Assembly (NCBI RefSeq): GCF_002005465.1
Contig: NZ_CP014691.1
Coordinates: 1,240,001 to 1,304,000 of the forward strand
DNA: 64,000 bases
From: Neoasaia chiangmaiensis
Lineage (GTDB): Bacteria; Pseudomonadota; Alphaproteobacteria; Acetobacterales; Acetobacteraceae
Direction of reading: 5' to 3'
Numbering within the stretch: position 1 is the stretch's first letter; the number at the start of each line of letters is the position of its first letter. The position numbers were made by a program, and so were the translations under genes. This document shows positions 1-64,000 of this stretch, one piece after another. The notes under the pieces are model-generated. The model saw nothing but the letters and a program-made list of their open reading frames with translations, was not told the DNA's origin and did no database searches.

Positions 1-2125
1 GCAGCGTGCTTTTCAGCGATGCGACATGGGTCGCGCAAGCCGCGAACACCGCCTGTTGCTGCGCGATCTGTTGCGCAGCTTTCACGCGCCATGCCTTGTT
101 GTGGTGTCCCTTCTCCATCGCCTCCAGACCCGTCAGCGCCAGAGCCGAAAGCTGCTGCGAGACCGGTATGGCCGCCTGAAGTTGCGGTGTCGTGGCCACG
201 ACCTGATACGCGCTGGCATTCGCGGCATAAACATTCAGCATCGCGCGCAAGGGGGCCGCAACGCTCAGGTCGCCGGCCGCGTAACGCGACGCCAGACGAT
301 TGAACGCCATGGCGGAGAAACTGTCCGGCTGAGCGATCGCGCCCGGCGCATCCAGCATCTCGTCGCCATTGTTCGCCAGGCGATTCATGGCGTAATTCTG
401 CACCGGAACGGTCGCATCCGTCAGTACCGTCAGCGGCTCGATATTGTCCGGCGTCATACGCGCCACCATGCGCGCCCGATTGCGCGATGCCTCAAGCCCG
501 GTCGCTTCCAGTTCCGCCTGAATGGTCGGCAAACGACGTTCCATATCCGCCACGTCCCGCACGCTTTCCGGCGACCAGTAGCGTTCGGCAATGGCGATCG
601 AACGTGGCCACAGGCGCGCATCCGTCATCTCGTCCGAGACGATCTCACTCCACAACGGTGCCTCGCCACCCAGCACCAGTTTCTTCTGCGCGTCGTCCAG
701 CGGCGGTTCATTCGGGTCGAGCGTGAACGCATCGATCATCGGACCGGCTTTTACGCGGGCCTTCGCGCCCTCTTCCGGTGACAGACCATCCGCCTGCACA
801 TCGAACGGGTCGACGGCATAATGCTCCGCCGCCGGACGCAGCAGATCCAGATAATAACCCGACGAAACGACCACCGGATGACCGGCCCGTGTTGCGGAAC
901 CGATCCATTTCGATCCACGCCAGGCTTCCACGACCACATCCTTGGGAATCGGCGCTTCGCTGACCTCATCCCAGCCCATCATGATCTTGCCCTGATGGGC
1001 GAGAACCTTCTCGACCTCCGCCGTGAACGCCGCCTGCAACGCCGGCGCGTCCGCATAACCGTGCGCCTTCATGTACGCGGCGATCTTCGGATTGGTCGTC
1101 CATTGCTTCGACACCACCTCATCTCCACCCGAGTGGAAATAACGGTCGGGGAAGAGCGCTCCCATCTCGGCGTAGAGACCTGCGGCAAAACGCAGGACAT
1201 CCGGCCGCGTCGGGTCGAACGCTGGATTGTTGAGGTTGAGATGTTGCGAACAGCTTGTGGTCGAACCTCCGCCACTGAACGCCGTCTGGCAGGTCTTCAA
1301 CCATTCCTTCGTCAAGGGAACCGGTTGCTGCGCCGCCAGTTCCGGATAGGCTTGCAGAACCGACAAGGCATGCCCCGGAATGTCGAACTCCGGCACGATA
1401 CGGATGCCACGATCCGCCGCATAAGCGACGATCTCGCGAATCTGCGCCTGGGTGTAATACTGATGATGACCGCCGATTTCCTGAAGCTTCGGGTAGCGGT
1501 GGCTCTCGACACGGAAACCGGTGCCGTCGCTTAGGTGCCAATGCAGCACGTTGAGCTTTGTCAGTTCCATCGCGTCCAGCTGGCGCTTGACGGTCTCGAC
1601 CGACACGAAGTGGCGCGACACGTCGAGCATCAGCCCACGCCAGACGAAACGTGGCGCATCATCAATATGGGCATCGGCCAGAGTTACGCCCTGCGGCGTG
1701 TGCTGCACCAGTTGCAGCAGCGTTGCCAGACCACGAAGAACACCCGCCGGTCCGTTCGCCGTCAGCGTCACGCCATCCGCGCCGGCGTTCAGCGTGTAAT
1801 GTTCATGTTCGTGAACGGTGAGGTATTCCGGGTCCCGTCCAACGCGAATATGCAACGCCAGCGGCGCGCCGCCCGCAGCCGATGGGCCCGTCAGTTGGTT
1901 CAACCGCGTCTGAAAACGGGCGAGCGCGCGTTTCAGGAGCGGCGTGGGCTTTCCACTGTCCCATACGACCTGCATACCTCCCGCAAGGGGCACACCACCG
2001 CCGTCGAACGTCGCGGATTGCGGCATTGGCATCAGATCCGGCGCCGCGCGCGCCGGACTCGCCCCTCCCAGCATCAGCGCCATTGCGGCGCAGGACAGGA
2101 ACATTGCATATCGGGTTCGTTTCAT
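1..2125 (-). CDS. Beta-N-acetylhexosaminidase (GH20), exported; C-terminus beyond window
   Basis: About 708 codons are visible and the frame runs off the left edge without a stop. The N-terminus is a signal peptide (MKRTRYAMFLSCAAMALMLG, cleavage likely after an Ala-Arg-Ala near residue 28), so the enzyme is periplasmic or secreted. It has the GH20 catalytic motif HSGGDE, with the Asp-Glu pair at about residues 335-336. The family removes terminal GlcNAc or GalNAc by substrate-assisted catalysis. It is the last visible gene of the leftward operon; 13 nt separate it from the CutC gene, with AAGGA about 10 nt before its ATG. In this context it probably trims chitooligosaccharides or peptidoglycan fragments before uptake. 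The family call is firm; the natural substrate is inference. Confidence 0.93.
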   Translation of the reverse strand, partial: MKRTRYAMFLSCAAMALMLGGASPARAAPDLMPMPQSATFDGGGVPLAGGMQVVWDSGKPTPLLKRALARFQTRLNQLTGPSAAGGAPLALHIRVGRDPEYLTVHEHEHYTLNAGADGVTLTANGPAGVLRGLATLLQLVQHTPQGVTLADAHIDDAPRFVWRGLMLDVSRHFVSVETVKRQLDAMELTKLNVLHWHLSDGTGFRVESHRYPKLQEIGGHHQYYTQAQIREIVAYAADRGIRIVPEFDIPGHALSVLQAYPELAAQQPVPLTKEWLKTCQTAFSGGGSTTSCSQHLNLNNPAFDPTRPDVLRFAAGLYAEMGALFPDRYFHSGGDEVVSKQWTTNPKIAAYMKAHGYADAPALQAAFTAEVEKVLAHQGKIMMGWDEVSEAPIPKDVVVEAWRGSKWIGSATRAGHPVVVSSGYYLDLLRPAAEHYAVDPFDVQADGLSPEEGAKARVKAGPMIDAFTLDPNEPPLDDAQKKLVLGGEAPLWSEIVSDEMTDARLWPRSIAIAERYWSPESVRDVADMERRLPTIQAELEATGLEASRNRARMVARMTPDNIEPLTVLTDATVPVQNYAMNRLANNGDEMLDAPGAIAQPDSFSAMAFNRLASRYAAGDLSVAAPLRAMLNVYAANASAYQVVATTPQLQAAIPVSQQLSALALTGLEAMEKGHHNKAWRVKAAQQIAQQQAVFAACATHVASLKSTL

Positions 2126-2138
2126 ATTCGATATATCC

Positions 2139-2873
2139 TTATGAATGATCGTATCTGTCAACGGTGTCGAGCGCAGCGCGAAGGGCCTCAATCACCAGAG
2201 GATCGGCCGGCGCACGACTCACACCAAAACCCAGGGCCGCGACGACTGGCGCATATTGCTGAACGGGGCCGCGACAGGACCCGTGCACGGCACCGACCCC
2301 CGTCTCCCGCACCAGCGCCACCACGTTCGCCGGATTGACGCCACCACCCGCCATAATTTCGATCCGCCCGGCTGCGGCTTGCGTCAGGGAATGCAGGACA
2401 GCGGCCCCTTCCGGTGCCGTCCTGGCACCGCCAGATGTCAGGATGCGCTCGAAACCAAGTTCGATTGCCGTTTCCAACGCCCGCAACGGCTCAGGCACCA
2501 GATCGAAAGCCCGGTGCAGCGTCCGCCCCATCGTGCCGCAAGCCGCACTCAGCCGTGCCAGCATGGCGATATCCAGCGTCCCATCGTCCCGGCTGGCCCC
2601 CAGCACGACGCCCGCCAGACCCGCCGAGCGCGCCGCGGCAATATCGCCGAGCATGACCGCTTCCTCTTCCGCATCGAACACGAAGTCACCCGCGCGCGGT
2701 CGGATCATCGCATAGGCCGGCGTCTCAAGGGTCACCGCCAACCGCATCAGCCCCATGCTGGGCGTCAAACCGCCAACCGCCAACGCCGCACAAAGCTCGA
2801 CCCGCGCGACGCCCGGCACCTGCGCCGCATGCAAGCTCGCCACATCGTCGACGCACACTTCCAGTTCGATCAT
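2139..2873 (-). CDS. cutC: CutC-family TIM-barrel protein
   Basis: This 244-residue protein matches the CutC family along its length: it opens MIELEVCVDDVASLHAAQ, then shows VARVELCAAL and, near the C-terminus, EIMAGGGVNPANV. CutC was named for copper homeostasis, but that role is disputed. Here it sits between a peptide-type ABC ATPase (ATGA overlap at 2870-2873) and a hexosaminidase, and no copper gene is near. A role in handling sugars or amino sugars is therefore more likely than copper tolerance. That last statement is inference from context. Confidence 0.88.
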   Translation of the reverse strand: MIELEVCVDDVASLHAAQVPGVARVELCAALAVGGLTPSMGLMRLAVTLETPAYAMIRPRAGDFVFDAEEEAVMLGDIAAARSAGLAGVVLGASRDDGTLDIAMLARLSAACGTMGRTLHRAFDLVPEPLRALETAIELGFERILTSGGARTAPEGAAVLHSLTQAAAGRIEIMAGGGVNPANVVALVRETGVGAVHGSCRGPVQQYAPVVAALGFGVSRAPADPLVIEALRAALDTVDRYDHS

Positions 2874-3633
2874 GCCTGAGGCTCCAGAGTTCGATGCGAC
2901 GCCAGCAGCAGGCGCGTGTAGTCTTCACGCGGCGCTGCAAAAAGCGCGACTGTTTCTCCTTGTTCCACGATCCGGCCGCGCCGCAGCACGACCGCCCGAT
3001 CGCAGAGAACACGCACCACCGCGAGATCATGCGTGATGAACAGGATCGACAACCCCAGATCGTCCCGCAAATCCATCAGCAGGTTCAGGATCTGGGCCTG
3101 CACGGAAACATCCAGCGCCGCCGTCGCCTCATCCGCGATCAGCAACGCCGGCTCGACAGCCAAGGCGCGCGCAATGCCGATCCGCGCGCGCTGACCGCCG
3201 GAAAAGGCGTGCGGAAGCCGATCGTAGACGGCATCGGACAAGCCTACCCGCGTCAGCAGTTCCGAAACACGCTGCCGACGCAGCGCTTTCGGCACGAGAC
3301 GATGAATCGCCAGCGGTTCGGCAATCTGCGCGCCGACGGTCATGCGCGGATCGAGACTGGCGAACGGGTCCTGAAAAATCATCTGCACATGCCGTGCGCG
3401 ACCGACATGCGCCGTGCCCTGATCGAGAACGATCTCTCCCCTCGCCACCGGTGTAAGCCCCACGATGCTGCGCGCAATCGTGCTTTTCCCGGAACCGGAT
3501 TCGCCGATCAGCCCCACGATTTCGCCACGACCGACACGAAACGAAACGCCGTGAACGATCGGCACCGGGCGAGAGCGCCATAGCGCGCCGCCACGATACG
3601 CCACATGCAGATCGCGCACATCCAGAAGCGTCG

Positions 3634-3637
<4 letters not shown>
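2870..3637 (-). CDS. Oligopeptide-type ABC transporter ATP-binding protein (OppF/DppF-like)
   Basis: This is a 255-residue ABC ATPase. It shows Walker A GESGSGKST at about residues 43-51, the Q-loop segment QMIFQDPFASLDPRM, an ABC signature in the form FSGGQRAR, and Walker B LLIADEATAALD. I start it at ATG 3637, which overlaps the stop of the upstream ATPase (ATGA); a longer frame to 3721 would run far into that gene. It lacks the C-terminal extension usual in OppF and DppF proteins, which are typically over 300 residues. It should pair with the ATPase at 3634-4632 and the permeases of the divergent operon. Confidence 0.92.
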
Positions 3638-4628
<991 letters not shown>

Positions 4629-4632
<4 letters not shown>

Positions 4633-6083
4633 GTCGTGCCAGCGCGCGGCGTCTGCACGAAAACCGTCGGCGACCACGCAAATTCCGCGTCGAACGGGAA
4701 ACAGGGCCGCCGCGTCTGTCGTCGCGGCAGATGCGCGACATCCTGATTCACCACACCATCCGATAGTGCCATGAGCGAGGGATTGGCCAAGGGCGCCAGA
4801 TCCGGCGACAGATAGCCCGACTTCACGACCAGAATCCGCGCCGCAGCCGGATCGAGTCCCAGCCGCTGGAAGTCCGAGATGTTGTGATAAGGCCGTCGTC
4901 GCGCGGCAAGAACGATCGTGATGCCCCGATGCCGCACGACAGCCTCCCGCTCCGCAGGCTCGGCATGATCCTGCAAATGCACGACGGTGCATTCCAGCGA
5001 CACGCGCACCCCGGCCGGATCAAGCCGCGCACCGATCGAGAAGGATTGTTGCCCCCCGATGCCAGCTGCAAACGCTTCCACGCAGGCGGCCGGATCGGTG
5101 ATCGCCGCAACGATGACATCCTGCGCATCCTGCGCGGCCAGGGCGGACAACACATCCGCCCGGTCGCCGACACCGCCGCCGGTCGGGTTGTCGCCCGAAT
5201 CCGCGATGATGGCCGGTTGCGTTTCCGCTTTCATCGCCCGCACCACGCAGTGCGCAATGCTGCCCGTTTCGCAGCCGAACACGAAATCGTGCCGGGCATT
5301 CCAGTACGCTTGCGCCAGTTCGCGCGCCGCCTGCTTCAGGGCCAGCTCATTTGTCCCCGTGATGACGGCGGATGCCGTTGCGCGCGGCTCATCCGCCCAG
5401 ACGTATCCGACCATCAACGCCGCGTCCCAGATACCCGCCCGAGCATCGTATTCCGGCAGACGCGCGTAGAGGCTTTTCGCCGGCTCGTCCTCCGTGCTCG
5501 TCCTTTCGCCCGGCAACAGAACGGGTACCGGCGCCCAGACGATCGCCGGTCGAACACCCTCCTTCAGCGCGTCGACCAGCATATCCACGGCACGCCGCAT
5601 CGTGCGTTCGACATCGATATGCGGCGCGGTGCGATAGGCCGAGAACATATCGAGCGAATCGATGATCGGCTGACTGACATTTCCGTGCAGGTCATAGCTC
5701 GCTGAAACGTAACATTCCGGACCGACAACATTACGCGCCGCAGAGATCCAGTCCACCTCGGCATCGTGCAGCCCCTCGACGAACATGGCGCCGTGCATGG
5801 CCAGATAAAGCCCGTCGAGGGGCAGGCTCGCTTGCAACCGTGTCAGGAAATCCGCCTTGAATGCTTCATACACCGCCCGGGAAACAGGGCCGCCCGGCAC
5901 GGCGCGCGCATGCAGCAGTGGCAGGAAATCCGCATCGAAATCCTGGAGAAATGCGAAATACGGCATCTCCAGCATGTCGCTTCCGCGAAGAATACGGAAA
6001 TCCTCCTGTTGCATCAGAACCGGATTATATGTGCTGCATTCCGTGTGAATACCGCCGAAGGCAATGCGGAATTTCCTGCTCAT
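4629..6083 (-). CDS. M81 family metallopeptidase (MlrC-like, DUF1485)
   Basis: This 484-residue protein opens MSRKFRIAFGGIHTECSTYN, the MlrC-type N-terminus. It goes on with LAMHGAMFVEGLHDAEVD, YDLHGNVSQ and the late IADSGDNPTGGGVGDRADV, consistent with the two-domain MlrC fold and its zinc ligands. MlrC was described as cleaving linear microcystin peptides; most homologues have no known substrate. Start ATG 6083 overlaps the ROK regulator stop (ATGA). No signal peptide is seen, so it probably acts in the cytoplasm on the imported compound. Its placement beside a peptide-type importer and a hexosaminidase hints at glycopeptide or muropeptide breakdown, which is inference. Confidence 0.9.
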
Positions 6084-7219
6084 GTCCAATCGCTCCCGAA
6101 CAGATAATGTTGGGCGGCCAGTCCGGCGGCACCCGTGGCGAAACTGTTGGCTTCCGCGCCACGCAATGTCAGCGCCGTCTGGACGCCCGCGCGCCGCAAC
6201 ACATGTGTTTCCATCTCCTGACGCAGCACGCGGCCAAAGACACTTTCCTTCAATGCGGGGTCGAGGATCACCACCACCTGGCTCGGGTCGAACATCTGCA
6301 CCAGTTGCGCCAGCGCGATGCCCAGCGCCGTCCCGGCACGGTGCAGGATCGCCAGCGCTTCCGGATGGCCGTTGGCCGTCAATGCCACCAGTTCGGCAAT
6401 ATCCGTCGTCAACCCCACCTGCCGCGCCGCGCCGCGGATCGCCTGTAGCGACGAGACCGTCTCCAGACATCCCCGGTTGCCGCACCGGCAGGGCAGCGCG
6501 TCCTGCGAGCCGAATGCGATCGGTGAATGGGACAGTTCGCCCGCCCCGCCATGATGCCCACGATGCAGGCGTCCATTGACGATATGCGCGCTTCCGATGC
6601 CGTCCCCGACGAAAACCAGACTGAAATCCGGCCGGTCGCCCGTCGGGCCGAAGAGCTGCTCGCCCAGAATCAGGGCATTTGCGTCATTCTCCACAAAAAC
6701 CGGCAGGCCGGTCAGGGACGACAGGCGCCCGGCCACATCGAGATCCACCCAGCCCAATGCCGCCGACGCCAGACAGACCCGCCGATCGCGCGAGACGAAT
6801 CCCGGCTGCGCGACCCCGATGCCGGCAATCGGCCCGACATCAGGTCCTGCCTGCGCGCGCACGGTCTCCACCGCCGCCGCCAGTTGCGGAAAACAAATCG
6901 CGGGGTCGGCTTCCCGGCGCATCGAATGCTCGGCCAGCACACGACCATGAGGATCGGTGAGGACGACCGTCACCGGGTCCGTCTGCAATGAAATGCCGAC
7001 GAAGCTTGCCGCGTCACTGCACAGGCCGAGCGTAACCGACGGTCGCCCCTGCCCGAAAACCAGTTCCTGCTCGCGCAGCACACCGCGTGCGATGAGGTCG
7101 CGCACCAGAAGCGTGACGCTCGCCTTGCTCAGGGCGAGGTTGCGCGCCAGATCGGTGCGGCTCATCGAACCATGACGGCTCAACGTGCTGAGGATGCGAT
7201 GATGCCCGGCCGAAAACAT
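6080..7219 (-). CDS. ROK-family transcriptional regulator (NagC/Mlc type)
   Basis: The protein has about 379 residues. The N-terminus is a winged helix-turn-helix (ILSTLSRHGSMSRTDLARNL, then ALSKASVTLLVRDLI). It is followed by a ROK sugar-binding domain with GVAQPGFVSRD, GDGIGSAHIVNG and the zinc motif CRCGNRGCLE near residue 245. I prefer ATG 7219 because AAGGCGG lies 8 nt upstream and ROK repressors commonly open like this; an in-frame ATG at 7246 is the alternative. It is first in the leftward operon and divergent from the solute-binding protein gene, so it likely controls both arms in response to a sugar ligand. The ligand is not known. Confidence 0.92.
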   Translation of the reverse strand: MFSAGHHRILSTLSRHGSMSRTDLARNLALSKASVTLLVRDLIARGVLREQELVFGQGRPSVTLGLCSDAASFVGISLQTDPVTVVLTDPHGRVLAEHSMRREADPAICFPQLAAAVETVRAQAGPDVGPIAGIGVAQPGFVSRDRRVCLASAALGWVDLDVAGRLSSLTGLPVFVENDANALILGEQLFGPTGDRPDFSLVFVGDGIGSAHIVNGRLHRGHHGGAGELSHSPIAFGSQDALPCRCGNRGCLETVSSLQAIRGAARQVGLTTDIAELVALTANGHPEALAILHRAGTALGIALAQLVQMFDPSQVVVILDPALKESVFGRVLRQEMETHVLRRAGVQTALTLRGAEANSFATGAAGLAAQHYLFGSDWT

Positions 7220-7247
7220 GATGGAACCGCCTTGTGCGATGACCATC

Positions 7248-7263
7248 TTATTTCGTTTGATAA
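7248..7263. promoter_or_regulatory. Candidate ROK operator in the divergent intergenic region
   Basis: An AT-rich imperfect dyad TTATTTCGTTTGATAA lies 29 nt upstream of the preferred regulator start and about 100 nt before the solute-binding protein start. Known NagC and Mlc operators are AT-rich dyads with TTATTT-type half-sites. Only the outer TTAT/ATAA arms match exactly, so this is tentative. Confidence 0.35.
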
Positions 7264-7365
7264 ACCAAGTTCATGTCAATAGAACATCATGACGAATTAA
7301 CAACGAGACCGTATTTTTTATCGTTTCGCGCGTTTTCGCCAACATTCCGTCCAACCGGAGACAAT

Positions 7366-8883
7366 GTGTCGCGACGTCGTCTTTCCTTCAGCGCCGCCCT
7401 TGCCGCCACGTGCAAGACCGTCACCGCTTCGGCGGCGACGCTGACCGTCATGCTTGCCGAACCGCCACGCACCATGGACCCGGCCGATCAGAACGCAACC
7501 GCCACACGATCCGTCCTGGCGCCGTTCTACGAGAGTCTCGTGGCACAGGATGAACACGGCAATATCCAGCCCGCGCTCGCTACGGCATGGTCATCCTCGC
7601 CGGATGGCCGCGTCTGGCGCTTCACGCTTCGCACCGGCGTCTTTTTCCATGACGGCTCAATATGCGACGCGCCGGCCGCGGTCGCATCGCTCAATCGTCT
7701 TGTTGCGCCGGATGCGGCTCTCGCGGGGTCCGGCATCTTCCGCAAACTGATTTCCAGCGTGGAACGTGACGGAAACGATATCGTCATCACCCTGCACTCT
7801 CCCTATGCGGATCTGCTGCACCTTCTTTCCCAGACACAGGCCGCCATCGTCTCGCCCGTCGCGGCAACCTCGACACTGGCGCGCCATGCCGATGGCACCG
7901 GTCCCTATCGTTTCGGCGACTGGCAGGATGGCGAACGCGTGCGCGCGCTGCGCAACGACCGTTACTGGGGCGACAAGGCAAGGCTTGAGAGGATCGACTG
8001 GCGCTGGTCGCCGGAACCGTCCGTTCTGAACATGGCGCTGCAAACCGGCGATGCCGATGTCGTCATGCCGCTGGCCCCCGTATTCAGCCACCTGTATCGT
8101 GACAGCGATGTCGCACATGTCGACCGGCATCCGGGGGGCACCCAGTTCTGGGTCGCCCTGAACAACCGCCTCCCACCCCTGGACGATGCGCGCGTTCGTC
8201 GCGCCCTTGGGCTTGCCATCGATCGCGCGGCTCTCGTCGCTGGCCTTCTGCACGGAAACGGTACACCAGCCTGCCATCCACTGACGCCGGAAACGCCGGG
8301 CAACCTGCCCTGCACACCAGCCGACGGTCCCGATCTCCAGCGGGCCGCAGCGCTTCTCCGACAGGCCGGCCATGCCAACGGCTTTCCCGCGACCGTCATC
8401 GTGCAGGAGCCGGAGGAACCGATTGCCGAAGCGCTTCAGGCTATGTGGCGACCGCTTGGCATCAAGCTGGCGATCCGGCGTCAGGAAGCCGGCGTCTGGA
8501 TGCAATCCGCCTTTTCAGGCCCTGCCGAAAAAAGAAAGACCGGTATCGGCATGATTATCTCGTCCTGGTCCGCGCCTTTCGTCGCCGATCTTCAATTGCG
8601 ACCGCTCTACGCAAGCGCCAACAGCGCACCGGGCGGTGCCAATCTGGGATTTTACGCCAATCATCTGGTGGACGCCGCGATGGATCAGGCGGCCGCAACG
8701 CTGGACCCTGCCGAACGCACCGCGATCTATCGCACGATGCAAGGCCAGATCGCGCAGGACGCTCCCTTGTTGCCACTCTATATGCAGGACAATCTCTACG
8801 GCGTGCGTCGCAACGTGCACGGCGTCTTTTCGATGCCGGATGGCGAGATCGTCGTCAGCCGCGCCTGGAAAGACGGGCCATGA
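7366..8883 (+). CDS. ABC transporter solute-binding protein, family 5 (oligopeptide type)
   Basis: This is a 505-residue periplasmic binding protein of the OppA/DppA family, with LTVMLAEPPRTMDPADQNAT near the mature N-terminus, GTGPYRF and DVVMPL. I chose GTG 7366 because GGAG lies 5 nt upstream and it gives a clean signal peptide (SRRRLSFSAALAATCKTVTA, cleavage near ASA-A). An in-frame ATG at 7273 would add 31 residues with no export character. The gene opens the rightward operon and overlaps the first permease by ATGA. The ligand could be a peptide, a glycopeptide or an oligosaccharide. Confidence 0.92.
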   Translation: MSRRRLSFSAALAATCKTVTASAATLTVMLAEPPRTMDPADQNATATRSVLAPFYESLVAQDEHGNIQPALATAWSSSPDGRVWRFTLRTGVFFHDGSICDAPAAVASLNRLVAPDAALAGSGIFRKLISSVERDGNDIVITLHSPYADLLHLLSQTQAAIVSPVAATSTLARHADGTGPYRFGDWQDGERVRALRNDRYWGDKARLERIDWRWSPEPSVLNMALQTGDADVVMPLAPVFSHLYRDSDVAHVDRHPGGTQFWVALNNRLPPLDDARVRRALGLAIDRAALVAGLLHGNGTPACHPLTPETPGNLPCTPADGPDLQRAAALLRQAGHANGFPATVIVQEPEEPIAEALQAMWRPLGIKLAIRRQEAGVWMQSAFSGPAEKRKTGIGMIISSWSAPFVADLQLRPLYASANSAPGGANLGFYANHLVDAAMDQAAATLDPAERTAIYRTMQGQIAQDAPLLPLYMQDNLYGVRRNVHGVFSMPDGEIVVSRAWKDGP

Positions 8884-9800
8884 ATACCGTTCTTCGCCGC
8901 GCCATGAACCTGCCCGTCATCATGCTGGGCGTTTCCGCCATCGTCTTCATCGCCATTCACGCCCTTCCCGGCGATCCCGCACGCCTGATGGCCGGCCCAC
9001 AGGCACCGGAGGGCGTCGTCGCGGCCATCCATGAACGCCTCGGCCTCAATCAGTCCCTGCTCCACCAATACGGCCATTTCCTTCGCCACGCCCTTCAGGG
9101 CGATTTCGGCCTGTCACTTCGCGATGGCGCGCCCGTCGGTCGCATGATCGCCGGGCGATTGCCCTATTCATTGCTGCTGGGCGGCCTTGCCTATCTTCTG
9201 GCGATGGCCGTCGCCATTCCCGGCGGAATCGTGGGTGCGGTCTGCGCCAACCGCTGGCCCGACCACCTGCTGATGGCCATGACCCTCCTTGGCGCATCGC
9301 TCGCCAGCTTCTGGGTCGCCCTGATCGGCATGGAAGTCTTTGCCGTGCGCCTGCACTGGCTGCCGCTGATGGGTGCCGGAGACTGGCATCACGTCATCCT
9401 GCCCGTTCTCGTGCTTGCCCTGATGCCCTCGGCCCTCATCCTCCGCATGACCCGGACCGGCATGCGCGACATCCTGCGCCAGGACTATATCCGCACGGCG
9501 CGCGCCAAGGGCCTGTCGCCCATGACCGTCCTGCTGCGCCACGCCTTGCGCAACGCGATGATCCCCGTCGTGACCGTCGTCTTCCTCAATCTCGGCGGGC
9601 TTATCAGCGGTGCGATCGTGACGGAGACGGTCTTCGACTGGCCCGGCATCGGTCGCCTTCTGATCGACGCGGTGCGTTATCGTGATTATCCTACGATTCA
9701 GGCGATCACCCTGCTGTCGATCTTCGGCGTGCTGAGCGCCAATCTCCTGGCCGAGGCCATCATCGTCTATCTCGACCCGCGCATGCGGGGTCACAAATGA
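8880..9800 (+). CDS. ABC transporter permease (OppB/DppB type)
   Basis: The 306-residue inner-membrane permease opens with LRRAMNLPVIMLGVSAIVF and ALPGDPARLM, typical of DppB. It has about six membrane spans and the EAA-type coupling loop around DYIRTARAKGLSPMTVLLRH. ATG 8880 overlaps the preceding stop (ATGA). It pairs with the next permease and the two ATPases of the opposite operon. Confidence 0.95.
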   Translation: MNTVLRRAMNLPVIMLGVSAIVFIAIHALPGDPARLMAGPQAPEGVVAAIHERLGLNQSLLHQYGHFLRHALQGDFGLSLRDGAPVGRMIAGRLPYSLLLGGLAYLLAMAVAIPGGIVGAVCANRWPDHLLMAMTLLGASLASFWVALIGMEVFAVRLHWLPLMGAGDWHHVILPVLVLALMPSALILRMTRTGMRDILRQDYIRTARAKGLSPMTVLLRHALRNAMIPVVTVVFLNLGGLISGAIVTETVFDWPGIGRLLIDAVRYRDYPTIQAITLLSIFGVLSANLLAEAIIVYLDPRMRGHK

Positions 9801-10636
9801 AGCGTCTGGCAGAATCGCGCTTCTGGCGTCACCACGCCGTCCTGACGATCGGCGTTTTGCTCTGCGCCATCGGTATGGTGCTCGCGGCGTTCGGCCCGCT
9901 CGTCCTGGGCGGCGATCCGGCTGCGCAGGATCTTTATCATGTGCTCCAGCCCCCCTCCCGCCTGCATCCCTGCGGCACGGACGCGTTCGGGCGCGACATC
10001 CTGCTGCGCCTGATCTATGGCCTGCGACTGACGCTGGGGGAAATTGCCGTCTCCATCGCGCTGGCCGCCGGTCTCGGCATCCCGCTGGGCCTGTTCGCCG
10101 GCATGTCCGCGCCGTGGATCGACCGTGGCATCATGGCCGCTTCCGACATCGTCTTCGCTTTCCCGGGCCTTATCCTCGCGCTGCTCGTCGTCAGCCTGCT
10201 GGGGCCGGGATTACTGCACGCGCTTTTCGCCATCGCCGCGTTCTCGCTCCCCGTCTATGCGCGGCTGGCGCGCAACCTTGCCGCCGGTCTGCGGCATGCC
10301 ACCTATATCGAGGCCCTCCATGTCCTCGGCGCCAGCCGAACCCGTATCCTTTTTCACCACATCCTGCGCAACGCCGCCGGCCCGCTGATGGTGCAGATCA
10401 CACTCAGCGGGGGCACCGTCGTGCTGTCCGCCGCCAGCCTGTCCTTCCTCGGTCTCGGCGCCCAGCCACCGATGCCCGAATGGGGCACGATGATGAGCGA
10501 TGGCCGCAACACCCTGGGTGCGGCCTTCTGGCCCTGCCTGTTTCCCGGCCTCGCCATTGCGGCAACCGTCATCGGGCTGAACTGCCTTGGCGACGGACTG
10601 CGCGAATTTCTGAATGCACGTTCCGAACGATCCTGA
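9797..10636 (+). CDS. ABC transporter permease (OppC/DppC type)
   Basis: This 279-residue permease has the DppC hallmark HPCGTDAFGRDILLRLIYG (residues about 55-73), several membrane spans, and the coupling loop near ATYIEALHVLGASRTRILF. The late stretch LSFLGLGAQPPMPEWGTMM is also typical. ATG 9797 overlaps the previous stop by ATGA; three nucleotides separate its stop from the kinase gene. Confidence 0.95.
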   Translation: MKRLAESRFWRHHAVLTIGVLLCAIGMVLAAFGPLVLGGDPAAQDLYHVLQPPSRLHPCGTDAFGRDILLRLIYGLRLTLGEIAVSIALAAGLGIPLGLFAGMSAPWIDRGIMAASDIVFAFPGLILALLVVSLLGPGLLHALFAIAAFSLPVYARLARNLAAGLRHATYIEALHVLGASRTRILFHHILRNAAGPLMVQITLSGGTVVLSAASLSFLGLGAQPPMPEWGTMMSDGRNTLGAAFWPCLFPGLAIAATVIGLNCLGDGLREFLNARSERS

Positions 10637-10638
10637 GC

Positions 10639-11538
10639 ATGACACCGCAAACCAAGCCCGTCTTCTGCGCCGATATCGGCGGTTCCTTCATCGACTGCGC
10701 GATCGTGCGGCATGACGGCACGATCGCCGACCGGCAGAAACTCCCGACCCCGATCCATGACCTGGATATGTTTCTGGCCACGCTGGAAGAGGCGACGGCG
10801 ATCCATGACGATCTGGATCTGCATATCGCCCTTGCGGGATTGCAGGATCCGGAAAGCGGTATCTGCACCGCCGCCAACATCCCGTGCATCAACGGCGTTC
10901 AACTGGCCCGGCGCCTGTCCTCCACGCTCGATCGAACGATCCGGATCGGCAACGACGCCGACTGCTTCGCGCTGGCCGAGGCGCGGATGGGCGCGGGACG
11001 CAGCCATCGGAACGTCCTTGGCATCATCCTCGGCACCGGCGTCGGCGGTGGACTCGTGCTGGACGGCCGTCTCATCACCAGCGCCGGCGGCCTGACCGGC
11101 GAATGGGGGCATGGTCCGGTCATCCCCCACCTCCCCGGCATGGAATCGCATATCCCGTGCTTTCCATGCGGCTGCGGGCAGTGGGGCTGCATCGACACCA
11201 TCGGCGGCGCACGCGGGCTGGAACGCCTGCACGCCTGGAACGGCGGGGAGAAGGCAGACAGCCGCGCCATCCTCGCCGCCTGGCGGCAGGGCGATCCGCT
11301 CGCGCGCCGCACGATCGAACACTACGTCACATATGTCTCCGCCGCGCTGGCGCTGGCCGTCAATCTCACCGGCGCCACCATCCTGCCGGTGGGCGGCGGC
11401 CTCTCGAATGCGCATGACCTGATCGAGGCACTCGACCACGCCACCAAAAAGCGTATCCTTCGTGACGCCGACGCAACATTACTCACGCCGTCCCGACTCG
11501 GGAGCGACGCAGGATTGTTGGGAGCGGCTTTTCTATGA
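10639..11538 (+). CDS. ROK-family sugar kinase (glucokinase or N-acetylglucosamine kinase type)
   Basis: This 299-residue cytoplasmic kinase has the N-terminal phosphate loop DIGGSFIDC, the ROK signature region LGTGVGGGLVLDGRL, the GEWGHGP segment, and a zinc motif CFPCGCGQWGC. It lacks the DNA-binding domain found in the regulator at 6080. The family phosphorylates glucose, GlcNAc, ManNAc or related sugars at C6 or C4. With a hexosaminidase and a sugar MFS gene adjacent, GlcNAc is the likeliest substrate, by inference. Its stop overlaps the MFS start (ATGA). Confidence 0.9.
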   Translation: MTPQTKPVFCADIGGSFIDCAIVRHDGTIADRQKLPTPIHDLDMFLATLEEATAIHDDLDLHIALAGLQDPESGICTAANIPCINGVQLARRLSSTLDRTIRIGNDADCFALAEARMGAGRSHRNVLGIILGTGVGGGLVLDGRLITSAGGLTGEWGHGPVIPHLPGMESHIPCFPCGCGQWGCIDTIGGARGLERLHAWNGGEKADSRAILAAWRQGDPLARRTIEHYVTYVSAALALAVNLTGATILPVGGGLSNAHDLIEALDHATKKRILRDADATLLTPSRLGSDAGLLGAAFL

Positions 11539-12884
11539 AAGAGAACACGACGATGGCCACAACCTACCGCCACGTTGACGGCGACGGCACGGTTCCCGAC
11601 CGCATCCCCGACGATAGCCTCGTCGGTCCCCACGGCTGGAGCCCACTGCTGATCGCCGCCATGATCTTCTTCGCCATGGGCTTCGTCACATGGCTGAACG
11701 GCCCGCTGATCTCGTTCGTCCGCGTTGCGTTTTCGCTGACGGATTTCAACGCCTTCTTCATTCCGCTCGTCTTCTATGTCTCGTATCTGCTCTTCTCCAT
11801 CCCGGCCTCGATGATCGCGCGCAAGCTCGGTCTCAAGCAGGGGCTGGCGCTGTCGATCGTCGTATCGGCCATCGGCGTCGCGACCTTCGGCCAGTTCATC
11901 GCGTGGCGGATCTATGGCGGCGCCCTGACCGGCCTGCTCACCCTCGGCGCAGGCCTCTCGCTGATGCAGGTTGTCATCAACCCGCTCGTCAGCCTGCTCG
12001 GCCCGCCAACCCATGCCGCCAAGCGCATCGCGATCATGGGAATCTGCAACAAGTTCGCTGGCATTCTCGCCCCCATCGTTCTGGCGACGCTGGTCATGCA
12101 CAATATCGGCGGAGTCGCCGCACAGGCCGCCGCCGCAACCGACCCCGCCGTGCGCGAGGGCATCCTCTCGAATTTCGTGCACGCGCTCTACTGGCCGTAT
12201 CTCGGCATGGCCGCCATGCTGCTGGTCGTCGCGGCCATCGTCGCCGTCTCGTCACTCCCCAATCTCGAGGCGCCGCCGATCCCATCCTTGTCGGGAGAGG
12301 CCACGACATCCATCTTCCGCCCGCATCTGGTCTGGGGCTTCATCACGATGTTCCTCTATGTCGGGGCCGAAGTGATGGCGGGCGACGCCATCGGCACCTA
12401 TGGCCAGGGATTCGGCCTGCCGCTGGACCAGACCAAATTCTTCACCTCGCTCACGCTCGGCGGCATGCTGATCGGCTACATCGCAGGCTTTCTCGTCGTG
12501 CCGCGCATCCTGCCGCAGGAACGATATCTCGAGCTCTCCTGCGTCCTTGGAATCGTGCTGACCGCGCTGGCCTTCCTGACACACGGTTACACGTCAGTCC
12601 TGTGCGTCGCGCTTCTTGGCGTCGCGAACGCCATGATCATGCCGACAATTTTCCCCATCGCCATTCGCGGCGCGGGCGCGGCAACGCCGCTGGCCTCCGC
12701 CCTGCTGGTCATGTCCTACAGCGGCGGCGCGATCATCCCGCAGTTCTATGTCCTGCTGAAGCCCTATCTCGGCTTTCAGGGCATGTTCGCCCTGCTGGTG
12801 CTCCCCTGCTATGCCGCAATCCTCGCCTATGCCCGGCGCTACGGTCGCGTCGGCCTGGGACCATTGCCGCTCGAACGGCGATAA
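11535..12884 (+). CDS. FHS-type MFS sugar transporter (FucP/NagP-like)
   Basis: The protein has 449 residues and roughly 12 membrane spans. It opens with a soluble N-terminus, then GFVTWLNGPLISFVRVAF, the FHS (fucose/glucose/galactose-H+ symporter) pattern. Motifs such as NPLVSLLGPP and NAMIMPTIFPIAIR also fit FucP and NagP relatives. ATG 11535 overlaps the kinase stop; an in-frame ATG at 11553 is an alternative start. It probably imports the monosaccharide released outside the cytoplasmic membrane. Its last 46 nt overlap the convergent DUF3429 gene. Confidence 0.9.
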   Translation: MKENTTMATTYRHVDGDGTVPDRIPDDSLVGPHGWSPLLIAAMIFFAMGFVTWLNGPLISFVRVAFSLTDFNAFFIPLVFYVSYLLFSIPASMIARKLGLKQGLALSIVVSAIGVATFGQFIAWRIYGGALTGLLTLGAGLSLMQVVINPLVSLLGPPTHAAKRIAIMGICNKFAGILAPIVLATLVMHNIGGVAAQAAAATDPAVREGILSNFVHALYWPYLGMAAMLLVVAAIVAVSSLPNLEAPPIPSLSGEATTSIFRPHLVWGFITMFLYVGAEVMAGDAIGTYGQGFGLPLDQTKFFTSLTLGGMLIGYIAGFLVVPRILPQERYLELSCVLGIVLTALAFLTHGYTSVLCVALLGVANAMIMPTIFPIAIRGAGAATPLASALLVMSYSGGAIIPQFYVLLKPYLGFQGMFALLVLPCYAAILAYARRYGRVGLGPLPLERR

Positions 12885-13399
12885 CGCCAGAACAGCGCGC
12901 CAAAGGCCGTCACCGGCACGGCCATCTGCACAGGGCGCAGGCGCGCAAAGAAGCGCGGCGCCTCCCCCCGCCGCGCCGATTGCGTGTCGATCGCGGCGGT
13001 CGCGGCATATCCAGCCGTCAGCATAAGCAACGACAGCCGACGAAACGGCACCAGCAATGACAGCATGCCCGGCGCGAAGATCGCCAGCATGCCGCCGATC
13101 TCACCGGGCAGCGGGCCGCCTTTCTCGCGGAAACTGTATCCGCGGTGCACGCCGGACAGGAAGCAGAGCAATCCACCACCCCACAAGCGGGTCGCCATGG
13201 CGACGCCTCGGCCCGCCCGCCTCGGCAGAAGAGCGCCGAGCAACGCCCCCACGATCATCGGCACCATCGCCAGCCAGCCGAAGAAAAACCCTTCCAACGG
13301 CGTGCGCGCCAACCCGTCTTCCGTGCCACGGCTCAGGTGCATTTCTCTGGCAGGCCCGCCCTGAAATGCGTTCGAAGTCCCTATGCCCGTATCGTTCAT
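12839..13399 (-). CDS. DUF3429 family membrane protein
   Basis: The 186-residue protein has about four or five membrane spans (GWLAMVPMIVGALLGALL, LWGGGLLCFLSGVHRGYSF, GMLAIFAPGMLSLLVPF, a span near LSLLMLTAGYAATAA, and one near the C-terminus). The GVHRGYSF and MLSLLVPF stretches resemble DUF3429 proteins, whose function is unknown. Its 3' end overlaps the 3' end of the convergent MFS gene by 46 nt. The start at ATG 13399 leaves about 165 nt to the divergent feoA. Confidence 0.75.
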   Translation of the reverse strand: MNDTGIGTSNAFQGGPAREMHLSRGTEDGLARTPLEGFFFGWLAMVPMIVGALLGALLPRRAGRGVAMATRLWGGGLLCFLSGVHRGYSFREKGGPLPGEIGGMLAIFAPGMLSLLVPFRRLSLLMLTAGYAATAAIDTQSARRGEAPRFFARLRPVQMAVPVTAFGALFWRYRRSSGNGPRPTRP

Positions 13400-13525
13400 G
13401 CGTCTGGATTTCCTTTTACGCGATGGACTCGCGACAACGCACGATGCGGACCGAACGCTGCCAATCCCTCCCCAGATGACAGCGAGTTTAACGATGCCCG
13501 GTTTACAAGCACCTCTCCCGGCGAC

Positions 13526-13540
13526 TAAGAAGCGTTCTTA
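13526..13540. promoter_or_regulatory. Irr/ICE-like palindrome upstream of feoAB
   Basis: A perfect inverted repeat, TAAGAA-GCG-TTCTTA, ends 24 nt before the feoA ATG. Its AGAA-N3-TTCT core matches the iron-control element bound by alphaproteobacterial Irr (consensus TTTAGAA-N3-TTCTAAA, from memory). The position is suited to controlling ferrous iron uptake. Binding by Irr or another Fur-family protein is inference. Confidence 0.55.
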
Positions 13541-13564
13541 ACAATCACTCGGGATGTCGGATCG

Positions 13565-13804
13565 ATGTACCTCAATGCTCTGCCCAAGGGATGCCATGCG
13601 GTGATCGACCACGTGGAACCACGCGGCGCAGCCGACCCCATCACAGCGCGCCTGCTCGAACTGGGCTTCGTTCCCGGCGAACCGGTGCAGATGGTCGCTC
13701 ATGGCCCGATGGGGGCCGATCCGATCGCCGTTCGCGTCGGCACCACGCGCTTCGCCCTGCGCCGCGACGAAGCCGCCAGAGTGTATCTGCGCGACAACGC
13801 CTGA
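13565..13804 (+). CDS. feoA: Ferrous iron transport accessory protein FeoA
   Basis: This 79-residue SH3-like protein shows ARLLELGFVPGEPVQMVAH, ADPIAVRVGTTRFALRRDEA and a C-terminal VYLRDN, the standard FeoA features. It lies 6 nt upstream of feoB. FeoA is a small cytoplasmic partner needed for FeoB activity in several bacteria. Confidence 0.95.
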   Translation: MYLNALPKGCHAVIDHVEPRGAADPITARLLELGFVPGEPVQMVAHGPMGADPIAVRVGTTRFALRRDEAARVYLRDNA

Positions 13805-13810
13805 TCCTCC

Positions 13811-15658
13811 ATGGACGTTCGTGTCGCCTCGCTTTACGCGGCACTGGTCGGCAATCCGAACTGCGGCAAGACAGCCCTCTTCAACCAACTGACCGGCAGC
13901 CGCCAGAAAGTCGCCAACTACGCCGGCGTCACCGTCGAGCGTAAGGAAGGCCGCTTCGTCACGCCCGGCGGCCGGCCGGTGCGGCTGCTCGATCTTCCCG
14001 GGGCTTACAGCCTTGCCGCCACCAGCCCGGACGAAGACGTCACACGCGACGTCTGCCTCGGGCGACATCGCACCGAGCCCCGGCCCGAGCTTCTGATCAA
14101 TGTGGTGGATGCCACCAATCTGCGGCTGCACCTGCGATTCGTGCTGGAATTACGGCAGTTGGGCCTGCCGATGATCCTCGTCGTCAACATGATGGATGAG
14201 GCGAAACGGCGTGGCATCTCCGTCGATCTCGATGGTCTCTCCCGTGAATTCGGCATGCCGGTCGTCCCGGCCGTCAGCGTTCGCAAGAACGGCGCGTCAG
14301 CATTGCTCGACGTTCTGGACCAGCCCCCGCCTCTGCCCCCGAAACCTTTGGGAGCGGACGTCGAAATTCACGCCGAGGTGCGTCGTCTCCTCGCGGCTTA
14401 TGTCCAGCATTCGAAGCGCGACGGAGAGCTATTGGCCGATCGGCTGGATCGGTGGTTCCTGCATCCCGTTTTCGGCCCACTGATCCTGCTCGCCGTCCTG
14501 TTCGTCATGTTCCAGACGGTATTTTCCTGGGCGCAGCCGGTCATGGACCTGTTGCAGAACGGCGTGGCCACGCTGGGGCAGACGCTCGGCGCGGCCTTGC
14601 CGGACGGCGTCCTGCGCAGCCTCCTCGTGGATGGCGTGATCGCCGGCGCGGGCACGGTCATCACCTATCTGCCGCAGATCCTGATCCTGTTCCTGTGGAT
14701 TTTGGCACTGGAGGAATCGGGCTACCTGCCGCGCGCGGCCTTCCTGCTGGACCGGATCATGGCAACGGCCGGGTTGAGCGGGCGATCCTTCATTCCCCTG
14801 CTCTCCAGCTTCGCCTGCGCCATACCCGGCATCATGGCGACGCGCACCATCCAGAACCCGCGCGACCGGCTCGTCACCATTCTCGTCGCGCCGCTCATGA
14901 CCTGCTCGGCCCGGCTGCCAGTCTATACGCTGCTCATCGGCGCCTTCGTGCCGCACCGGCGGGTCTGGGGCATCTTCGGGCTGCAAGGGCTGGTACTGTT
15001 CGGGCTTTATGCCTTCGCCATCGTCAGCGGCCTGATCGTCGCGCGCCTCATGACCCACGGCGTCAAGGCCGCGGAACATCCGCTCCTGCTGGAACTGCCG
15101 CCCTACCGGCGTCCTGTCCTGCGCCACCTGGCACTGGGCCTCTGGCAGCGTGCCACCATGTTCCTGTCGCGGGTCGGCACGATCATCGTGACCCTCAACG
15201 TCCTGCTCTGGGCGCTTTCCAGCTTCCCGGCACCCCCTCCAGGCGCATCCGGCGCCGCCATCGACTGGAGCCTGGCGGGGCGCATCGGGCACTGGATGAT
15301 GCCGATCTTCGCGCCGATTGGATTCAACTGGCAGATCTGCGTTTCGCTCATCCCCGGCATGGCGGCACGGGAAGTCGCCGTCAGCGCGCTGGCGACCGTC
15401 TATGCCCTGGGCGCGACGGAAGACAATGCGGCCGACAAGCTGGCGCCGCTGCTCTCGGCACAGTGGAGTCTGGCAACCGCGTTCTCGCTTCTGGCATGGT
15501 ATGTTTTCGCCCCGCAGTGCCTGTCCACACTGGCCGTCATCCGACGCGAGACGAATTCATGGAAGGTCGTCGCGGGAACCGCGGGCTATCTTTTCGCGCT
15601 GGCCTATGGCGCGGCACTCGCCACATACCAGATAACACGCATGCTTACCGGAGGCTGA
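13811..15658 (+). CDS. feoB: Ferrous iron transporter FeoB
   Basis: The protein has 615 residues. The N-terminal GTPase domain shows G1 VGNPNCGKTALF, G3 DLPGAYSL and G4 NMMDEAK. After a linker come the two Gate repeats and the membrane spans, including SFACAIPGIMATRTIQNPRD and IPGMAAREVAVSALATVYAL. At 615 residues it is shorter than E. coli FeoB (about 770), as in many alphaproteobacteria. It imports Fe(II) across the inner membrane. It sits directly between feoA and the Cys-rich small gene. Confidence 0.97.
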   Translation: MDVRVASLYAALVGNPNCGKTALFNQLTGSRQKVANYAGVTVERKEGRFVTPGGRPVRLLDLPGAYSLAATSPDEDVTRDVCLGRHRTEPRPELLINVVDATNLRLHLRFVLELRQLGLPMILVVNMMDEAKRRGISVDLDGLSREFGMPVVPAVSVRKNGASALLDVLDQPPPLPPKPLGADVEIHAEVRRLLAAYVQHSKRDGELLADRLDRWFLHPVFGPLILLAVLFVMFQTVFSWAQPVMDLLQNGVATLGQTLGAALPDGVLRSLLVDGVIAGAGTVITYLPQILILFLWILALEESGYLPRAAFLLDRIMATAGLSGRSFIPLLSSFACAIPGIMATRTIQNPRDRLVTILVAPLMTCSARLPVYTLLIGAFVPHRRVWGIFGLQGLVLFGLYAFAIVSGLIVARLMTHGVKAAEHPLLLELPPYRRPVLRHLALGLWQRATMFLSRVGTIIVTLNVLLWALSSFPAPPPGASGAAIDWSLAGRIGHWMMPIFAPIGFNWQICVSLIPGMAAREVAVSALATVYALGATEDNAADKLAPLLSAQWSLATAFSLLAWYVFAPQCLSTLAVIRRETNSWKVVAGTAGYLFALAYGAALATYQITRMLTGG

Positions 15659-15659
15659 T

Positions 15660-15845
15660 ATGATCGAAGTTGTCATTGCCGCCATCATCGTCGCACTCTG
15701 CGCCGCCTATTGGGGCGCGCGCCTGTTCCCGAGACAATGGGCATCGCTGCGGGCAACAGCAGGGCTCGCCCCGAAAATGACCGCGGGCAACGCCAATAGC
15801 GCCTGTGGCGCCTGCAAGGCCTGCAAAGGCGGAAGCTGCCACTAA
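15660..15845 (+). CDS. Small membrane-anchored Cys-rich protein of the feo operon (DUF6587-like)
   Basis: The protein is 61 residues long. It has one N-terminal membrane span (EVVIAAIIVALCAAYWGARL) and a short tail ending ACGACKACKGGSCH, with four Cys and a terminal His. Its ATG follows the feoB stop by one nucleotide. Such short proteins follow feoB in many alphaproteobacteria and may play a FeoC-like role; the function is unproven. The Cys/His tail could bind a metal or an Fe-S cluster. Confidence 0.75.
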   Translation: MIEVVIAAIIVALCAAYWGARLFPRQWASLRATAGLAPKMTAGNANSACGACKACKGGSCH

Positions 15846-15861
15846 GGGCAGCACGCCGCCG

Positions 15862-16191
15862 TCAGCGGACCACGTTCTGCGGCGCGCTGTTCGTTGGTAG
15901 CACCACGCCGGCACGCAGGTAGGGCAGTGCGGTGCCCGGCGTATATCCCGCAGCGGTCCACGTCACCATGCTGGAGGGCGAAACACCCAATGCCTTCCAC
16001 TGCGCCGCATCCTGCGGCGTGATGCTGTTGCGCTCCAGCATCCGTGCATCTGCATACGAATATCCCTGCTGCCGCCAGAGATCCGTCATGCCTGTAACGT
16101 GCATGCGGGTATGATCGATTTCAGGCTGGGAACAGGCTGAGACAAGCAGCGCGCCGGCAAGCGCCAACGGCATCGACAAGCGTATGGTCAT
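15862..16191 (-). CDS. Small lipoprotein of unknown function
   Basis: The protein has 109 residues from ATG 16191. The signal sequence ends in the lipobox LVSAC, with the lipidated Cys at about residue 18. The mature part contains ARMLERNSITPQDAAQWKAL and PSSMVTWTAAGYTPGTAL, which suggests short helical repeats. I recognise no family. A longer reading frame upstream has no signal and is rejected. Confidence 0.7.
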   Translation of the reverse strand: MTIRLSMPLALAGALLVSACSQPEIDHTRMHVTGMTDLWRQQGYSYADARMLERNSITPQDAAQWKALGVSPSSMVTWTAAGYTPGTALPYLRAGVVLPTNSAPQNVVR

Positions 16192-16276
16192 GAGGTTCAG
16201 TCGCCTTTCATAAGCGACATATCCCCAGCCCGGCGGGTTAATCAATGCTCGTCGGCCAAACAGGCGTGACCAGGCC

Positions 16277-17161
16277 TCAGAACGTTGCAGGATCGGGACC
16301 GATGCGGCCACCGGATGTGTCCATCGCAGCGATCTTGCCCATGTCCTCATCATCGAGACGGAAATCGAACACATCGATATTCTCGTCGATCCGCTTCGGC
16401 GTGGCGGATTTCGGTATGACAATCAGGCCACTGTCCAGATGCCAGCGGATCACGACCTGCGCCGCCGTCTTGCCGTGCTTCCCGGCAATCGACGTGATGA
16501 TCGGGTCGTTCAGCACCTGTCCTTGTCCAAGCGGACTCCAGGATTCCGTGCGGATATCGTGCTTCTCATGGAACGCACACAGTTCGCGCTGCTGGAATCG
16601 CGGGTGCAGCTCGACCTGATTGACGACCGGCACGACGCCCGTCTCATCGATGATGCGGGTCAGATGATCCGCCGTGAAATTCGAGACGCCGATCGAGCGG
16701 ATGCGGCCCTCACGCTGCAGGTCGATCATCGCCTTCCAGCTCTCGACGTAGAGCCCACGTTTCGGCTGCGGCCAATGCATCAGGTAGAGGTCGAGAACAT
16801 CGCGCTTCAACTTGCGGAGACTGGCCTCGAAAGCACGCTTGGTGGCGTCGTATCCCTGATCGTCGTTCCACAGCTTCGTGGTCACGTAGATATCGGGATG
16901 GCCCTCCAGACCGGCGCCGACACCCTCCTCGTTGCGATAGATCATCGCCGTATCGATCGACTGGTATCCGGCTTTCACCGCATGGCGCACGATATCGGCG
17001 GTCTCGTCGGCCGGCGTCTGCCAGACACCGAGCCCAAGCTGCGGAATCCGTTTACCGTCATGCAACGTGAGATGCAGCTGCTGCTCATCGCTCAGATCGG
17101 TTCCCACGCCAGCTTCGGCCGTCGTGGTGGAATTGTGGAACAGCTTGTCCGTCAGGGTCAT
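16277..17161 (-). CDS. Aldo/keto reductase (2,5-diketo-D-gluconate reductase-like)
   Basis: This 294-residue AKR shows GLGVWQTP, the catalytic Asp/Tyr segment IDTAMIYRNEEGVG, TTKLWNDD, the catalytic His in YLMHWPQP, then IGVSNF and NQVELHP. It resembles the DkgA group (AKR5), which reduces keto sugars and small carbonyls with NADPH. ATG 17161 has AGGGA 8 nt upstream. A longer frame to 17398 has no start context. Keto-gluconate metabolism would suit an acetic acid bacterium, but the substrate is not determined by the sequence. Confidence 0.93.
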   Translation of the reverse strand: MTLTDKLFHNSTTTAEAGVGTDLSDEQQLHLTLHDGKRIPQLGLGVWQTPADETADIVRHAVKAGYQSIDTAMIYRNEEGVGAGLEGHPDIYVTTKLWNDDQGYDATKRAFEASLRKLKRDVLDLYLMHWPQPKRGLYVESWKAMIDLQREGRIRSIGVSNFTADHLTRIIDETGVVPVVNQVELHPRFQQRELCAFHEKHDIRTESWSPLGQGQVLNDPIITSIAGKHGKTAAQVVIRWHLDSGLIVIPKSATPKRIDENIDVFDFRLDDEDMGKIAAMDTSGGRIGPDPATF

Positions 17162-17243
17162 GGGAAAATCCCTTTTGGCTTGAGGAGGATTTGCCCGAGG
17201 ACAAAGGTTCAACGTCTCCGAAGTTCCCCGACGAAACCGTTCG

Positions 17244-18401
17244 TCACGCCTGCTGCGGGTGTTCGTCGGCCTGTGGCGTCTTGGCATGCCCGCCCTTGAT
17301 CGCGTCGTCCGAAACCACCTTCGCCGTGACGGCGTCCGGCTGCGGCAGGCCGGAGACCTTGGGTTGACGTCCCATGATACGGTCTTCCAGACCGGCATTC
17401 AGCTCCGCGCCGAACAGCACGACATAAGCGCTGACGAAGAACCACATCATGATGGCCGCCACGGCGCCGAGAGGCCCGTACGTCGATCCGTAAGCCGCGA
17501 ACCGCCCGACATAGAATGAGAAAGCGAGCGACGTGACGACCCAGAAGATCGTCGCCACGATCGAGCCGGGAACGATCCAGCGCCACGCCGCCGGAGCGCG
17601 GGAAGGACCATAGCGGTAAAGCAGCGTCACAGCCCCGAACACGAACAGCAGCATCAGCGCCGGGGCGCCCCAGTGGATCAGTGCCGGCACGCCATAGCTC
17701 ATGAGAAGGCTTGCCGGGTAGGGCAGCGCCCGCAGGCTGCCGAAATGTGCCGGCAGGTAGTCCACGAGCGCCGGCAGCGCGACCATCAAGGCCAGCGTCA
17801 GGCATGCGCCCAGAACGGCGATGAAGGTGGTGCCGAGCGCCAGCGCCTGAAAACGGACGAAACTGCGCGCTTCCTCGAGCCCATAGGCGATGTTGAGCGC
17901 GGAGAGCACGGATTTGGTGCTGGCCGAGGCCGACCACAGCGCAACGGAGATCGAGAAGATCAGCCCGATCGTCAATGACGAATGCGGCTGGGAGATCAAC
18001 GTATGAATCTGGTTGCCGATCAGCGTATAGGCCGTGCTCGGCAGAAGATGGCGCAGAACCTCCAGTTGCGGCTCGACGGTTTCGAGGTTGAAAGCAAGAC
18101 CATAGACCGAGATCAGGGTGCTGATCGCCGGAAAGAGCGACAGCGTCGCATAGAAGGCGCAGCCAGCGGCGGCCAGGGAAACCTGGCTCGTGCCCAGTTC
18201 GCTGATCGTCTGCCGGAACACCAGTTTCCATCCCGCCCACGGCATGTGGAAGGGCGTGGCCGCACCCGTCCCCGGCGCATTCGGTCCTAGTTTCTGGGCC
18301 TGACGAATCCCTTCCTCATCCCGTTGAAGGCGGGCATCGTCGATCTGCTCCCGAAGTTGCGCGATATCCTTGCCGGACTGGGGGCGCATGGCGTCGGTCA
18401 A
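17244..18401 (-). CDS. YihY/UPF0761 family inner-membrane protein
   Basis: This protein of about 385 residues carries the YihY domain, with FYATLSLFPAISTLISVYGL, WSASASTKSVLSALNIAYGL and SFYVGRFAAYGSTYGPLGAV, and about six membrane spans. I start it at TTG 18401, since GAGGAG lies 7 nt upstream; ATG 18389 is the nearest ATG. The family was once annotated as RNase BN and its real function is unclear. The C-terminal tail is charged and soluble. Confidence 0.88.
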   Translation of the reverse strand: MTDAMRPQSGKDIAQLREQIDDARLQRDEEGIRQAQKLGPNAPGTGAATPFHMPWAGWKLVFRQTISELGTSQVSLAAAGCAFYATLSLFPAISTLISVYGLAFNLETVEPQLEVLRHLLPSTAYTLIGNQIHTLISQPHSSLTIGLIFSISVALWSASASTKSVLSALNIAYGLEEARSFVRFQALALGTTFIAVLGACLTLALMVALPALVDYLPAHFGSLRALPYPASLLMSYGVPALIHWGAPALMLLFVFGAVTLLYRYGPSRAPAAWRWIVPGSIVATIFWVVTSLAFSFYVGRFAAYGSTYGPLGAVAAIMMWFFVSAYVVLFGAELNAGLEDRIMGRQPKVSGLPQPDAVTAKVVSDDAIKGGHAKTPQADEHPQQA

Positions 18402-18763
18402 ACGGGAACTCCTCACGAGCAGAACGTAACACGATACTGGATCATCATTACGCAATAGTGTCGGTTTACGTTCCCATAATATAATGCGGCAGACGATGCG
18501 ACTGCGGCACGCAAATATGAAATTTTCGACGCAGTGAAAAAACCATGTTGCACACACGATGGTTTAGCCCCATATGGCCGCCCACGCAGCAACGCACGTG
18601 CCACTGGCCCTCTGTAGGTTACGCAACGACGTCAAGCGTTCTGGCAATCGGGTTGCTCTCATCGCGTCTCGGCGCGGGCAAGACGACCTCGACTTGATCG
18701 CCGGTCCGTTCGACCGTTTCGCAACACGCCGCTCCCGTCAGGACGGCCACCGGGAGGAGCGTC
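18402..18763 (+). promoter_or_regulatory. Long 5' leader of ornithine decarboxylase, candidate speF-type RNA
   Basis: This 362-nt stretch has no convincing gene. It holds a TATAAT at 18480-18485, a hairpin at 18540-18565 (AAACCAT/ATGGTTT), a 5-bp hairpin near 18700 (CGGTC/GACCG), and a structure over the ribosome-binding site at 18730-18761. A six-codon reading frame (MKFSTQ) sits at 18517-18537. Alphaproteobacterial speF genes are known to carry a long conserved leader RNA, the speF motif. I cannot align to that model here, so the assignment is tentative. Confidence 0.4.
18730..18761 (+). promoter_or_regulatory. Hairpin sequestering the ornithine decarboxylase ribosome-binding site
   Basis: CGCTCC (18730-18735) can pair with GGAGCG (18756-18761). 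In an overlapping alternative, CTCCCG (18732-18737) pairs with CGGGAG (18751-18756). Both hide the GGGAGGAG ribosome-binding site 2-8 nt before ATG 18764. The competing pairings suggest a switchable translational control element. Confidence 0.5.
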
Positions 18764-19897
18764 ATGACTCCAAAGATCGCCCGCTATCTTGCCGAGCAGC
18801 AGCCGGCAACGCCTTGCCTCATCGTCGACGTGGACCGCGTCGCCGATCGTTATCATGCGCTGCAGGAGGCAATGCCTCTCGCGCATATCTATTACGCCGT
18901 GAAAGCCAATCCGGCACAGGCGATTCTCGAACGCCTCGTCGCACTGGGCTCGTCATTCGACGCCGCCTCCATCGGCGAAGTCCGCATGTGCCTCGATGCC
19001 GGTGCTTCGGCGGATCGGGTCTCCTTCGGCAATACGGTCAAGAAGGTCTCGGCCATTCGCGAAGCCTTCGCGCTAGGTGTTGATCTCTTCGTCTTCGATA
19101 GCGAAGAGGAACTGGCCAAGCTTGCCGAACACGCACCGGGCGCACGCGTCTATTGCCGTCTCGCCGTCGAGAACGAAGGCGCGGACTGGCCGCTGTCGCG
19201 CAAGTTCGGCACCACGCTGGACCATGGCCGCGATCTGATGCTGCGTGCCCGCACACTCGGCCTCGATCCGTACGGCCTGTCGTTCCATGTCGGCAGCCAG
19301 CAAACCGACACGGCTGCGTATGAGGCCGCCATCGCGCGCGTCGCCATGCTGTTCACCGATCTTTCGGCAGCGGGGCTGAACCTGCGCATGGTCAATCTGG
19401 GCGGTGGTTTCCCCGTTCGTTACCAGAGCGACGTTCCCGAGATCGACCAGTTCGGCCTTGCCATCGGCCATGCCATGACCCGCCACTTCGGCAACGACCT
19501 GCCGACGATGCTGATCGAGCCTGGCCGCTTTCTGGTCGGCGACGCCGGCGTTGTCTCGTCGGAAGTCGTGCTCGTCAGCCGTCGCGGCGGCGCCGAGACC
19601 GATCCGCGCTGGGTCTATTTGGACATCGGCCGTTTCGGCGGTCTGGCGGAAACGGAAGGTGAAGCCATCCGCTATCGCTTCCAGACGCCGCATGACGGTC
19701 AGGCGACCGGCCCGACAGTCGTCGCCGGCCCAAGCTGCGACGGCGTGGACATCATGTATGAGAAGCGCCGCGTAGAACTGCCGATGGCGCTGACATCGGG
19801 TGATCGCGTCGAACTGCTTTCGACCGGCGCCTATGTCTCAACCTACTGCTCGACCGGCTTCAACGGTTTCGCACCGCTGTCCGAGCACTATATCTGA
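18764..19897 (+). CDS. Ornithine (Lys/Orn) decarboxylase, PLP fold type III
   Basis: This is a 377-residue decarboxylase with the PLP lysine in IYYAVKANP, then SFHVGSQQ, NLGGGFPV, the EPGRFLVGDAG PLP-phosphate region, and GPSCDGVD with the catalytic Cys. The compact size and DIGRFGGLAETEGE fit the eukaryote-like ornithine decarboxylases of alphaproteobacteria rather than the large E. coli SpeC type. It makes putrescine from ornithine. GGGAGGAG precedes the ATG. Lysine could be an additional substrate. Confidence 0.92.
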   Translation: MTPKIARYLAEQQPATPCLIVDVDRVADRYHALQEAMPLAHIYYAVKANPAQAILERLVALGSSFDAASIGEVRMCLDAGASADRVSFGNTVKKVSAIREAFALGVDLFVFDSEEELAKLAEHAPGARVYCRLAVENEGADWPLSRKFGTTLDHGRDLMLRARTLGLDPYGLSFHVGSQQTDTAAYEAAIARVAMLFTDLSAAGLNLRMVNLGGGFPVRYQSDVPEIDQFGLAIGHAMTRHFGNDLPTMLIEPGRFLVGDAGVVSSEVVLVSRRGGAETDPRWVYLDIGRFGGLAETEGEAIRYRFQTPHDGQATGPTVVAGPSCDGVDIMYEKRRVELPMALTSGDRVELLSTGAYVSTYCSTGFNGFAPLSEHYI

Positions 19898-19907
19898 TAC
19901 GGCACGC

Positions 19908-19944
19908 CGGTCTGGCGCAGGCGTATTCGCGCCGCGCCAGACCG
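19908..19944. terminator. Bidirectional hairpin terminator between convergent genes
   Basis: Perfect 11-bp arms (CGGTCTGGCGC at 19908-19918 and GCGCCAGACCG at 19934-19944) enclose an inner GGCG/CGCC pairing. It fills the gap between the ornithine decarboxylase stop and the convergent DUF72 stop. There is no long T tract. Confidence 0.7.
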
Positions 19945-20670
19945 TTATCCTCCGTCCCGTAGCAGCCCGACCAGGGACAGCGCGTTCGCGGCCGCCGCGC
20001 CGCGCGCCGTATTATCGAAGACGCACCATTGCGCTACTGGCGTTTCCCTGATCTGCCGCGCAAGATTCCCAAGATATTCCTCGCCATACGCCGAATAATA
20101 AATCTCCGGCGAACCATGCAGCCGGCGATAGACGAATCCGTCCCAGCCGCCGGGTTGGGCGGCTTCCGGCACGGGCAGCGGATCGGCCATGACGCGGGCA
20201 ACATGATGACGGGCCAGCAGCGCCGCCGCTTCCGACGTGAACCAACTGGCGTGCCGAGGTTCGCAGACAATCGGTCCCGCGATTATCGTACGGAACTTTG
20301 CGAAAAATTCGGCGGCCAGCGCATCCTCGAACGACAGGCTGGGCGGCAATTGCACCAGCAACGGCCCCCGCTTCTCACCCAGACCGTCAACCGCCGCAAC
20401 GAAATCGGCCATGTCCCGCGCCTCGACCGCCAGACGCGCGACATGCGTCCATGCCTGCGGCACTTTTACGGCGAAACGAAAGCCAGGCGGCACCGTTTCC
20501 GCCCAGCGCTCATATGTCGCCCGCCGATGAGGGCGATAGAATGAGGTATTGATTTCAACCGCATCGAACAAGGTGGCATAGCGAGCCAGATGACTCCCGC
20601 TCACGGGAAACAGGTCGCGATGATGCGGCGGCACGGCCCACCCCGCGCAACAGATACGAACTGACGTCAC
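19945..20670 (-). CDS. DUF72 family protein
   Basis: From GTG 20670 (with GGGAGAAGGG immediately upstream) the protein has 241 residues. It carries the DUF72 TIM-barrel pattern: ICCAGWAVPP at the start, FDAVEINTSFYRPH, FRFAVKVPQ, LLVQLPPSLSF, CEPRHASWF and a final CVFDNTARGAAAANAL. No biochemical function is established for the family. The longer upstream frame overlaps the divergent aminopeptidase gene and is rejected. Confidence 0.88.
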   Translation of the reverse strand: MTSVRICCAGWAVPPHHRDLFPVSGSHLARYATLFDAVEINTSFYRPHRRATYERWAETVPPGFRFAVKVPQAWTHVARLAVEARDMADFVAAVDGLGEKRGPLLVQLPPSLSFEDALAAEFFAKFRTIIAGPIVCEPRHASWFTSEAAALLARHHVARVMADPLPVPEAAQPGGWDGFVYRRLHGSPEIYYSAYGEEYLGNLARQIRETPVAQWCVFDNTARGAAAANALSLVGLLRDGG

Positions 20671-20736
20671 CCCTTCTCCCTTTCGATCAAATCGCGCAGA
20701 ACCCCGATCATCGCAAACACCCTTGCCGGAGACGCC

Positions 20737-21831
20737 ATGCAGCGCCGACAGTTCCTTCTCACGACGCTGGCCGCCGGCATGACGCGTGGCGCGCAGGCGC
20801 AGCAACAGGCGGGCGGACCCGGCCAGCGCAATGCCATCACGGACGTCGCCGGCCTGACGGTCGGACAGGCCCAGGACGAGCAGGTGCGCAGCGGTGTCAC
20901 CGTGATTCTCCCGGACCAGCGCGCGACCGCCGCCGTGGATGTGCGGGGTGGCGGCCCCGGCACGCGTGAGACCGATGCGCTTGCGCCATGGAACCTCGTC
21001 CGCAGCGTGGACGCCATCGTGCTTTCCGGCGGCTCCGTATACGGTCTGGCGGCGGCCGATGGCGTGGCGGCATGGCTTGGCGCGCAGGGGCGCGGCTTTG
21101 CCCTCGGACACAAGAGCGGCGTTCCCGTATCACCCATCGTGCCGACCGCGATCCTCTACGATCTCGATGATGGCGGAAACAAGAACTGGGGCTTCAATCC
21201 GCCCTATCGTGATCTTGGCCTGCGGGCGGTGCGCGATACGCATTCGGATGTGGCGCTCGGCACCGTCGGCGCAGGATACGGCGCCACGGCCGGAAGCCTG
21301 AAAGGTGGCATCGGCACCGCATCGTATGTCACGCATGACGGCATCACGGTCGGCGCCATCGTCGCCTGCAACAGCGTCGGCAGCGTCGTCATGCCGGAAA
21401 CGCGTCGCTTCTGGGCGGCACCATTCGAAATCGGGCGCGAATTCGGCGGCCTGGGCCTTTTGCCCGGCCATGCCGCAGCCGAGGATTGGGGCGATGCGAA
21501 GATCAACCCGTCTCCACGCGCCAACACCACGATCGCCTGCATCGCCACCGACGCGGATCTCGACTCCGACGAATGCAAACGCGTGGCGATCATGGCGCAG
21601 GACGGGCTGGCCCGTGCCATCCGCCCGGCGCATTCTCCGTTCGATGGCGACACCATCTTCACACTTGCCACGGCAAGGCGCCCCCTGCCATCCGGAGCCC
21701 GTGCCCTGCTGACGGCCCGGATCGGCGCGCTGGCCGGCGACGTGTTGGCCCGCGCCATCGCCCGGGCTGTCTACGAAGCCCGCCTCCCGCCGGGGATGGG
21801 CGGCAGAAGCTGGTCGATGCTTCGGGATTGA
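20737..21831 (+). CDS. P1/S58 family aminopeptidase (DmpA-like), exported
   Basis: This 364-residue protein has a twin-arginine-like N-terminus (MQRRQFLLTTLAAGMTRG) followed by AQA. The Ntn-type S58 fold is seen in NAITDVAGLTVGQAQ, VLSGGSVYGLAAADGV, GTVGAGYGATAG and KGGIGTAS, where family members self-cleave before a Ser or Thr nucleophile. DmpA is an aminopeptidase for L-amino acid amides and D-peptides; NylC relatives cut nylon oligomers. It probably works in the periplasm. Substrate unknown. Confidence 0.9.
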   Translation: MQRRQFLLTTLAAGMTRGAQAQQQAGGPGQRNAITDVAGLTVGQAQDEQVRSGVTVILPDQRATAAVDVRGGGPGTRETDALAPWNLVRSVDAIVLSGGSVYGLAAADGVAAWLGAQGRGFALGHKSGVPVSPIVPTAILYDLDDGGNKNWGFNPPYRDLGLRAVRDTHSDVALGTVGAGYGATAGSLKGGIGTASYVTHDGITVGAIVACNSVGSVVMPETRRFWAAPFEIGREFGGLGLLPGHAAAEDWGDAKINPSPRANTTIACIATDADLDSDECKRVAIMAQDGLARAIRPAHSPFDGDTIFTLATARRPLPSGARALLTARIGALAGDVLARAIARAVYEARLPPGMGGRSWSMLRD

Positions 21832-21837
21832 GGGCGG

Positions 21838-22167
21838 CTAATGCGCGGCCGTCTTCGAGAAGACGTTCATCACCACCACCCCGGCCATGATGAGCGCCAT
21901 GCCGATCATCGCCGGTGTATCGAGCTTCTGTCCCTGCCAAAGCCAGGCCACCATCGCGATCAGTACGATGCCCACCCCAGACCAGATCGCATAGGCGATG
22001 CCCGTCGGAATGTCGCGTAAGGCCAGGGAAAGGAAATAGAATGCCGTGATATAGCCGCACGCCGTGATGAGCGTCGGCCACAGACGGGTGAAGCCCATCG
22101 CCTGCTTCAGGAACGAGGTCGCCGTAACCTCCGCCACGATGGCAATCATCAGATAAAGATAGGTCAT
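21838..22167 (-). CDS. Small multidrug resistance (SMR) transporter, EmrE-like
   Basis: The protein has 109 residues with four membrane helices. The essential membrane Glu is in IVAEVTATSFLKQAMGF (residue 13), and the later stretches GIAYAIWSGVGIV and MIGMALIMAGVVVMN match the family. It exports quaternary cations or similar compounds as a dimer. It converges with the aminopeptidase gene, leaving 6 nt between the stops. Confidence 0.95.
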   Translation of the reverse strand: MTYLYLMIAIVAEVTATSFLKQAMGFTRLWPTLITACGYITAFYFLSLALRDIPTGIAYAIWSGVGIVLIAMVAWLWQGQKLDTPAMIGMALIMAGVVVMNVFSKTAAH

Positions 22168-22273
22168 GATGGCCTTCGCCTGTTGCGTCGCATTCCCTTT
22201 ACAGTCGGCGGCAACACCTGAATACCGTTTACCTGACCGCCAGATTGCGCCCGACTATGCCACAGGCCATGCC

Positions 22274-22444
22274 GTGACCCGTCTCATCCTGATCCTGCCC
22301 TTCGCATTCCTGCTTGTTCCCCTGCCGTTTCTCGAACGCAGTTCCTGGACGCTTCTGGGCATTCCGGTCGTCCTGCCATGGCTGTTCGCGGCAATCCCGC
22401 TCACGAGTTTCTGCCTCTGGCTCGCCTATCGGGTCGGTTCATGA
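22274..22444 (+). CDS. DUF3311-like small membrane protein
   Basis: This is a 56-residue protein with two membrane helices. The sequence PLPFLERSSWTLLGIPVVLP fits the DUF3311 pattern. I start it at GTG 22274, the only start codon in frame close to the coding part; ATG 22166 would add 36 residues that overlap the SMR promoter side. Its stop overlaps the symporter ATG (ATGA). DUF3311 proteins commonly precede sodium:solute symporters and may be small subunits of them. Confidence 0.75.
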   Translation: MTRLILILPFAFLLVPLPFLERSSWTLLGIPVVLPWLFAAIPLTSFCLWLAYRVGS

Positions 22445-23775
22445 TCCTTTCCTTCGCCGTCACGATCGGCCTGTCCGTGTTGCTGGCGCTATCCGCAGGA
22501 CGCCGGACAACAAATGCCCGCGATTTCTTCGCAGCCGCCGGACGGCTGGGCACGCCCCTCTACTTCCTTCTGGCCGTCGGCGAGACTTACAGCATCGGTT
22601 CCCTCCTCGGCTTTCCGGGCGGGATCTACGCAAGAGGCAGCACGCTGGCGCTGTGGTTCGTCGGCTATATCCTGCTGGCCTTCCCCATCGGCTTCATTCT
22701 TTATCCGCGCCTGTGGCGCGCCGGTGCGGCCAGCGGCGCGGCAACCCTGCCCGACCTTTTCCGCGCCCATACGGGCAGCATCGCACTGGAACGCGGCGTC
22801 GGGGTGCTGCTTCTCGCCGTCCTACTGCCGCTGGGCGCATCGCAATTCATCGGCTTGCAGAATGTCGTGCGCGCCCTGGGATGGCAGCATGAGGCGCCGG
22901 CCGCGAGCCTGCTGGCAGCGATCGTCGCGCTCGCCTATGTGGGCCTGGCCGGGTTACGCGCACCGGCACGCGTGGCAGCGCTCAAGGATGCGCTCGTCCT
23001 CGGCGCGATCGCCGCCATCGCCATCGCGGCCCTGCTGCACTGGCCGCAAAATCCGACCGCCCCTGTCGCATCGGTTCTGCGCCCGACAGCCAGCCTTTCC
23101 AATGACATATTCATCGTCAGCACCATCCTGACCCAATCCATCGGCTTCTGCCTGTCACCACCAACCGTGGCGGCCGTCTTTGCCGCACGAAGCCCCGATG
23201 CCTTGCGTCGCGCGCAGATTTTCATGCCGCTTTATATGGCGCTGTTTCCACTTCTGCTGATCGTGGCGACCTTCGCGCTGACACATCAACCGCGTCCCCA
23301 TGGCGCGGATGAGGCGTTCCTGAGCGTCGCCGCACAGTTATTGCCCGACTGGGGGACAGGACTGGTGCTGGCTGGCACAGCGCTCTCCGCGCTTGTCGTT
23401 CTCGCCGGCATCGGACTTGCCCTCGCCGCCATCGTGACGCGCAACATCGTCCCGCACTTGGGCGATAACGCGCAGCGCCGCTGGGGTTTTACCGTGATCG
23501 CGGCCTATTTTGCCCTCTCGGCGCTTGGCGCCGCTCATTTCCAGACGCTGCTGACACAGCTCAATACCCTGTTCTACCTGGGCATCGCCCCGATCATTCC
23601 GGCCACGCTGGCAATCGCCTGGGGCCGACCGCTTGCCCCCAAACGCATCGGCACCGGCATCGCTGCGGGGCTGATACTCGGCCTGACGCTGCGTTTCGGC
23701 GATGTGCCGCTTGCGGGCATGAATCCCGCCTTGCCAGCCCTTCTGCTCAGCGGGCTTGTCACGCTCAGTAAATGA
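22441..23775 (+). CDS. Sodium:solute symporter family protein
   Basis: The protein has 444 residues and about 12-13 membrane spans. It shows TNARDFFAAAGRLGTPLYFL, GETYSIGSLLGFPGGIYARG, and GSTLALWFVGYILLAFPIGF, typical of the SSS (PutP/PanF) family. A small DUF3311-type partner precedes it with an ATGA overlap. The substrate, probably a carboxylic acid or amino acid, cannot be told from sequence. Confidence 0.9.
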   Translation: MILSFAVTIGLSVLLALSAGRRTTNARDFFAAAGRLGTPLYFLLAVGETYSIGSLLGFPGGIYARGSTLALWFVGYILLAFPIGFILYPRLWRAGAASGAATLPDLFRAHTGSIALERGVGVLLLAVLLPLGASQFIGLQNVVRALGWQHEAPAASLLAAIVALAYVGLAGLRAPARVAALKDALVLGAIAAIAIAALLHWPQNPTAPVASVLRPTASLSNDIFIVSTILTQSIGFCLSPPTVAAVFAARSPDALRRAQIFMPLYMALFPLLLIVATFALTHQPRPHGADEAFLSVAAQLLPDWGTGLVLAGTALSALVVLAGIGLALAAIVTRNIVPHLGDNAQRRWGFTVIAAYFALSALGAAHFQTLLTQLNTLFYLGIAPIIPATLAIAWGRPLAPKRIGTGIAAGLILGLTLRFGDVPLAGMNPALPALLLSGLVTLSK

Positions 23776-23780
23776 ACGAG

Positions 23781-23797
23781 ACATTTCCCAGAAATGT
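23781..23797. repeat. Short perfect inverted repeat after the symporter gene
   Basis: ACATTTC-CCA-GAAATGT lies 5 nt after the symporter stop. The arms are 7 bp and no T tract follows, so it could be a weak terminator or an operator for the gene at 24044. Confidence 0.4.
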
Positions 23798-24043
23798 GCG
23801 ACCTACCGATGGCGTGACGCGATCATTGAACGGGTTCGAATAGTTCAGCCGGTTGGCCAGATCGTCGCGCAATTCCTGGGCGCGTATTCGCAATGTCATC
23901 GCCAGTGCCTTTGCGCATGCATCGTACCGCAAGACCCCTTTATGTCATTTTGTGTCTTTCACGCCACACCTGTCCCGCTCTGGGCGATTTTCGCGCTTTC
24001 TGCTAGCAACCACGACCTCGCGCCCCTCAGATCAGGACCGACC

Positions 24044-25066
24044 ATGACCGTTTCCCCGATCCAGACCGATGTCGCCATCATCGGCGCTGGCCCGACCGCT
24101 CTCTTCGCGGCTTTCGAATGCAACATGCTGAAGCTGCGTTGCGTCCTGATCGACGCGCTCGACAGCATCGGCGGTCAATGCGCGGCGCTTTATCCCGAGA
24201 AGCCGATCTACGACATTCCCGCCCACCCCGCGATCGAGGGTGCGGATCTCATCGCCAAACTGGAAGCACAGATCGCCCCGTTCGATGTGCCGCGCCTGCT
24301 TGGCCAGCGCGTCGAGAAACTTGCCGGTCGTCGTGGTGACTTCACGCTGGTCACCAGCACCGGCCAGACGATTCAGGCCCGCGCGGTCATCATCGCCGCC
24401 GGCGCCGGCGCTTTCGGTCCCAACCGTCCGCCTCTCAGCGGTCTGGATGCCTACGAGAAATCAGGCGCCGTGCAGTATTACGTGCGCAAACGCGCGGATT
24501 TCACCGGCAAACGCATCGTCGTGGCGGGCGGCGGCGATTCGGCACTGGACTGGGCGCTGTCGCTCTCGGAAATCGCCGAGACGGTCTATCTTCTGCATCG
24601 CCGCCCGCGTTTCCGCGGCGCGCCGGAAACACTGGCGCGCATCGACGCGCAGGTTGCCGCCGGGCGGATCGAAAAAGTCGTCCCCTATCAACTGCATGCC
24701 CTGCACGGCGAAGGGGGCAATCTGCATGCGGTGGAGGTCGCGACCCTGGAGGGCGAGACACGCAGACTGGAAGCCGACACCCTCCTGCCCTTCTATGGCC
24801 TCTCGACCGATCTCGGCCCGATCGCGACATGGAATCTCGACAGCCATCGCAACGTCATTCCCGTCACGCCGTCCACGATGGAAACGTCCCTCTCCGGCAC
24901 CTTCGCCATCGGCGACGTCGCGACCTATCCCGGCAAACTCAAGCTGATCCTGCAGGGCTTCAGCGAAGGTGCGATGGCCGCACATGCCATCCATCCGATC
25001 GTCCATCCTGACACCGCATTGCATTTCGAATATTCGACCAGCAAGGGCGTGCCGACAGGCGCTTGA
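24044..25066 (+). CDS. Ferredoxin-NADP reductase, thioredoxin-reductase-like (FNR2/YumC type)
   Basis: The protein has 340 residues. It has an FAD-binding IIGAGPTALFAAFE, then SIGGQCAALYPEKPIYDIPA, an NADPH-binding VVAGGGDSALDWA, and the terminal IGDVATYPGKLKLILQGFSE. The CxxC redox pair of thioredoxin reductase is absent, which separates it from TrxB and fits the FNR2 group. ATG 24044 has AGGA 8-9 nt upstream; the longer frame from 23756 is untranslated leader. It supplies or takes electrons from ferredoxin. Confidence 0.92.
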   Translation: MTVSPIQTDVAIIGAGPTALFAAFECNMLKLRCVLIDALDSIGGQCAALYPEKPIYDIPAHPAIEGADLIAKLEAQIAPFDVPRLLGQRVEKLAGRRGDFTLVTSTGQTIQARAVIIAAGAGAFGPNRPPLSGLDAYEKSGAVQYYVRKRADFTGKRIVVAGGGDSALDWALSLSEIAETVYLLHRRPRFRGAPETLARIDAQVAAGRIEKVVPYQLHALHGEGGNLHAVEVATLEGETRRLEADTLLPFYGLSTDLGPIATWNLDSHRNVIPVTPSTMETSLSGTFAIGDVATYPGKLKLILQGFSEGAMAAHAIHPIVHPDTALHFEYSTSKGVPTGA

Positions 25067-25125
25067 GGCATGGCGAACTTTCGGCTTAGTGTCTCCGGCA
25101 CAATGATCTCACTTCCTATCCTTTC

Positions 25126-26241
25126 ATGAGCGCATCTCGCGACGGCGCCGGCGGCTGGCTGAGCATCGATCTGGGCGCCATCGGCACGAACTACCGTCGA
25201 TTGCGCGAGCATGTCGGTCCCGCCACGCAAGTCGGTGCGGCCGTCAAGGCCGATGCCTATGGTCTGGGCGTCTCGAAGGTCGCACCGGTCCTGCATCGCG
25301 CGGGCTGCCGCAACTTCTTCGTCGCAACCGTCGACGAGGCGCTTGCATTGCGCACCCTGCTGGGACCGGATGCGACGATCTTCCAGTTGAACGGCCCCTT
25401 CGCCGGAAGTGAAGCCACGCTGGCCGATGCCGCCATAACGCCCGTTCTGAACAGCCCGGCGCAGATTGCGCTCTGGCGCGCTCTGGCGAAGCGCAGGACG
25501 CAGCGCCTGCCCTGTGCCTTGCAGATCGATTCCGGCATGTCGCGCTTCGGCCTGAACGAAGCCGATATCCTCGCACTCGGCAACGATTTTGCCGCTTTCG
25601 ACGTCAAGCTGGTCATGAGCCATCTGGCCTGCGCCGATGAGCCCGACCATCGCCAGAACACGGCGCAACTGGCGACCTTCCGACGCCTGCGGCCACTTCT
25701 GCCTCATGCGCCCTCCAGTCTTGCAGCCTCCAGCGGCATCTATCTCGGCCCGGATTTTCATTTCGATCTCGTGCGCCCCGGCGTGGCCCTGTATGGCGGC
25801 AACCCGACACCGGATCGCGCCAATCCCATGCGCGGCACCGTCACGCTGAGCATACGGATGATCCAGGAGCGACGCATCGAGCCCGGCACCGCCGTCGGCT
25901 ACAGCGCGCGTTTCGTCGCCTCCCGCCACAGCCGCATCGCAACGCTTTCCGCCGGCTATGCGGATGGCCTGCCACGCGCCGCCGGAGGGCGGGCCGTGGC
26001 CGTGCATCCCGAGCGCCCGGATGTGCCGTTGCCGATCGTCGGGCGCGTCTCCATGGACTGCCTGGCGCTGGACATCACCGATCTGGGCGAGATGCCCGTG
26101 CCACCGGGCACCGCTTTCGAACTAATCGGTCCGCATCGTCCGATCGATGCCGTGGCAGCCGGTCTGGACACCATCAGCTACGAGCTGCTCACATCGCTCG
26201 GCCATCGTTATCATCGCGACTATATCGAGAGTATGGAATGA
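25126..26241 (+). CDS. alr: Alanine racemase
   Basis: The 371-residue fold-type III PLP enzyme has the PLP lysine in [11 protein letters not shown], the second catalytic Tyr in TAVGYSARF, and [14 protein letters not shown]. It interconverts L- and D-alanine. It is translationally coupled to dadA (ATGA at 26238-26241), the layout of the catabolic alanine racemase, which feeds D-alanine to the dehydrogenase. It could also serve peptidoglycan synthesis if it is the only copy. Confidence 0.95.
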
Positions 26242-27496
26242 AAATCATCGTCCTGGGAGCCGGCGTCGTCGGCGTTACGACCGCCTGGTACCTCGCCGAA
26301 CAGGGACACGAAGTTGAAGTCGTGGATCGCCAGCCCGGCGTCGCGCTGGAGACCTCGTTCGCCAATGCCGGTCAGGTCTCGCCTGGCTATTCCACCCCAT
26401 GGGCGATGCCTGGCCTGCCGCTGAAAGCCATGCGATGGATGCTGAGCAAGCATAGCCCGCTGGTAATTCGCCCGAAGCGGCCAGCCTGCCGATGGCGCGC
26501 TTCGTGACGCAGCTCCTCGCCAACTGCACGTCGAAATCCTACGACATCAACAAGGGCCGCATGCTGCGTATCGCGGAATACAGCCGCGATTGCCTCACAG
26601 CGCTGCGCCAGCTCACCGGCATCCAGTATGACGGCAGCCAGAACGGCCTGATCCAGCTTTTCCGGACGCAAAAGCAGGTCGATCATGCCCATGAAGACAT
26701 GCGTCTGCTGTCGGAAAGCAATATTCCCCACGAACTGCTCGATGTCTCCGGCATCCTGAAATACGAGCCCGGCCTGGCCGGCGCACGCCAGCGACTGGCC
26801 GGCGGCCTGCGCCTGCCCGGCGACGAAGCCGGGGATGCCTATCTGTTCACGAAGCGCCTCGCTGAAATGGCTGCGGAAAAAGGTGTGACCTTCCGCTTCC
26901 ACACGCAGATCGAGGCCGTCGAGGCTGCCGCGGACAACATCTACGGCATCCGCACCAGCGCGGGTCGCCTGACGGCCGACGCCTATGTCATGGCATTGGG
27001 CAGCTATTCGCCGCGCCTGCTGAAGCCCATCGAACTCGATCTGCCGGTCTATCCGGTCAAGGGCTACTCCCTGACCGCGCCGATCACGGACGAATCGCGC
27101 GTTCCGCTCTCCACCGTCAACGATGAAACCTACAAGGTCGCCATCACGCGTCTGGGCGATCGAATCCGCATCGGCGGCACGGCGGAACTCGCCGGCTGGC
27201 GCCTGCGCCTGAGCGAAGACCGCCGTGAAACGCTGGAACTATCCTTCTCGGAGATGTTCGGCGGTGCCGACCTGTCGCATGCGCGCTACTGGACCGGGCT
27301 GCGCCCGTGCACGCCGGACGGCACGCCGATCGTCGGCCCAGCCGGGCGCTACGGCAACCTCTGGCTGAACACCGGCCACGGCACGTTGGGCTGGACGATG
27401 GCTTGCGGCTCCGGGAAGCTTCTGGCCGACCGCATCAGCGGTCGTCGTACGGAAATCCCGGCACTCGACCTCTCGCTCGACCGCTACGCGGCATAA
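26238..27496 (+). pseudogene. dadA: D-amino acid dehydrogenase dadA, split by a frameshift
   Basis: The first 89 codons (26238-26507) encode the FAD-binding start [20 protein letters not shown] and [20 protein letters not shown], then end after [14 protein letters not shown]. The rest of DadA, from [11 protein letters not shown] through GLRPCTPDGTPIVGP and NTGHGTLGWTMACGSG, is in the +2 frame (open from before 26492 to 27496). One extra C in the CCC run at 26471-26473 would restore a single open frame of about 420 codons. Both halves are otherwise well conserved. This is either a recent inactivating deletion or a sequencing error. Intact DadA oxidises D-alanine to pyruvate and ammonia at the inner membrane. 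Confidence 0.88.
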
Positions 27497-27500
27497 AAAA

Positions 27501-27530
27501 AGCGGGGCCGCAGTTGCGGCCCCGCTTCTT
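27501..27530. terminator. Bidirectional intrinsic terminator
   Basis: A perfect 12-bp stem (27501-27512 with 27515-27526) with a GT tip is flanked by an A run on the left and TTCTT on the right. It separates dadA from the convergent small gene at 27551. Confidence 0.9.
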
Positions 27531-27550
27531 CCCGAACACTCAGGAAAAGA

Positions 27551-27853
27551 TCAGTTTCCGGACTCGGAAGCCGCAGCGCGCGCCGGCGCCTTCTTGCCAT
27601 GGTGCTTGTGGTGCTTGTGCTTGTGCTTCTTCGGCGCTTCGCTGGTCGGCGCAGCCGCATCCGGCGTTGCGGTGTCGGGCGTCGCCGCCGGTGCCGGTGC
27701 CGGTGCCGTGGTGGAGGGCGCCGGAGCGGTCGGAGCAGTCGGCGCTGCAGCCGGGGCGTCAGGGGACGGCGTCGTCTGCGCGATAGCCGGCGCCGCTGCC
27801 GCGAGAGCAAGCGTGGAAACGGCGGCGATCAGGCGGCGGTTGAGGATAGACAT
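27551..27853 (-). CDS. Exported Ala/Pro-rich protein with His/Lys-rich tail
   Basis: The protein has 100 residues. A signal peptide (RRLIAAVSTLALAAAAPAIA) is followed by a low-complexity Ala/Pro/Thr stretch and the basic run KKHKHKHHKHHGKK, then APARAAASESGN. GGAG lies 8 nt before the ATG. I recognise no family. The His cluster could bind divalent metals or anionic polymers in the periplasm; this is speculation. Confidence 0.75.
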   Translation of the reverse strand: MSILNRRLIAAVSTLALAAAAPAIAQTTPSPDAPAAAPTAPTAPAPSTTAPAPAPAATPDTATPDAAAPTSEAPKKHKHKHHKHHGKKAPARAAASESGN

Positions 27854-27986
27854 CGGGTAATCTCCGAAAACGAAAATAAACTATGGACTGCTGGCGAAAC
27901 GAGCACGCTCTTTTCCTGACACGCCTACATCCTCGCGCATAGCCAACTGTCGATTACCATCTTTCGATTTACGCGTCGCGCATTAA

Positions 27987-28010
27987 ACTTTCGGGTCACA
28001 CGCCGAAAGT
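27987..28010. repeat. Perfect inverted repeat upstream of the His-rich protein gene
   Basis: ACTTTCGG and CCGAAAGT (8-bp arms) enclose an 8-nt spacer. It lies 134 nt upstream of the start at 27853, between that gene's promoter region and the typA terminator. The surrounding 27854-28059 stretch contains no gene. Confidence 0.5.
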
Positions 28011-28059
28011 CGCAGGTTCGTCGTCAAGACGCCCCAATATAAACAAATTCATGTAAAGA

Positions 28060-28088
28060 GCGCGGCATTGGCACCACCAATGCCGCGC
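28060..28088 (-). terminator. Intrinsic terminator of typA
   Basis: 12-bp arms (28060-28071 and 28077-28088) enclose a 5-nt loop. On the minus strand the hairpin is followed by TCTTTACAT. It lies 12 nt past the typA stop. Confidence 0.8.
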
Positions 28089-28100
28089 TTGCAATCGAGA

Positions 28101-29924
28101 TCAGACAGCCGCCTTGGACTTTTCCATCCGCTTGCGCTCGTTCGGATCGAGGTAACGCTTGCGGATACGAACGGCGGACGGTGTGACCTCCACCAGTTCG
28201 TCGTCCTCGATATACGCGATCGCCTGCTCGAGGTTCATCTTACGCGGCGGCACCAGCAACAGCGCATCGTCCTTGCCGGCCGCGCGGATATTCGTCAGCT
28301 TCTTTTCGCGCACGCAGTTCACTTCGAGATCGTTCTCGCGCGAATGCTCGCCAATAATCATCCCGACATAGACCTTCTCGCCCGCATCGATGAACAGCGC
28401 GCCACGGTCCTGCAACGAGAACAACGAATACTGCGTCGACGAACCGTCTTCCGATGAGATCAACGAGCCGTTACGGCGGCCTTCGATCACGCCGACATAC
28501 GGCTGGTAGCCCGCGAACAGGCGGTTCATCAGGCCCGTGCCGCGCGTGTCGGTCAGGAACTCGCCGTGGTAGCCGATCAGCCCGCGCGAGGGGATCAGGA
28601 ACGTCAGGCGCACCTTGCCGCCACCGGACGGACGCATATCCTGCATCAGCCCCTTGCGCAGGGACATCTTCTCGACGACCACGCCCGAATACGGCTCGTC
28701 CACATCGATCAGAACCTCTTCGAACGGCTCTTCGCGCTCACCCGTCTCCGGGTTTTCGCGGAACAGCACGCGCGGGCGGCCGATCGTCAGTTCGAAGCCC
28801 TCGCGGCGCATCGTCTCGATCAGCACGCCGAGCTGCAATTCGCCGCGGCCGGCCACTTCGAACGCTTCGCTCTCCGGGCTTTCCGTCACCTGAATGGCGA
28901 CGTTGCCTTCGGTCTCCTTGAACAGACGATCGCGGATCTGGCGCGACGTCACTTTCTTGCCTTCACGACCACCCAACGGCGAGTCATTGATGCGGAAGGT
29001 CATGGACAGCGTCGGCGGATCGACCGGCTGCGATTCCAGCGGCTCGGCCACTTCCGGCGAGGCGATCGTGTCCGGAATGGTCGCTTCCGAGAGACCGGCA
29101 ACGGCGATGATGTCGCCCGCTTCCGCCTCGTCCACCGGCACGCGGTCCAGCCCGCGGAACGACAGCAGCTTCGTGATACGGCCCGTCTCGACGATCGAGC
29201 CATCGCGACGCAGCACGCGCACCGGCATGTTGACGCGCGCACGACCCTGATCCACGCGGCCCGTCAGGATGCGACCCAGGAAGTTGTCGCTCTCGAGAAT
29301 GGTCGACACCATTGCAAACGGCGCTTCCGAGTCCAGGCCCGGCGTCGGGACATGGCGCAGGACAAGGTCGAACAGCGGCGAGAGGTCCTTCTTCGGTCCG
29401 TCCAGCTCCGTGTCGGCCCAGCCCTGACGACCGGAGGCGTAGAGCATCGGGAAGTCGAGCTGCTCCTCATTGGCGTCGAGCGCCGCGAACAGGTCGAAGA
29501 TTTCCTCATGCACCTCGTCCGGGCGTGCATCGCCACGGTCGATCTTGTTGACGACGACGATCGGGCGGATGCCGCGCTTCAGCGCCTTGCCCAGCACGAA
29601 CTTCGTCTGCGGGAGCGCGCCCTCGGCAGCGTCCACGAGGATGATCGCGCCATCCACCATGCTCAGGATGCGCTCGACCTCACCGCCGAAATCGGCGTGG
29701 CCCGGCGTATCGATGATGTTGATGCGCGTGTCTTTCCATACGACCGACGTGCACTTGGCCAGAATCGTGATACCGCGCTCACGTTCCAGATCGTTGCTGT
29801 CCATCGCACGTTCGGCGACGTGCTGATTGTCGCGGAAGGCGCCAGACTGCTTCAGCAGCTGATCGACGAGGGTAGTCTTGCCATGATCGACGTGCGCGAT
29901 GATGGCGATGTTACGGATTTCCAT
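28101..29924 (-). CDS. typA: Translational GTPase TypA/BipA
   Basis: This 607-residue protein begins MEIRNIAIIAHVDHGKTTLV (G1), then DTPGHADFGGEVERI (G3), VVNKIDR (G4), and ends in the BipA C-terminal domain with VEVTPSAVRIRKRYLDPNER. BipA is a ribosome-binding GTPase that helps 50S assembly and stress or cold adaptation. ATG 29924 is the canonical start; the 39-codon upstream extension is not supported. Confidence 0.97.
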   Translation of the reverse strand: MEIRNIAIIAHVDHGKTTLVDQLLKQSGAFRDNQHVAERAMDSNDLERERGITILAKCTSVVWKDTRINIIDTPGHADFGGEVERILSMVDGAIILVDAAEGALPQTKFVLGKALKRGIRPIVVVNKIDRGDARPDEVHEEIFDLFAALDANEEQLDFPMLYASGRQGWADTELDGPKKDLSPLFDLVLRHVPTPGLDSEAPFAMVSTILESDNFLGRILTGRVDQGRARVNMPVRVLRRDGSIVETGRITKLLSFRGLDRVPVDEAEAGDIIAVAGLSEATIPDTIASPEVAEPLESQPVDPPTLSMTFRINDSPLGGREGKKVTSRQIRDRLFKETEGNVAIQVTESPESEAFEVAGRGELQLGVLIETMRREGFELTIGRPRVLFRENPETGEREEPFEEVLIDVDEPYSGVVVEKMSLRKGLMQDMRPSGGGKVRLTFLIPSRGLIGYHGEFLTDTRGTGLMNRLFAGYQPYVGVIEGRRNGSLISSEDGSSTQYSLFSLQDRGALFIDAGEKVYVGMIIGEHSRENDLEVNCVREKKLTNIRAAGKDDALLLVPPRKMNLEQAIAYIEDDELVEVTPSAVRIRKRYLDPNERKRMEKSKAAV

Positions 29925-30055
29925 GCAAGCGGTCCTGTTCGGGCTGGTGCCGAAGGTCATGCCCTGCCGGATCGGATGAACGATGCAGGGTCGGGTTTGA
30001 CGGGTTGGCCGTCTTCTGCCCGGTTTCCCCGCGCGTTGCAATCAAAGGATGCTGA

Positions 30056-30598
30056 TTACGCGCGTTCACCCGCGTTGAAAGGCGGAAAAAGACGTTCGAA
30101 ACGATATTCGTCGCTATGCTGGCCCTTGAAGAAGTCGGCATTGCGAACTGTTTCCACCCAATGAAATCCCAGATGGCGCAACAATCCGGCCGACGCGACG
30201 TTGCGCGTGTCGACAAGGGCCTCCGCAATCGCGATATCCCCTCGCTTCTGCACGGCCTGCAACATGAGGCTGACGGCACGCCGTCCAACGCCCTGACGCC
30301 AGAACGACGGGAAGACGTGATAGCCGATCAGCGCCCGATCGCCCCGTAATGTCGCCTGCGTATAGCCAAGCAGTCCGATCTCGCTACGGATCGCCCAGTT
30401 CAGCCACACTTCATGCCCATCCGGGGGGCCACCGCCGGCCAGAAAAGCATACCGCGCCCGGAGAGCCGCGACATCCTCCGGCGGCTCCTCCGCGAGGTAA
30501 GTGTAGCCCCGGACATCGCAAAGACCCGGAAACATGCTTTCGGCATGAGACGGTGTCAGCGGCTCGATCACGATCCCCGGAAGCGGACAATCAGGCAC
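30056..30598 (-). CDS. GNAT family N-acetyltransferase
   Basis: This protein of about 180 residues has the RimJ/RimL-type acetyltransferase pattern: IGYHVFPSFWRQGVGRRAVS forms the acetyl-CoA loop, followed by EALVDTRNVASAGLLRHLGF. I start it at GTG 30598, which overlaps the stop of the PfkB kinase gene by 8 nt and suggests translational coupling; GTG 30571 is a later alternative. The acceptor substrate is unknown. Confidence 0.8.
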   Translation of the reverse strand: MPDCPLPGIVIEPLTPSHAESMFPGLCDVRGYTYLAEEPPEDVAALRARYAFLAGGGPPDGHEVWLNWAIRSEIGLLGYTQATLRGDRALIGYHVFPSFWRQGVGRRAVSLMLQAVQKRGDIAIAEALVDTRNVASAGLLRHLGFHWVETVRNADFFKGQHSDEYRFERLFPPFNAGERA

Positions 30599-31577
30599 GC
30601 AACGCGAAGTCGTCTTCAGGACGAGCCCCGATCTGCGTGATGATCGCGCCGGCCGCGCGATTGCCCAGCGCCGCGCAGTATGCCAGATCACGTTCCTTGG
30701 TCAATCCAGCCAGGAAACCGGCCGCGAACGCATCGCCCGCGCCAGTAGTGTCCACGACGGTCACCGTATCAGTTGGAACGTCGTGCCGCTTCCCGTCCGC
30801 CAGCACGACAGCTCCCTGCGCGCCACGCGTCACGGCGACCAGCTTCGTGTCACGCCCTGCCAGCGTCAGCGCCTCGTCGATATCCGCTGCATCGTAAAGC
30901 GCGCGAATCTCGTCCTCGTTGGCGAAGAGGATATCGATGTGACCGGCCACCAGATCGCGGAACGGGGCTTTGTGTCGCCCGACGCAAAATGAGTCGGACA
31001 ATGTCAGCGCCACCTGCCGTCCCGCGCCGTGCGCCAGTTCCGCCGCATGGACGAAAGCCGCCTGGGCGCGCGGCTTGTCGAACAGATAGCCTTCCATATA
31101 GGTGATCGCCGCCGAACGAACGGTTGCCGCATCGACATCCTCCGGCCCGAACTCCGTGCAGATGCCGAGATAGGTGTGCATCGTGCGCTGCCCGTCCGGC
31201 GTGACCAGCACGATGCAGCGCGCCGTCGGCACATCCGCATCGGCAACCGGCGCGGACGGATAGGTCAACCCCAGCTCACGCAGATCAACGGCATAGTGAC
31301 GACCGGCCGCATCGTCCGCCACCTTTCCAAGATAGCCGACCGACGCGCCGAGGCGACGCGCGACCACCGCCGTGTTGGCTGCCGAACCACCGCCCATCAC
31401 GCGTGATGGCATGATTCCGGCCTCGATGCTGCGCGCCTGTTCGGCATCGATCAACGTCATGCCGCCGGGGGGCGATCCGAGGGAAGCCAGCGCATCATGC
31501 GAGACTTCGGCAAGCACATCGACGATGGCATTGCCGATGCAGAGCAGATCAAGCGTCGGCACGGGGGAAACGTTCAT
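30591..31577 (-). CDS. PfkB-family carbohydrate/nucleoside kinase (adenosine kinase-like)
   Basis: The 328-residue ribokinase-fold enzyme shows the N-terminal IGNAIVDVLAE, the glycine motif MGGGSAANTAVVARRLGA, and the anion-hole/catalytic DTTGAGDAFAAGFLAGL. The closest group is the alphaproteobacterial adenosine-kinase-like PfkB proteins. CTGGAGAATTC places a good ribosome-binding site 6 nt before ATG 31577. Adenosine salvage is the likeliest role; ribose or fructose kinase activity is possible. Confidence 0.88.
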   Translation of the reverse strand: MNVSPVPTLDLLCIGNAIVDVLAEVSHDALASLGSPPGGMTLIDAEQARSIEAGIMPSRVMGGGSAANTAVVARRLGASVGYLGKVADDAAGRHYAVDLRELGLTYPSAPVADADVPTARCIVLVTPDGQRTMHTYLGICTEFGPEDVDAATVRSAAITYMEGYLFDKPRAQAAFVHAAELAHGAGRQVALTLSDSFCVGRHKAPFRDLVAGHIDILFANEDEIRALYDAADIDEALTLAGRDTKLVAVTRGAQGAVVLADGKRHDVPTDTVTVVDTTGAGDAFAAGFLAGLTKERDLAYCAALGNRAAGAIITQIGARPEDDFALRA

Positions 31578-31687
31578 GAATTCTCCAGAAAACGGCTGAA
31601 AGGTGGCGTTTCGCCATCAAATCAACACGATCATAGGCAACGCAGGGTCCCACGCCAACTCCGCGACGGCAACGGGTTGCGGCTCGT

Positions 31688-31713
31688 GAAAAAAAGCGTC
31701 GGAAAAGCGACGC
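31688..31713 (-). terminator. Intrinsic terminator in the leader of the PfkB kinase gene
   Basis: On the minus strand, GCGTCG-CTTTTC-CGACGC is followed by seven T. It lies about 111 nt upstream of the kinase start, with no annotated minus-strand gene ahead of it. It may attenuate the kinase mRNA or end a small RNA that begins near the bactofilin 5' end. Confidence 0.6.
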
Positions 31714-31771
31714 AAATCACGCGCCTCCGACTTGTCGCCGCCGCGCGGGAGCGTGTAAGCCGGGTTAAGTA

Positions 31772-32563
31772 GTGTTCGTCGCAGGTACACATGGCACAGG
31801 CTGCGACAGCCAGCCGCTTGCGGCGCCCGAACCGCCCACTTTCAGATCGCGCAGCGGGGTTTCCTTGTTCAGAAGACGCAAACCAGAAGACAACGCGACC
31901 GGCAACGCCCCGGCTTCAGGTCCCTCGGGTTCGAACGGCCCGAACCCGTCGACGCCGACCGGCAGCGCCAAGTCCCTTTTCCCTGAGCGTCCCGCCAGCG
32001 CCGACGCCCAAACCACCCCGACCACTCCGAAGGATACCGCCATGGGTCGCTCCCCGTTCCCGACGCCTCCGACCAACAACCCGCCGGCTGGCGCCCGTCC
32101 GAACGCGCCGACCCCGACATCCGCCGCTGCGCCGGGCGCGCCCACGCGTACCGGCGCGGTCGAGCGTCGTACGCTCGTCGTCGGTCGCGGCATCAGCGTC
32201 CAGGGCACAGTGCAGGATGCCGAGCGCCTGGTTGTCGAAGGCACGGTCGAAGCCAGCATGATCCATGCGGCAGAACTCTCGGTCGCCCAGGGTGGTGTTT
32301 TCCGAGGTGAGATCGAAGTCGAGGACGCCGAACTTGCTGGCACGATCGATGGCACGCTGACGGTTCGCGGTAACCTGACCGTTCGCTCGACCGGCCGCCT
32401 GATCGGCAAGACGAAGACGCGTCGCCTGCAGGTCGAGGATGGCGGCCAGATCACGGGCCATCTGGAAATGATTACGGAGGGCGCTGCTCGCCCACCGGCA
32501 GGCGAGTCGGTCGTGTCCAGCCGCCCGGCCGTACCGAGCACGGCAGAAACGGCGACCTCCTGA
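31772..32563 (+). CDS. Bactofilin (DUF583) with Pro-rich N-terminal region
   Basis: The protein has up to 263 residues. The core from about residue 130 is a bactofilin beta-helix: TLVVGRGISVQGTVQDAERL, VEGTVEASMIHAAELSV and GVFRGEIEVEDAELAGTIDG repeat the characteristic pattern. A long disordered Pro/Ala/Thr-rich stretch precedes it. The start is uncertain: GTG 31772 gives the full frame, but TTG 31865 (just before FRRRKPEDN) looks more like a bactofilin start. Bactofilins polymerise into membrane-bound cytoskeletal scaffolds for cell-wall enzymes. Confidence 0.88.
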   Translation: MFVAGTHGTGCDSQPLAAPEPPTFRSRSGVSLFRRRKPEDNATGNAPASGPSGSNGPNPSTPTGSAKSLFPERPASADAQTTPTTPKDTAMGRSPFPTPPTNNPPAGARPNAPTPTSAAAPGAPTRTGAVERRTLVVGRGISVQGTVQDAERLVVEGTVEASMIHAAELSVAQGGVFRGEIEVEDAELAGTIDGTLTVRGNLTVRSTGRLIGKTKTRRLQVEDGGQITGHLEMITEGAARPPAGESVVSSRPAVPSTAETATS

Positions 32564-32577
32564 TCTGCCATAAAAAG

Positions 32578-32603
32578 CGCCGGGTTCCCCCCGGCGTTTT
32601 TTT
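32578..32603 (+). terminator. Intrinsic terminator of the bactofilin gene
   Basis: Stem CGCCGGG/CCCGGCG (32578-32584, 32590-32596) with a 5-nt loop is followed by seven T. The T tract abuts the stop of the convergent DUF3224 gene. Confidence 0.93.
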
Positions 32604-32985
32604 ATTCCGGGCAGCTGTAGCGAAAAGCGTAACGATGCTTCGCTTCAGCGTCGATCGTCATGGTGCCGGAAAGCCCTTCCAGCCCATCAGTCCCGCTATC
32701 GGGGATGACGACGATATTCTGCGTCGGTGCCTGTCGATCCATGAGCCCATCATGACGCAGCAGAAAGCTGCCCCATCGCCCCGCCATCCGGCCCGTGATG
32801 CGCTCGATCAACACATAGGCTGCCGAACCTTCCACTGCTGTCCTGACGGCCAGCATCTCTCCGTGGCCCGTTCCCTCCAGAGCGCCATGGAAGGTCTTCT
32901 TCACGACAAAGCGCTCGATGCCATCGACTGCAGAAGGTTGCAGCTGCATGTCGATATCGAAGTTTCCTTCGGCCATGTGCACCAT
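32602..32985 (-). CDS. DUF3224 family protein
   Basis: From ATG 32985 (AGGGGGCG about 7 nt upstream) the protein has 127 residues. Features are FHGALEGTGHGEML, AYVLIERITGRMAGRWGSFL, LRHDGLMD and SGTMTIDAEAKHRYAFRYS. The pattern fits DUF3224 beta-barrel proteins of unknown function. It has no signal peptide. Confidence 0.82.
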   Translation of the reverse strand: MVHMAEGNFDIDMQLQPSAVDGIERFVVKKTFHGALEGTGHGEMLAVRTAVEGSAAYVLIERITGRMAGRWGSFLLRHDGLMDRQAPTQNIVVIPDSGTDGLEGLSGTMTIDAEAKHRYAFRYSCPE

Positions 32986-33104
32986 GATACGACGCCCCCT
33001 CTGATGTCCGAGACAACACATATGGGAACGCAGTCCAGCGGTCCGAAGTTGTCGGTCGGAAGCCCATAATAGCGCAATGGGTTTCCATCCGGACCAGACA
33101 TCTG

Positions 33105-33893
33105 TCAGTCTTTCAGGCGCGCCGGTCGAAATCCTGTCGCCACCACATACAATTCGCTCGACTCCTTGCGCGAAGCCGGTGGTTTAACGTGCTTCACGGA
33201 CGCAAACGCCAGCTTCATGGGCTCCAGCATCTGCTTTTCGGAGCCACCCTGAAACACTTTTGCGACAAATCCGCCACCTTCCGCCAGCACCTGCATGGCA
33301 AAGTCGAGCGCGCCTTCCGCCAGCCCCATGATCCGCAGATGGTCGGTCGGCGCATGCCCGGTCGTATTCGGCGCCATGTCCGACAGCACCAGATCCGCCG
33401 GTCCGCCCAACAATGCCTTCAACCGGTCGGGCATTTCCGGGTCCGTGAAGTCGCCTTCGACGATCTCCGCCCCTCCCACCGGATCGACTGGCAGAAGATC
33501 GACACCCGCCACGTGACTGGCGCCACGCTTGACGGCAACCTGCGCCCATCCGCCCGGCGCGGCACCGAGATCGATGATGCGCATGCCCGGCTTGATTAAC
33601 TTGAAGCGGTCATCGATCTCGATCAGCTTGAAGGCGGCCCGTGAGCGCCACCCCTGCTTGCGCGCCGCAACGACGTAGGGATCGTTCAACTGCCGGTTCA
33701 GCCAGCGTTGCTGCGCGGTCGTGCGCCCTCGCGCCGTTCGGAGGGAAACGGTCTTGTTGCGACCCGCCGCAACGGCGGCGGCGTCGAGCGCCGCATCGTC
33801 GCCGCCGGGCGCGGACGTGCTTTTCAGGGCGCGCCCGGGTATGCGCTCGGGCTGTTTGGATGATGGACGACGCGGCGGTTTGTTCTTGCTCAT
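33105..33893 (-). CDS. rlmE: 23S rRNA 2'-O-ribose methyltransferase RlmE (FtsJ/RrmJ)
   Basis: This 262-residue SAM-dependent enzyme shows SRAAFKLIEIDDRF (catalytic Lys), the SAM motif IIDLGAAPGGWAQVA, the catalytic Asp in VLSDMAPNTTGH, and VAKVFQGG with the second Lys. It has a longer basic N-terminus than E. coli RlmE. It methylates U2552 in the ribosomal A-loop. The start overlaps the ppx stop by ATGA (33890-33893). Confidence 0.95.
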   Translation of the reverse strand: MSKNKPPRRPSSKQPERIPGRALKSTSAPGGDDAALDAAAVAAGRNKTVSLRTARGRTTAQQRWLNRQLNDPYVVAARKQGWRSRAAFKLIEIDDRFKLIKPGMRIIDLGAAPGGWAQVAVKRGASHVAGVDLLPVDPVGGAEIVEGDFTDPEMPDRLKALLGGPADLVLSDMAPNTTGHAPTDHLRIMGLAEGALDFAMQVLAEGGGFVAKVFQGGSEKQMLEPMKLAFASVKHVKPPASRKESSELYVVATGFRPARLKD

Positions 33894-35068
33894 GCGCCCC
33901 AGATAGCCGAATTCGCCCCATACACGCCATGCTTCGATGACGGTGGCGTACGCCGCGCGACGTTCGAGGGCGACCGCACATGGCCGATCGTCTCCATCTC
34001 ACGCGCCATGCGGAACAGAAGCCCATCCCGCAGTCCCCGATCCGCAACCGTGACGGCCTCGACCGGCCAGAGCCGGTGGATGGCCTCGAAGATCGCGCAG
34101 CCGGGCAAGACATAATGATTGCGTTCGGACCCTACGCATGGATGCGTCGCCAGCCCGTCGGCACGGAATGCGCGCAGCGTATCGATGGCACCCAGCGCCG
34201 CCGCATCCGTCAGGACGATACCGTCGATCGCATGCCGGTTGTAGCGTGGAAGGTTGAGCGCAATACCGGCCAGCGTCGTGACCGTCCCGCTGGTGCCAAG
34301 CATGCCGACATTGGACCGGCCGATTTCCCGCCGAATATGATGCACGGCCTCGAAACCATCGAGTTCCGTCATGACATGCCGCACCATCGCCTCGTAATAG
34401 GCCGCATGCTCCTCGTCAGATGCGTCCGCAGCGGGCGCCGCAAAGCGCTCGGCCATGGTGATGACGCCCCATGGAATGCTGGTTGTGCCGGTCAATGTCT
34501 GGGCGCGGCGCGCGCGGTCGAGACGCAGCCATGCGATTTCGGTCGAGCCGCCGCCAATATCGAACAGGATACCGCGTTCGCGACGGTGATTGTTGGCATG
34601 AAGCAGGGCACCGCAACTGTCCATCGCCAGTTCGGCCTCTTCGCGCGGGCTGATGATGGCAATGTCCAGCCCGGTTTCAGCACGAACACGCTGGAGGAAA
34701 GCCCGCCCGTTCGCGGCGCGGCGACAGGCTTCCGTCGCAACGCAGCAGATCGCCCGGACCGGCCATTGGCGCAGTCGCGCCGCGCAGACATGCAGGGCAC
34801 TCATGGTGCGCGCCATGGCGTCGTCGCTCAGCACCCCGGCGCTTTGCAGCCCCTCGCCCAGTCGCACCGTGCGGTTGAAACTGTCCACGACGCGGAAACC
34901 GTCGCCGCTGCGCACCGCCACCATCAAACGACAGTTGTTCGTGCCCAGATCGAGCGCCGCGAAACATCCGTTCGCACCGAGCCATTCAGCCCGTTCACGC
35001 GATGTCGCGTAACGCGGTGAAGCGTGCGGCTTGCCTTGGGCAAGCATCCGGTTCTCGCAAAAACTCAT
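33890..35068 (-). CDS. ppx: Exopolyphosphatase / guanosine pentaphosphatase (Ppx/GppA)
   Basis: The protein has 392 residues with the ASKHA-fold motif CFAALDLGTNNCRLMV, the segment IISPREEAELAMDSCGALLH, the phosphate-binding FDIGGGSTEIAW, and MLGTSGTVTTLAGIAL. It hydrolyses polyphosphate or pppGpp. The first 33 residues are not conserved in the family, so a downstream start is possible. It is coupled to rlmE. Confidence 0.93.
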   Translation of the reverse strand: MSFCENRMLAQGKPHASPRYATSRERAEWLGANGCFAALDLGTNNCRLMVAVRSGDGFRVVDSFNRTVRLGEGLQSAGVLSDDAMARTMSALHVCAARLRQWPVRAICCVATEACRRAANGRAFLQRVRAETGLDIAIISPREEAELAMDSCGALLHANNHRRERGILFDIGGGSTEIAWLRLDRARRAQTLTGTTSIPWGVITMAERFAAPAADASDEEHAAYYEAMVRHVMTELDGFEAVHHIRREIGRSNVGMLGTSGTVTTLAGIALNLPRYNRHAIDGIVLTDAAALGAIDTLRAFRADGLATHPCVGSERNHYVLPGCAIFEAIHRLWPVEAVTVADRGLRDGLLFRMAREMETIGHVRSPSNVARRTPPSSKHGVYGANSAIWGA

Positions 35069-35265
35069 TTGGCGGCTCTCCCGATGCCCGCCAAGGACAC
35101 CTTACATTTACACTGTGGAACGCCGCGTTGTTCGTCGCAAGAAGATTATGACAAAACAGTAAAATGATCCCTGTCTTCGTCCGGGATGGAAATGGGGCTT
35201 GCATAGCCTGCGTCACGATGCTAATTGCCCGCCACCGCAGAGCTTCTGGCTCTTCCGTCCGGTTT

Positions 35266-35339
35266 TGGGGGATAGTTTAGCGGTAGAACTACCGGCTCTG
35301 ACCCGGTCAGCCCTGGTTCGAATCCAGGTCCCCCAGCCA
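35266..35339 (+). tRNA. tRNA-Gln (anticodon CTG)
   Basis: The acceptor TGGGGGA pairs with TCCCCCA, the discriminator is G, and CCA is encoded. The anticodon stem ACCGG/CCGGT carries the loop CTCTGAC, giving anticodon CTG. The T arm CCTGG-TTCGAAT-CCAGG is intact. The U1-A72 end pair is typical of tRNA-Gln. Confidence 0.97.
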
Positions 35340-35473
35340 ACCGGCAAATCTCACAAAAACCAAAATCGCATTTCAATGCTGTTACGCAATCGCGGCATCA
35401 TGGCAAGCGTCCTAAAGGTAACCAGGACGCGCATGAATCCGGAATCATACGATAGATCATTACTTAACAGTAA

Positions 35474-35986
35474 TTAGTAATTCTATATCTTTTCGTCATT
35501 GTCAGCTTCCGTTTTACCCAGTTACACATCCAACTTGGTTACATTTCGCCAGCAGAGGCCGTCGATTTCCTGCGCGTGCACGTCACGCAACTCTATGGTG
35601 GATGGTGGCTGGACGCCGATATCCGGATTCGCGACGCCGAGGCATTGCAATTCATTGCCAGCCAGCAAGCCGGAAACGTGCTCTTCCTGACCGATAACGG
35701 CGTCGTACATAACGATTTTTATGGCACGGTCGCCAACAGCGCCATTGGCGCGGATTGCCTGCTATCGCTTTATCGAAACAGCTATCTCCATGCCGGCCTG
35801 TTCATTGCCTACAAGACCGGGCCGGGCATCTTCGGGCGTGCCGTCAATCGCCTCGCGCATCGGGCGCTTGGCGGCATAAAGCCTGCCCAATCGATTCGTA
35901 TCTACGATCATCACGAATTCGATCGTATCATTCACCAGTTCGATACACCCTATAAGTCCCAGTTGCCTTCCTGGCACACCAGTTGA
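35474..35986 (+). pseudogene. 5'-truncated glycosyltransferase remnant (DXD sugar-binding, GT32-like)
   Basis: The open frame runs from after a TAA at 35471-35473 to 35986. It lacks any ATG, GTG or TTG until GTG 35576. The coding part reads PAEAVDFLRVHV, then LYGGWWLDADIRI with the Gly-Gly and Asp-x-Asp motif of Gly_transf_sug proteins, and ends QLPSWHTS. The residues upstream of GTG 35576 still look like the family, so the N-terminal domain has been lost. It lies 135 nt after tRNA-Gln in AT-richer DNA, which suggests a relic of acquired DNA. Confidence 0.65.
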
Positions 35987-36086
35987 ACGCCACTGACGGA
36001 TGTCATCACATTTTTATTGACCCGCCGATCCAGATGACCCTGAGAACGTTCCCGAACATCATGTCATGCCGGGAACAAACCATCTG

Positions 36087-37454
36087 ATGCCTGATCTGCG
36101 TCCATTGCCCCTCCTTGCTGTGGCGACCTCGCTCTTTTCTGCGACAGCCGCCGTGGCGGCGCCGACCGTTTTCGACCATGCGCGGGTCATCGACGGCACG
36201 GGACAAGCCGCGCGCCCGGACGTCAGTGTCGTCGTGGACGACGGACGCATCGTCAGCATCGGCGGCCAGGCACCTGCAAACGCGCAGCATATCGACCTCA
36301 CCGGCAAGACGCTGCTGCCTGCCCTGATCAGCGATCACAGTCACGTCGGTCTGGTATCGGGCACCGGCGCGGCCAGCACGAACTATACACGCGAAAACAT
36401 CCTGGCCGCGCTGAAGCAATATACGCAATACGGCGTGCTGACCGTCACTGCGCTGGGACTCAACAAATCGCCCCTTTTCGACCAGTTGCGCCATGAACAG
36501 CATGCAGGGGCAAATCCCGGCGCGGACCTTTTCGGCGTCGATCAAGGCATCAGCGCACCGAACGGCATCCCGCCCGCCAGCATGGTTCATGGCCTGGGAC
36601 CGGATCAGATCTATCGCCCGACAACGCCCCTGGAAGCCCGCAAGGACGTCGATCGGATGATCGACGAGGGAACCGATCTCGTGAAGATCTGGGTGGACGA
36701 TTTCCGTAACGATGTGCCGAACGGCAAGGTCTATCCCAAGCTCAAGCCCATCATCTATCGCGCGGCCATCGATGAAGCCCATAAGCGCCATGTGCGCGTG
36801 GCCGTGCATATCCACGATCTGGACGTCGCCAAGGCCGTCGTCGATGCCGGAGCCGATATCGTAGCGCACGGCGTGCGTGACAAGCCGGTGGATCAGGCCT
36901 TGATCATGGCCATGAAGCAGCGCGGCACATGGTATATTGCGACGCTGGACCTGGATGAAGCCAACTACCTGTTCGCGGAACACCCGGAATGGCTGAATAA
37001 TCCGTTCCTGGCCGCCGGCCTCAATCCGGCGCTGCGTGCGCAGTTCGCCAGTTCAGACTGGCGGATCAAGACATTGGCCAAGCCGATCACACCCGCCTCA
37101 CGTCATGCCCTGTCGATCAATCAACACAATCTGCTGATCCTGCACAAGGCAGGTATCCATATCGGCTTCGGAACGGATTCGGGAGCTGCCCCCACGCGTA
37201 TTCCCGGCTTTGCCGAGCATCGCGAACTGGCCCTGACGGTTGCGGCAGGACTGACCCCGATGCAGGCGATCACGCTGGCCACAGGCAATGCCGCCGCCCT
37301 TTTGCAACTGTCCGATCGTGGCCTGATCGCCCCCGGCAAGCGCGCGGATCTGCTGATCGTCAGAGGTGCGCCGGATCAGGACATCACCGCCATCAATCAT
37401 ATCGATCAGGTATGGCAGCGTGGTATGAAGGTTAGCGGCGCGTTGGGAGAATAA
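36087..37454 (+). CDS. Exported amidohydrolase-family protein
   Basis: From ATG 36087 the protein has 455 residues; ATG 36066 is an alternative in frame. A signal peptide ends AAVAAPTVF. The amidohydrolase metal site is seen in LISDHSHVGLV, the Lys ligand region DLVKIWVDDF, VRVAVHIHD, IVAHGVRDKP and GFGTDSGAAPTRIPGF. Enzymes of this imidazolonepropionase-like group hydrolyse cyclic amides, dipeptides or organophosphates. The substrate is unknown; the location is likely periplasmic. Confidence 0.88.
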   Translation: MPDLRPLPLLAVATSLFSATAAVAAPTVFDHARVIDGTGQAARPDVSVVVDDGRIVSIGGQAPANAQHIDLTGKTLLPALISDHSHVGLVSGTGAASTNYTRENILAALKQYTQYGVLTVTALGLNKSPLFDQLRHEQHAGANPGADLFGVDQGISAPNGIPPASMVHGLGPDQIYRPTTPLEARKDVDRMIDEGTDLVKIWVDDFRNDVPNGKVYPKLKPIIYRAAIDEAHKRHVRVAVHIHDLDVAKAVVDAGADIVAHGVRDKPVDQALIMAMKQRGTWYIATLDLDEANYLFAEHPEWLNNPFLAAGLNPALRAQFASSDWRIKTLAKPITPASRHALSINQHNLLILHKAGIHIGFGTDSGAAPTRIPGFAEHRELALTVAAGLTPMQAITLATGNAAALLQLSDRGLIAPGKRADLLIVRGAPDQDITAINHIDQVWQRGMKVSGALGE

Positions 37455-37497
37455 CTCCTCTCTTACGACGCTATTCTACCGGTAGAGGAAAAGAAAG

Positions 37498-37806
37498 ATG
37501 TCGATATATCGTTTTGCGGCAGTTCTGACGGCTGGTTTTTCCCTTCTGTCGGTGGCCGCCGCCGCACCCATACACAAGAAGACCGCCCCGCCACCTCCAG
37601 CACAAGAGCATGCACCGTATCGCGACAAGACGGGCGATAGCTACGTCGACCGGCTGAATGCCGCACAGCTTCCGCAGAACTATAAGGGACCGGTCTATTA
37701 TGCCGGACAACCGGTGCCGAAATTCCAAGCCGTGCCGCGTGGTCAACTCAACGATCTGCCAAAAGCAACGACTGCGCCCCAAGCCGAAACGCCGCCACAT
37801 CCATAA
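37498..37806 (+). CDS. Small exported Pro-rich protein of unknown function
   Basis: The protein has 102 residues, with a signal peptide (SIYRFAAVLTAGFSLLSVAA) and a Pro-rich mature part containing YKGPVYYAGQPVPKF. I recognise no family. A 12-bp palindrome, TCTACCGGTAGA, lies at 37485-37496; its 3' end merges into the GAGGAAAAG ribosome-binding site. Its stop lies next to the stop of the convergent HTH gene. Confidence 0.65.
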   Translation: MSIYRFAAVLTAGFSLLSVAAAAPIHKKTAPPPPAQEHAPYRDKTGDSYVDRLNAAQLPQNYKGPVYYAGQPVPKFQAVPRGQLNDLPKATTAPQAETPPHP

Positions 37807-38019
37807 TCAGGACACATCACCCTCGTGGCGCAAAAGATCGCCGGGCTGACAATCCAGAGCCCGGCAAATCGCCTCCAGAGTCGAAAAGCGAATGGCCTTG
37901 GCCTTTCCAGTCTTGAGAATGGAAAGATTGGCAAGCGTCAGGCCGATCCGCTCCGAAAGTGCCGTTAAGGATATGCCGCGCCGTTGCAGTATGTCGTCGA
38001 GATCCACGACAATGGCCAC
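37807..38019 (-). CDS. XRE-family HTH regulator (YozG-like)
   Basis: From GTG 38019 the protein has 70 residues: VAIVVDLDDILQRRGISL, then an HTH (ALSERIGLTLANLSILKTGK) and a recognition-helix end STLEAICRALDCQPGDLL. This small Cro/C1-type pattern (AIRFSTLEAICRALDCQPGD) usually travels with a DUF2975 membrane protein. The start codon follows the DUF2975 stop by 1 nt, so the pair is co-translated. It probably binds the palindrome upstream of the pair. Confidence 0.88.
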   Translation of the reverse strand: MAIVVDLDDILQRRGISLTALSERIGLTLANLSILKTGKAKAIRFSTLEAICRALDCQPGDLLRHEGDVS

Positions 38020-38020
38020 G

Positions 38021-38605
38021 TCAGACGACCTCATCCAGTTCCTGGCGCAATGCCATTCCACGGCGGAACACCCAGGCCATGACGAATGGCAGGACGAGAA
38101 GCGCGACATCTCCCGCAAACGGCATATCCGAAGTCACCGGCACATTGCCGATATCGCCGTTCATCGCGTGATATGGCCGTCCCGTGGCGCCGTCCGTAAT
38201 ACCCTCGACGAAACCCAAAAGAAAATCGGGCATCCGACCGACAAGGCCCCAATAGCCGATCAACCGCAGCAGACGTATATTGTCGTGGACGAACACCTCG
38301 CTTCGCACACACCGGGCAGCGATTTTGGCGGTCAGGGCGAACATCTGCGCTTCGCAGATATACTCCACGACCAGACATAGTGCCTGCCAGGGAGAGAGAG
38401 CTGCACCCCAATGCATCGCCCATCCGAAACGCGCCACCAGCCAGTTCGGCGCCCATGCGTGAAGCATCTCAACGACATGAAATGCTGCCGCCACCCACGC
38501 CAATCCAGATGCAGCCTGCAGCACAGGATCGATCAGCTTTATCATATCATACGGATCGTCAGAGGATAATCCCGCTGCCTGTCGTTGCGAATCCTGCATG
38601 AGCAT
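38021..38605 (-). CDS. DUF2975-like membrane protein
   Basis: From ATG 38605 the protein has 194 residues with about four membrane spans, including one near residues 35-55, ALSPWQALCLVVEYICEAQM, and DVALLVLPFVMAWVFRRGMA. The ending FVMAWVFRRGMALRQELDEVV fits the DUF2975 C-terminus, which precedes a YozG-type regulator. ATG 38599 is an alternative start. Function unknown; it may act as a membrane sensor for the HTH partner. Confidence 0.8.
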   Translation of the reverse strand: MLMQDSQRQAAGLSSDDPYDMIKLIDPVLQAASGLAWVAAAFHVVEMLHAWAPNWLVARFGWAMHWGAALSPWQALCLVVEYICEAQMFALTAKIAARCVRSEVFVHDNIRLLRLIGYWGLVGRMPDFLLGFVEGITDGATGRPYHAMNGDIGNVPVTSDMPFAGDVALLVLPFVMAWVFRRGMALRQELDEVV

Positions 38606-38624
38606 CACTCTTTCTGTCCTTCCC

Positions 38625-38657
38625 ATATCGATATTCAATATTATTGATTTTCGATAT
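38625..38657. promoter_or_regulatory. 33-nt imperfect palindrome, candidate operator of the DUF2975/HTH pair
   Basis: Nested arms ATATCGA / TCGATAT and TCAATA / TATTGA are symmetric about position 38641, with unpaired triplets between them. It lies 20 nt upstream of the DUF2975 start. The double half-site layout suits a dimeric or tetrameric Cro-type repressor, likely the partner HTH protein. Confidence 0.6.
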
Positions 38658-38865
38658 GTCAACGACCTGTCCTACCTGCGCGTTGACCTGTCTCATGCCG
38701 AAAATGCGCGACCGGTCTTGCAGTCGTCGCGCCCAGAGCCTAGCTTATTCGGCCATAAGTGAAGCGAGCCGGGCTGTTCCGGCCGCGAAGTCGGCGCCCG
38801 TGCGCGGTGATGAGGTCAAACTCGGACACTGCGCGCGTGGGGCTTATGCGTTTTGGGGACACGTC

Positions 38866-39339
38866 GTGCAGAAGATTCCGATGACCGCCGGAGGGTTGAC
38901 CCGCCTCGAGGACGAACTGCGCCGCCTCAAGAGCGACGACCGTCCTGCCGTGATCCGTGCCATCGCCGAAGCACGCGCCCATGGTGATCTCTCGGAAAAC
39001 GCGGAATACCATGCCGCGCGCGATCGCCAGTCCTTCATCGAGGGTCGTATCCTGGAACTCGAGGAACTGATTTCGACCGCCGAGGTGATCGATCCGTCCA
39101 CCCTCTCGGGCGATCAGGTGAAGTTCGGCGCCCATGTCGAAGTGGTCGACGAGGAAACCGACAAGGAAAGCGCCTACCAGATCGTCGGCGTTCATGAAGC
39201 CGACATCAAGCAGGGCCTGCTGTCGATCTCCTCCCCGCTCGCCAAGTCACTGATCGGCAAAAGCGTCGGCGACAGCGTTGCCGTACCCACGCCGGGCGGC
39301 GACAAGACATACGAAATCCTGACCGTCACCTATAAGTAA
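38866..39339 (+). CDS. greA: Transcription elongation factor GreA
   Basis: From GTG 38866 the protein has 157 residues, the normal GreA length: VQKIPMTAGGLTRLEDELRR, the acidic coiled-coil tip AHGDLSENAEYHAAR, and the C-terminal SPLAKSLIGKSVGDSVAVPT. GGGGAC precedes the GTG. A longer frame from 38644 has no relation to the family. GreA rescues backtracked RNA polymerase. Confidence 0.97.
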   Translation: MQKIPMTAGGLTRLEDELRRLKSDDRPAVIRAIAEARAHGDLSENAEYHAARDRQSFIEGRILELEELISTAEVIDPSTLSGDQVKFGAHVEVVDEETDKESAYQIVGVHEADIKQGLLSISSPLAKSLIGKSVGDSVAVPTPGGDKTYEILTVTYK

Positions 39340-39343
39340 GACC

Positions 39344-40561
39344 ATGCTCCAGAGAACGACCGAAACGCCGACATTCGCTGACATCGCCGCCGCGCATGCA
39401 CGAATTGCGCCCCGGATCGTTCGCTCGCCCACCCTGCCGTGCCCGGCGCTTTCGAAGCTGACCGGGGCGGAGATCTGGCTGAAGCTGGAAAATCTGCAGG
39501 CCATCGCCTCGTTCAAGGAGCGCGGTGCGGCCAACAAGCTGGCGTTGCTCACGGAAGAAGAGCGTGCCCGCGGCGTGATCGCCGTATCGGCCGGCAACCA
39601 CGCGCAAGGCGTGGCGCGTCATGCCAGCCTGCTGGGCATCGATGCGACCATCGTCATGCCCCGCTTCACGCCGACCGCCAAGGTGGAACGCACGCGCGGC
39701 TGGGGTGCCAATGTCGTGACGGAGGGCGAGGATTTCGCCGCCGCCAGCCTCGTGGCTGAGGAAATCCGCAGGCGCGAGAACCGCGTGCTGGTGCATCCGT
39801 TCAACGACCCTGCCGTCATGGCCGGTCAGGGAACGTTCGGCATCGAACTGCTGGAGGATGCACCGGAACTGGACGCCCTCGTCCTGCCGATCGGCGGTGG
39901 CGGCCTGATTAGCGGCACGGCGATTGCCGCCGCGCATATGCGTCCCGGCCTCGATATTTACGGCGTGCAGGTGGAGAGCCATGCGTCCCTTTCCGCCTTC
40001 CCGCAGGCGCCCGTGGATGTGCGGGGCGGATCGACGATCGCGGAAGGCATTGCCGTCACGACACTTGGCGACCAGTGCTACGAAGCGGCCCGCCCGCACC
40101 TGAGCGGCGTGCTGGTCGTGACCGAATTGCAGGTCGAATCGGCCATTGCACTGCTGGCGGAGCATGCCAAACAGGTCAGCGAAGGCGCCGGCGCCGCAGC
40201 GCTTGCCGCCGTCATGGCCTATCCGGACATTTTCCAGGGCAAGCGCCTCGCCCTGCCGATCAGCGGGGGCAATATCGGCACGCGCATCCTGGCCAATACG
40301 CTGTTGCGTGCCTTGCGTCGGGACGGTCGGCTATTGTCGCTCATCCTCCAGATTCCCGATCGCCCCGGCGTTCTGGCGGATATCGCGACACGCATCGGCA
40401 ATGCAGGCGGCAACATCATCGAAGTGTCGCATCAGCGGCTTTTCGCCGCACCATCGGTGCAGACGGCCGAACTCGAAATCATGGTCGAGGCACGCGACAG
40501 CCGCCATGCGGACGCCATCGAGGCCGATCTGCGCGCCCATTACGTGCTGACGCGCGGCTGA
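39344..40561 (+). CDS. Threonine ammonia-lyase with ACT domain
   Basis: This 405-residue PLP enzyme has the Schiff-base lysine in AIASFKERGAANKL, VSAGNHAQGVARHA, and the phosphate loop PIGGGGLISG. Residues about 325-405 form a single ACT domain (LLSLILQIPDRPGVLADIAT). It deaminates threonine to 2-oxobutyrate. The one-ACT short form is closer to TdcB-like or ilvA-type enzymes of alphaproteobacteria than to the long E. coli IlvA. It starts 4 nt after greA. Confidence 0.94.
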   Translation: MLQRTTETPTFADIAAAHARIAPRIVRSPTLPCPALSKLTGAEIWLKLENLQAIASFKERGAANKLALLTEEERARGVIAVSAGNHAQGVARHASLLGIDATIVMPRFTPTAKVERTRGWGANVVTEGEDFAAASLVAEEIRRRENRVLVHPFNDPAVMAGQGTFGIELLEDAPELDALVLPIGGGGLISGTAIAAAHMRPGLDIYGVQVESHASLSAFPQAPVDVRGGSTIAEGIAVTTLGDQCYEAARPHLSGVLVVTELQVESAIALLAEHAKQVSEGAGAAALAAVMAYPDIFQGKRLALPISGGNIGTRILANTLLRALRRDGRLLSLILQIPDRPGVLADIATRIGNAGGNIIEVSHQRLFAAPSVQTAELEIMVEARDSRHADAIEADLRAHYVLTRG

Positions 40562-40564
40562 AAC

Positions 40565-40780
40565 CTAGAAATCGGGAGCATTGCTGATCGCAGCGTGCTC
40601 TTCCGCCAGATGGGCGTGAAGATCTCCGCCCGCCGCACGCGTCAGTGCCGCATCGGAGATGCCCGCCGCCTGCGCGGCGGTCCGGCACGCCTGCACCGCG
40701 CCCGGGATATCCACACCGGGCGCGACCAGTTCATTCTCGATCCAGTTGTCGAGCCACTCCTCGACGTCTTCCGCCGTCAT
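40565..40780 (-). CDS. Small hypothetical protein coupled to upp
   Basis: The protein has 71 acidic residues (MTAEDVEEWLDNWIENELVA, then GGDLHAHLAEEHAAISNAP). It has no signal or membrane span and is probably helical. It begins 4 nt after the upp stop, so it is likely co-transcribed with upp. I recognise no family. Confidence 0.65.
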   Translation of the reverse strand: MTAEDVEEWLDNWIENELVAPGVDIPGAVQACRTAAQAAGISDAALTRAAGGDLHAHLAEEHAAISNAPDF

Positions 40781-40784
40781 GACG

Positions 40785-41432
40785 TCACCGCGTCCCGAAT
40801 AACCTGTCCCCTGCGTCGCCGAGGCCGGGAACGATATAGCCCTTCTCGTTCAGGCCACGATCGATCGCGCAGGTGACGATCTTCACGTCCGGATGTCGTT
40901 CGTTCAGGTAGGCCACCCCTTCCGGCGCGGCCAGCAGACAGACGAAGATGATGTATTTCACGCCCGCGGCCTTTACACGGTCGATCGCGGCCGCCGCGCT
41001 GTGCCCTGTGGCCAGCATCGGATCCACCACGATGCAGTCGCGGTCGGCCACGTCCTCCGGCAGCTTCATGTAATATTCGATGGCTTCCAGCGTGTCGTGA
41101 TCGCGGTAAAGTCCGATATGCCCCACACGCGCCGCCGGGACCAGGTCAAGCATTCCGTCCAGAATGCCATTGCCCGCACGCAGGATGGAAATGAAGCAGA
41201 GCTTCTTGCCGGACAGCGCCCGGCCTTCCATGCGCTCGATCGGCGTTTCGATCTCGACAGGCTCTGTCGCCAGATCGCGCGTCGCCTCATAGCACATCAG
41301 CAGGCTGAGCTCGCGCGTCAGGCGGCGAAATCCGGCGGTGGATGTCGATACCTGACGCAGCCGCGTCAGCTTATGCAGCACCAGCGGATGATCGAGTACA
41401 ACGGGCGGGGTGGGGACGGTCGTTTCGCTCAT
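40785..41432 (-). CDS. upp: Uracil phosphoribosyltransferase
   Basis: The protein has 215 residues: [37 protein letters not shown], the PRPP loop [16 protein letters not shown], and the uracil-binding C-terminus [17 protein letters not shown]. It converts uracil and PRPP to UMP. ATG 41432 has AGGAAG 5 nt upstream, better than the GTG at 41438. Confidence 0.97.
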
Positions 41433-41480
41433 GTGCACTTCCTACCGCATTTCCGCCGCTTTTGTCAGGCCGCCTGTATG

Positions 41481-41867
41481 TCAGGCAGGACGAAAATCGA
41501 GCGCCACACCGTTCATGCAATAACGTAGCCCCGTCGGCGCCGGCCCGTCAGGGAAAACATGGCCGAGATGGCCTTCGCAGTTCGCGCAATGCACTTCGGT
41601 CCGCACCATGCCCAGAGAGACATCGCGCGTCGTGGCAACCGCGTCGTCCTTCGGTGCCCAGAAGGAGGGCCAGCCACTGCCGCTATCGTATTTCTTGTCG
41701 GAATCGAACAGCGGCTCACCGCATCCCGCGCAATGATAAACACCTGGACGCTTTTCATCGTTCAGCGGGCTCGATCCCGGTCGTTCGGTGCCGTGTTCGC
41801 GCAAAACCCGCCGCTGCTCCGGCGTCAGGCCGACGCCACAGCCGGTCGTTCCACAATCAACGCTCAT
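41481..41867 (-). CDS. msrB: Peptide methionine-(R)-sulfoxide reductase MsrB
   Basis: The protein has 128 residues. Two zinc-binding CxxC pairs ([11 protein letters not shown] and [14 protein letters not shown]) and the catalytic Cys in [13 protein letters not shown] are all present, as are SGSGWPSFW and MVRTEV. AGGAAGGCGG precedes ATG 41867. It reduces methionine-R-sulfoxide in oxidised proteins. No signal peptide is visible. Confidence 0.96.
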
Positions 41868-42008
41868 AATCCGCCTTCCTTCTCTCTTCCGGCGACATGC
41901 CCTGCCCGAATATCTGGTCATGGAATGCGTCTTCGCCAGATCGGCAAGGGAAACTCTTCGCGCAGCGCGCCGTTTCATTTTCACATCCGGTCAAGGGAGA
42001 ACACAATC

Positions 42009-42188
42009 ATGAGCGCGATGACAGACAAGATTTCCGGTGCGGCCAACAAGGCGACGGGCACCGTCAAGGAAAAGATCGGCAAGGCGACCGACGATACGGA
42101 CCTGCAGGCCGAAGGCGCGGCACAGCGCCTGAAGGGCAGTGCGCAGAACGTCAAGGGTCAGGCGAAAGACAAGATCAACAAGATCTGA
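42009..42188 (+). CDS. CsbD-family stress protein
   Basis: This 59-residue Lys/Ala-rich hydrophilic protein carries the CsbD pattern: DKISGAANKATGTVKEKIG and AEGAAQRLKGSAQNVKGQAK. GGGAG precedes ATG 42009. CsbD-like proteins are induced by general stress in many bacteria; their mechanism is unknown. Confidence 0.88.
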   Translation: MSAMTDKISGAANKATGTVKEKIGKATDDTDLQAEGAAQRLKGSAQNVKGQAKDKINKI

Positions 42189-42206
42189 TCGATCGTCACG
42201 AATCAG

Positions 42207-42245
42207 CCCCGGCATGGCGGACCCGGTTCGCCACGCCGGGGTTTT
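42207..42245 (+). terminator. Intrinsic terminator after the CsbD gene
   Basis: Arms CCCCGGC and GCCGGGG with an inner GGCG/CGCC pairing are followed by TTTT at 42242-42245, 19 nt past the stop. Confidence 0.9.
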
Positions 42246-42249
42246 GTCG

Positions 42250-42276
42250 TATAATGCCTTCCTGACTTTGGAAGGC
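42250..42276 (+). promoter_or_regulatory. TATAAT box and hairpin over the gpmI ribosome-binding site
   Basis: A perfect TATAAT lies at 42250-42255. It is followed at once by GCCTTCC-TGACTTT-GGAAGGC (7-bp stem, 42256-42276). The 3' arm GGAAGG is the likely ribosome-binding site, about 9 nt before ATG 42285, so the hairpin could limit translation if the transcript includes it. Confidence 0.45.
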
Positions 42277-42284
42277 TTTCGACC

Positions 42285-43820
42285 ATGAACGACCAGACCC
42301 TCTCCGTGCCGCGCCCTGTCATGCTTGTCATTCTTGACGGCTTCGGCGACAGCGCAGCCGTGGAGGACAATGCCGTCGCGCTGGCGCATACGCCGAATTT
42401 CGATCGGCTCTGGGATCGTAGCCCCCACGCCTACCTCCGCACCTGCGGCGAGGATGTCGGTCTTCCCGAAGGCCAGATGGGCAACTCGGAAGTCGGCCAC
42501 CTGAACATCGGCGCAGGCCGGGTCGTGATGCAGGATCTCCCGCGCATCTCCCGCGCCGCACGCGATGGCTCTCTGGCGCAAAACCCCGCTCTGCTGGATT
42601 TCATCGAAACGCTGCGCAAATCGGGCGGTACCTGTCATCTCATGGGCCTCGTATCTCCCGGTGGTGTTCACGCCCATCAGGATCACATTGCGGCGCTGGC
42701 CCGTATCGTGACAGCCGCCGGCGTTCCCGTTGCCCTGCACCTTTTCAGCGACGGCCGGGATACCGCGCCCAAATCGGGCGAGGACGCCATCAGGCGGCTT
42801 GTTGCAGAGCTGCCGAAAGGCGCAACGATCGCCACGATCAGTGGCCGTTACTATGCCATGGACCGGGACAACCGATGGGAGCGCGTTCGCCTCGCCTACG
42901 ACGCCCTGACCGAGGGCGCCGGCCCGAAAACGATTGATCCTCTCGCGGTCCTGCCAGAGCATTATGATCGCGACGTGACCGACGAATTCGTTCTTCCCAC
43001 CGTCATCGGCGACTATTCCGGCATGAAGGACGGCGACGGCATCCTTTCTGCCAATTTCCGTGCCGATCGTATTCGCGAACTGCTGGATGCCCTCCTCCAG
43101 CCGGCTTTCGAGGGCTTTACACGGCCACGCCACATCCAGTTCGCCGCCGCCTGCGGCATGACACGCTACAGCGCCGATCTGGCATCGCTGATGAGCGTGC
43201 TATTCCCCAAGGAACCGATGATCGACCTTCTCGGCGACGTCGTCTCCCATGCCGGAAAGCGGCAACTCCGTATGGCGGAGACCGAAAAATATCCGCACGT
43301 CACCTATTTCCTGAACGGCGGGAAGGAAAAGCTGCTGGAAGGCGAAGAACGCATCCTCGTCCCTTCGCCCAAAGTCGCGACCTACGATCTCCAGCCCGAA
43401 ATGTCGGCGCCGGAACTCACCGATCGCGCCGTCGAGGCGATCGATAGCGGTCGCTTCGACCTGATCGTGCTGAACTATGCAAATCCGGACATGGTCGGCC
43501 ACACCGGCGTTCTCGCCGCCGCGGTCAAAGCCTGCGAAGCGGTGGATCAGGGTCTTGGCCGTATCGCCGACGCCATCGGGCGCGCCGGCGGCGCGCTGCT
43601 CGTGACAGCCGATCACGGCAATTGCGAAACCATGCGCGATCCCGACACCGGCGGCGTGCATACGGCGCACACGCTGAACCGCGTCCCGGTTCTCCTGGCC
43701 GGCAGGCCGGCTGCCACGTTGCACGACGGTCGTCTGGCCGATCTGGCCCCGACACTGCTGTCCCTGCTCGGCCTGCGGCAACCCGAAACCATGACGGGCG
43801 TGTCATTGCTCGACGCCTGA
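42285..43820 (+). CDS. gpmI: 2,3-bisphosphoglycerate-independent phosphoglycerate mutase
   Basis: The protein has 511 residues, the normal iPGM length: MLVILDGFGDSAAVEDNAVA, the nucleophile Ser in QMGNSEVGHLNIGAGR, SDGRDTAPKSG, GRYYAMDRDNRWERV, and the metal-binding VTADHGNCETM. It interconverts 3- and 2-phosphoglycerate using Mn(II). It heads an operon with envC, ctpA, yibQ and rppH. Confidence 0.97.
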   Translation: MNDQTLSVPRPVMLVILDGFGDSAAVEDNAVALAHTPNFDRLWDRSPHAYLRTCGEDVGLPEGQMGNSEVGHLNIGAGRVVMQDLPRISRAARDGSLAQNPALLDFIETLRKSGGTCHLMGLVSPGGVHAHQDHIAALARIVTAAGVPVALHLFSDGRDTAPKSGEDAIRRLVAELPKGATIATISGRYYAMDRDNRWERVRLAYDALTEGAGPKTIDPLAVLPEHYDRDVTDEFVLPTVIGDYSGMKDGDGILSANFRADRIRELLDALLQPAFEGFTRPRHIQFAAACGMTRYSADLASLMSVLFPKEPMIDLLGDVVSHAGKRQLRMAETEKYPHVTYFLNGGKEKLLEGEERILVPSPKVATYDLQPEMSAPELTDRAVEAIDSGRFDLIVLNYANPDMVGHTGVLAAAVKACEAVDQGLGRIADAIGRAGGALLVTADHGNCETMRDPDTGGVHTAHTLNRVPVLLAGRPAATLHDGRLADLAPTLLSLLGLRQPETMTGVSLLDA

Positions 43821-43837
43821 CCGCGCGCATCCGCCCC

Positions 43838-45085
43838 ATGGCATGGCCGCAACTTGCCGCCGCTCTGGTGCTGGCGGGTACGGCCGTGGCGGCGCCACAT
43901 CACGCGCACCGCGCCGGATCGCCCGATCGGCACGCCCTCGATGCCGCCCGGAACGCTCACGCCGCCCTGCTACGACGTCAGGCCAATCAGGCGGCATTGA
44001 TCGACGCCCGTCGCAAGGCCCAGAGGCAAGCGCAGGCCCGCGCCACACAGGATGCCGCGCGCACGCGAAACTTCGCGGCGCAGACGCGCGCGGCCACAGC
44101 CGAGCTTTCCGAGACCGAGACACGGATCAGCGCCCTGCAAGACGATATCGCCGCGCTTTCCACGCAGCAGGAGGAACTGCGACGCGACATCCGACACAAC
44201 GCCGCCATGCTCCGCCCCCTCCTGCCTCTGGCGGAACGGCTTTCCATCGCACCGAGCACCTCGTTGATCGCAGCGCCGATCCCGCCCGATCGCGCCGTCG
44301 AAGGCCTGTCGATCATCGCCGGCCTGTCGGTCCTGACGGAACGCGCCGCGGAACGCCTGCACCAGCAACAGACGACTCTCGCGCTGAACGATGCCAGACT
44401 TAAGACACAAAACGACGAACTGGCGGCCCTGCGCCAGAAGCAGTCGGCGGAACGCGATGCGGCGGCGCAGCAGACCCGCCTCGCCGCCCGGGCCGAAAAA
44501 CGCGCCGACGACGCCGTAACGCAGGCGCGCGCCGCCGTGGCCACTGCCACGGCGCAGGCCACGAACCTGCAGGACGCCATCGCCCAGATCGAAAAGACCG
44601 AAGCCGACGCGCAGGCCAGACTCGACGCCGAGGCCCGCGCGCTCCAGCAACGTCACGAAACGGCGAAGGCACGACGCGTGCAGGCACAGGCCAATGCGAT
44701 GAGCACGACCAGCGGTCCCGGTCCGTCACGTGGAAACGGAACAGCCCCCGTCGCGGGACGCATCACCGTCGCCTGGGGCCAGACGACGGAAGCCGGGCCT
44801 GCAACGGGCATCACATATGAAACCCCCGGCGGCGCGGCCGTGCATGCGCCGTGTGGCGGCCGCGTGGACTTTGCCGGATCGTTCCGCTCGTTCGGCCAGA
44901 TGCTGATCCTGGATTGCGGACGGCGCTATCGCTTCGTGGTGGCCGGACTGGGCACGCTTGCCGCCCGGAGCGGTCAGCCGATCACCAGGGGTGGTGCACT
45001 CGGGACCATGCCCGGCGGTACGGGGCACCTGTTCCTGCAATTGCGCCAGGGAAGCCAGAGCGTTGACCCACAACCGTTCCTCTAG
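43838..45085 (+). CDS. envC: EnvC-like murein hydrolase activator (degenerate LytM/M23)
   Basis: The protein has 415 residues. A signal peptide (AAALVLAGTAVAA) is followed by long Ala/Arg/Gln-rich coiled coils (about residues 35-290, e.g. LSTQQEELRRDIRHNAAML). The C-terminal LytM domain (VHAPCGGRVDFAGSFRSFGQ, GGTGHLFLQLRQG) lacks the HxxxD and HxH zinc ligands of active M23 enzymes. That pattern fits EnvC, which activates septal amidases instead of cutting murein itself. ATG 43838 lies 17 nt after gpmI. Confidence 0.9.
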   Translation: MAWPQLAAALVLAGTAVAAPHHAHRAGSPDRHALDAARNAHAALLRRQANQAALIDARRKAQRQAQARATQDAARTRNFAAQTRAATAELSETETRISALQDDIAALSTQQEELRRDIRHNAAMLRPLLPLAERLSIAPSTSLIAAPIPPDRAVEGLSIIAGLSVLTERAAERLHQQQTTLALNDARLKTQNDELAALRQKQSAERDAAAQQTRLAARAEKRADDAVTQARAAVATATAQATNLQDAIAQIEKTEADAQARLDAEARALQQRHETAKARRVQAQANAMSTTSGPGPSRGNGTAPVAGRITVAWGQTTEAGPATGITYETPGGAAVHAPCGGRVDFAGSFRSFGQMLILDCGRRYRFVVAGLGTLAARSGQPITRGGALGTMPGGTGHLFLQLRQGSQSVDPQPFL

Positions 45086-45227
45086 GATGGTTTTGTGCAA
45101 CGCTTCGACAGTTTAGAATGCACGCGTTATAGCTTTGCTAACGATCCGCCGCCTACGCTGCGACGACCGACCGGCATGAGGCCGGCGGCGCGTGCGAAGG
45201 AGAGGCCGGTTTCGAGGGATGATATTC

Positions 45228-46685
45228 ATGAAGCTCCGCACAGGCCTGCTGCTCGGGACGGCATTCCTGGCCGGCATCACCACCGGTCCGTCGGTCGAAC
45301 GCATGGCCGGACCGGCAGTCGCGCATCTGCTCGGCAACACAGCCCTGGCGCGCGAGGTGGCCGCCGACAACGACAACCATAGCGAAACACTCCGTCTGCT
45401 GACTCTTTTCGGCACGGTTCTCGATCTCGTCCGTGCGGAATATGTCGAGCCCGTGAGCGACAAGGACCTGATCAACAACGCCCTCGACGGCATGGTCAGC
45501 AATCTCGACCCGCACAGCTCGTATATGAACGAGAAGCAGTACAAGGACATGCAGGTCCAGATCAGCGGCAAATTCGGCGGTCTCGGCATTCAGGTGCAGG
45601 ATCAGGACGGGCATGTCCGCGTCGTCTCGCCCATGGTCGGCACGCCGGCATCCCGCGCGGGAATCAAGCCGGGCGATTTCATCACCGAAGTGGACGGCAA
45701 GTCGCTCGATGGCATGACGCTCGATCAGGCGGTGACCAAGATGCGTGGCGATCCGGGAACCAAGATCACCCTGACGATCATCCGCGCCAAAGCGCCCAAG
45801 CCGCTGAAATTCACCATGACGCGCGAGATCGTCCATATTCAGGTCGTCACCTCGGCGCTTTACGGCAAGACCGGCTACATCCATCTCAACGAATTCGACG
45901 ACGATACCGAAAGCGGCATGCATGCGGCCTACGACAAGCTGAAGGCACAGGCCGGCGGCAAGCTCGACGGGCTCGTTCTCGACCTGCGTCTCAATCCGGG
46001 CGGCAAGCTCGATCAGGCAATCGCCGTCAGCGACGATTTCATCCCCGAGGGCGAGATCGTCTCGATCCGTGGCCGCCATGCCGAGAACAACCATCGCTGG
46101 GACGCCAAGGGAACGGACATCACCAACCGTCTGCCGATCGTGGTGCTGATCAATGGCGGGTCGGCATCCGCCAGCGAGATCGTCGCAGGTGCGCTGCAGG
46201 ATCATCGGCGCGCCGTGCTGCTGGGTGAGAAATCTTTCGGCAAGGGCTCCGTGCAATCCCTGATCCCTGTTCCGGGCAACGGTGCGGTACGCCTGACGAC
46301 GGCGCGTTATTACACGCCATCCGGCCGTTCCATCCAGGGTCTCGGCATCGCGCCGGACATTCTGGTCAAGGAAAGCAAGGACGATGAGGGCATCGGCTAT
46401 CGCGAAGCCGATCTGAAGCACATCATCACCAATATCGGCGGCAATCGCAGCAAGGCGCCCGTCCGAACCGATCTGCCGGCCATCGCGTCCTCCATTCCCG
46501 ATGCGCCGCCGGCAAACTGGCCGAAATTCGACCTCACCAAGCCCAACACCGACTTCCAGTTGCAGGAAGGCCTCCGCGTCGTGCACGCGATGGCGGGACT
46601 GCCCCCCGGTGAATTGCCGAACGGCGCGGTCGAGAACAAGACCACGTCCAACGCCCCGTCGCCAACGCATGTCCAACAACACTAG
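45228..46685 (+). CDS. ctpA: S41 C-terminal processing peptidase CtpA
   Basis: The protein has 485 residues from ATG 45228. An N-terminal signal or anchor (MKLRTGLLLGTAFLAGITT) is followed by ALDGMVSNLDPHSSYMN, a PDZ domain (GGLGIQVQDQDGHVRVVSP, GIKPGDFITEVDGKS), and the catalytic Ser in INGGSASASEIVAGALQDH with Lys in GEKSFGKGSVQ. It degrades or trims periplasmic proteins, including cell-wall enzymes. ATG 45219 is an alternative start. It overlaps the next gene by 17 nt. Confidence 0.96.
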   Translation: MKLRTGLLLGTAFLAGITTGPSVERMAGPAVAHLLGNTALAREVAADNDNHSETLRLLTLFGTVLDLVRAEYVEPVSDKDLINNALDGMVSNLDPHSSYMNEKQYKDMQVQISGKFGGLGIQVQDQDGHVRVVSPMVGTPASRAGIKPGDFITEVDGKSLDGMTLDQAVTKMRGDPGTKITLTIIRAKAPKPLKFTMTREIVHIQVVTSALYGKTGYIHLNEFDDDTESGMHAAYDKLKAQAGGKLDGLVLDLRLNPGGKLDQAIAVSDDFIPEGEIVSIRGRHAENNHRWDAKGTDITNRLPIVVLINGGSASASEIVAGALQDHRRAVLLGEKSFGKGSVQSLIPVPGNGAVRLTTARYYTPSGRSIQGLGIAPDILVKESKDDEGIGYREADLKHIITNIGGNRSKAPVRTDLPAIASSIPDAPPANWPKFDLTKPNTDFQLQEGLRVVHAMAGLPPGELPNGAVENKTTSNAPSPTHVQQH

Positions 46686-47619
46686 AGGCAACAAACCGCG
46701 CCGGCCCGGCTTGCGTTCGGGCCTGCCACGGGCCGGCCGCGCATTGCTGGGATTCTGGGCCGTTGTTCTCCTCGGCGTGGCGGGTGGCGTGGGAACACTG
46801 GCCTATCTGGGGCCGCCGCCAAAACCGGCCGTGAAACCGTCGATAGCCATTGCCACGGTGCCCCGGCCCTCGGCCTCACGACCGGTTGCACCTCTGGCAC
46901 TCCCCCGCCCCATCAAGGGACCGCATCTCGCCATCGTCGTCAGCGGTCTCGGCTATTCCGCCGAACTGACTGAAACAGCCCTGAAAACCCTGCCGTCACA
47001 GGTTGGTTTTCTCGTCTCGCCATATATCGCCGACCTGCCAGCACTGATCGAACGCGCGCATCATGCCGGACATGAGGTATTTCTTGATCTTCCCGTTCAG
47101 GGACCCGCGCCGGACATGACATCCATCGGACCGCATGGACTTGGCTATGGGAACGGCCCCGCCGAGGATATTGCCGCACTGCAATGGAATCTGGAACGGG
47201 CTCCCGGTATCGTCGGCGTTTCCGTTGCCGATCTTGCCCCTCCAGCCGTTGTTTCGGCGCCCGGCTTCGCATCCACACCTGATTTCATGCCAGTCGCCCG
47301 CGCCATCGCGGCCCGTGGCCTGATGGTCCTCCTCAACGGAGAGCAGAAATCCGGCCTTTCCCGCGATCTGCGGGCCGATACGCGACTGGAGATGGATGCG
47401 GACGCGGAAACGATCGATCACGATCTCTTCACCCTCGCCGACCGCGCCGCTCACGGCGAATTCGTGCTGACCACGACGGACACCATGACACCCGTGGGTC
47501 TGACACGTCTTGCCGCATGGCTTTCCAGTCTTCCGGGACGCGGTATCATCCTCGCCGCGCCGAGTGCCATGAGCATGCCGGACCTCTCCACGCCTGACCC
47601 ATCGACGAATCCCGCATGA
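46669..47619 (+). CDS. Divergent polysaccharide deacetylase family protein (YibQ-like)
   Basis: The protein has 316 residues: a cytoplasmic basic N-terminus, one membrane span (LLGFWAVVLLGVAGGVGTLA), a Pro-rich linker, then a periplasmic domain with HLAIVVSGLGYSAELTETAL, VFLDLPVQG and ARGLMVLLNGE. This matches the divergent deacetylase family next to envC and ctpA in many proteobacteria. It probably acts on the cell envelope, but its activity is unproven. The end overlaps rppH by ATGA. Confidence 0.88.
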   Translation: MSNNTRGNKPRRPGLRSGLPRAGRALLGFWAVVLLGVAGGVGTLAYLGPPPKPAVKPSIAIATVPRPSASRPVAPLALPRPIKGPHLAIVVSGLGYSAELTETALKTLPSQVGFLVSPYIADLPALIERAHHAGHEVFLDLPVQGPAPDMTSIGPHGLGYGNGPAEDIAALQWNLERAPGIVGVSVADLAPPAVVSAPGFASTPDFMPVARAIAARGLMVLLNGEQKSGLSRDLRADTRLEMDADAETIDHDLFTLADRAAHGEFVLTTTDTMTPVGLTRLAAWLSSLPGRGIILAAPSAMSMPDLSTPDPSTNPA

Positions 47620-48098
47620 TCGACCTCTCATCCCTCCCGTATCGACCCAATGTCGGCGCCATGCTGTTCGACGCGCGTGGCCACATTTTTCTTGCCCGCC
47701 GGGCGGACCTGCCCGACGGCATCTGGCAATGCCCTCAAGGCGGAATCGACCCCGGCGAGACGCCAGAAGAGGCCGTTCGACGTGAACTCGAAGAGGAAAT
47801 CGGCACGACAAAAGCCGAAATCCTTGGCGAGTATCCGGAGTGGCTGTCCTATGACCTGCCACCGCACTTGATCGGCAAGGCTCTGGGCGGGCAGTTTCGT
47901 GGTCAGACGCAACGCTGGTTCGCCTTGCGTTTCCTGGGCAGTGACAGCGATGTCGTGCTGGATCGCCATCTGCCGGCCGAATTCGACCAGTGGGCGTGGG
48001 TCCCGCCAGACGAGATCGCGTCATTCAATCTCGGCTTCAAAAAAATACTCTATGCGACACTCGTCCCGGCGCTTTCGCGAATGGCGTCACCCCTCTGA
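47616..48098 (+). CDS. rppH: RNA pyrophosphohydrolase RppH
   Basis: This 160-residue Nudix enzyme has YRPNVGAMLFDARGHIFLAR, WQCPQGGIDPGETPEEAVRR and the complete Nudix box through RELEEEIGT, then RGQTQRWFALRF. It removes pyrophosphate from the 5' end of mRNAs to start decay. It is the last gene of the gpmI operon. Confidence 0.95.
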   Translation: MIDLSSLPYRPNVGAMLFDARGHIFLARRADLPDGIWQCPQGGIDPGETPEEAVRRELEEEIGTTKAEILGEYPEWLSYDLPPHLIGKALGGQFRGQTQRWFALRFLGSDSDVVLDRHLPAEFDQWAWVPPDEIASFNLGFKKILYATLVPALSRMASPL

Positions 48099-48104
48099 CG
48101 CTGG

Positions 48105-49883
48105 TCAGTCAACCAGTTCGAGCGATTGCGTGCGCACAAGCCGGGCATAGAGCCCGTCCGCCCGCAGAAGTTCGGCATGCGTTCCGGCCTCCACCGCGCA
48201 CCCCTGACTCATGACGACGATCAGGTTGGCTGCTTTCACCGTCGCCAGACGATGGGCCACGATCAGCGTCGTCCGACCCTGTCGTAGATTGACCAATGCC
48301 TGCTGAACCTTGGCCTCGCTTTCGGAATCCAGCGCGCTGGTCGCCTCATCCAGCAGTAGCAGGCGCGGGTCGCGCAGCAATGCCCGCGCCAGGGCCACAC
48401 GCTGACGTTGCCCCCCGGAAAGCCGCTGCCCGCCGGGTCCGACCAGCGTATCCAGTCCCTGCGGCAGCGTATCGGCAAAATCGACGGCTGCCGCCATCGC
48501 CGCAGCCTCGACCTCTTCCCGTGGCGCATCGGGTCGGCCGATACGGATATTGTCCAGCACCGACATGTCGAACAGCGTCGTTTCCTGGCTGACATAGGCA
48601 ATCGCATCGCGCAGTCCGTCGAGCGTCAGATCGCGCAGGTCGATGCCGTCGAGGAGGATGGCACCGCGCGAGACATCGTGCAGACGTGGCACAAGCGAAA
48701 GCGCCGTCGATTTGCCGGCACCGGACGGACCCACCAGCGCCACCGTATATCCCGGCTGCACATCGAAGGAGAGGTCATGCAGACCGATGCGCCCGTCCGG
48801 ATAGGCGAACCCGACCTTCGAAAACACCAGATGTCCATGCCCCGGCGGCAACGAACGCGCATCGGGACGCTGGGCGACCGCAGGCGGTTCGTCGATCACA
48901 CCGAAAACACGCTCCAGCCCCCCGAGCCCTTCCTGCAAGGCAGCGTTCAGGGAACCGAGCGACCGTAGGGGGCGGGCCGCGGTCAGCAATGCCGTGATGA
49001 ACGCCGTAAAATCGCCAAGCGTCGCGCCACCCATCGCGGCACGCCAGCCGGCAAAACCCAGAACCGCGGCGATCGCCGTGCCGCCAAGCACTTCCAGTAC
49101 AGGATCGACGCGCGCCCTGCCCTTGGCGATGCGAAGGAAAGCATGATGCAGAAGGTCGAGTGACCGATCGACGCGCCGCGCCTCCGACTCTTCCATGCGA
49201 TAGATGCGCACCTGCCGGGCCAGTGCGAAGCTCTCGTTGAGCAGTGTCGCCGTCATGCCGATCTGTTCCTGCATCCCGCCCGATGCGCGGCGCACGCGCT
49301 TGCCGAGGCGCTCGATCGGCACGGCGGCAACGGGATAGAGCACCAGCGCGATCAGGCTCAGTTCCCAGTCGGTGAAGATCATCGCGCCAACAAGCCCGAT
49401 CACCGTCACCACATCGCCCAGGGCGTTGACGGCGCGGATCATCGCTTCCCGGATCGAGATGGCATCCGTCGTGAAACGTGCCGCCCACTGCGCCGGCGCC
49501 TCTTCCTCGATCCGCGCGATGTCGGCCAGGAGCGCATGCCGGAACATCCGCTCCTGAAGATGCCGGATCACCGCCAGCACAAGTCCCTGCACAGCGATCG
49601 TCTGCCCATACTGGGAGGCCGCCTTCAGGCTGGTCACGATCACGACGATCGCCGGCACCTGATAAAGGATGCGCGGATCGTGCGCCGCGAACATATCGAC
49701 CGCCCGCTTGATGACGAGCGGATACAGCGCCGTCAGTCCCGCCGTCGCCACCGTCAGGAAAATGACGGTCATCACGCGGCTCGGCAGGCGCATCACCTCC
49801 TCACGCCAGATGCGATGCAGCATGCGCCGACCGCGTGGCGCTGTGGGGTCGATACGGGTCGGGCGTTGCGGTTCGGCGTTCAT
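48105..49883 (-). CDS. MsbA-like ABC exporter (fused membrane and ATPase domains)
   Basis: The protein has 592 residues from ATG 49883. A six-helix membrane domain (e.g. VMTVIFLTVATAGLTALYPL) precedes the ATPase domain: Walker A GPSGAGKSTALSL, Q-loop YVSQETTLFDMSV, signature LSGGQRQRVALARALLRD, and Walker B LLLLDEATSALD. Lipid A or phospholipid export is the typical role of this group; multidrug export is possible. It converges with rppH with 6 nt between the stops. Confidence 0.93.
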   Translation of the reverse strand: MNAEPQRPTRIDPTAPRGRRMLHRIWREEVMRLPSRVMTVIFLTVATAGLTALYPLVIKRAVDMFAAHDPRILYQVPAIVVIVTSLKAASQYGQTIAVQGLVLAVIRHLQERMFRHALLADIARIEEEAPAQWAARFTTDAISIREAMIRAVNALGDVVTVIGLVGAMIFTDWELSLIALVLYPVAAVPIERLGKRVRRASGGMQEQIGMTATLLNESFALARQVRIYRMEESEARRVDRSLDLLHHAFLRIAKGRARVDPVLEVLGGTAIAAVLGFAGWRAAMGGATLGDFTAFITALLTAARPLRSLGSLNAALQEGLGGLERVFGVIDEPPAVAQRPDARSLPPGHGHLVFSKVGFAYPDGRIGLHDLSFDVQPGYTVALVGPSGAGKSTALSLVPRLHDVSRGAILLDGIDLRDLTLDGLRDAIAYVSQETTLFDMSVLDNIRIGRPDAPREEVEAAAMAAAVDFADTLPQGLDTLVGPGGQRLSGGQRQRVALARALLRDPRLLLLDEATSALDSESEAKVQQALVNLRQGRTTLIVAHRLATVKAANLIVVMSQGCAVEAGTHAELLRADGLYARLVRTQSLELVD

Positions 49884-49947
49884 GCCCGACGTAGTAACGC
49901 CGTGCCGATGAGGGGGGAAGAGCAGGCGATGATCGAGTCGCCAGCCT

Positions 49948-51135
49948 TCAGTCGGGAGAGGCGGCCAGAACGACGTCCAGTTGCCGCAGACAGCCCGCCC
50001 GATCAGGCCGACATCCGGCCTCGATCCACCACGCCTCGACCTTCCGCAAAGCCTGCCCGACACCTGGCCCCGGCGTCGCGCCCGCTTTCACGGCATCGCG
50101 CCCCGAAAGAGGAAAAACCGGGCGCGGCAGGGCGACAAGCCGGGCGCGCAGATCGGACCACCCGGCATCGGGGCGGGCAAGTTCGTCAGCCTGCGCCAGC
50201 CATGTACGGTCAAGCAGGGCTTCGAGATCGGTCCTGGCGCAGGCGCGGCGCAGATCGTCGTCATCGGCACCCGGCATCAGAACATTCGACAAACGCATGG
50301 CTGTCAGCCGTGCATTCTGCGCACCGGACAGGCGCAGGATAGACCCCAGATCGGGCGCATCGCATAACGCACCCAGACGCAGCGTACCATCGGCGGGCGG
50401 GTCGCAATCCAGCAGCCGCCTGAACCGATCCATATGCAGATGCGCCGCAGGCAGACGGCGGACCAGCACGCCGGCATCCGCCATCGACGTCACGGCATGC
50501 ACCGCTCGCGGCCCCGCCAGAATGCGCAGCAGTTCGGACGCCACGCGTTCGGCGGAAAGGGCATCGACCAACGATGAGGCGGCAATGATCGCATCAAGCG
50601 CGCCGCGATCGGGCCGCGTCGTGCCGAAGCGCGCATCGAAGCGGAAAAAACGGAAAATCCTCAGCGCGTCCTCGGCAATCCGCCTTGCCGGATCACCGAC
50701 GAAACGCACGCGATGGGCCGCCAGATCGTCCCTTCCACCGAAGAAATCGTGAATCTCGCCGGATCGGTCGAGAGACATGGCATTGATCGTGAAATCGCGT
50801 CTGGCCGCGTCTTCTCGCCAGTCCTGCGTCCAGGACACCACGGCATGGCGCCCGTCCGTTCGGTCGTCGCGGCGCAGGGTCGTGATTTCATACGGCCTGC
50901 GATCGATGACGGCCGTGACGGTGCCATGCGCCAGCCCGGTCGGCACCACCTTGATGCCCTGCGCCTGCAAGGCCGCCTGCACCATCTCCGGCGGTTCCGG
51001 CGTGGCCATGTCGAGATCGTTCACGACGAGTCCGGCCAGCAGATCGCGCACACAGCCACCGACCAGCCGCGCCGCCGGCAGAATGGCCCAGAGGCGATCC
51101 AGTCCCTGGCGATCCGGCAGGGCGTCGAGAAGCAT
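49948..51135 (-). CDS. CCA tRNA nucleotidyltransferase / poly(A)-polymerase family
   Basis: The protein has 395 residues. The class II nucleotidyltransferase core shows LVGGCVRDLLAGLVVNDLDM (Gly-Gly and Asp-x-Asp metal site), EITTLRRDDRTDGRHAVV, RDFTINAMSLD, and RIAEDALRIFRFFRFDARFG. It adds or repairs the CCA end of tRNAs. ATG 51135 and the adjacent GTG 51138 are both possible starts. It lies 21-24 nt after the DUF1285 gene, the common alphaproteobacterial pairing. Confidence 0.93.
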   Translation of the reverse strand: MLLDALPDRQGLDRLWAILPAARLVGGCVRDLLAGLVVNDLDMATPEPPEMVQAALQAQGIKVVPTGLAHGTVTAVIDRRPYEITTLRRDDRTDGRHAVVSWTQDWREDAARRDFTINAMSLDRSGEIHDFFGGRDDLAAHRVRFVGDPARRIAEDALRIFRFFRFDARFGTTRPDRGALDAIIAASSLVDALSAERVASELLRILAGPRAVHAVTSMADAGVLVRRLPAAHLHMDRFRRLLDCDPPADGTLRLGALCDAPDLGSILRLSGAQNARLTAMRLSNVLMPGADDDDLRRACARTDLEALLDRTWLAQADELARPDAGWSDLRARLVALPRPVFPLSGRDAVKAGATPGPGVGQALRKVEAWWIEAGCRPDRAGCLRQLDVVLAASPD

Positions 51136-51159
51136 CACGGTCGAGAAGAATTCCTGAAC

Positions 51160-51768
51160 TTACGAAAGCCGCGCCAACGGGAAGAAACGGTCCTGACTCC
51201 AGACGCCGAGGCACGGACGGCCCTTGCAATGCCCCGGCACGGCCAGGGCGGCAAGTTCGTAATAGACGGGTCGCGTCAACCGCGCGAGAATCGGCCATCG
51301 CCCTTCCCCGTCACGAATGCGCAGATAAGGCACCGGCGCGCTGTCCTCGCAGGTCGGGCGATCCCAGTCCACCTCGATGGGATGGTCGGGGCCCGCACAA
51401 ATCACCTCATCGACATTCGTACGGAAACACAAGGTCTGGCGACGCCCGCATGTGCCGCGGAAATCCAGCTCCACTGCGGTGAAAGGCGCGTCCTCGACCT
51501 CGATCGATCCGCACTCCGTCGGCGTCTCCAGCCAGAATACGCCGTCCGGGTCGCGCTGGAGCATGGACGAAAACAGGCAGATCATCGGTTTTCGCCGAAC
51601 CGGTGAACCGTTGTACAGCCACGTGCCATCGCGCCGTATGAGAAACGGCAGAACGCGCTTACGCATTCGTCTTGACTGTGAATCCGTCCCGGATATCGGA
51701 GAAGGCGCCATGCATGGAGCGCAAGCTGGCGCTTTTCGATCGATATCGTCGTTCAATTTTGTCTCCAC
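51160..51768 (-). CDS. DUF1285 family protein
   Basis: The protein has up to 202 residues. The conserved part starts near residue 36: VLPFLIRRDGTWLYNGSPVR, RKPMICLFSSMLQRDPDGVF, WLETPTECGSIEVEDAPF and PYLRIRDGEGRWPILARLTR. This fits DUF1285. The start is uncertain: GTG 51768, ATG 51711 and ATG 51666 are all in frame, and the first 35 residues are not conserved. Function unknown; the pairing with a CCA-adding enzyme is common. Confidence 0.87.
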   Translation of the reverse strand: METKLNDDIDRKAPACAPCMAPSPISGTDSQSRRMRKRVLPFLIRRDGTWLYNGSPVRRKPMICLFSSMLQRDPDGVFWLETPTECGSIEVEDAPFTAVELDFRGTCGRRQTLCFRTNVDEVICAGPDHPIEVDWDRPTCEDSAPVPYLRIRDGEGRWPILARLTRPVYYELAALAVPGHCKGRPCLGVWSQDRFFPLARLS

Positions 51769-51849
51769 GACCGATGGAAAATTCCTCTTACCCCCAAGTT
51801 GGGTTCGCTTGCGACTTGATGAAACCCCTTAAGCTGTCAGATTGAGGAT

Positions 51850-52857
51850 ATGAGCCAGATCGACCCCTTCTCGCCCACCCCCGATGACGACGCCGCACAG
51901 GCGGATCGGCTGGCCGGGCAACTGCAACAGATTCACGATGCGATCGCCCGGATCGTCCTGGGACAGCCCCGGGTCATCGAGCAACTTCTCGTGACCGTGC
52001 TCTCCGGCGGGCATGCGCTCCTGGTCGGCGCGCCGGGCCTCGGCAAGACGCTGCTGGTCAACACGGCGGCGCGCGTGCTGGGGCTGGACGCCAAACGGGT
52101 ACAGTTCACGCCAGACCTGATGCCCTCCGACATCACGGGCACGGAGATCCTCGATCAGGACGAATCGGGGCGCCGCGCCTTCCGCTTCGTGCCGGGACCG
52201 ATCTTCAGCCAGATGCTGCTGGCCGATGAGATCAACCGCGCCAGCCCCCGCACGCAATCGGCGTTGTTGCAGGCCATGCAGGAATACCGGGTGACGCAAA
52301 GCGGCGTCGAATATCCTCTGCCGCGCCCCTTCCATGTGCTCGCGACGCAAAATCCCATCGAACAGGAAGGCACTTATCCGCTCCCCGAGGCCCAGCTCGA
52401 TCGCTTCATGCTGCGCATCCTGCTCGACTTCCCCGAGCGCGACGCCGAACGCCAGATGCTGATCGACACCACTGGCGCACCTCAGGCCGAGGCCACGGCG
52501 CTCTTCACGTCACAGGCGCTGATCGAGGCGCAGGCGCTCGTGCGTCGTCTGCCCGTCGGTGAAAAGACGCTCGATGCGATCCTGACACTGGTACGCGGCC
52601 TGCGACCGGAGACGGCCGCCAACAAGGAGGTGCGCGACGCCCTCGCCTATGGACCTGGCCCCCGCGCGGCGCAGGCGCTGATGCTCGCCTGTCGCGCCCG
52701 CGCCCTGCTGGGCGGTCGGCTGGCCCCCAGCCCGGACGATGTCATCGCCCTGGCCGAGCCGGTACTGGCGCATCGCATGGCGCTGAACTTCAGCGCACGT
52801 GCAAGCGACGTCAGCCTCGATGGTTTGATCGGCAGCCTCGCCAGGACGATCGCCTGA
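51850..52857 (+). CDS. MoxR-family AAA+ ATPase
   Basis: The protein has 335 residues. It shows Walker A HALLVGAPGLGKTLLV, Walker B LLADEINRASPRTQSALLQA, MQEYRVT and sensor 1 VLATQNPIEQEGTYPLPEAQ. MoxR ATPases act as chaperones that insert cofactors or mature complexes and are paired with VWA-domain proteins, as here. GAGG precedes the ATG by 2 nt. The next gene starts 2 nt after its stop. Confidence 0.95.
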   Translation: MSQIDPFSPTPDDDAAQADRLAGQLQQIHDAIARIVLGQPRVIEQLLVTVLSGGHALLVGAPGLGKTLLVNTAARVLGLDAKRVQFTPDLMPSDITGTEILDQDESGRRAFRFVPGPIFSQMLLADEINRASPRTQSALLQAMQEYRVTQSGVEYPLPRPFHVLATQNPIEQEGTYPLPEAQLDRFMLRILLDFPERDAERQMLIDTTGAPQAEATALFTSQALIEAQALVRRLPVGEKTLDAILTLVRGLRPETAANKEVRDALAYGPGPRAAQALMLACRARALLGGRLAPSPDDVIALAEPVLAHRMALNFSARASDVSLDGLIGSLARTIA

Positions 52858-52859
52858 GC

Positions 52860-53783
52860 GTGATGGGCCTCCTCGATCGTTTCCGGGCCGCGGCGGGAAT
52901 GGGCGCCCGTCCGGACCACGGCGCACCCCTGCGCGCGGCAGAAGGTCTGCTGCCGCCGCTGGTGGTGGACGCCGAGCGCATCGCCCGGCAACTGATGATG
53001 GGTGTGCATGGCCAGCGGCGTGCGGGCTCGGGCGAGGATTTCTGGCAATACCGCCCCGCCGATCCGCACGAACCCGCATCGCGCATCGACTGGCGGCAAT
53101 CCGCGCGCGGCGATGCGCTCTGGGTCCGCGAGCGCGAGGCCGAAGGCACGCAGCAGGTCATGTTCTGGTGCGACCCTTCGGCCTCGATGGACTGGCGCTC
53201 CACCTCCGATCATCCGACGAAACGCACACGTGCCCAACTCTGCACCCTGGCCCTGGCAGCGGCCGTTCTGCGTGGCGGCGAACGCGCCGGCCTGATGACC
53301 GGCCCCGAATCGGGCCGCCATTTCAGCGGCGCCTATTCCCTGCCCAGACTGGCGCAGGGACTTGAGCATGCCGCCACCGCCCCGACACTGCCGCAGGCCG
53401 ATCTGCTGCGTGCGCATGGCCAGCTCGTCATCGTCAGCGATTGCCTCTGGCCGCTCGAAAGACTCGATGCAACGCTCCGCGCCCTGAGCGCCCGCCCGGC
53501 GCGCACCCAGCTTCTGTGCATTCTGGACCCAGCGGAACTCGATCTGCCCTATCGCGGCCGGGTGAACTTCGAAGGCATGGAACACGACGGGGACATGACG
53601 CTTTCCGCCGTGGAAGAGCTGGCCGAGCCCTATCATCGCGCCATGACGACCCATCTCGAAGCGCTGCGCACCCTTGCCGCTGCCCACCGCACGACTCTCA
53701 CCATCCATCAGACCGATCAAAGTCCCATGCCGGCTCTCCTTGCACTTTATGCACGACTTTCCGGCGGGCGGCTGTCGGCATGA
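52860..53783 (+). CDS. DUF58 domain protein (VWA-like)
   Basis: The protein has 307 residues with the DUF58 signature HEPASRIDWRQSARGDALWV and a VWA-like metal-site start QQVMFWCDPSASMDWRS. It has no membrane span. DUF58 proteins are obligate neighbours of MoxR ATPases. It overlaps the next gene by ATGA. Confidence 0.92.
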   Translation: MMGLLDRFRAAAGMGARPDHGAPLRAAEGLLPPLVVDAERIARQLMMGVHGQRRAGSGEDFWQYRPADPHEPASRIDWRQSARGDALWVREREAEGTQQVMFWCDPSASMDWRSTSDHPTKRTRAQLCTLALAAAVLRGGERAGLMTGPESGRHFSGAYSLPRLAQGLEHAATAPTLPQADLLRAHGQLVIVSDCLWPLERLDATLRALSARPARTQLLCILDPAELDLPYRGRVNFEGMEHDGDMTLSAVEELAEPYHRAMTTHLEALRTLAAAHRTTLTIHQTDQSPMPALLALYARLSGGRLSA

Positions 53784-56473
53784 TTTTCCTCACCCCGCTG
53801 GCCTTGATCGGCCTTCTGGCGTTGCCGCTGATCTGGTGGCTGATCAAGGCCACGCCGCCGCTGCCCCGCACGCAGGTGTTCCCGTCCCTGATGGTGCTGC
53901 GTCGTCTCCATCCACGACGGGAAGACACGGTTCGCGCGCCGCTCTGGCTGCTGATCCTGCGCGTGACCGCCGCCGCGCTGCTCATCGTCGGGCTTGCCCA
54001 GCCGGTGCATCGTCCGCAAGAGATCGCCGCCGCCGGTCATTCCGGCCGCCTGATCCTGATCCTGGACGATGGATGGAGCGCCGCGCCGCACTGGAGCGAA
54101 CGCCTGCGCGCCGCACGCGCGCTGGGCGACCGCGCCCTGCAACAGGGGCGGGAGGTAGTGTTGCTGCGCGCCGCACGTGGCGATGACGGCGCGCTGCCCG
54201 AACCGCTCGTCACGCGGGATGCCGCGCGCTTCGACGACACGGTCCAGCGTCTGCGCCCCGCGCCCTGGCCGGTCGATCGCCACGCCCTCGTTGCGGCACT
54301 GGCACAATTCAAGGCGTCCGGCGACAGTGTCACGATCCTTGCGGACGGTGTCGCGACCTCGGATGATACGGCGCTGCGACAGGCGCTGGACGGCATCGGC
54401 CCCGTATCGGACATGCGCTGGCCGGCCTGCGATATCGCCACGCTGGGCGCGACGAGCGGGGACGATCTGCATGTTCGCGTGTCGGCGCTTCCCTGCGGCA
54501 CACGCCATTTCCAGGTTCGCGCGCGCAATGCGGAAGGCGGCACGCTCGGCGTCTATCCACTCGATCTGCCGGGCGGCGCGGCACAGGCGGAAGCCACGCT
54601 TCCCCTGCCGCCCGCGCTGCGCAACCAGACGGCACGCCTCACCTTGTCCAACGACGAAAACGCCGGCAACGGCACCGTCGGTCCGGCAACCATCCGCCTG
54701 CTGGACGAAGGCGATCGCCGCAGACCCGTGGGGCTGCTGTCGATGCAGGGGGACGACACGCCGCTGGTCGGGGCCGGCTTCTACCTGAACCATGCCCTTG
54801 GCCCGCTGGCGGAACTGCATCAGGGCACCGCACAGCAGTTGCTGACAGGCGCGCTCTCCGTCCTGATCGCGCCCGATGGCACCCTCTCGCAGGACAATAC
54901 CCGCAAACGCGTCGCCGACTGGGTGCGCAAGGGCGGCGAGTTGATCCGCTTCGCCGGTCCCGCCCTTGCGGCGGATTCCGATACGCCGAATGTTGCCGAA
55001 CCACTGCTGCCTGTCGCGTTGATGAGCGGCGTTCGCCAGCTGGGCGGTCCGATGTCGTGGGGAACACCGCAGAAGCTGGCGGCCTTCCCCGACGATTCGC
55101 CCTTCGCGGGATTGAACGCGCCACCGGAGGTCACGATCTCCCGGCAGGTGCTGGCCAGACCCGCCGCCGATCTGAACGACCACGTCTGGGCACGCCTGAC
55201 CGACGGCACGCCGCTCGTCACCGCGACATCTTACGGCCATGGCGAGATCGTTCTTTTCCATGTCACCGCCGGTGCCGACTGGTCCAGTCTGCCGCTCTCC
55301 GGCCTGTTCCCGGACATGCTTCAACGGTTGATACAGCGCTCGGCAGGCCTGCGTGGCGGCGCGCCCGTCGCGACCCTGGCACCCGCCGCAACGCTCGACG
55401 CGGACGGCCTTCTCGGCGCACCGCCATCCGGGGCACGGCCACTGGCCGCCGCCGATTTCAGCAAGACGGTTCCAAGTGCGGAACATCCACCCGGCCTTTA
55501 TGGTCCACGCGCGCAGCGCCGCGCCCTGAACCTGGGCGACAACATGCCGAACCTGATGCCGGAGCCGCGCCTTGGCACGCCGATCCTGCCGGTCGGCGCG
55601 CAGGCGGACCAGCCGATCGGGCCGATCCTGCTGGCAATCGGGCTGGTCCTGCTGTTGCTGGACCTGCTGCTGAGCCTGCGGCGACGCGGCCTGCTGGGTC
55701 GGCTGGCGGTGCTGGCGGCGCTGCTGCCGCTGGCCGGGCACGCCGAGACGCAAACGCCCCCTGACGTGCCCCCGGCCGCCCTGCAAACGCGCCTGGCCTA
55801 TGTCGTCACAGGACACGACGATGTCGACGAGGCATCACGCGAAGGTCTGGCCGGCCTGTCCACATACGCATCCGACCGCTCCTCCGCCCAGCTCGGGCCG
55901 CCGGATGCGATACATCCTGGCCAGGACGATCTGGCCTTCTATCCGCTGATCTACTGGCCGGTCACGCCGGATACGCAGGCGGATGCGAAGCGCACGGCAG
56001 CGCTCAACTCATTCATGGCGCATGGCGGCATCATCCTCATCGACACGCAGGGCGCCGGTTCCGATCTGGACCCGGACGGCGCACACGAGGCCACGGCGGC
56101 CCTCAAGCGCGCGACAGATGGCCTGGCCGTGCCGCCGCTCATGAAACTCGACGATCATCATGTGCTGGGCCACACCTTCTACCTCCTGCACGATTTCCCC
56201 GGCCGCGTCGCGGGGCAACCGGTCTGGGTCGCGCGTGGCGGCGATGAGAGCCTCGATGACGTCAGTCCGGTCATCATCGGCGCGGGAGACTGGGCGCATG
56301 CCTGGGCCGTGGGCGCCGACGGCAACCATCCCTATGCCGTCATTCCCGGCGGTGACGAGCAGCGCGTGCAGGCCTATCGTTTCGGTGTGAACATCGTCCT
56401 CTATGCCCTGACCGGCAACTACAAGGCGGATCAGATGAAGGTGCCCGCCCTTCTGGAACGGATGGGCCAATGA
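53780..56473 (+). CDS. BatA-like membrane protein with C-terminal DUF4159 domain
   Basis: The protein has 897 residues. The N-terminus is the BatA double-span segment (MIFLTPLALIGLLALPLIWW, then LPRTQVFPSLMVLRRL), followed by a VWA-like region (LILILDDGWSAAPHWSERL). Spans recur near residue 615 (PIGPILLAIGLVLLLLDLLL). The periplasmic C-terminus fits DUF4159, with RLAYVVTGHDDVDEASREGL, PLIYWPVTPD, GGIILIDTQGAGS and HVLGHTFYLLHDFPG. ATG 53780 overlaps the DUF58 stop. The function is unknown. Confidence 0.85.
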   Translation: MIFLTPLALIGLLALPLIWWLIKATPPLPRTQVFPSLMVLRRLHPRREDTVRAPLWLLILRVTAAALLIVGLAQPVHRPQEIAAAGHSGRLILILDDGWSAAPHWSERLRAARALGDRALQQGREVVLLRAARGDDGALPEPLVTRDAARFDDTVQRLRPAPWPVDRHALVAALAQFKASGDSVTILADGVATSDDTALRQALDGIGPVSDMRWPACDIATLGATSGDDLHVRVSALPCGTRHFQVRARNAEGGTLGVYPLDLPGGAAQAEATLPLPPALRNQTARLTLSNDENAGNGTVGPATIRLLDEGDRRRPVGLLSMQGDDTPLVGAGFYLNHALGPLAELHQGTAQQLLTGALSVLIAPDGTLSQDNTRKRVADWVRKGGELIRFAGPALAADSDTPNVAEPLLPVALMSGVRQLGGPMSWGTPQKLAAFPDDSPFAGLNAPPEVTISRQVLARPAADLNDHVWARLTDGTPLVTATSYGHGEIVLFHVTAGADWSSLPLSGLFPDMLQRLIQRSAGLRGGAPVATLAPAATLDADGLLGAPPSGARPLAAADFSKTVPSAEHPPGLYGPRAQRRALNLGDNMPNLMPEPRLGTPILPVGAQADQPIGPILLAIGLVLLLLDLLLSLRRRGLLGRLAVLAALLPLAGHAETQTPPDVPPAALQTRLAYVVTGHDDVDEASREGLAGLSTYASDRSSAQLGPPDAIHPGQDDLAFYPLIYWPVTPDTQADAKRTAALNSFMAHGGIILIDTQGAGSDLDPDGAHEATAALKRATDGLAVPPLMKLDDHHVLGHTFYLLHDFPGRVAGQPVWVARGGDESLDDVSPVIIGAGDWAHAWAVGADGNHPYAVIPGGDEQRVQAYRFGVNIVLYALTGNYKADQMKVPALLERMGQ

Positions 56474-58557
56474 ACGTCTGGCATAATGTTGCTTTCGCGC
56501 CGTCCCTTCCGGTCTGGGCATTGGCCGCGTTCGGCGTTCTGTCGCTCGGATTCTGTGCCTATGGCCTGATCCGGCGCGCGCCGGGCATGTTCTGGCGTTT
56601 CGCCGCCATGCTCGTCCTGCTGTTCTGGCTGAGCGGGCCAAGGCTTCTGCATCCCGTCTTCCGGCCCGTCCCGCAGGACGTGCTGATGGTGGTGGATCAT
56701 TCCCCCTCGATGGCGCTGCGTAACCGTCAGAGCATCGTGGACGAGACCGCAACCGCGCTTCGGGCCGCCGCCGCGCACCTGCCGGGCATGACCCTGCACA
56801 CCGTCATCGCGCATGGCGGCGTTGGCCATGGCACGCGTCTGTTCGACGCGCTCGATCAGGCCGATTTGCCCCAGGGACGTTTCAGCGGCGCGATCCTGCT
56901 GACCGACGGCATGGACCATGACGTGCCGCAACGCCTGCCGGATCGCTTCCACAGCCCGGACGGCACCGCCCTGCCGCTGCACGTCCTGCTGAGCGGGCGC
57001 GGCGAGGAAACGGATCGCCGGCTGCGTATTCTACAGGCTCCGCCCTTCGCGATCGTCGGGCAGAAAGCCACATTGCGCGTGCAGGTGGACGATCTCGGCA
57101 CGGACGGCCAGCCCCATCAGGCCGTGCTGAGCATCCGCGAGGGGCAATCGCCGCAACACGACGTGCCGGTCACGACCGGACAGCCGCAGGATCTGACCGT
57201 CCACATCCGCCAGCCCGGCGAGATGCTGGTCGGGCTCTCCGTCTCCGCGCTGCCGGGCGAGGTATCGGACATCAACAACCGCGATGTCGTGCGCATCAAC
57301 GGCGTGCGCGACCGTCTTAAGGTTCTGCTGGTTTCCGGCACGCCCAATCAGGGCGAACGCGTCTGGCGCAGTCTGCTGAAAGCGGATCCCTCGGTCGATC
57401 TGGTACATTTCACGATCCTGCGGCCACCGGACAAGGATGACGGCACACCGCTTTCCGACCTCGCGCTGATCCCCTTCCCGATCAAGGAGCTGTTCCAGGA
57501 CAGGATCAGACAGTTCGACCTCATCATCCTGGACGGCTTCCACAACGCCGGCATCCTGCCGCAGGAATACCTCGCCAATATCGCCGATTACGTGCGCGGC
57601 GGCGGTGGATTGCTGCTGACAGCGGGGCCGGAATTCGTGGAGGACGGCACGCTTCAGGATACACCGCTCAACACCGTCATGCCGGCCCATGTGCCGGGCG
57701 ATGGCGTGGTGGTACGCAAATTCCAGCCGCAACTCACGTCACTGGGGCGCCGACACCCTGTCACGGCCGGTCTTCCCGATGCACCGACCGGCCCCGACAA
57801 CGGCTGGGGACCATGGTACCGCGCCTTGCGCCCCGACCGGCAGCAGGGCGAGACGCTGATGAACGGGCCGGATGCACAGCCGCTGCTGGTGCTCGACCGT
57901 GTCGATCGCGGTCGCGTCGCGCTGCTGCTGTCCGACCAGCTATGGCTATGGTCGCGCGGCGAAGGCGGCGGCGGTCCGCAGCCCGAGTTGTTGCGCCGCC
58001 TCTCGCATTGGCTGATGAAGGAACCGCAGCTTGAGGAAAACCAGCTTCAGGCCACGATTTCCGACAACCGCCTGCTGATTACCCGGCACACGGCGGCGTC
58101 CGTCGTGCCACCCCCCGCACGGATCACGGCACCGGACGGGCACGAGCAGAGCCTGCCGCTGGTCAGGGCGTCGGACGGCGTGTTCACGGCCACCCTGGAC
58201 GCCAACGGCCCTTACGGCATCTGGACCGTACGCGAGGACGGCCTTACCGCCTTCGCCGCGCCCGCTGTGACCGACCCGATCGAGCGGCGCGATTTGCGCG
58301 CGACGGCAAGCCTGCTGGCACCGCTGGCCAAAGCCAGCGGCGGCGGCGTGCAATGGCTGCCGTCAGCCGCCTCTGCGCCCGCCCTGCATCAGGTCACGCC
58401 CGGCACGGCACTGACGGGCCGAGACTGGATCGGCTTTCCCCGCCGTGTCGCGCAGGCGAATGCCGAGGCCCGGCCTACCGACCTTTTGCCGGCCTGGGCG
58501 GCGATGGCGCTGGCGCTGCTGCTGCTTTTCGTCGGCTGGCGTCGCGAGGGCCGTTGA
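56470..58557 (+). CDS. Large membrane protein with VWA-like and glutamine-amidotransferase-like regions
   Basis: The protein has 695 residues: two N-terminal spans (VWALAAFGVLSLGFCAYGLI and MFWRFAAMLVLLFWLSGPRL), a VWA-like MIDAS start (VLMVVDHSPSMALRNRQ), and a middle Rossmann-like region with LIILDGFHNAGILPQEYLAN and VRGGGGLLLTAGPEF. A last span ends near AMALALLLLFVGWRREG. Its start overlaps the DUF4159 gene by ATGA. Such proteins accompany MoxR/DUF58 operons; their role is unknown. Confidence 0.82.
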   Translation: MNVWHNVAFAPSLPVWALAAFGVLSLGFCAYGLIRRAPGMFWRFAAMLVLLFWLSGPRLLHPVFRPVPQDVLMVVDHSPSMALRNRQSIVDETATALRAAAAHLPGMTLHTVIAHGGVGHGTRLFDALDQADLPQGRFSGAILLTDGMDHDVPQRLPDRFHSPDGTALPLHVLLSGRGEETDRRLRILQAPPFAIVGQKATLRVQVDDLGTDGQPHQAVLSIREGQSPQHDVPVTTGQPQDLTVHIRQPGEMLVGLSVSALPGEVSDINNRDVVRINGVRDRLKVLLVSGTPNQGERVWRSLLKADPSVDLVHFTILRPPDKDDGTPLSDLALIPFPIKELFQDRIRQFDLIILDGFHNAGILPQEYLANIADYVRGGGGLLLTAGPEFVEDGTLQDTPLNTVMPAHVPGDGVVVRKFQPQLTSLGRRHPVTAGLPDAPTGPDNGWGPWYRALRPDRQQGETLMNGPDAQPLLVLDRVDRGRVALLLSDQLWLWSRGEGGGGPQPELLRRLSHWLMKEPQLEENQLQATISDNRLLITRHTAASVVPPPARITAPDGHEQSLPLVRASDGVFTATLDANGPYGIWTVREDGLTAFAAPAVTDPIERRDLRATASLLAPLAKASGGGVQWLPSAASAPALHQVTPGTALTGRDWIGFPRRVAQANAEARPTDLLPAWAAMALALLLLFVGWRREGR

Positions 58558-58625
58558 CGACGCGTCTTTTTCCTTTCAAGGGAGAGGAGTCGCGTCTCGC
58601 GTCGTCTTCGGCTAAAATCACGTTC

Positions 58626-59273
58626 ATGCGCGTTGCAACACAGCCCCGGGTTCTCATGACCGCTCGTCCGTTTGCATTTCTTCTTCTGACTGCCACTCTC
58701 GCGGCGACACCCATGGTGTTCGTGCCGTGGCATGCCGCCCATGCGCAATCGGCCGACGATCAGGAGGCGGAACAGGAAGCCGAAGAGGCCCAGAAGAAGG
58801 CCGAAGCGCGCCGCGCCGCCAAGGCCGCCGCACCGCCGACCGCCCTGCCCGGCGCCGAATCGCAGGAACAGGAAAACGGCCACGCCAACGCCGATCTGAA
58901 CCCGACGGCGGCCCTGTTCGACGCCATCAATCGCGGCAGCCTCGGCGCGGCGAAGGAAGCGCTCAATCGTGGCGCGGACATGAGCGGCAAGAACGTTCTG
59001 GACCAGACGCCGCTGGACATGGCGATCGACCTCAACCGCAACGACATCACCTTCCTGCTGCTCTCCATGCGGACCTACAACCCGGATGGCCGTCTCGCGA
59101 CGACGACGACCCATGGCGCGATCGAGACCGATGAAAACGGCAACGGTCATCTGACGATCAAGGGCAGCGGTCGCCAGAAAGGCGCCGTGGCCGTCGCGGC
59201 GGGACCGCGTTACGATACAAATGGCGGCACGCCGCAGCCGGATATCGGCTTCCTCGGTTTCGCCGGGCGGTAA
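58626..59273 (+). CDS. Exported ankyrin-repeat-like protein
   Basis: The protein has 215 residues from ATG 58626; ATG 58656 is equally plausible. A signal peptide ends AAHAQSADD. It is followed by a Glu/Ala/Lys-rich coiled-coil stretch (EQEAEEAQKKAEARRAAKAA). The mature core has ankyrin-type repeats: LFDAINRGSLGAAKEALNRG and DQTPLDMAIDLNRNDITFLL. It follows the MoxR cluster by 68 nt and may be its periplasmic partner, which is inference. There is no obvious ribosome-binding site. Confidence 0.72.
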   Translation: MRVATQPRVLMTARPFAFLLLTATLAATPMVFVPWHAAHAQSADDQEAEQEAEEAQKKAEARRAAKAAAPPTALPGAESQEQENGHANADLNPTAALFDAINRGSLGAAKEALNRGADMSGKNVLDQTPLDMAIDLNRNDITFLLLSMRTYNPDGRLATTTTHGAIETDENGNGHLTIKGSGRQKGAVAVAAGPRYDTNGGTPQPDIGFLGFAGR

Positions 59274-59333
59274 CACCGGCGCCAGCCGCTCGAATTTCCG
59301 TCTTTTTCTCCGACGCGAAAACCTGAGCGCGCG

Positions 59334-60419
59334 TCAACCTGCCGCGCGCAACGGGTCGGCTTCCGTCCGCAGGATGTCGATCGGCGTCAACACACCGTCG
59401 CGCTCGAAATGCCAGAACGTCCAACCGTTGCAGGACGGCGCATTCGTCAACTGCGCGCCCAGCTTATGGATCGAGCCGCGTTGCGCCCCTGAAACCAGTG
59501 TGCCATCGGGCGTCACGGTGGCCCGCAAGCGACGTTGACGATCGAACAGGGTCGTGCCCGCCGGCAGGGCACCCCGTTCCACGAAACTGCCGAACGGAAC
59601 GCGCGGCGCTTCCCGTTTGGCGGGCGTTATGGCCAGTTGCTCGTCCGGCAGGCGCACTTCACGATCCACACGTTCCTGTGCCGCTGCGATGTAATCGGGA
59701 TGGCGCTCGATGGCGACAAAGCGGCGCCCCAGCCGCTTGGCCATGGCCGGGGTCGTTCCGCTCCCACAGAACGGATCGAGCACGAGGTCCTCCGGCTGCG
59801 TGGAGGCCACCAGCACGCGATGCAGCAGGCTCTCCGGCTTCTGCGTCGGGTGCAGCTTCAGCCCGTGCGCGTTCTTCAGGCGCTCGTTCCCCGTGCAGAG
59901 CGGCAGATACCAGTCGGAGCGCATCTGCACGTCGTCGTTGAGGGCCTTCATCGCCTGATAATTGAAACGATACTTGCTCGCCGGTCCCCGCGCCGCCCAG
60001 ATCAGCGTTTCATGCGCGTTGGTAAAGCGCCGCCCCCGGAAGTTCGGCATCGGATTGGCCTTGCGCCAGACGATGTCGTTGAGAATCCAGAACCCGAGAT
60101 CCTGCATGATCGCGCCGAGACGAAAAACATTGTGGTAGGAGCCGATCACCCAGATCGTGCCATCCTTGTGCAGTAGACGCCGCGCTTCCGTCAGCCAGTC
60201 GCGCGTGAAGCGATCGTAGGTTTCGTAATCCGCGAACTTGTCCCAGGAGTCATCGACGCCATCGACAATGCTTTCATCCGGCCGACGCAACTCCCCTCGC
60301 AGTTGCAGATTATACGGCGGATCGGCGAAAATGCAGTCCACCTGCCCGCCGGGCAGCGCGCGCATGGTTTCCACGCATTCGCCACGCAGAATCTGGTCGA
60401 AAGGCATGTCGGACGTCAC
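59334..60419 (-). CDS. ccrM: CcrM-type DNA (adenine-N6) methyltransferase, GANTC specific
   Basis: The 361-residue beta-class methyltransferase has motif [14 protein letters not shown] at about residue 33, motif [20 protein letters not shown] later in the chain, [17 protein letters not shown], and a C-terminal RAMA-type domain ([20 protein letters not shown]). CcrM methylates GANTC late in the alphaproteobacterial cell cycle. The start is GTG 60419, overlapping the rnhB stop by GTGA, so the two are coupled. Confidence 0.96.
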
Positions 60420-61054
60420 GAGCAGGCAGCCTCCGCGCAGCAGGACAGATAATGACGCACCGGCGCGAAGCCGCGGCGATGATGCGGCGTCACGCCGACA
60501 TCACGCAGCCCCGCGAGATGCACAGCCGTGCCATATCCGGCGTTGCGTTCCCAGGCATAGGCATCGTGCCGTTGTGCCAGACGTCGCATGGCACGGTCGC
60601 GCACGACCTTCGCGACGATCGATGCCGCCGCGATGGAAAGGCTGAGCCTGTCTCCGCCGATGATCGTGACAGCATCGCATGGGAGTTCCGGCGCACGATG
60701 ACCGTCGACAAGCGCCGTTTTCGGTCGCGTGGGCAACCGCGCCACGGCGCGGCGCATCGCCAGATGGCACGCCTGCCCGATGTTGATCCGCTCGATCTCC
60801 GCAACGGAAGCCGCCCCCAGGGCGACCTCCACGTCAGCGGAGTTCAGCAGCGCATCGCAGGCCAGTTCGCGCCGCCGTGCGGTCAGACGTTTGGAGTCGT
60901 CGATGAGCGCGGCCAGTTCGGGCGATGGAATCCTGCGGAATATGACCGCCGCCGCCACGACGGGACCAGCCAGCGGGCCGCGTCCGACCTCATCCATGCC
61001 GGCGACGGGAACATCGGGAGCTCCATGCGCGGTCTCGTAAGTAAAGTCCGGCAT
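60416..61054 (-). CDS. rnhB: Ribonuclease HII
   Basis: From ATG 61054 (GGGAG 4-5 nt upstream) the protein has 212 residues: [20 protein letters not shown] with the catalytic Asp-Glu, [34 protein letters not shown], and [17 protein letters not shown]. It removes ribonucleotides from DNA. It is the upstream partner of ccrM. Confidence 0.96.
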
Positions 61055-61112
61055 ACCACTCCCACCGTCCGACATCACACGCGCCGCAGGGTCGACGCTG
61101 TTTCGATCTTCC

Positions 61113-61157
61113 GAATCGCTTTTGAATCAAAGCGATCGGGAAATCAAATGCCGATTC
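61113..61157. promoter_or_regulatory. Three GANTC methylation sites upstream of rnhB-ccrM
   Basis: GAATC at 61113-61117, GAATC at 61124-61128 and GATTC at 61153-61157 lie 59-103 nt before the rnhB start. In Caulobacter, ccrM expression depends on GANTC methylation state in its promoter. The cluster suggests the same feedback here. Confidence 0.55.
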
Positions 61158-61317
61158 GCTCGCCGGTGAAAAAAGCCATGCGATGGCGATGACCGGGCGG
61201 CGCAACGCATGGCGAACGTCAGCCCGCGATGTCGTCCCCCATCGAACGAGACATCAAACGTCACAAATCTTCCGGGCGCTTTTTGAAGTCCCGCTCAGAC
61301 TTGCGTTGCACAAAGAC

Positions 61318-61343
61318 AAAAAAACCCGCGCTTTCGCGCGGGT
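61318..61343 (-). terminator. Intrinsic terminator of the CsbD-like membrane gene
   Basis: Perfect arms ACCCGCGC (61324-61331) and GCGCGGGT (61336-61343) enclose a 4-nt loop. On the minus strand seven T follow. It lies 34 nt past the stop at 61378. Confidence 0.92.
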
Positions 61344-61377
61344 CGCAAAACAGGAAATAACCGGGCGTCGGGGTCGG

Positions 61378-61671
61378 TTATTTCTTGCGGCGGCTGAAGA
61401 AAATCGCGCCAATGATGGTGCCGATGACCGTCGCGATACCCAGCGAGATCAGCGGGCGGTCCTGCACGAAAGCCGTCGCGACTTCCAGCTTGCTTTCCGC
61501 ATCGTCATACAGATCCGCGAATTCCTGCTGCGCCATGCCGGAAAGCTGATCGACCTTCCCGCTGGCCTGCAGCCCCGCGTCCCCCGTCAGGCCGCCGGCG
61601 GCGTCCTTCACCTTGCCCTTGGCTTCGTCCAACAGACCTTCAGCTTTCTTGCCCGTGGTATCGCTCATCAT
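61378..61671 (-). CDS. CsbD-like protein with C-terminal membrane anchor
   Basis: The protein has 97 residues. The N-terminal half has CsbD-like repeats (AEGLLDEAKGKVKDAAGGL, TGDAGLQASGKVDQLSGMAQ). The C-terminus is one membrane span with a basic end (ISLGIATVIGTIIGAIFFSR). ATG 61668 is an alternative start. It may tether a stress-protective domain at the inner membrane, but no function is known. Confidence 0.85.
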   Translation of the reverse strand: MMSDTTGKKAEGLLDEAKGKVKDAAGGLTGDAGLQASGKVDQLSGMAQQEFADLYDDAESKLEVATAFVQDRPLISLGIATVIGTIIGAIFFSRRKK

Positions 61672-61961
61672 GTTCTCCCTTTTTCAATGGCCCACACGTG
61701 GTAATCTGCGAGCCTACGAAACGCAAACGAAGGGCCGGCAAAACGGTTTCCATGCCGTTCCGTCTTCACATTCGCAACAAACCGTCAGTCCTTTGCCATC
61801 TGTAACCACGCGTATGAATTCGTTGCGATATCTGAATTAGATTTTAGCTGACGCCATGTGCAGCACCGCCCAGATGTTTTATGAACAAGTCGCAAGGCGC
61901 GGCTCATGGCATAGCATCGCGCCAAGTTTCATGGCCCGCGTTGGATGGAAGACTGAACGAC

Positions 61962-63344
61962 ATGGATGAGCAGACGGCCCGCCCGCGCGACCGGCAGATC
62001 TCGGCCGACGGCGCAGACCGCTCGTCGAATACGACAAGCACGACCCGTCGCTCGCCCCGGCGGCGCCGGATCCTGATCCTGATTGGCATCGTCCTGATCG
62101 CCCTTATCCTCTTCGCGCTGCTGCGTCCGCATGCCAGGAACGGAAATGGCACTCACGGCGGCCGCCACGCGGCGAACGCTGCCAATGCGCCGGAACCGGT
62201 CGGCGTCGCGACCGTCAACACCGGCGACATGCCTGTTGAACTCACGTTGCTCGGCACGGTGGTGCCGATCACCAACGTTACCGTGCAGGCGCGTGTCAGC
62301 GGCCATCTCATGAAGGTCGAATTCACGGAAGGCCAGCACGTCAAGCAAGGCGACGAACTGGAACTGATCGATCCCCGCCCCTACCAGGCGGTCGTCGATC
62401 AGTGGGTCGGCACGCTGGCCGCCGATCAGGCGAATCTCGAAAAGGCGCGCATCGACAACCGGCGCTACCAGACGCTGCTCAAGCAGAACTCGACGGCGGC
62501 CATGACAGCCGTCGACCAGGCCTATACGGTCAAGCAGCTCGAAGGCACGGTCAAATACGATCAGGGCCAGCTCGATGCCGCCCGGCTCAACCTCTATTAT
62601 TGCCATGTGCTGGCACCGGTCGGCGGCCGCGTGGGTATCCGTGGGGTCGACATGGGCAACTACGTCACCACCGGATCGACCGATCTGGCGGTCCTGACCC
62701 AGATGCAGCCGATTTCGGTGATCTTCACCCTGCCGCAGGACCAGCTGGCCCGCGTGGTCGACAGGTTGCGCGCCGTGCACGAACTGCCCGTCGCCGCATG
62801 GAACAGCGCCAACGAGAACAAGATCGCGGAAGGATCGGTGCGTGCGCTGGACAGCCAGATCGATACCTCGACCGGCACGGTTCGCCTGCGTGGTATCTTT
62901 GCCAATGAAGACGAGCACCTGTTCCCGAACGAGTTCGTCAATGCCCATCTGCTGGTCGATACTCTCCACAACGTCATGCTCCTGCCCAGCAACGCCCTGC
63001 AAACGGGTCCGGACGGGCAGTTCGTCTATGTCGTGCAACCCGACAGCACGGTCGCGGTCCGCAATGTGAAGGTCGGCATCGCCAGCAACGACACGACGGT
63101 CATCAATTCCGGCGTGCAGGTCGGCGACCGCGTGGTGACGGACGGCACCAATCATCTGCGTCCGGGCAGCAAGGTCTCGATCCCGCAGGAGAACACCGGC
63201 AACACGACCGCAGGATCCGGACAGACCGCGCCGCACAAGCGCGGCGCGCATCGCAACACCAACGGCCAGCAGAGCGAAGGCAATCCGCAGAACGCGCCGA
63301 GCGACACCGCGCCCCCGCCCAACGGCAACACGTCGGGCCAGTGA
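61962..63344 (+). CDS. RND efflux periplasmic adaptor (MdtA-like)
   Basis: From ATG 61962 the protein has 460 residues; ATG 61881 adds 27 unconserved residues. One N-terminal anchor ([20 protein letters not shown]) is followed by the adaptor folds: [20 protein letters not shown], the coiled-coil hairpin near [40 protein letters not shown] and [18 protein letters not shown]. It links the RND pump to an outer-membrane channel. The C-terminus is low-complexity. Confidence 0.93.
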
Positions 63345-63387
63345 TGCTCCTCCACCCAGCCGTTTGCCGCATCGTCCGGAGCCAGCC

Positions 63388-64000
63388 ATGAATCCGTCGC
63401 GCATCTTCATCGAGCGCCCGGTCGCCACCAGCCTGCTGATGGTGGCGATCCTCCTGGCGGGCCTGCTGGGTTATCACTTCCTGCCGATCTCGGCCCTGCC
63501 GCAGGTGGAATATCCGACGATCACCGTCTCCACCTTCTATCCCGGCGCGGGGCCGGACGTGATGGCGACCTCCGTCACCGCGCCGCTGGAAACGCAGCTG
63601 GGGCAGATGGCGGGTCTGGACCAGATGACCTCGCAGTCCTCCGGCGGCGCCTCGGTCATCACGTTGCGCTTCGGCCTCGACATGTCGATGGACATTGCCG
63701 AGCAGGAAGTGCAGGCGGCGATCAACGAGTCCAACTCCCTGCTGCCGACCGACCTGCCGGCGCCGCCGATCTACGCCAAGGTCAACCCGGCGGACACGCC
63801 CGTGCTCACGCTCGGCATCACGTCACGCACCATGGCGCTGACGGACGTGGAAGACTACGTCAATACCCGCCTGCAACAGAAGCTCAGCCAGATTTCCGGC
63901 GTCGGCCTCGTGACGCTCTCGGGCGGCAACCGCAAGGCGATCCGCGTGCGGATCAACATCCCGAAACTGACATCCTACGGCATCGCCATCGACACAGTGC
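63388..64000 (+). CDS. RND efflux transporter permease (MdtB/AcrB-like), N-terminal part
   Basis: The reading frame is open to the right edge: about 204 residues of a protein that is usually over 1000. It begins [20 protein letters not shown], the first helix of MdtB/AcrB-type pumps, followed by [32 protein letters not shown] and [20 protein letters not shown]. It lies 43 nt after the adaptor gene, forming an mdtAB-type operon. Confidence 0.96.

Follow-up and report, generated by a model that had tools for sequence, protein, structure and literature searches.

A conserved cluster of CcrM target sites before the rnhB-ccrM operon of acetic acid bacteria, probably a methylation-reading promoter

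Upstream of rnhB and ccrM in Neoasaia chiangmaiensis lies a cluster of GANTC sites, the expected target of the methyltransferase that ccrM encodes. The array is a real element, conserved before rnhB in acetic acid bacteria (AAB), and most likely a regulatory one. We judge it fairly probable that this cluster serves the rnhB-ccrM operon as a core promoter that reads methylation. Because its target sites cluster before its own predicted operon, CcrM probably controls its own production and, in AAB, that of RNase HII. Feedback of this kind had been proposed in an earlier note on this DNA, whose interpretation is partly supported overall.

Methylation control of ccrM is already known, whereas the architecture of the array and its place before rnhB in AAB look new. 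For Caulobacter, the accessible excerpts of two papers describe two GANTC in the ccrM promoter (PMC10073500), ccrM transcription linked to the hemimethylated state (PMC2217572, PMC10073500) and activation of hemimethylated ccrM by CtrA (PMC2217572). Among the literature searched, only PMC2877005 combines 'ccrM promoter', GANTC and methylation, and according to its accessible excerpt site counts allowed no derivation of methylation control; our searches returned no paper joining ccrM, rnhB and GANTC.

Results

The GANTC cluster and the rnhB-ccrM operon

The window analysed is a stretch of 64,000 nucleotides (contig NZ_CP014691.1, positions 1,240,001 to 1,304,000), numbered here from its first letter. 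Read on the plus strand, GAATC at 61113-61117, GAATC at 61124-61128 and GATTC at 61153-61157 span 45 bp in total, confirming the earlier claim of three GANTC within 45 bp. The trio lies 5' of rnhB and ccrM, both on the minus strand, between a csbD-like gene and rnhB. The features are as follows.

59334..60419, minus strand: ccrM, GANTC adenine methyltransferase; PF01555 and RAMA; GTG start
60416..61054, minus strand: rnhB, ribonuclease HII; PF01351, 1.3e-38; start at a conserved ATG
61111..61139, minus strand: imperfect inverted repeat around site 2; 10/12 pairs here, 12/12 in L012, at most 8 in 14/18 rows
61113..61117, minus strand: array site 3, GANTC; cGATTCg on the minus strand, which fits YGAKTCK, the extended motif for GcrA; at offset 30 relative to the -35 candidate
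61119..61124, minus strand: putative -10 candidate CAAAAG; spacer 17; poor match
61124..61128, minus strand: array site 2, TGATTCA; invariant in 18/18 aligned rows; 11 bp to site 3
61134..61138, minus strand: array site 1, degenerate; CGATC here, GAATC in L012 and L013
61142..61147, minus strand: TTGATT, candidate for the -35 box, 19 bp ahead of site 2; weak, 4/6 against TTGACG
61153..61157, minus strand: private GANTC; 29 bp upstream of site 2; not shared at this position by the other 17 rows of the alignment
61323..61344, minus strand: terminator-like hairpin following the csbD-like gene upstream; marks the limit of the rnhB-ccrM promoter region

Translation of rnhB probably starts at ATG 61054 and not at GTG 61078; the corresponding ATG is present in 30 aligned rows. 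With this start on one side and the hairpin (61344-61323) on the other, the upstream region comprises about 61322-61055. The GTG start of ccrM overlaps the rnhB stop by 4 nt (GTGA), as similarly in several relatives, and the 200 bp before CcrM residue 8 hold neither GANTC nor TTGAC. That rnhB is the first gene of an operon with ccrM, as the earlier note had assumed, was upheld at the level of sequence: the two appear to form one operon, and a promoter of another type may lie inside rnhB.

The identity of CcrM rests on PF01555 (N6/N4 methylase, 9.4e-63), a C-terminal RAMA domain (PF18755, 2.2e-14) and a match of residues 8-353 to residues 14-360 of the solved Caulobacter CcrM 6pbd (6e-146). NCBIfam model NF050803 (DnaMtaseCcrMCaul), by name a Caulobacter model, gave 618.1 bits, under its cut-off of 830. 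The genome holds further matches to the methyltransferase part of CcrM (L002-L006, at G000:C1:85830, 1855672, 3275658, 3310999 and 3352867), at 41-47% over 63-68 residues; three fall within 80 kb near 3.3 Mb. In the nearby sample at 3.25 Mb GC drops to only 44.5%, a hint that DNA was acquired there.

Density of GANTC and chance

The earlier note held that the cluster is denser than expected. GANTC is depleted in the window, with 114 seen against 302 expected from dinucleotide shuffles. We counted 769 sites (1.66 per kb) in a genome sample made of the window and 20 evenly spaced 20-kb stretches, together 464 kb or 13.6% of 3.41 Mb; the rnhB-ccrM cluster is its only triple spanning 45 bp or less. 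Uniform placement at 1.66 per kb predicts 1.47 such triples in 464 kb, so that a triple somewhere is expected and in itself unremarkable. For one given 179-bp promoter P is 0.00045, and dinucleotide shuffles of this promoter's own letters gave P = 0.028. The claim of excess density therefore holds for a promoter named in advance but not genome-wide. The density argument was set aside as not decisive by itself, and the case stands on conservation.

Allowing up to 3 mismatches, this genome has a single copy of a 20-mer of the array. An 18-mer, at up to 2 mismatches, matched in 17 of 150 family genomes. In 11 of these the coordinates place the match at rnhB-ccrM; in the remaining 6 all matches had 2 mismatches, and the reversed 18-mer, used as control, gave 4 matches.

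Conservation of the array in acetic acid bacteria

CcrM was found in 142 of the 150 family genomes. We read 141 loci, 114 of which had an rnhB match; the 27 that did not include the incomplete stretches L047, L063 and L080. A tree of 113 RnhB proteins (L100 left out) placed this genome in a clade of 17 rows with support 100/96, and a pair of GANTC spaced 10/11 bp stands before rnhB in all 17, two sets of which are near-copies (L019/L020 and L023/L024). Per-locus dinucleotide shuffles gave 0.21 expected pairs. Triples were present in 12/17 rows against 0.23 expected, and GANTC totalled 66 against 18.4 expected. The rest of these 17 loci, 66 kb in all, contains 121 GANTC but no pair of 10/11 bp and no triple. 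Mapped on the tree, the 10/11-bp pair (24 rows) needs 4 changes, compared with 22.1 in shuffles. The figures for the tree-defined clade of 17 are the least biased that we have, and they show that the array before rnhB is a real, conserved element. Lack of conservation was the refuting condition named in the earlier note, and the array withstood it.

What is conserved is not the trio first noted. Sites 2 and 3 belong to the array shared by the clade, while the site at 61153 is private to this genome and site 1 has become CGATC here (61138-61134). An alignment of 18 rows on site 2 has TGATTCA in 18/18, with frame and flanks reading TGATTCAnAAnCGATTCG. Named examples of the array come from Gluconobacter wancherniae, G. 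morbifer, Brytella acorum and Asaia bogorensis. Acetobacter and its neighbours keep many GANTC (7 in Acetobacter cibinongensis, 3 in A. suratthaniensis, 5 in A. fallax) at different spacings.

Such invariance could reflect an ordinary repressor or activator operator, TGATTCA-N4-CGATTCG, that merely contains GATTC, methylation being irrelevant. Site 2 is always GATTC and its fixed flanks (18/18) go beyond what CcrM needs, and the element is present once in the genome. Across AAB and other Alphaproteobacteria, however, GANTC stays while flanks and spacings change, and N varies at the other sites. An operator would also require GANTC to have arisen by accident at the gene of the GANTC methyltransferase, and in both of the promoter places described below. 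We hold this explanation to be unlikely.

The inverted repeat at 61111-61139 raised another candidate, a stem-loop in the leader RNA acting on translation or termination, to which GANTC would be incidental. The stem is a perfect 12 bp in L012 and has 10/12 pairs here; taking the 18 rows together, 60% of cells pair, compared with 22-46% after sliding, and the 91-nt leader folds with z = -1.75 (8/200 shuffles equally good). Yet only 4/18 rows keep at least 9/12 Watson-Crick pairs, and the GANTC sites are kept; palindromic GANTC letters would by themselves yield some pairing; and 59300-61800 has no Rfam match at gathering score. The hairpin was set aside since its stem is kept in so few rows, and we consider it very improbable.

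Two places for GANTC sites around rnhB and ccrM

At least two GANTC lie in the 150 bp directly before ccrM in 42/79 named loci. We compared the region before rnhB with the gap between rnhB and ccrM in 173 usable loci of 221, the other 48 being dropped because they had no same-strand rnhB or insufficient sequence. The family and named sets share species, and only identical stretches were merged; the labels 'AAB' and 'Roseomonas-like' were assigned from matching named loci. At least two GANTC occur before rnhB in 34/34 AAB loci, a set drawn up from CcrM identity after the arrays had been seen, against 15/139 other loci. Six loci that fall among AAB on the tree and were counted as other (L044, L085, L052, L058, L048 and L079) have 1, 1, 2, 2, 3 and 0 sites before rnhB, respectively.

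From the rnhB stop to CcrM residue 8, AAB loci have 17-94 nt, compared with a median of 97 nt in the other 139. Among these 139, at least two GANTC were found in the gap in 49, in both places in 3 and in neither in 78; the last figure indicates that the feature is dispensable. Pairs spaced 9-13 bp, counted over distinct loci, follow the same division: 28/33 before rnhB in AAB against 0.4 expected, 30/124 in the gaps of the others against 1.4 expected (never more than 5 over 60 rounds), and 1/131 before rnhB in the others against 0.7 expected.

Within the family, a putative TTGAC/GANTC promoter occupies the gap in 20/23 Roseomonas-like rows, 0/27 AAB rows and 4/64 of the rest. The 27 AAB rows all have at least two GANTC before rnhB, and their rnhB-ccrM gap is short or absent; 24 of the 64 remaining rows have GANTC in neither place. 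The comparison with other Acetobacteraceae thus bears out a cluster kept before rnhB in AAB but not one shared by the family, as Roseomonas-like members carry theirs before ccrM and others carry none.

In some distant alphaproteobacterial loci (L204, L228, L231 and L234) the gap before ccrM holds 4-8 GANTC within about 125 bp. The upstream stretch GANTCATGATTC comes from this group; in it a site abuts the presumed -10 box.

Promoter geometry

Offsets of GANTC from TTGAC were determined in the gaps of 130 loci, taken with 60 nt of the rnhB end. GANTC stands at offset 8 in 13, offset 10 in 30 and offset 19 in 18 of these loci; mononucleotide shuffles gave 0.02 for offset 8 and 0.06 for offset 19, and the count at offset 10 is given without a shuffle. 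TTGAC with GANTC at offset 7-10 or 19 was present in 52/130, and xATxxT followed at the distance of a -10 box in 38 of these 52, a count without shuffle control. If TTGAC is a -35 box, these fixed offsets mean that the gap promoters of ccrM hold GANTC in the spacer between -35 and -10.

The array of AAB shares part of this geometry. All 18 aligned rows have a T 19 bp before site 2, with a second T right after it in 16, and since this is the same offset of 19, a promoter of the same kind can be proposed before rnhB. The boxes themselves are poor. Candidates for -35 before site 2 score 1-4 of 6, column counts over the 18 aligned AAB rows gave no xATxxT at the -10 distance, and a sigma-70 scan of 61000-61450 found 0 promoter-like sites. 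GANTC between -35 and -10 is thus seen in other Alphaproteobacteria, and in AAB is suggested by geometry only, with weak boxes; the array of AAB may lie in the core promoter.

A conserved, promoter-like element TTG[CA]nn-N14-ATG[GC][TC][TC]T was observed before rnhB in L027-L029, L031, L032, L034-L039, L048 and L180.

A promoter of this form underlies a rival reading. AAB and neighbours would use TTGCnn-N14-ATGGTTT, and the GANTC array would fall within the transcribed leader, near +8 and +19; methylation there, or a protein bound to it, would influence promoter clearance. The feedback would still hold, with sites outside the -35/-10 spacer. The element fits 13/170 distinct upstreams (12 family rows and Acetobacter fallax), against 0.00 per round of mononucleotide shuffles. 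Of the 48 GANTC in these 13 upstreams, counted from the start that the element implies, 0 lie at -40..+1, 24 at +2..+51, 17 at -41..-59 and 7 at -82..-106. Both GANTC sites of Caulobacter ccrM are reportedly located in the leader. This reading was preferred until the TTGAC geometry was found, and then became a rival. Against it, the gap promoters of other Alphaproteobacteria hold GANTC inside the spacer at fixed TTGAC offsets, the T of AAB stands exactly 19 bp before site 2 in every row with T next in most, and 0 of the 13 matches belong to the clade of 17 that includes this genome. A leader position of the sites now appears doubtful, if less so than the operator.

Regulators and replication

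The candidate reader of such a promoter is GcrA. According to the accessible excerpts of the papers cited, GcrA binding depends on GANTC methylation (PMC3667746), and its extended motif is YGAKTCK, a preference not found in Brevundimonas (PMC7987155). Also by excerpt, GANTC between -35 and -10 accompanies one class of cell-cycle timing, and of the cell-cycle start sites with GcrA enrichment only 31% have a GANTC in the 50 bp upstream (PMC4287350). GcrA is encoded in this genome (100.1 bits against a cut-off of 26.9; match to GcrA 7ye1 at 4e-21) and in 144/150 family genomes. The extended motif fits at 61113 and, on the opposite strand, in the flanks of 61153; it does not fit at 61124 (TGATTCA). 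GcrA may read the array, and the array sites in AAB are predicted to be methylated by CcrM. A second GcrA-like stretch at G000:C1:2144978-2145226 (L010; 39.3 bits) has three internal stops; it could be a gene copy in decay or a frame that arose by chance.

A regulator of this genome scored 318 bits with the CtrA model NF045991, below the cut-off of 350 of a model tuned, by its name, to Rhodobacter, and we therefore call it only CtrA-like. This gene and gcrA have one GANTC each within 350 bp before the start of the match, so that no array is seen there. The rnhB-ccrM promoter contains no CtrA box TTAA-N7-TTAA within 1 mismatch. For the 18 aligned AAB rows we scanned with a CtrA half-site and a DnaA consensus; at up to 1 mismatch, CtrA boxes were found only in L033 and DnaA boxes only in L016, L021 and L026.

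Two MucR/Ros homologues are encoded at G000:C1:932521-932880 and 1668347-1668706 (166.9 and 163.3 bits). Proteins of this type offer a further explanation, in which one of them shields the array from CcrM and leaves it hypomethylated, as at the Caulobacter MucR targets described in the excerpt of PMC5172544. The same excerpt states that functions of hypomethylated promoters are generally not conserved, whereas this array is, and PMC7987155, in its accessible part, offers no MucR consensus for comparison. Occlusion seems to us quite improbable, more so than the operator and less so than the hairpin.

About 0.54 Mb separates the locus from the origin region, where GC skew flips between 1.72 and 1.89 Mb and which we take to be marked by mnmG at 1.84 Mb. 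If the terminus is the other GC-skew flip (0.36-0.53 Mb), rnhB-ccrM is about 40% down its replication arm and would thus be hemimethylated from mid-replication until CcrM acts.

Discussion

Our best reading is that a GcrA/CcrM methylation-responsive promoter serves rnhB and ccrM together in AAB, and only ccrM in other lineages. The presumed ccrM promoter of many Alphaproteobacteria would take the form TTGAC-N3..5-GANTC-N6..8-GANTC, often followed by xATxxT as -10 box. In AAB, rnhB and ccrM form a tight or overlapping unit with no such promoter between them, and before rnhB stands an array of matching geometry, with offset 19 for site 2 and offset 30 for site 3. Full methylation by CcrM, as opposed to hemimethylation after the passage of the fork, would alter the engagement of GcrA and RNA polymerase at the promoter. 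Replication of the locus would then license a pulse of transcription, which CcrM would close by remethylating the array, and RNase HII would be produced in the same pulse as CcrM. The sign of the feedback would on this account be negative, the pulse being licensed by hemimethylation and closed by CcrM; the opposite sign, with GcrA activating on methylated DNA, is nearly as likely.

The Caulobacter crescentus ccrM promoter is the closest parallel, as it too places GANTC sites at the promoter of the GANTC methyltransferase gene. That promoter is activated by CtrA, while the one studied here has no CtrA box within 1 mismatch; likened by description, the array differs further in its invariant flanks and its place before rnhB, which brings in RNase HII. 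Promoters that depend on GcrA and CcrM, among them Caulobacter ctrA P1 and mipZ, likewise have GANTC in or beside the core promoter, as far as excerpts describe them. The cluster resembles them in the YGAKTCK context of two of its three GANTC sites and in the presence of a gcrA gene, but its most conserved site, TGATTCA, is without the last K, and its spacing is 10/11 bp. Dam sites (GATC) also occur in tight clusters that are read collectively, such as those read by SeqA or Lrp. Enzyme and site differ there.

More tentatively, and with clearly less confidence than we place in the promoter itself, the methylation-reading promoter could be a module that follows ccrM across Alphaproteobacteria and that, when the two genes fused in AAB, ended up before rnhB. 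The removal of ribonucleotides and RNA primers from DNA by RNase HII would then join DNA methylation in one self-closing pulse licensed by replication, and a spacing of about one helical turn could make the switch cooperative. In AAB the module may either have moved or have arisen anew.

Self-limitation of CcrM outside Caulobacter has been little studied, as far as the literature searched shows, and the usual explanation for the control of ccrM, a CtrA box, is missing in this promoter. A fixed GANTC geometry at the presumed promoter driving ccrM, in two places according to lineage, yields a prediction at the level of sequence. If it is true, acetic acid bacteria would also have RNase HII tied to their cell cycle.
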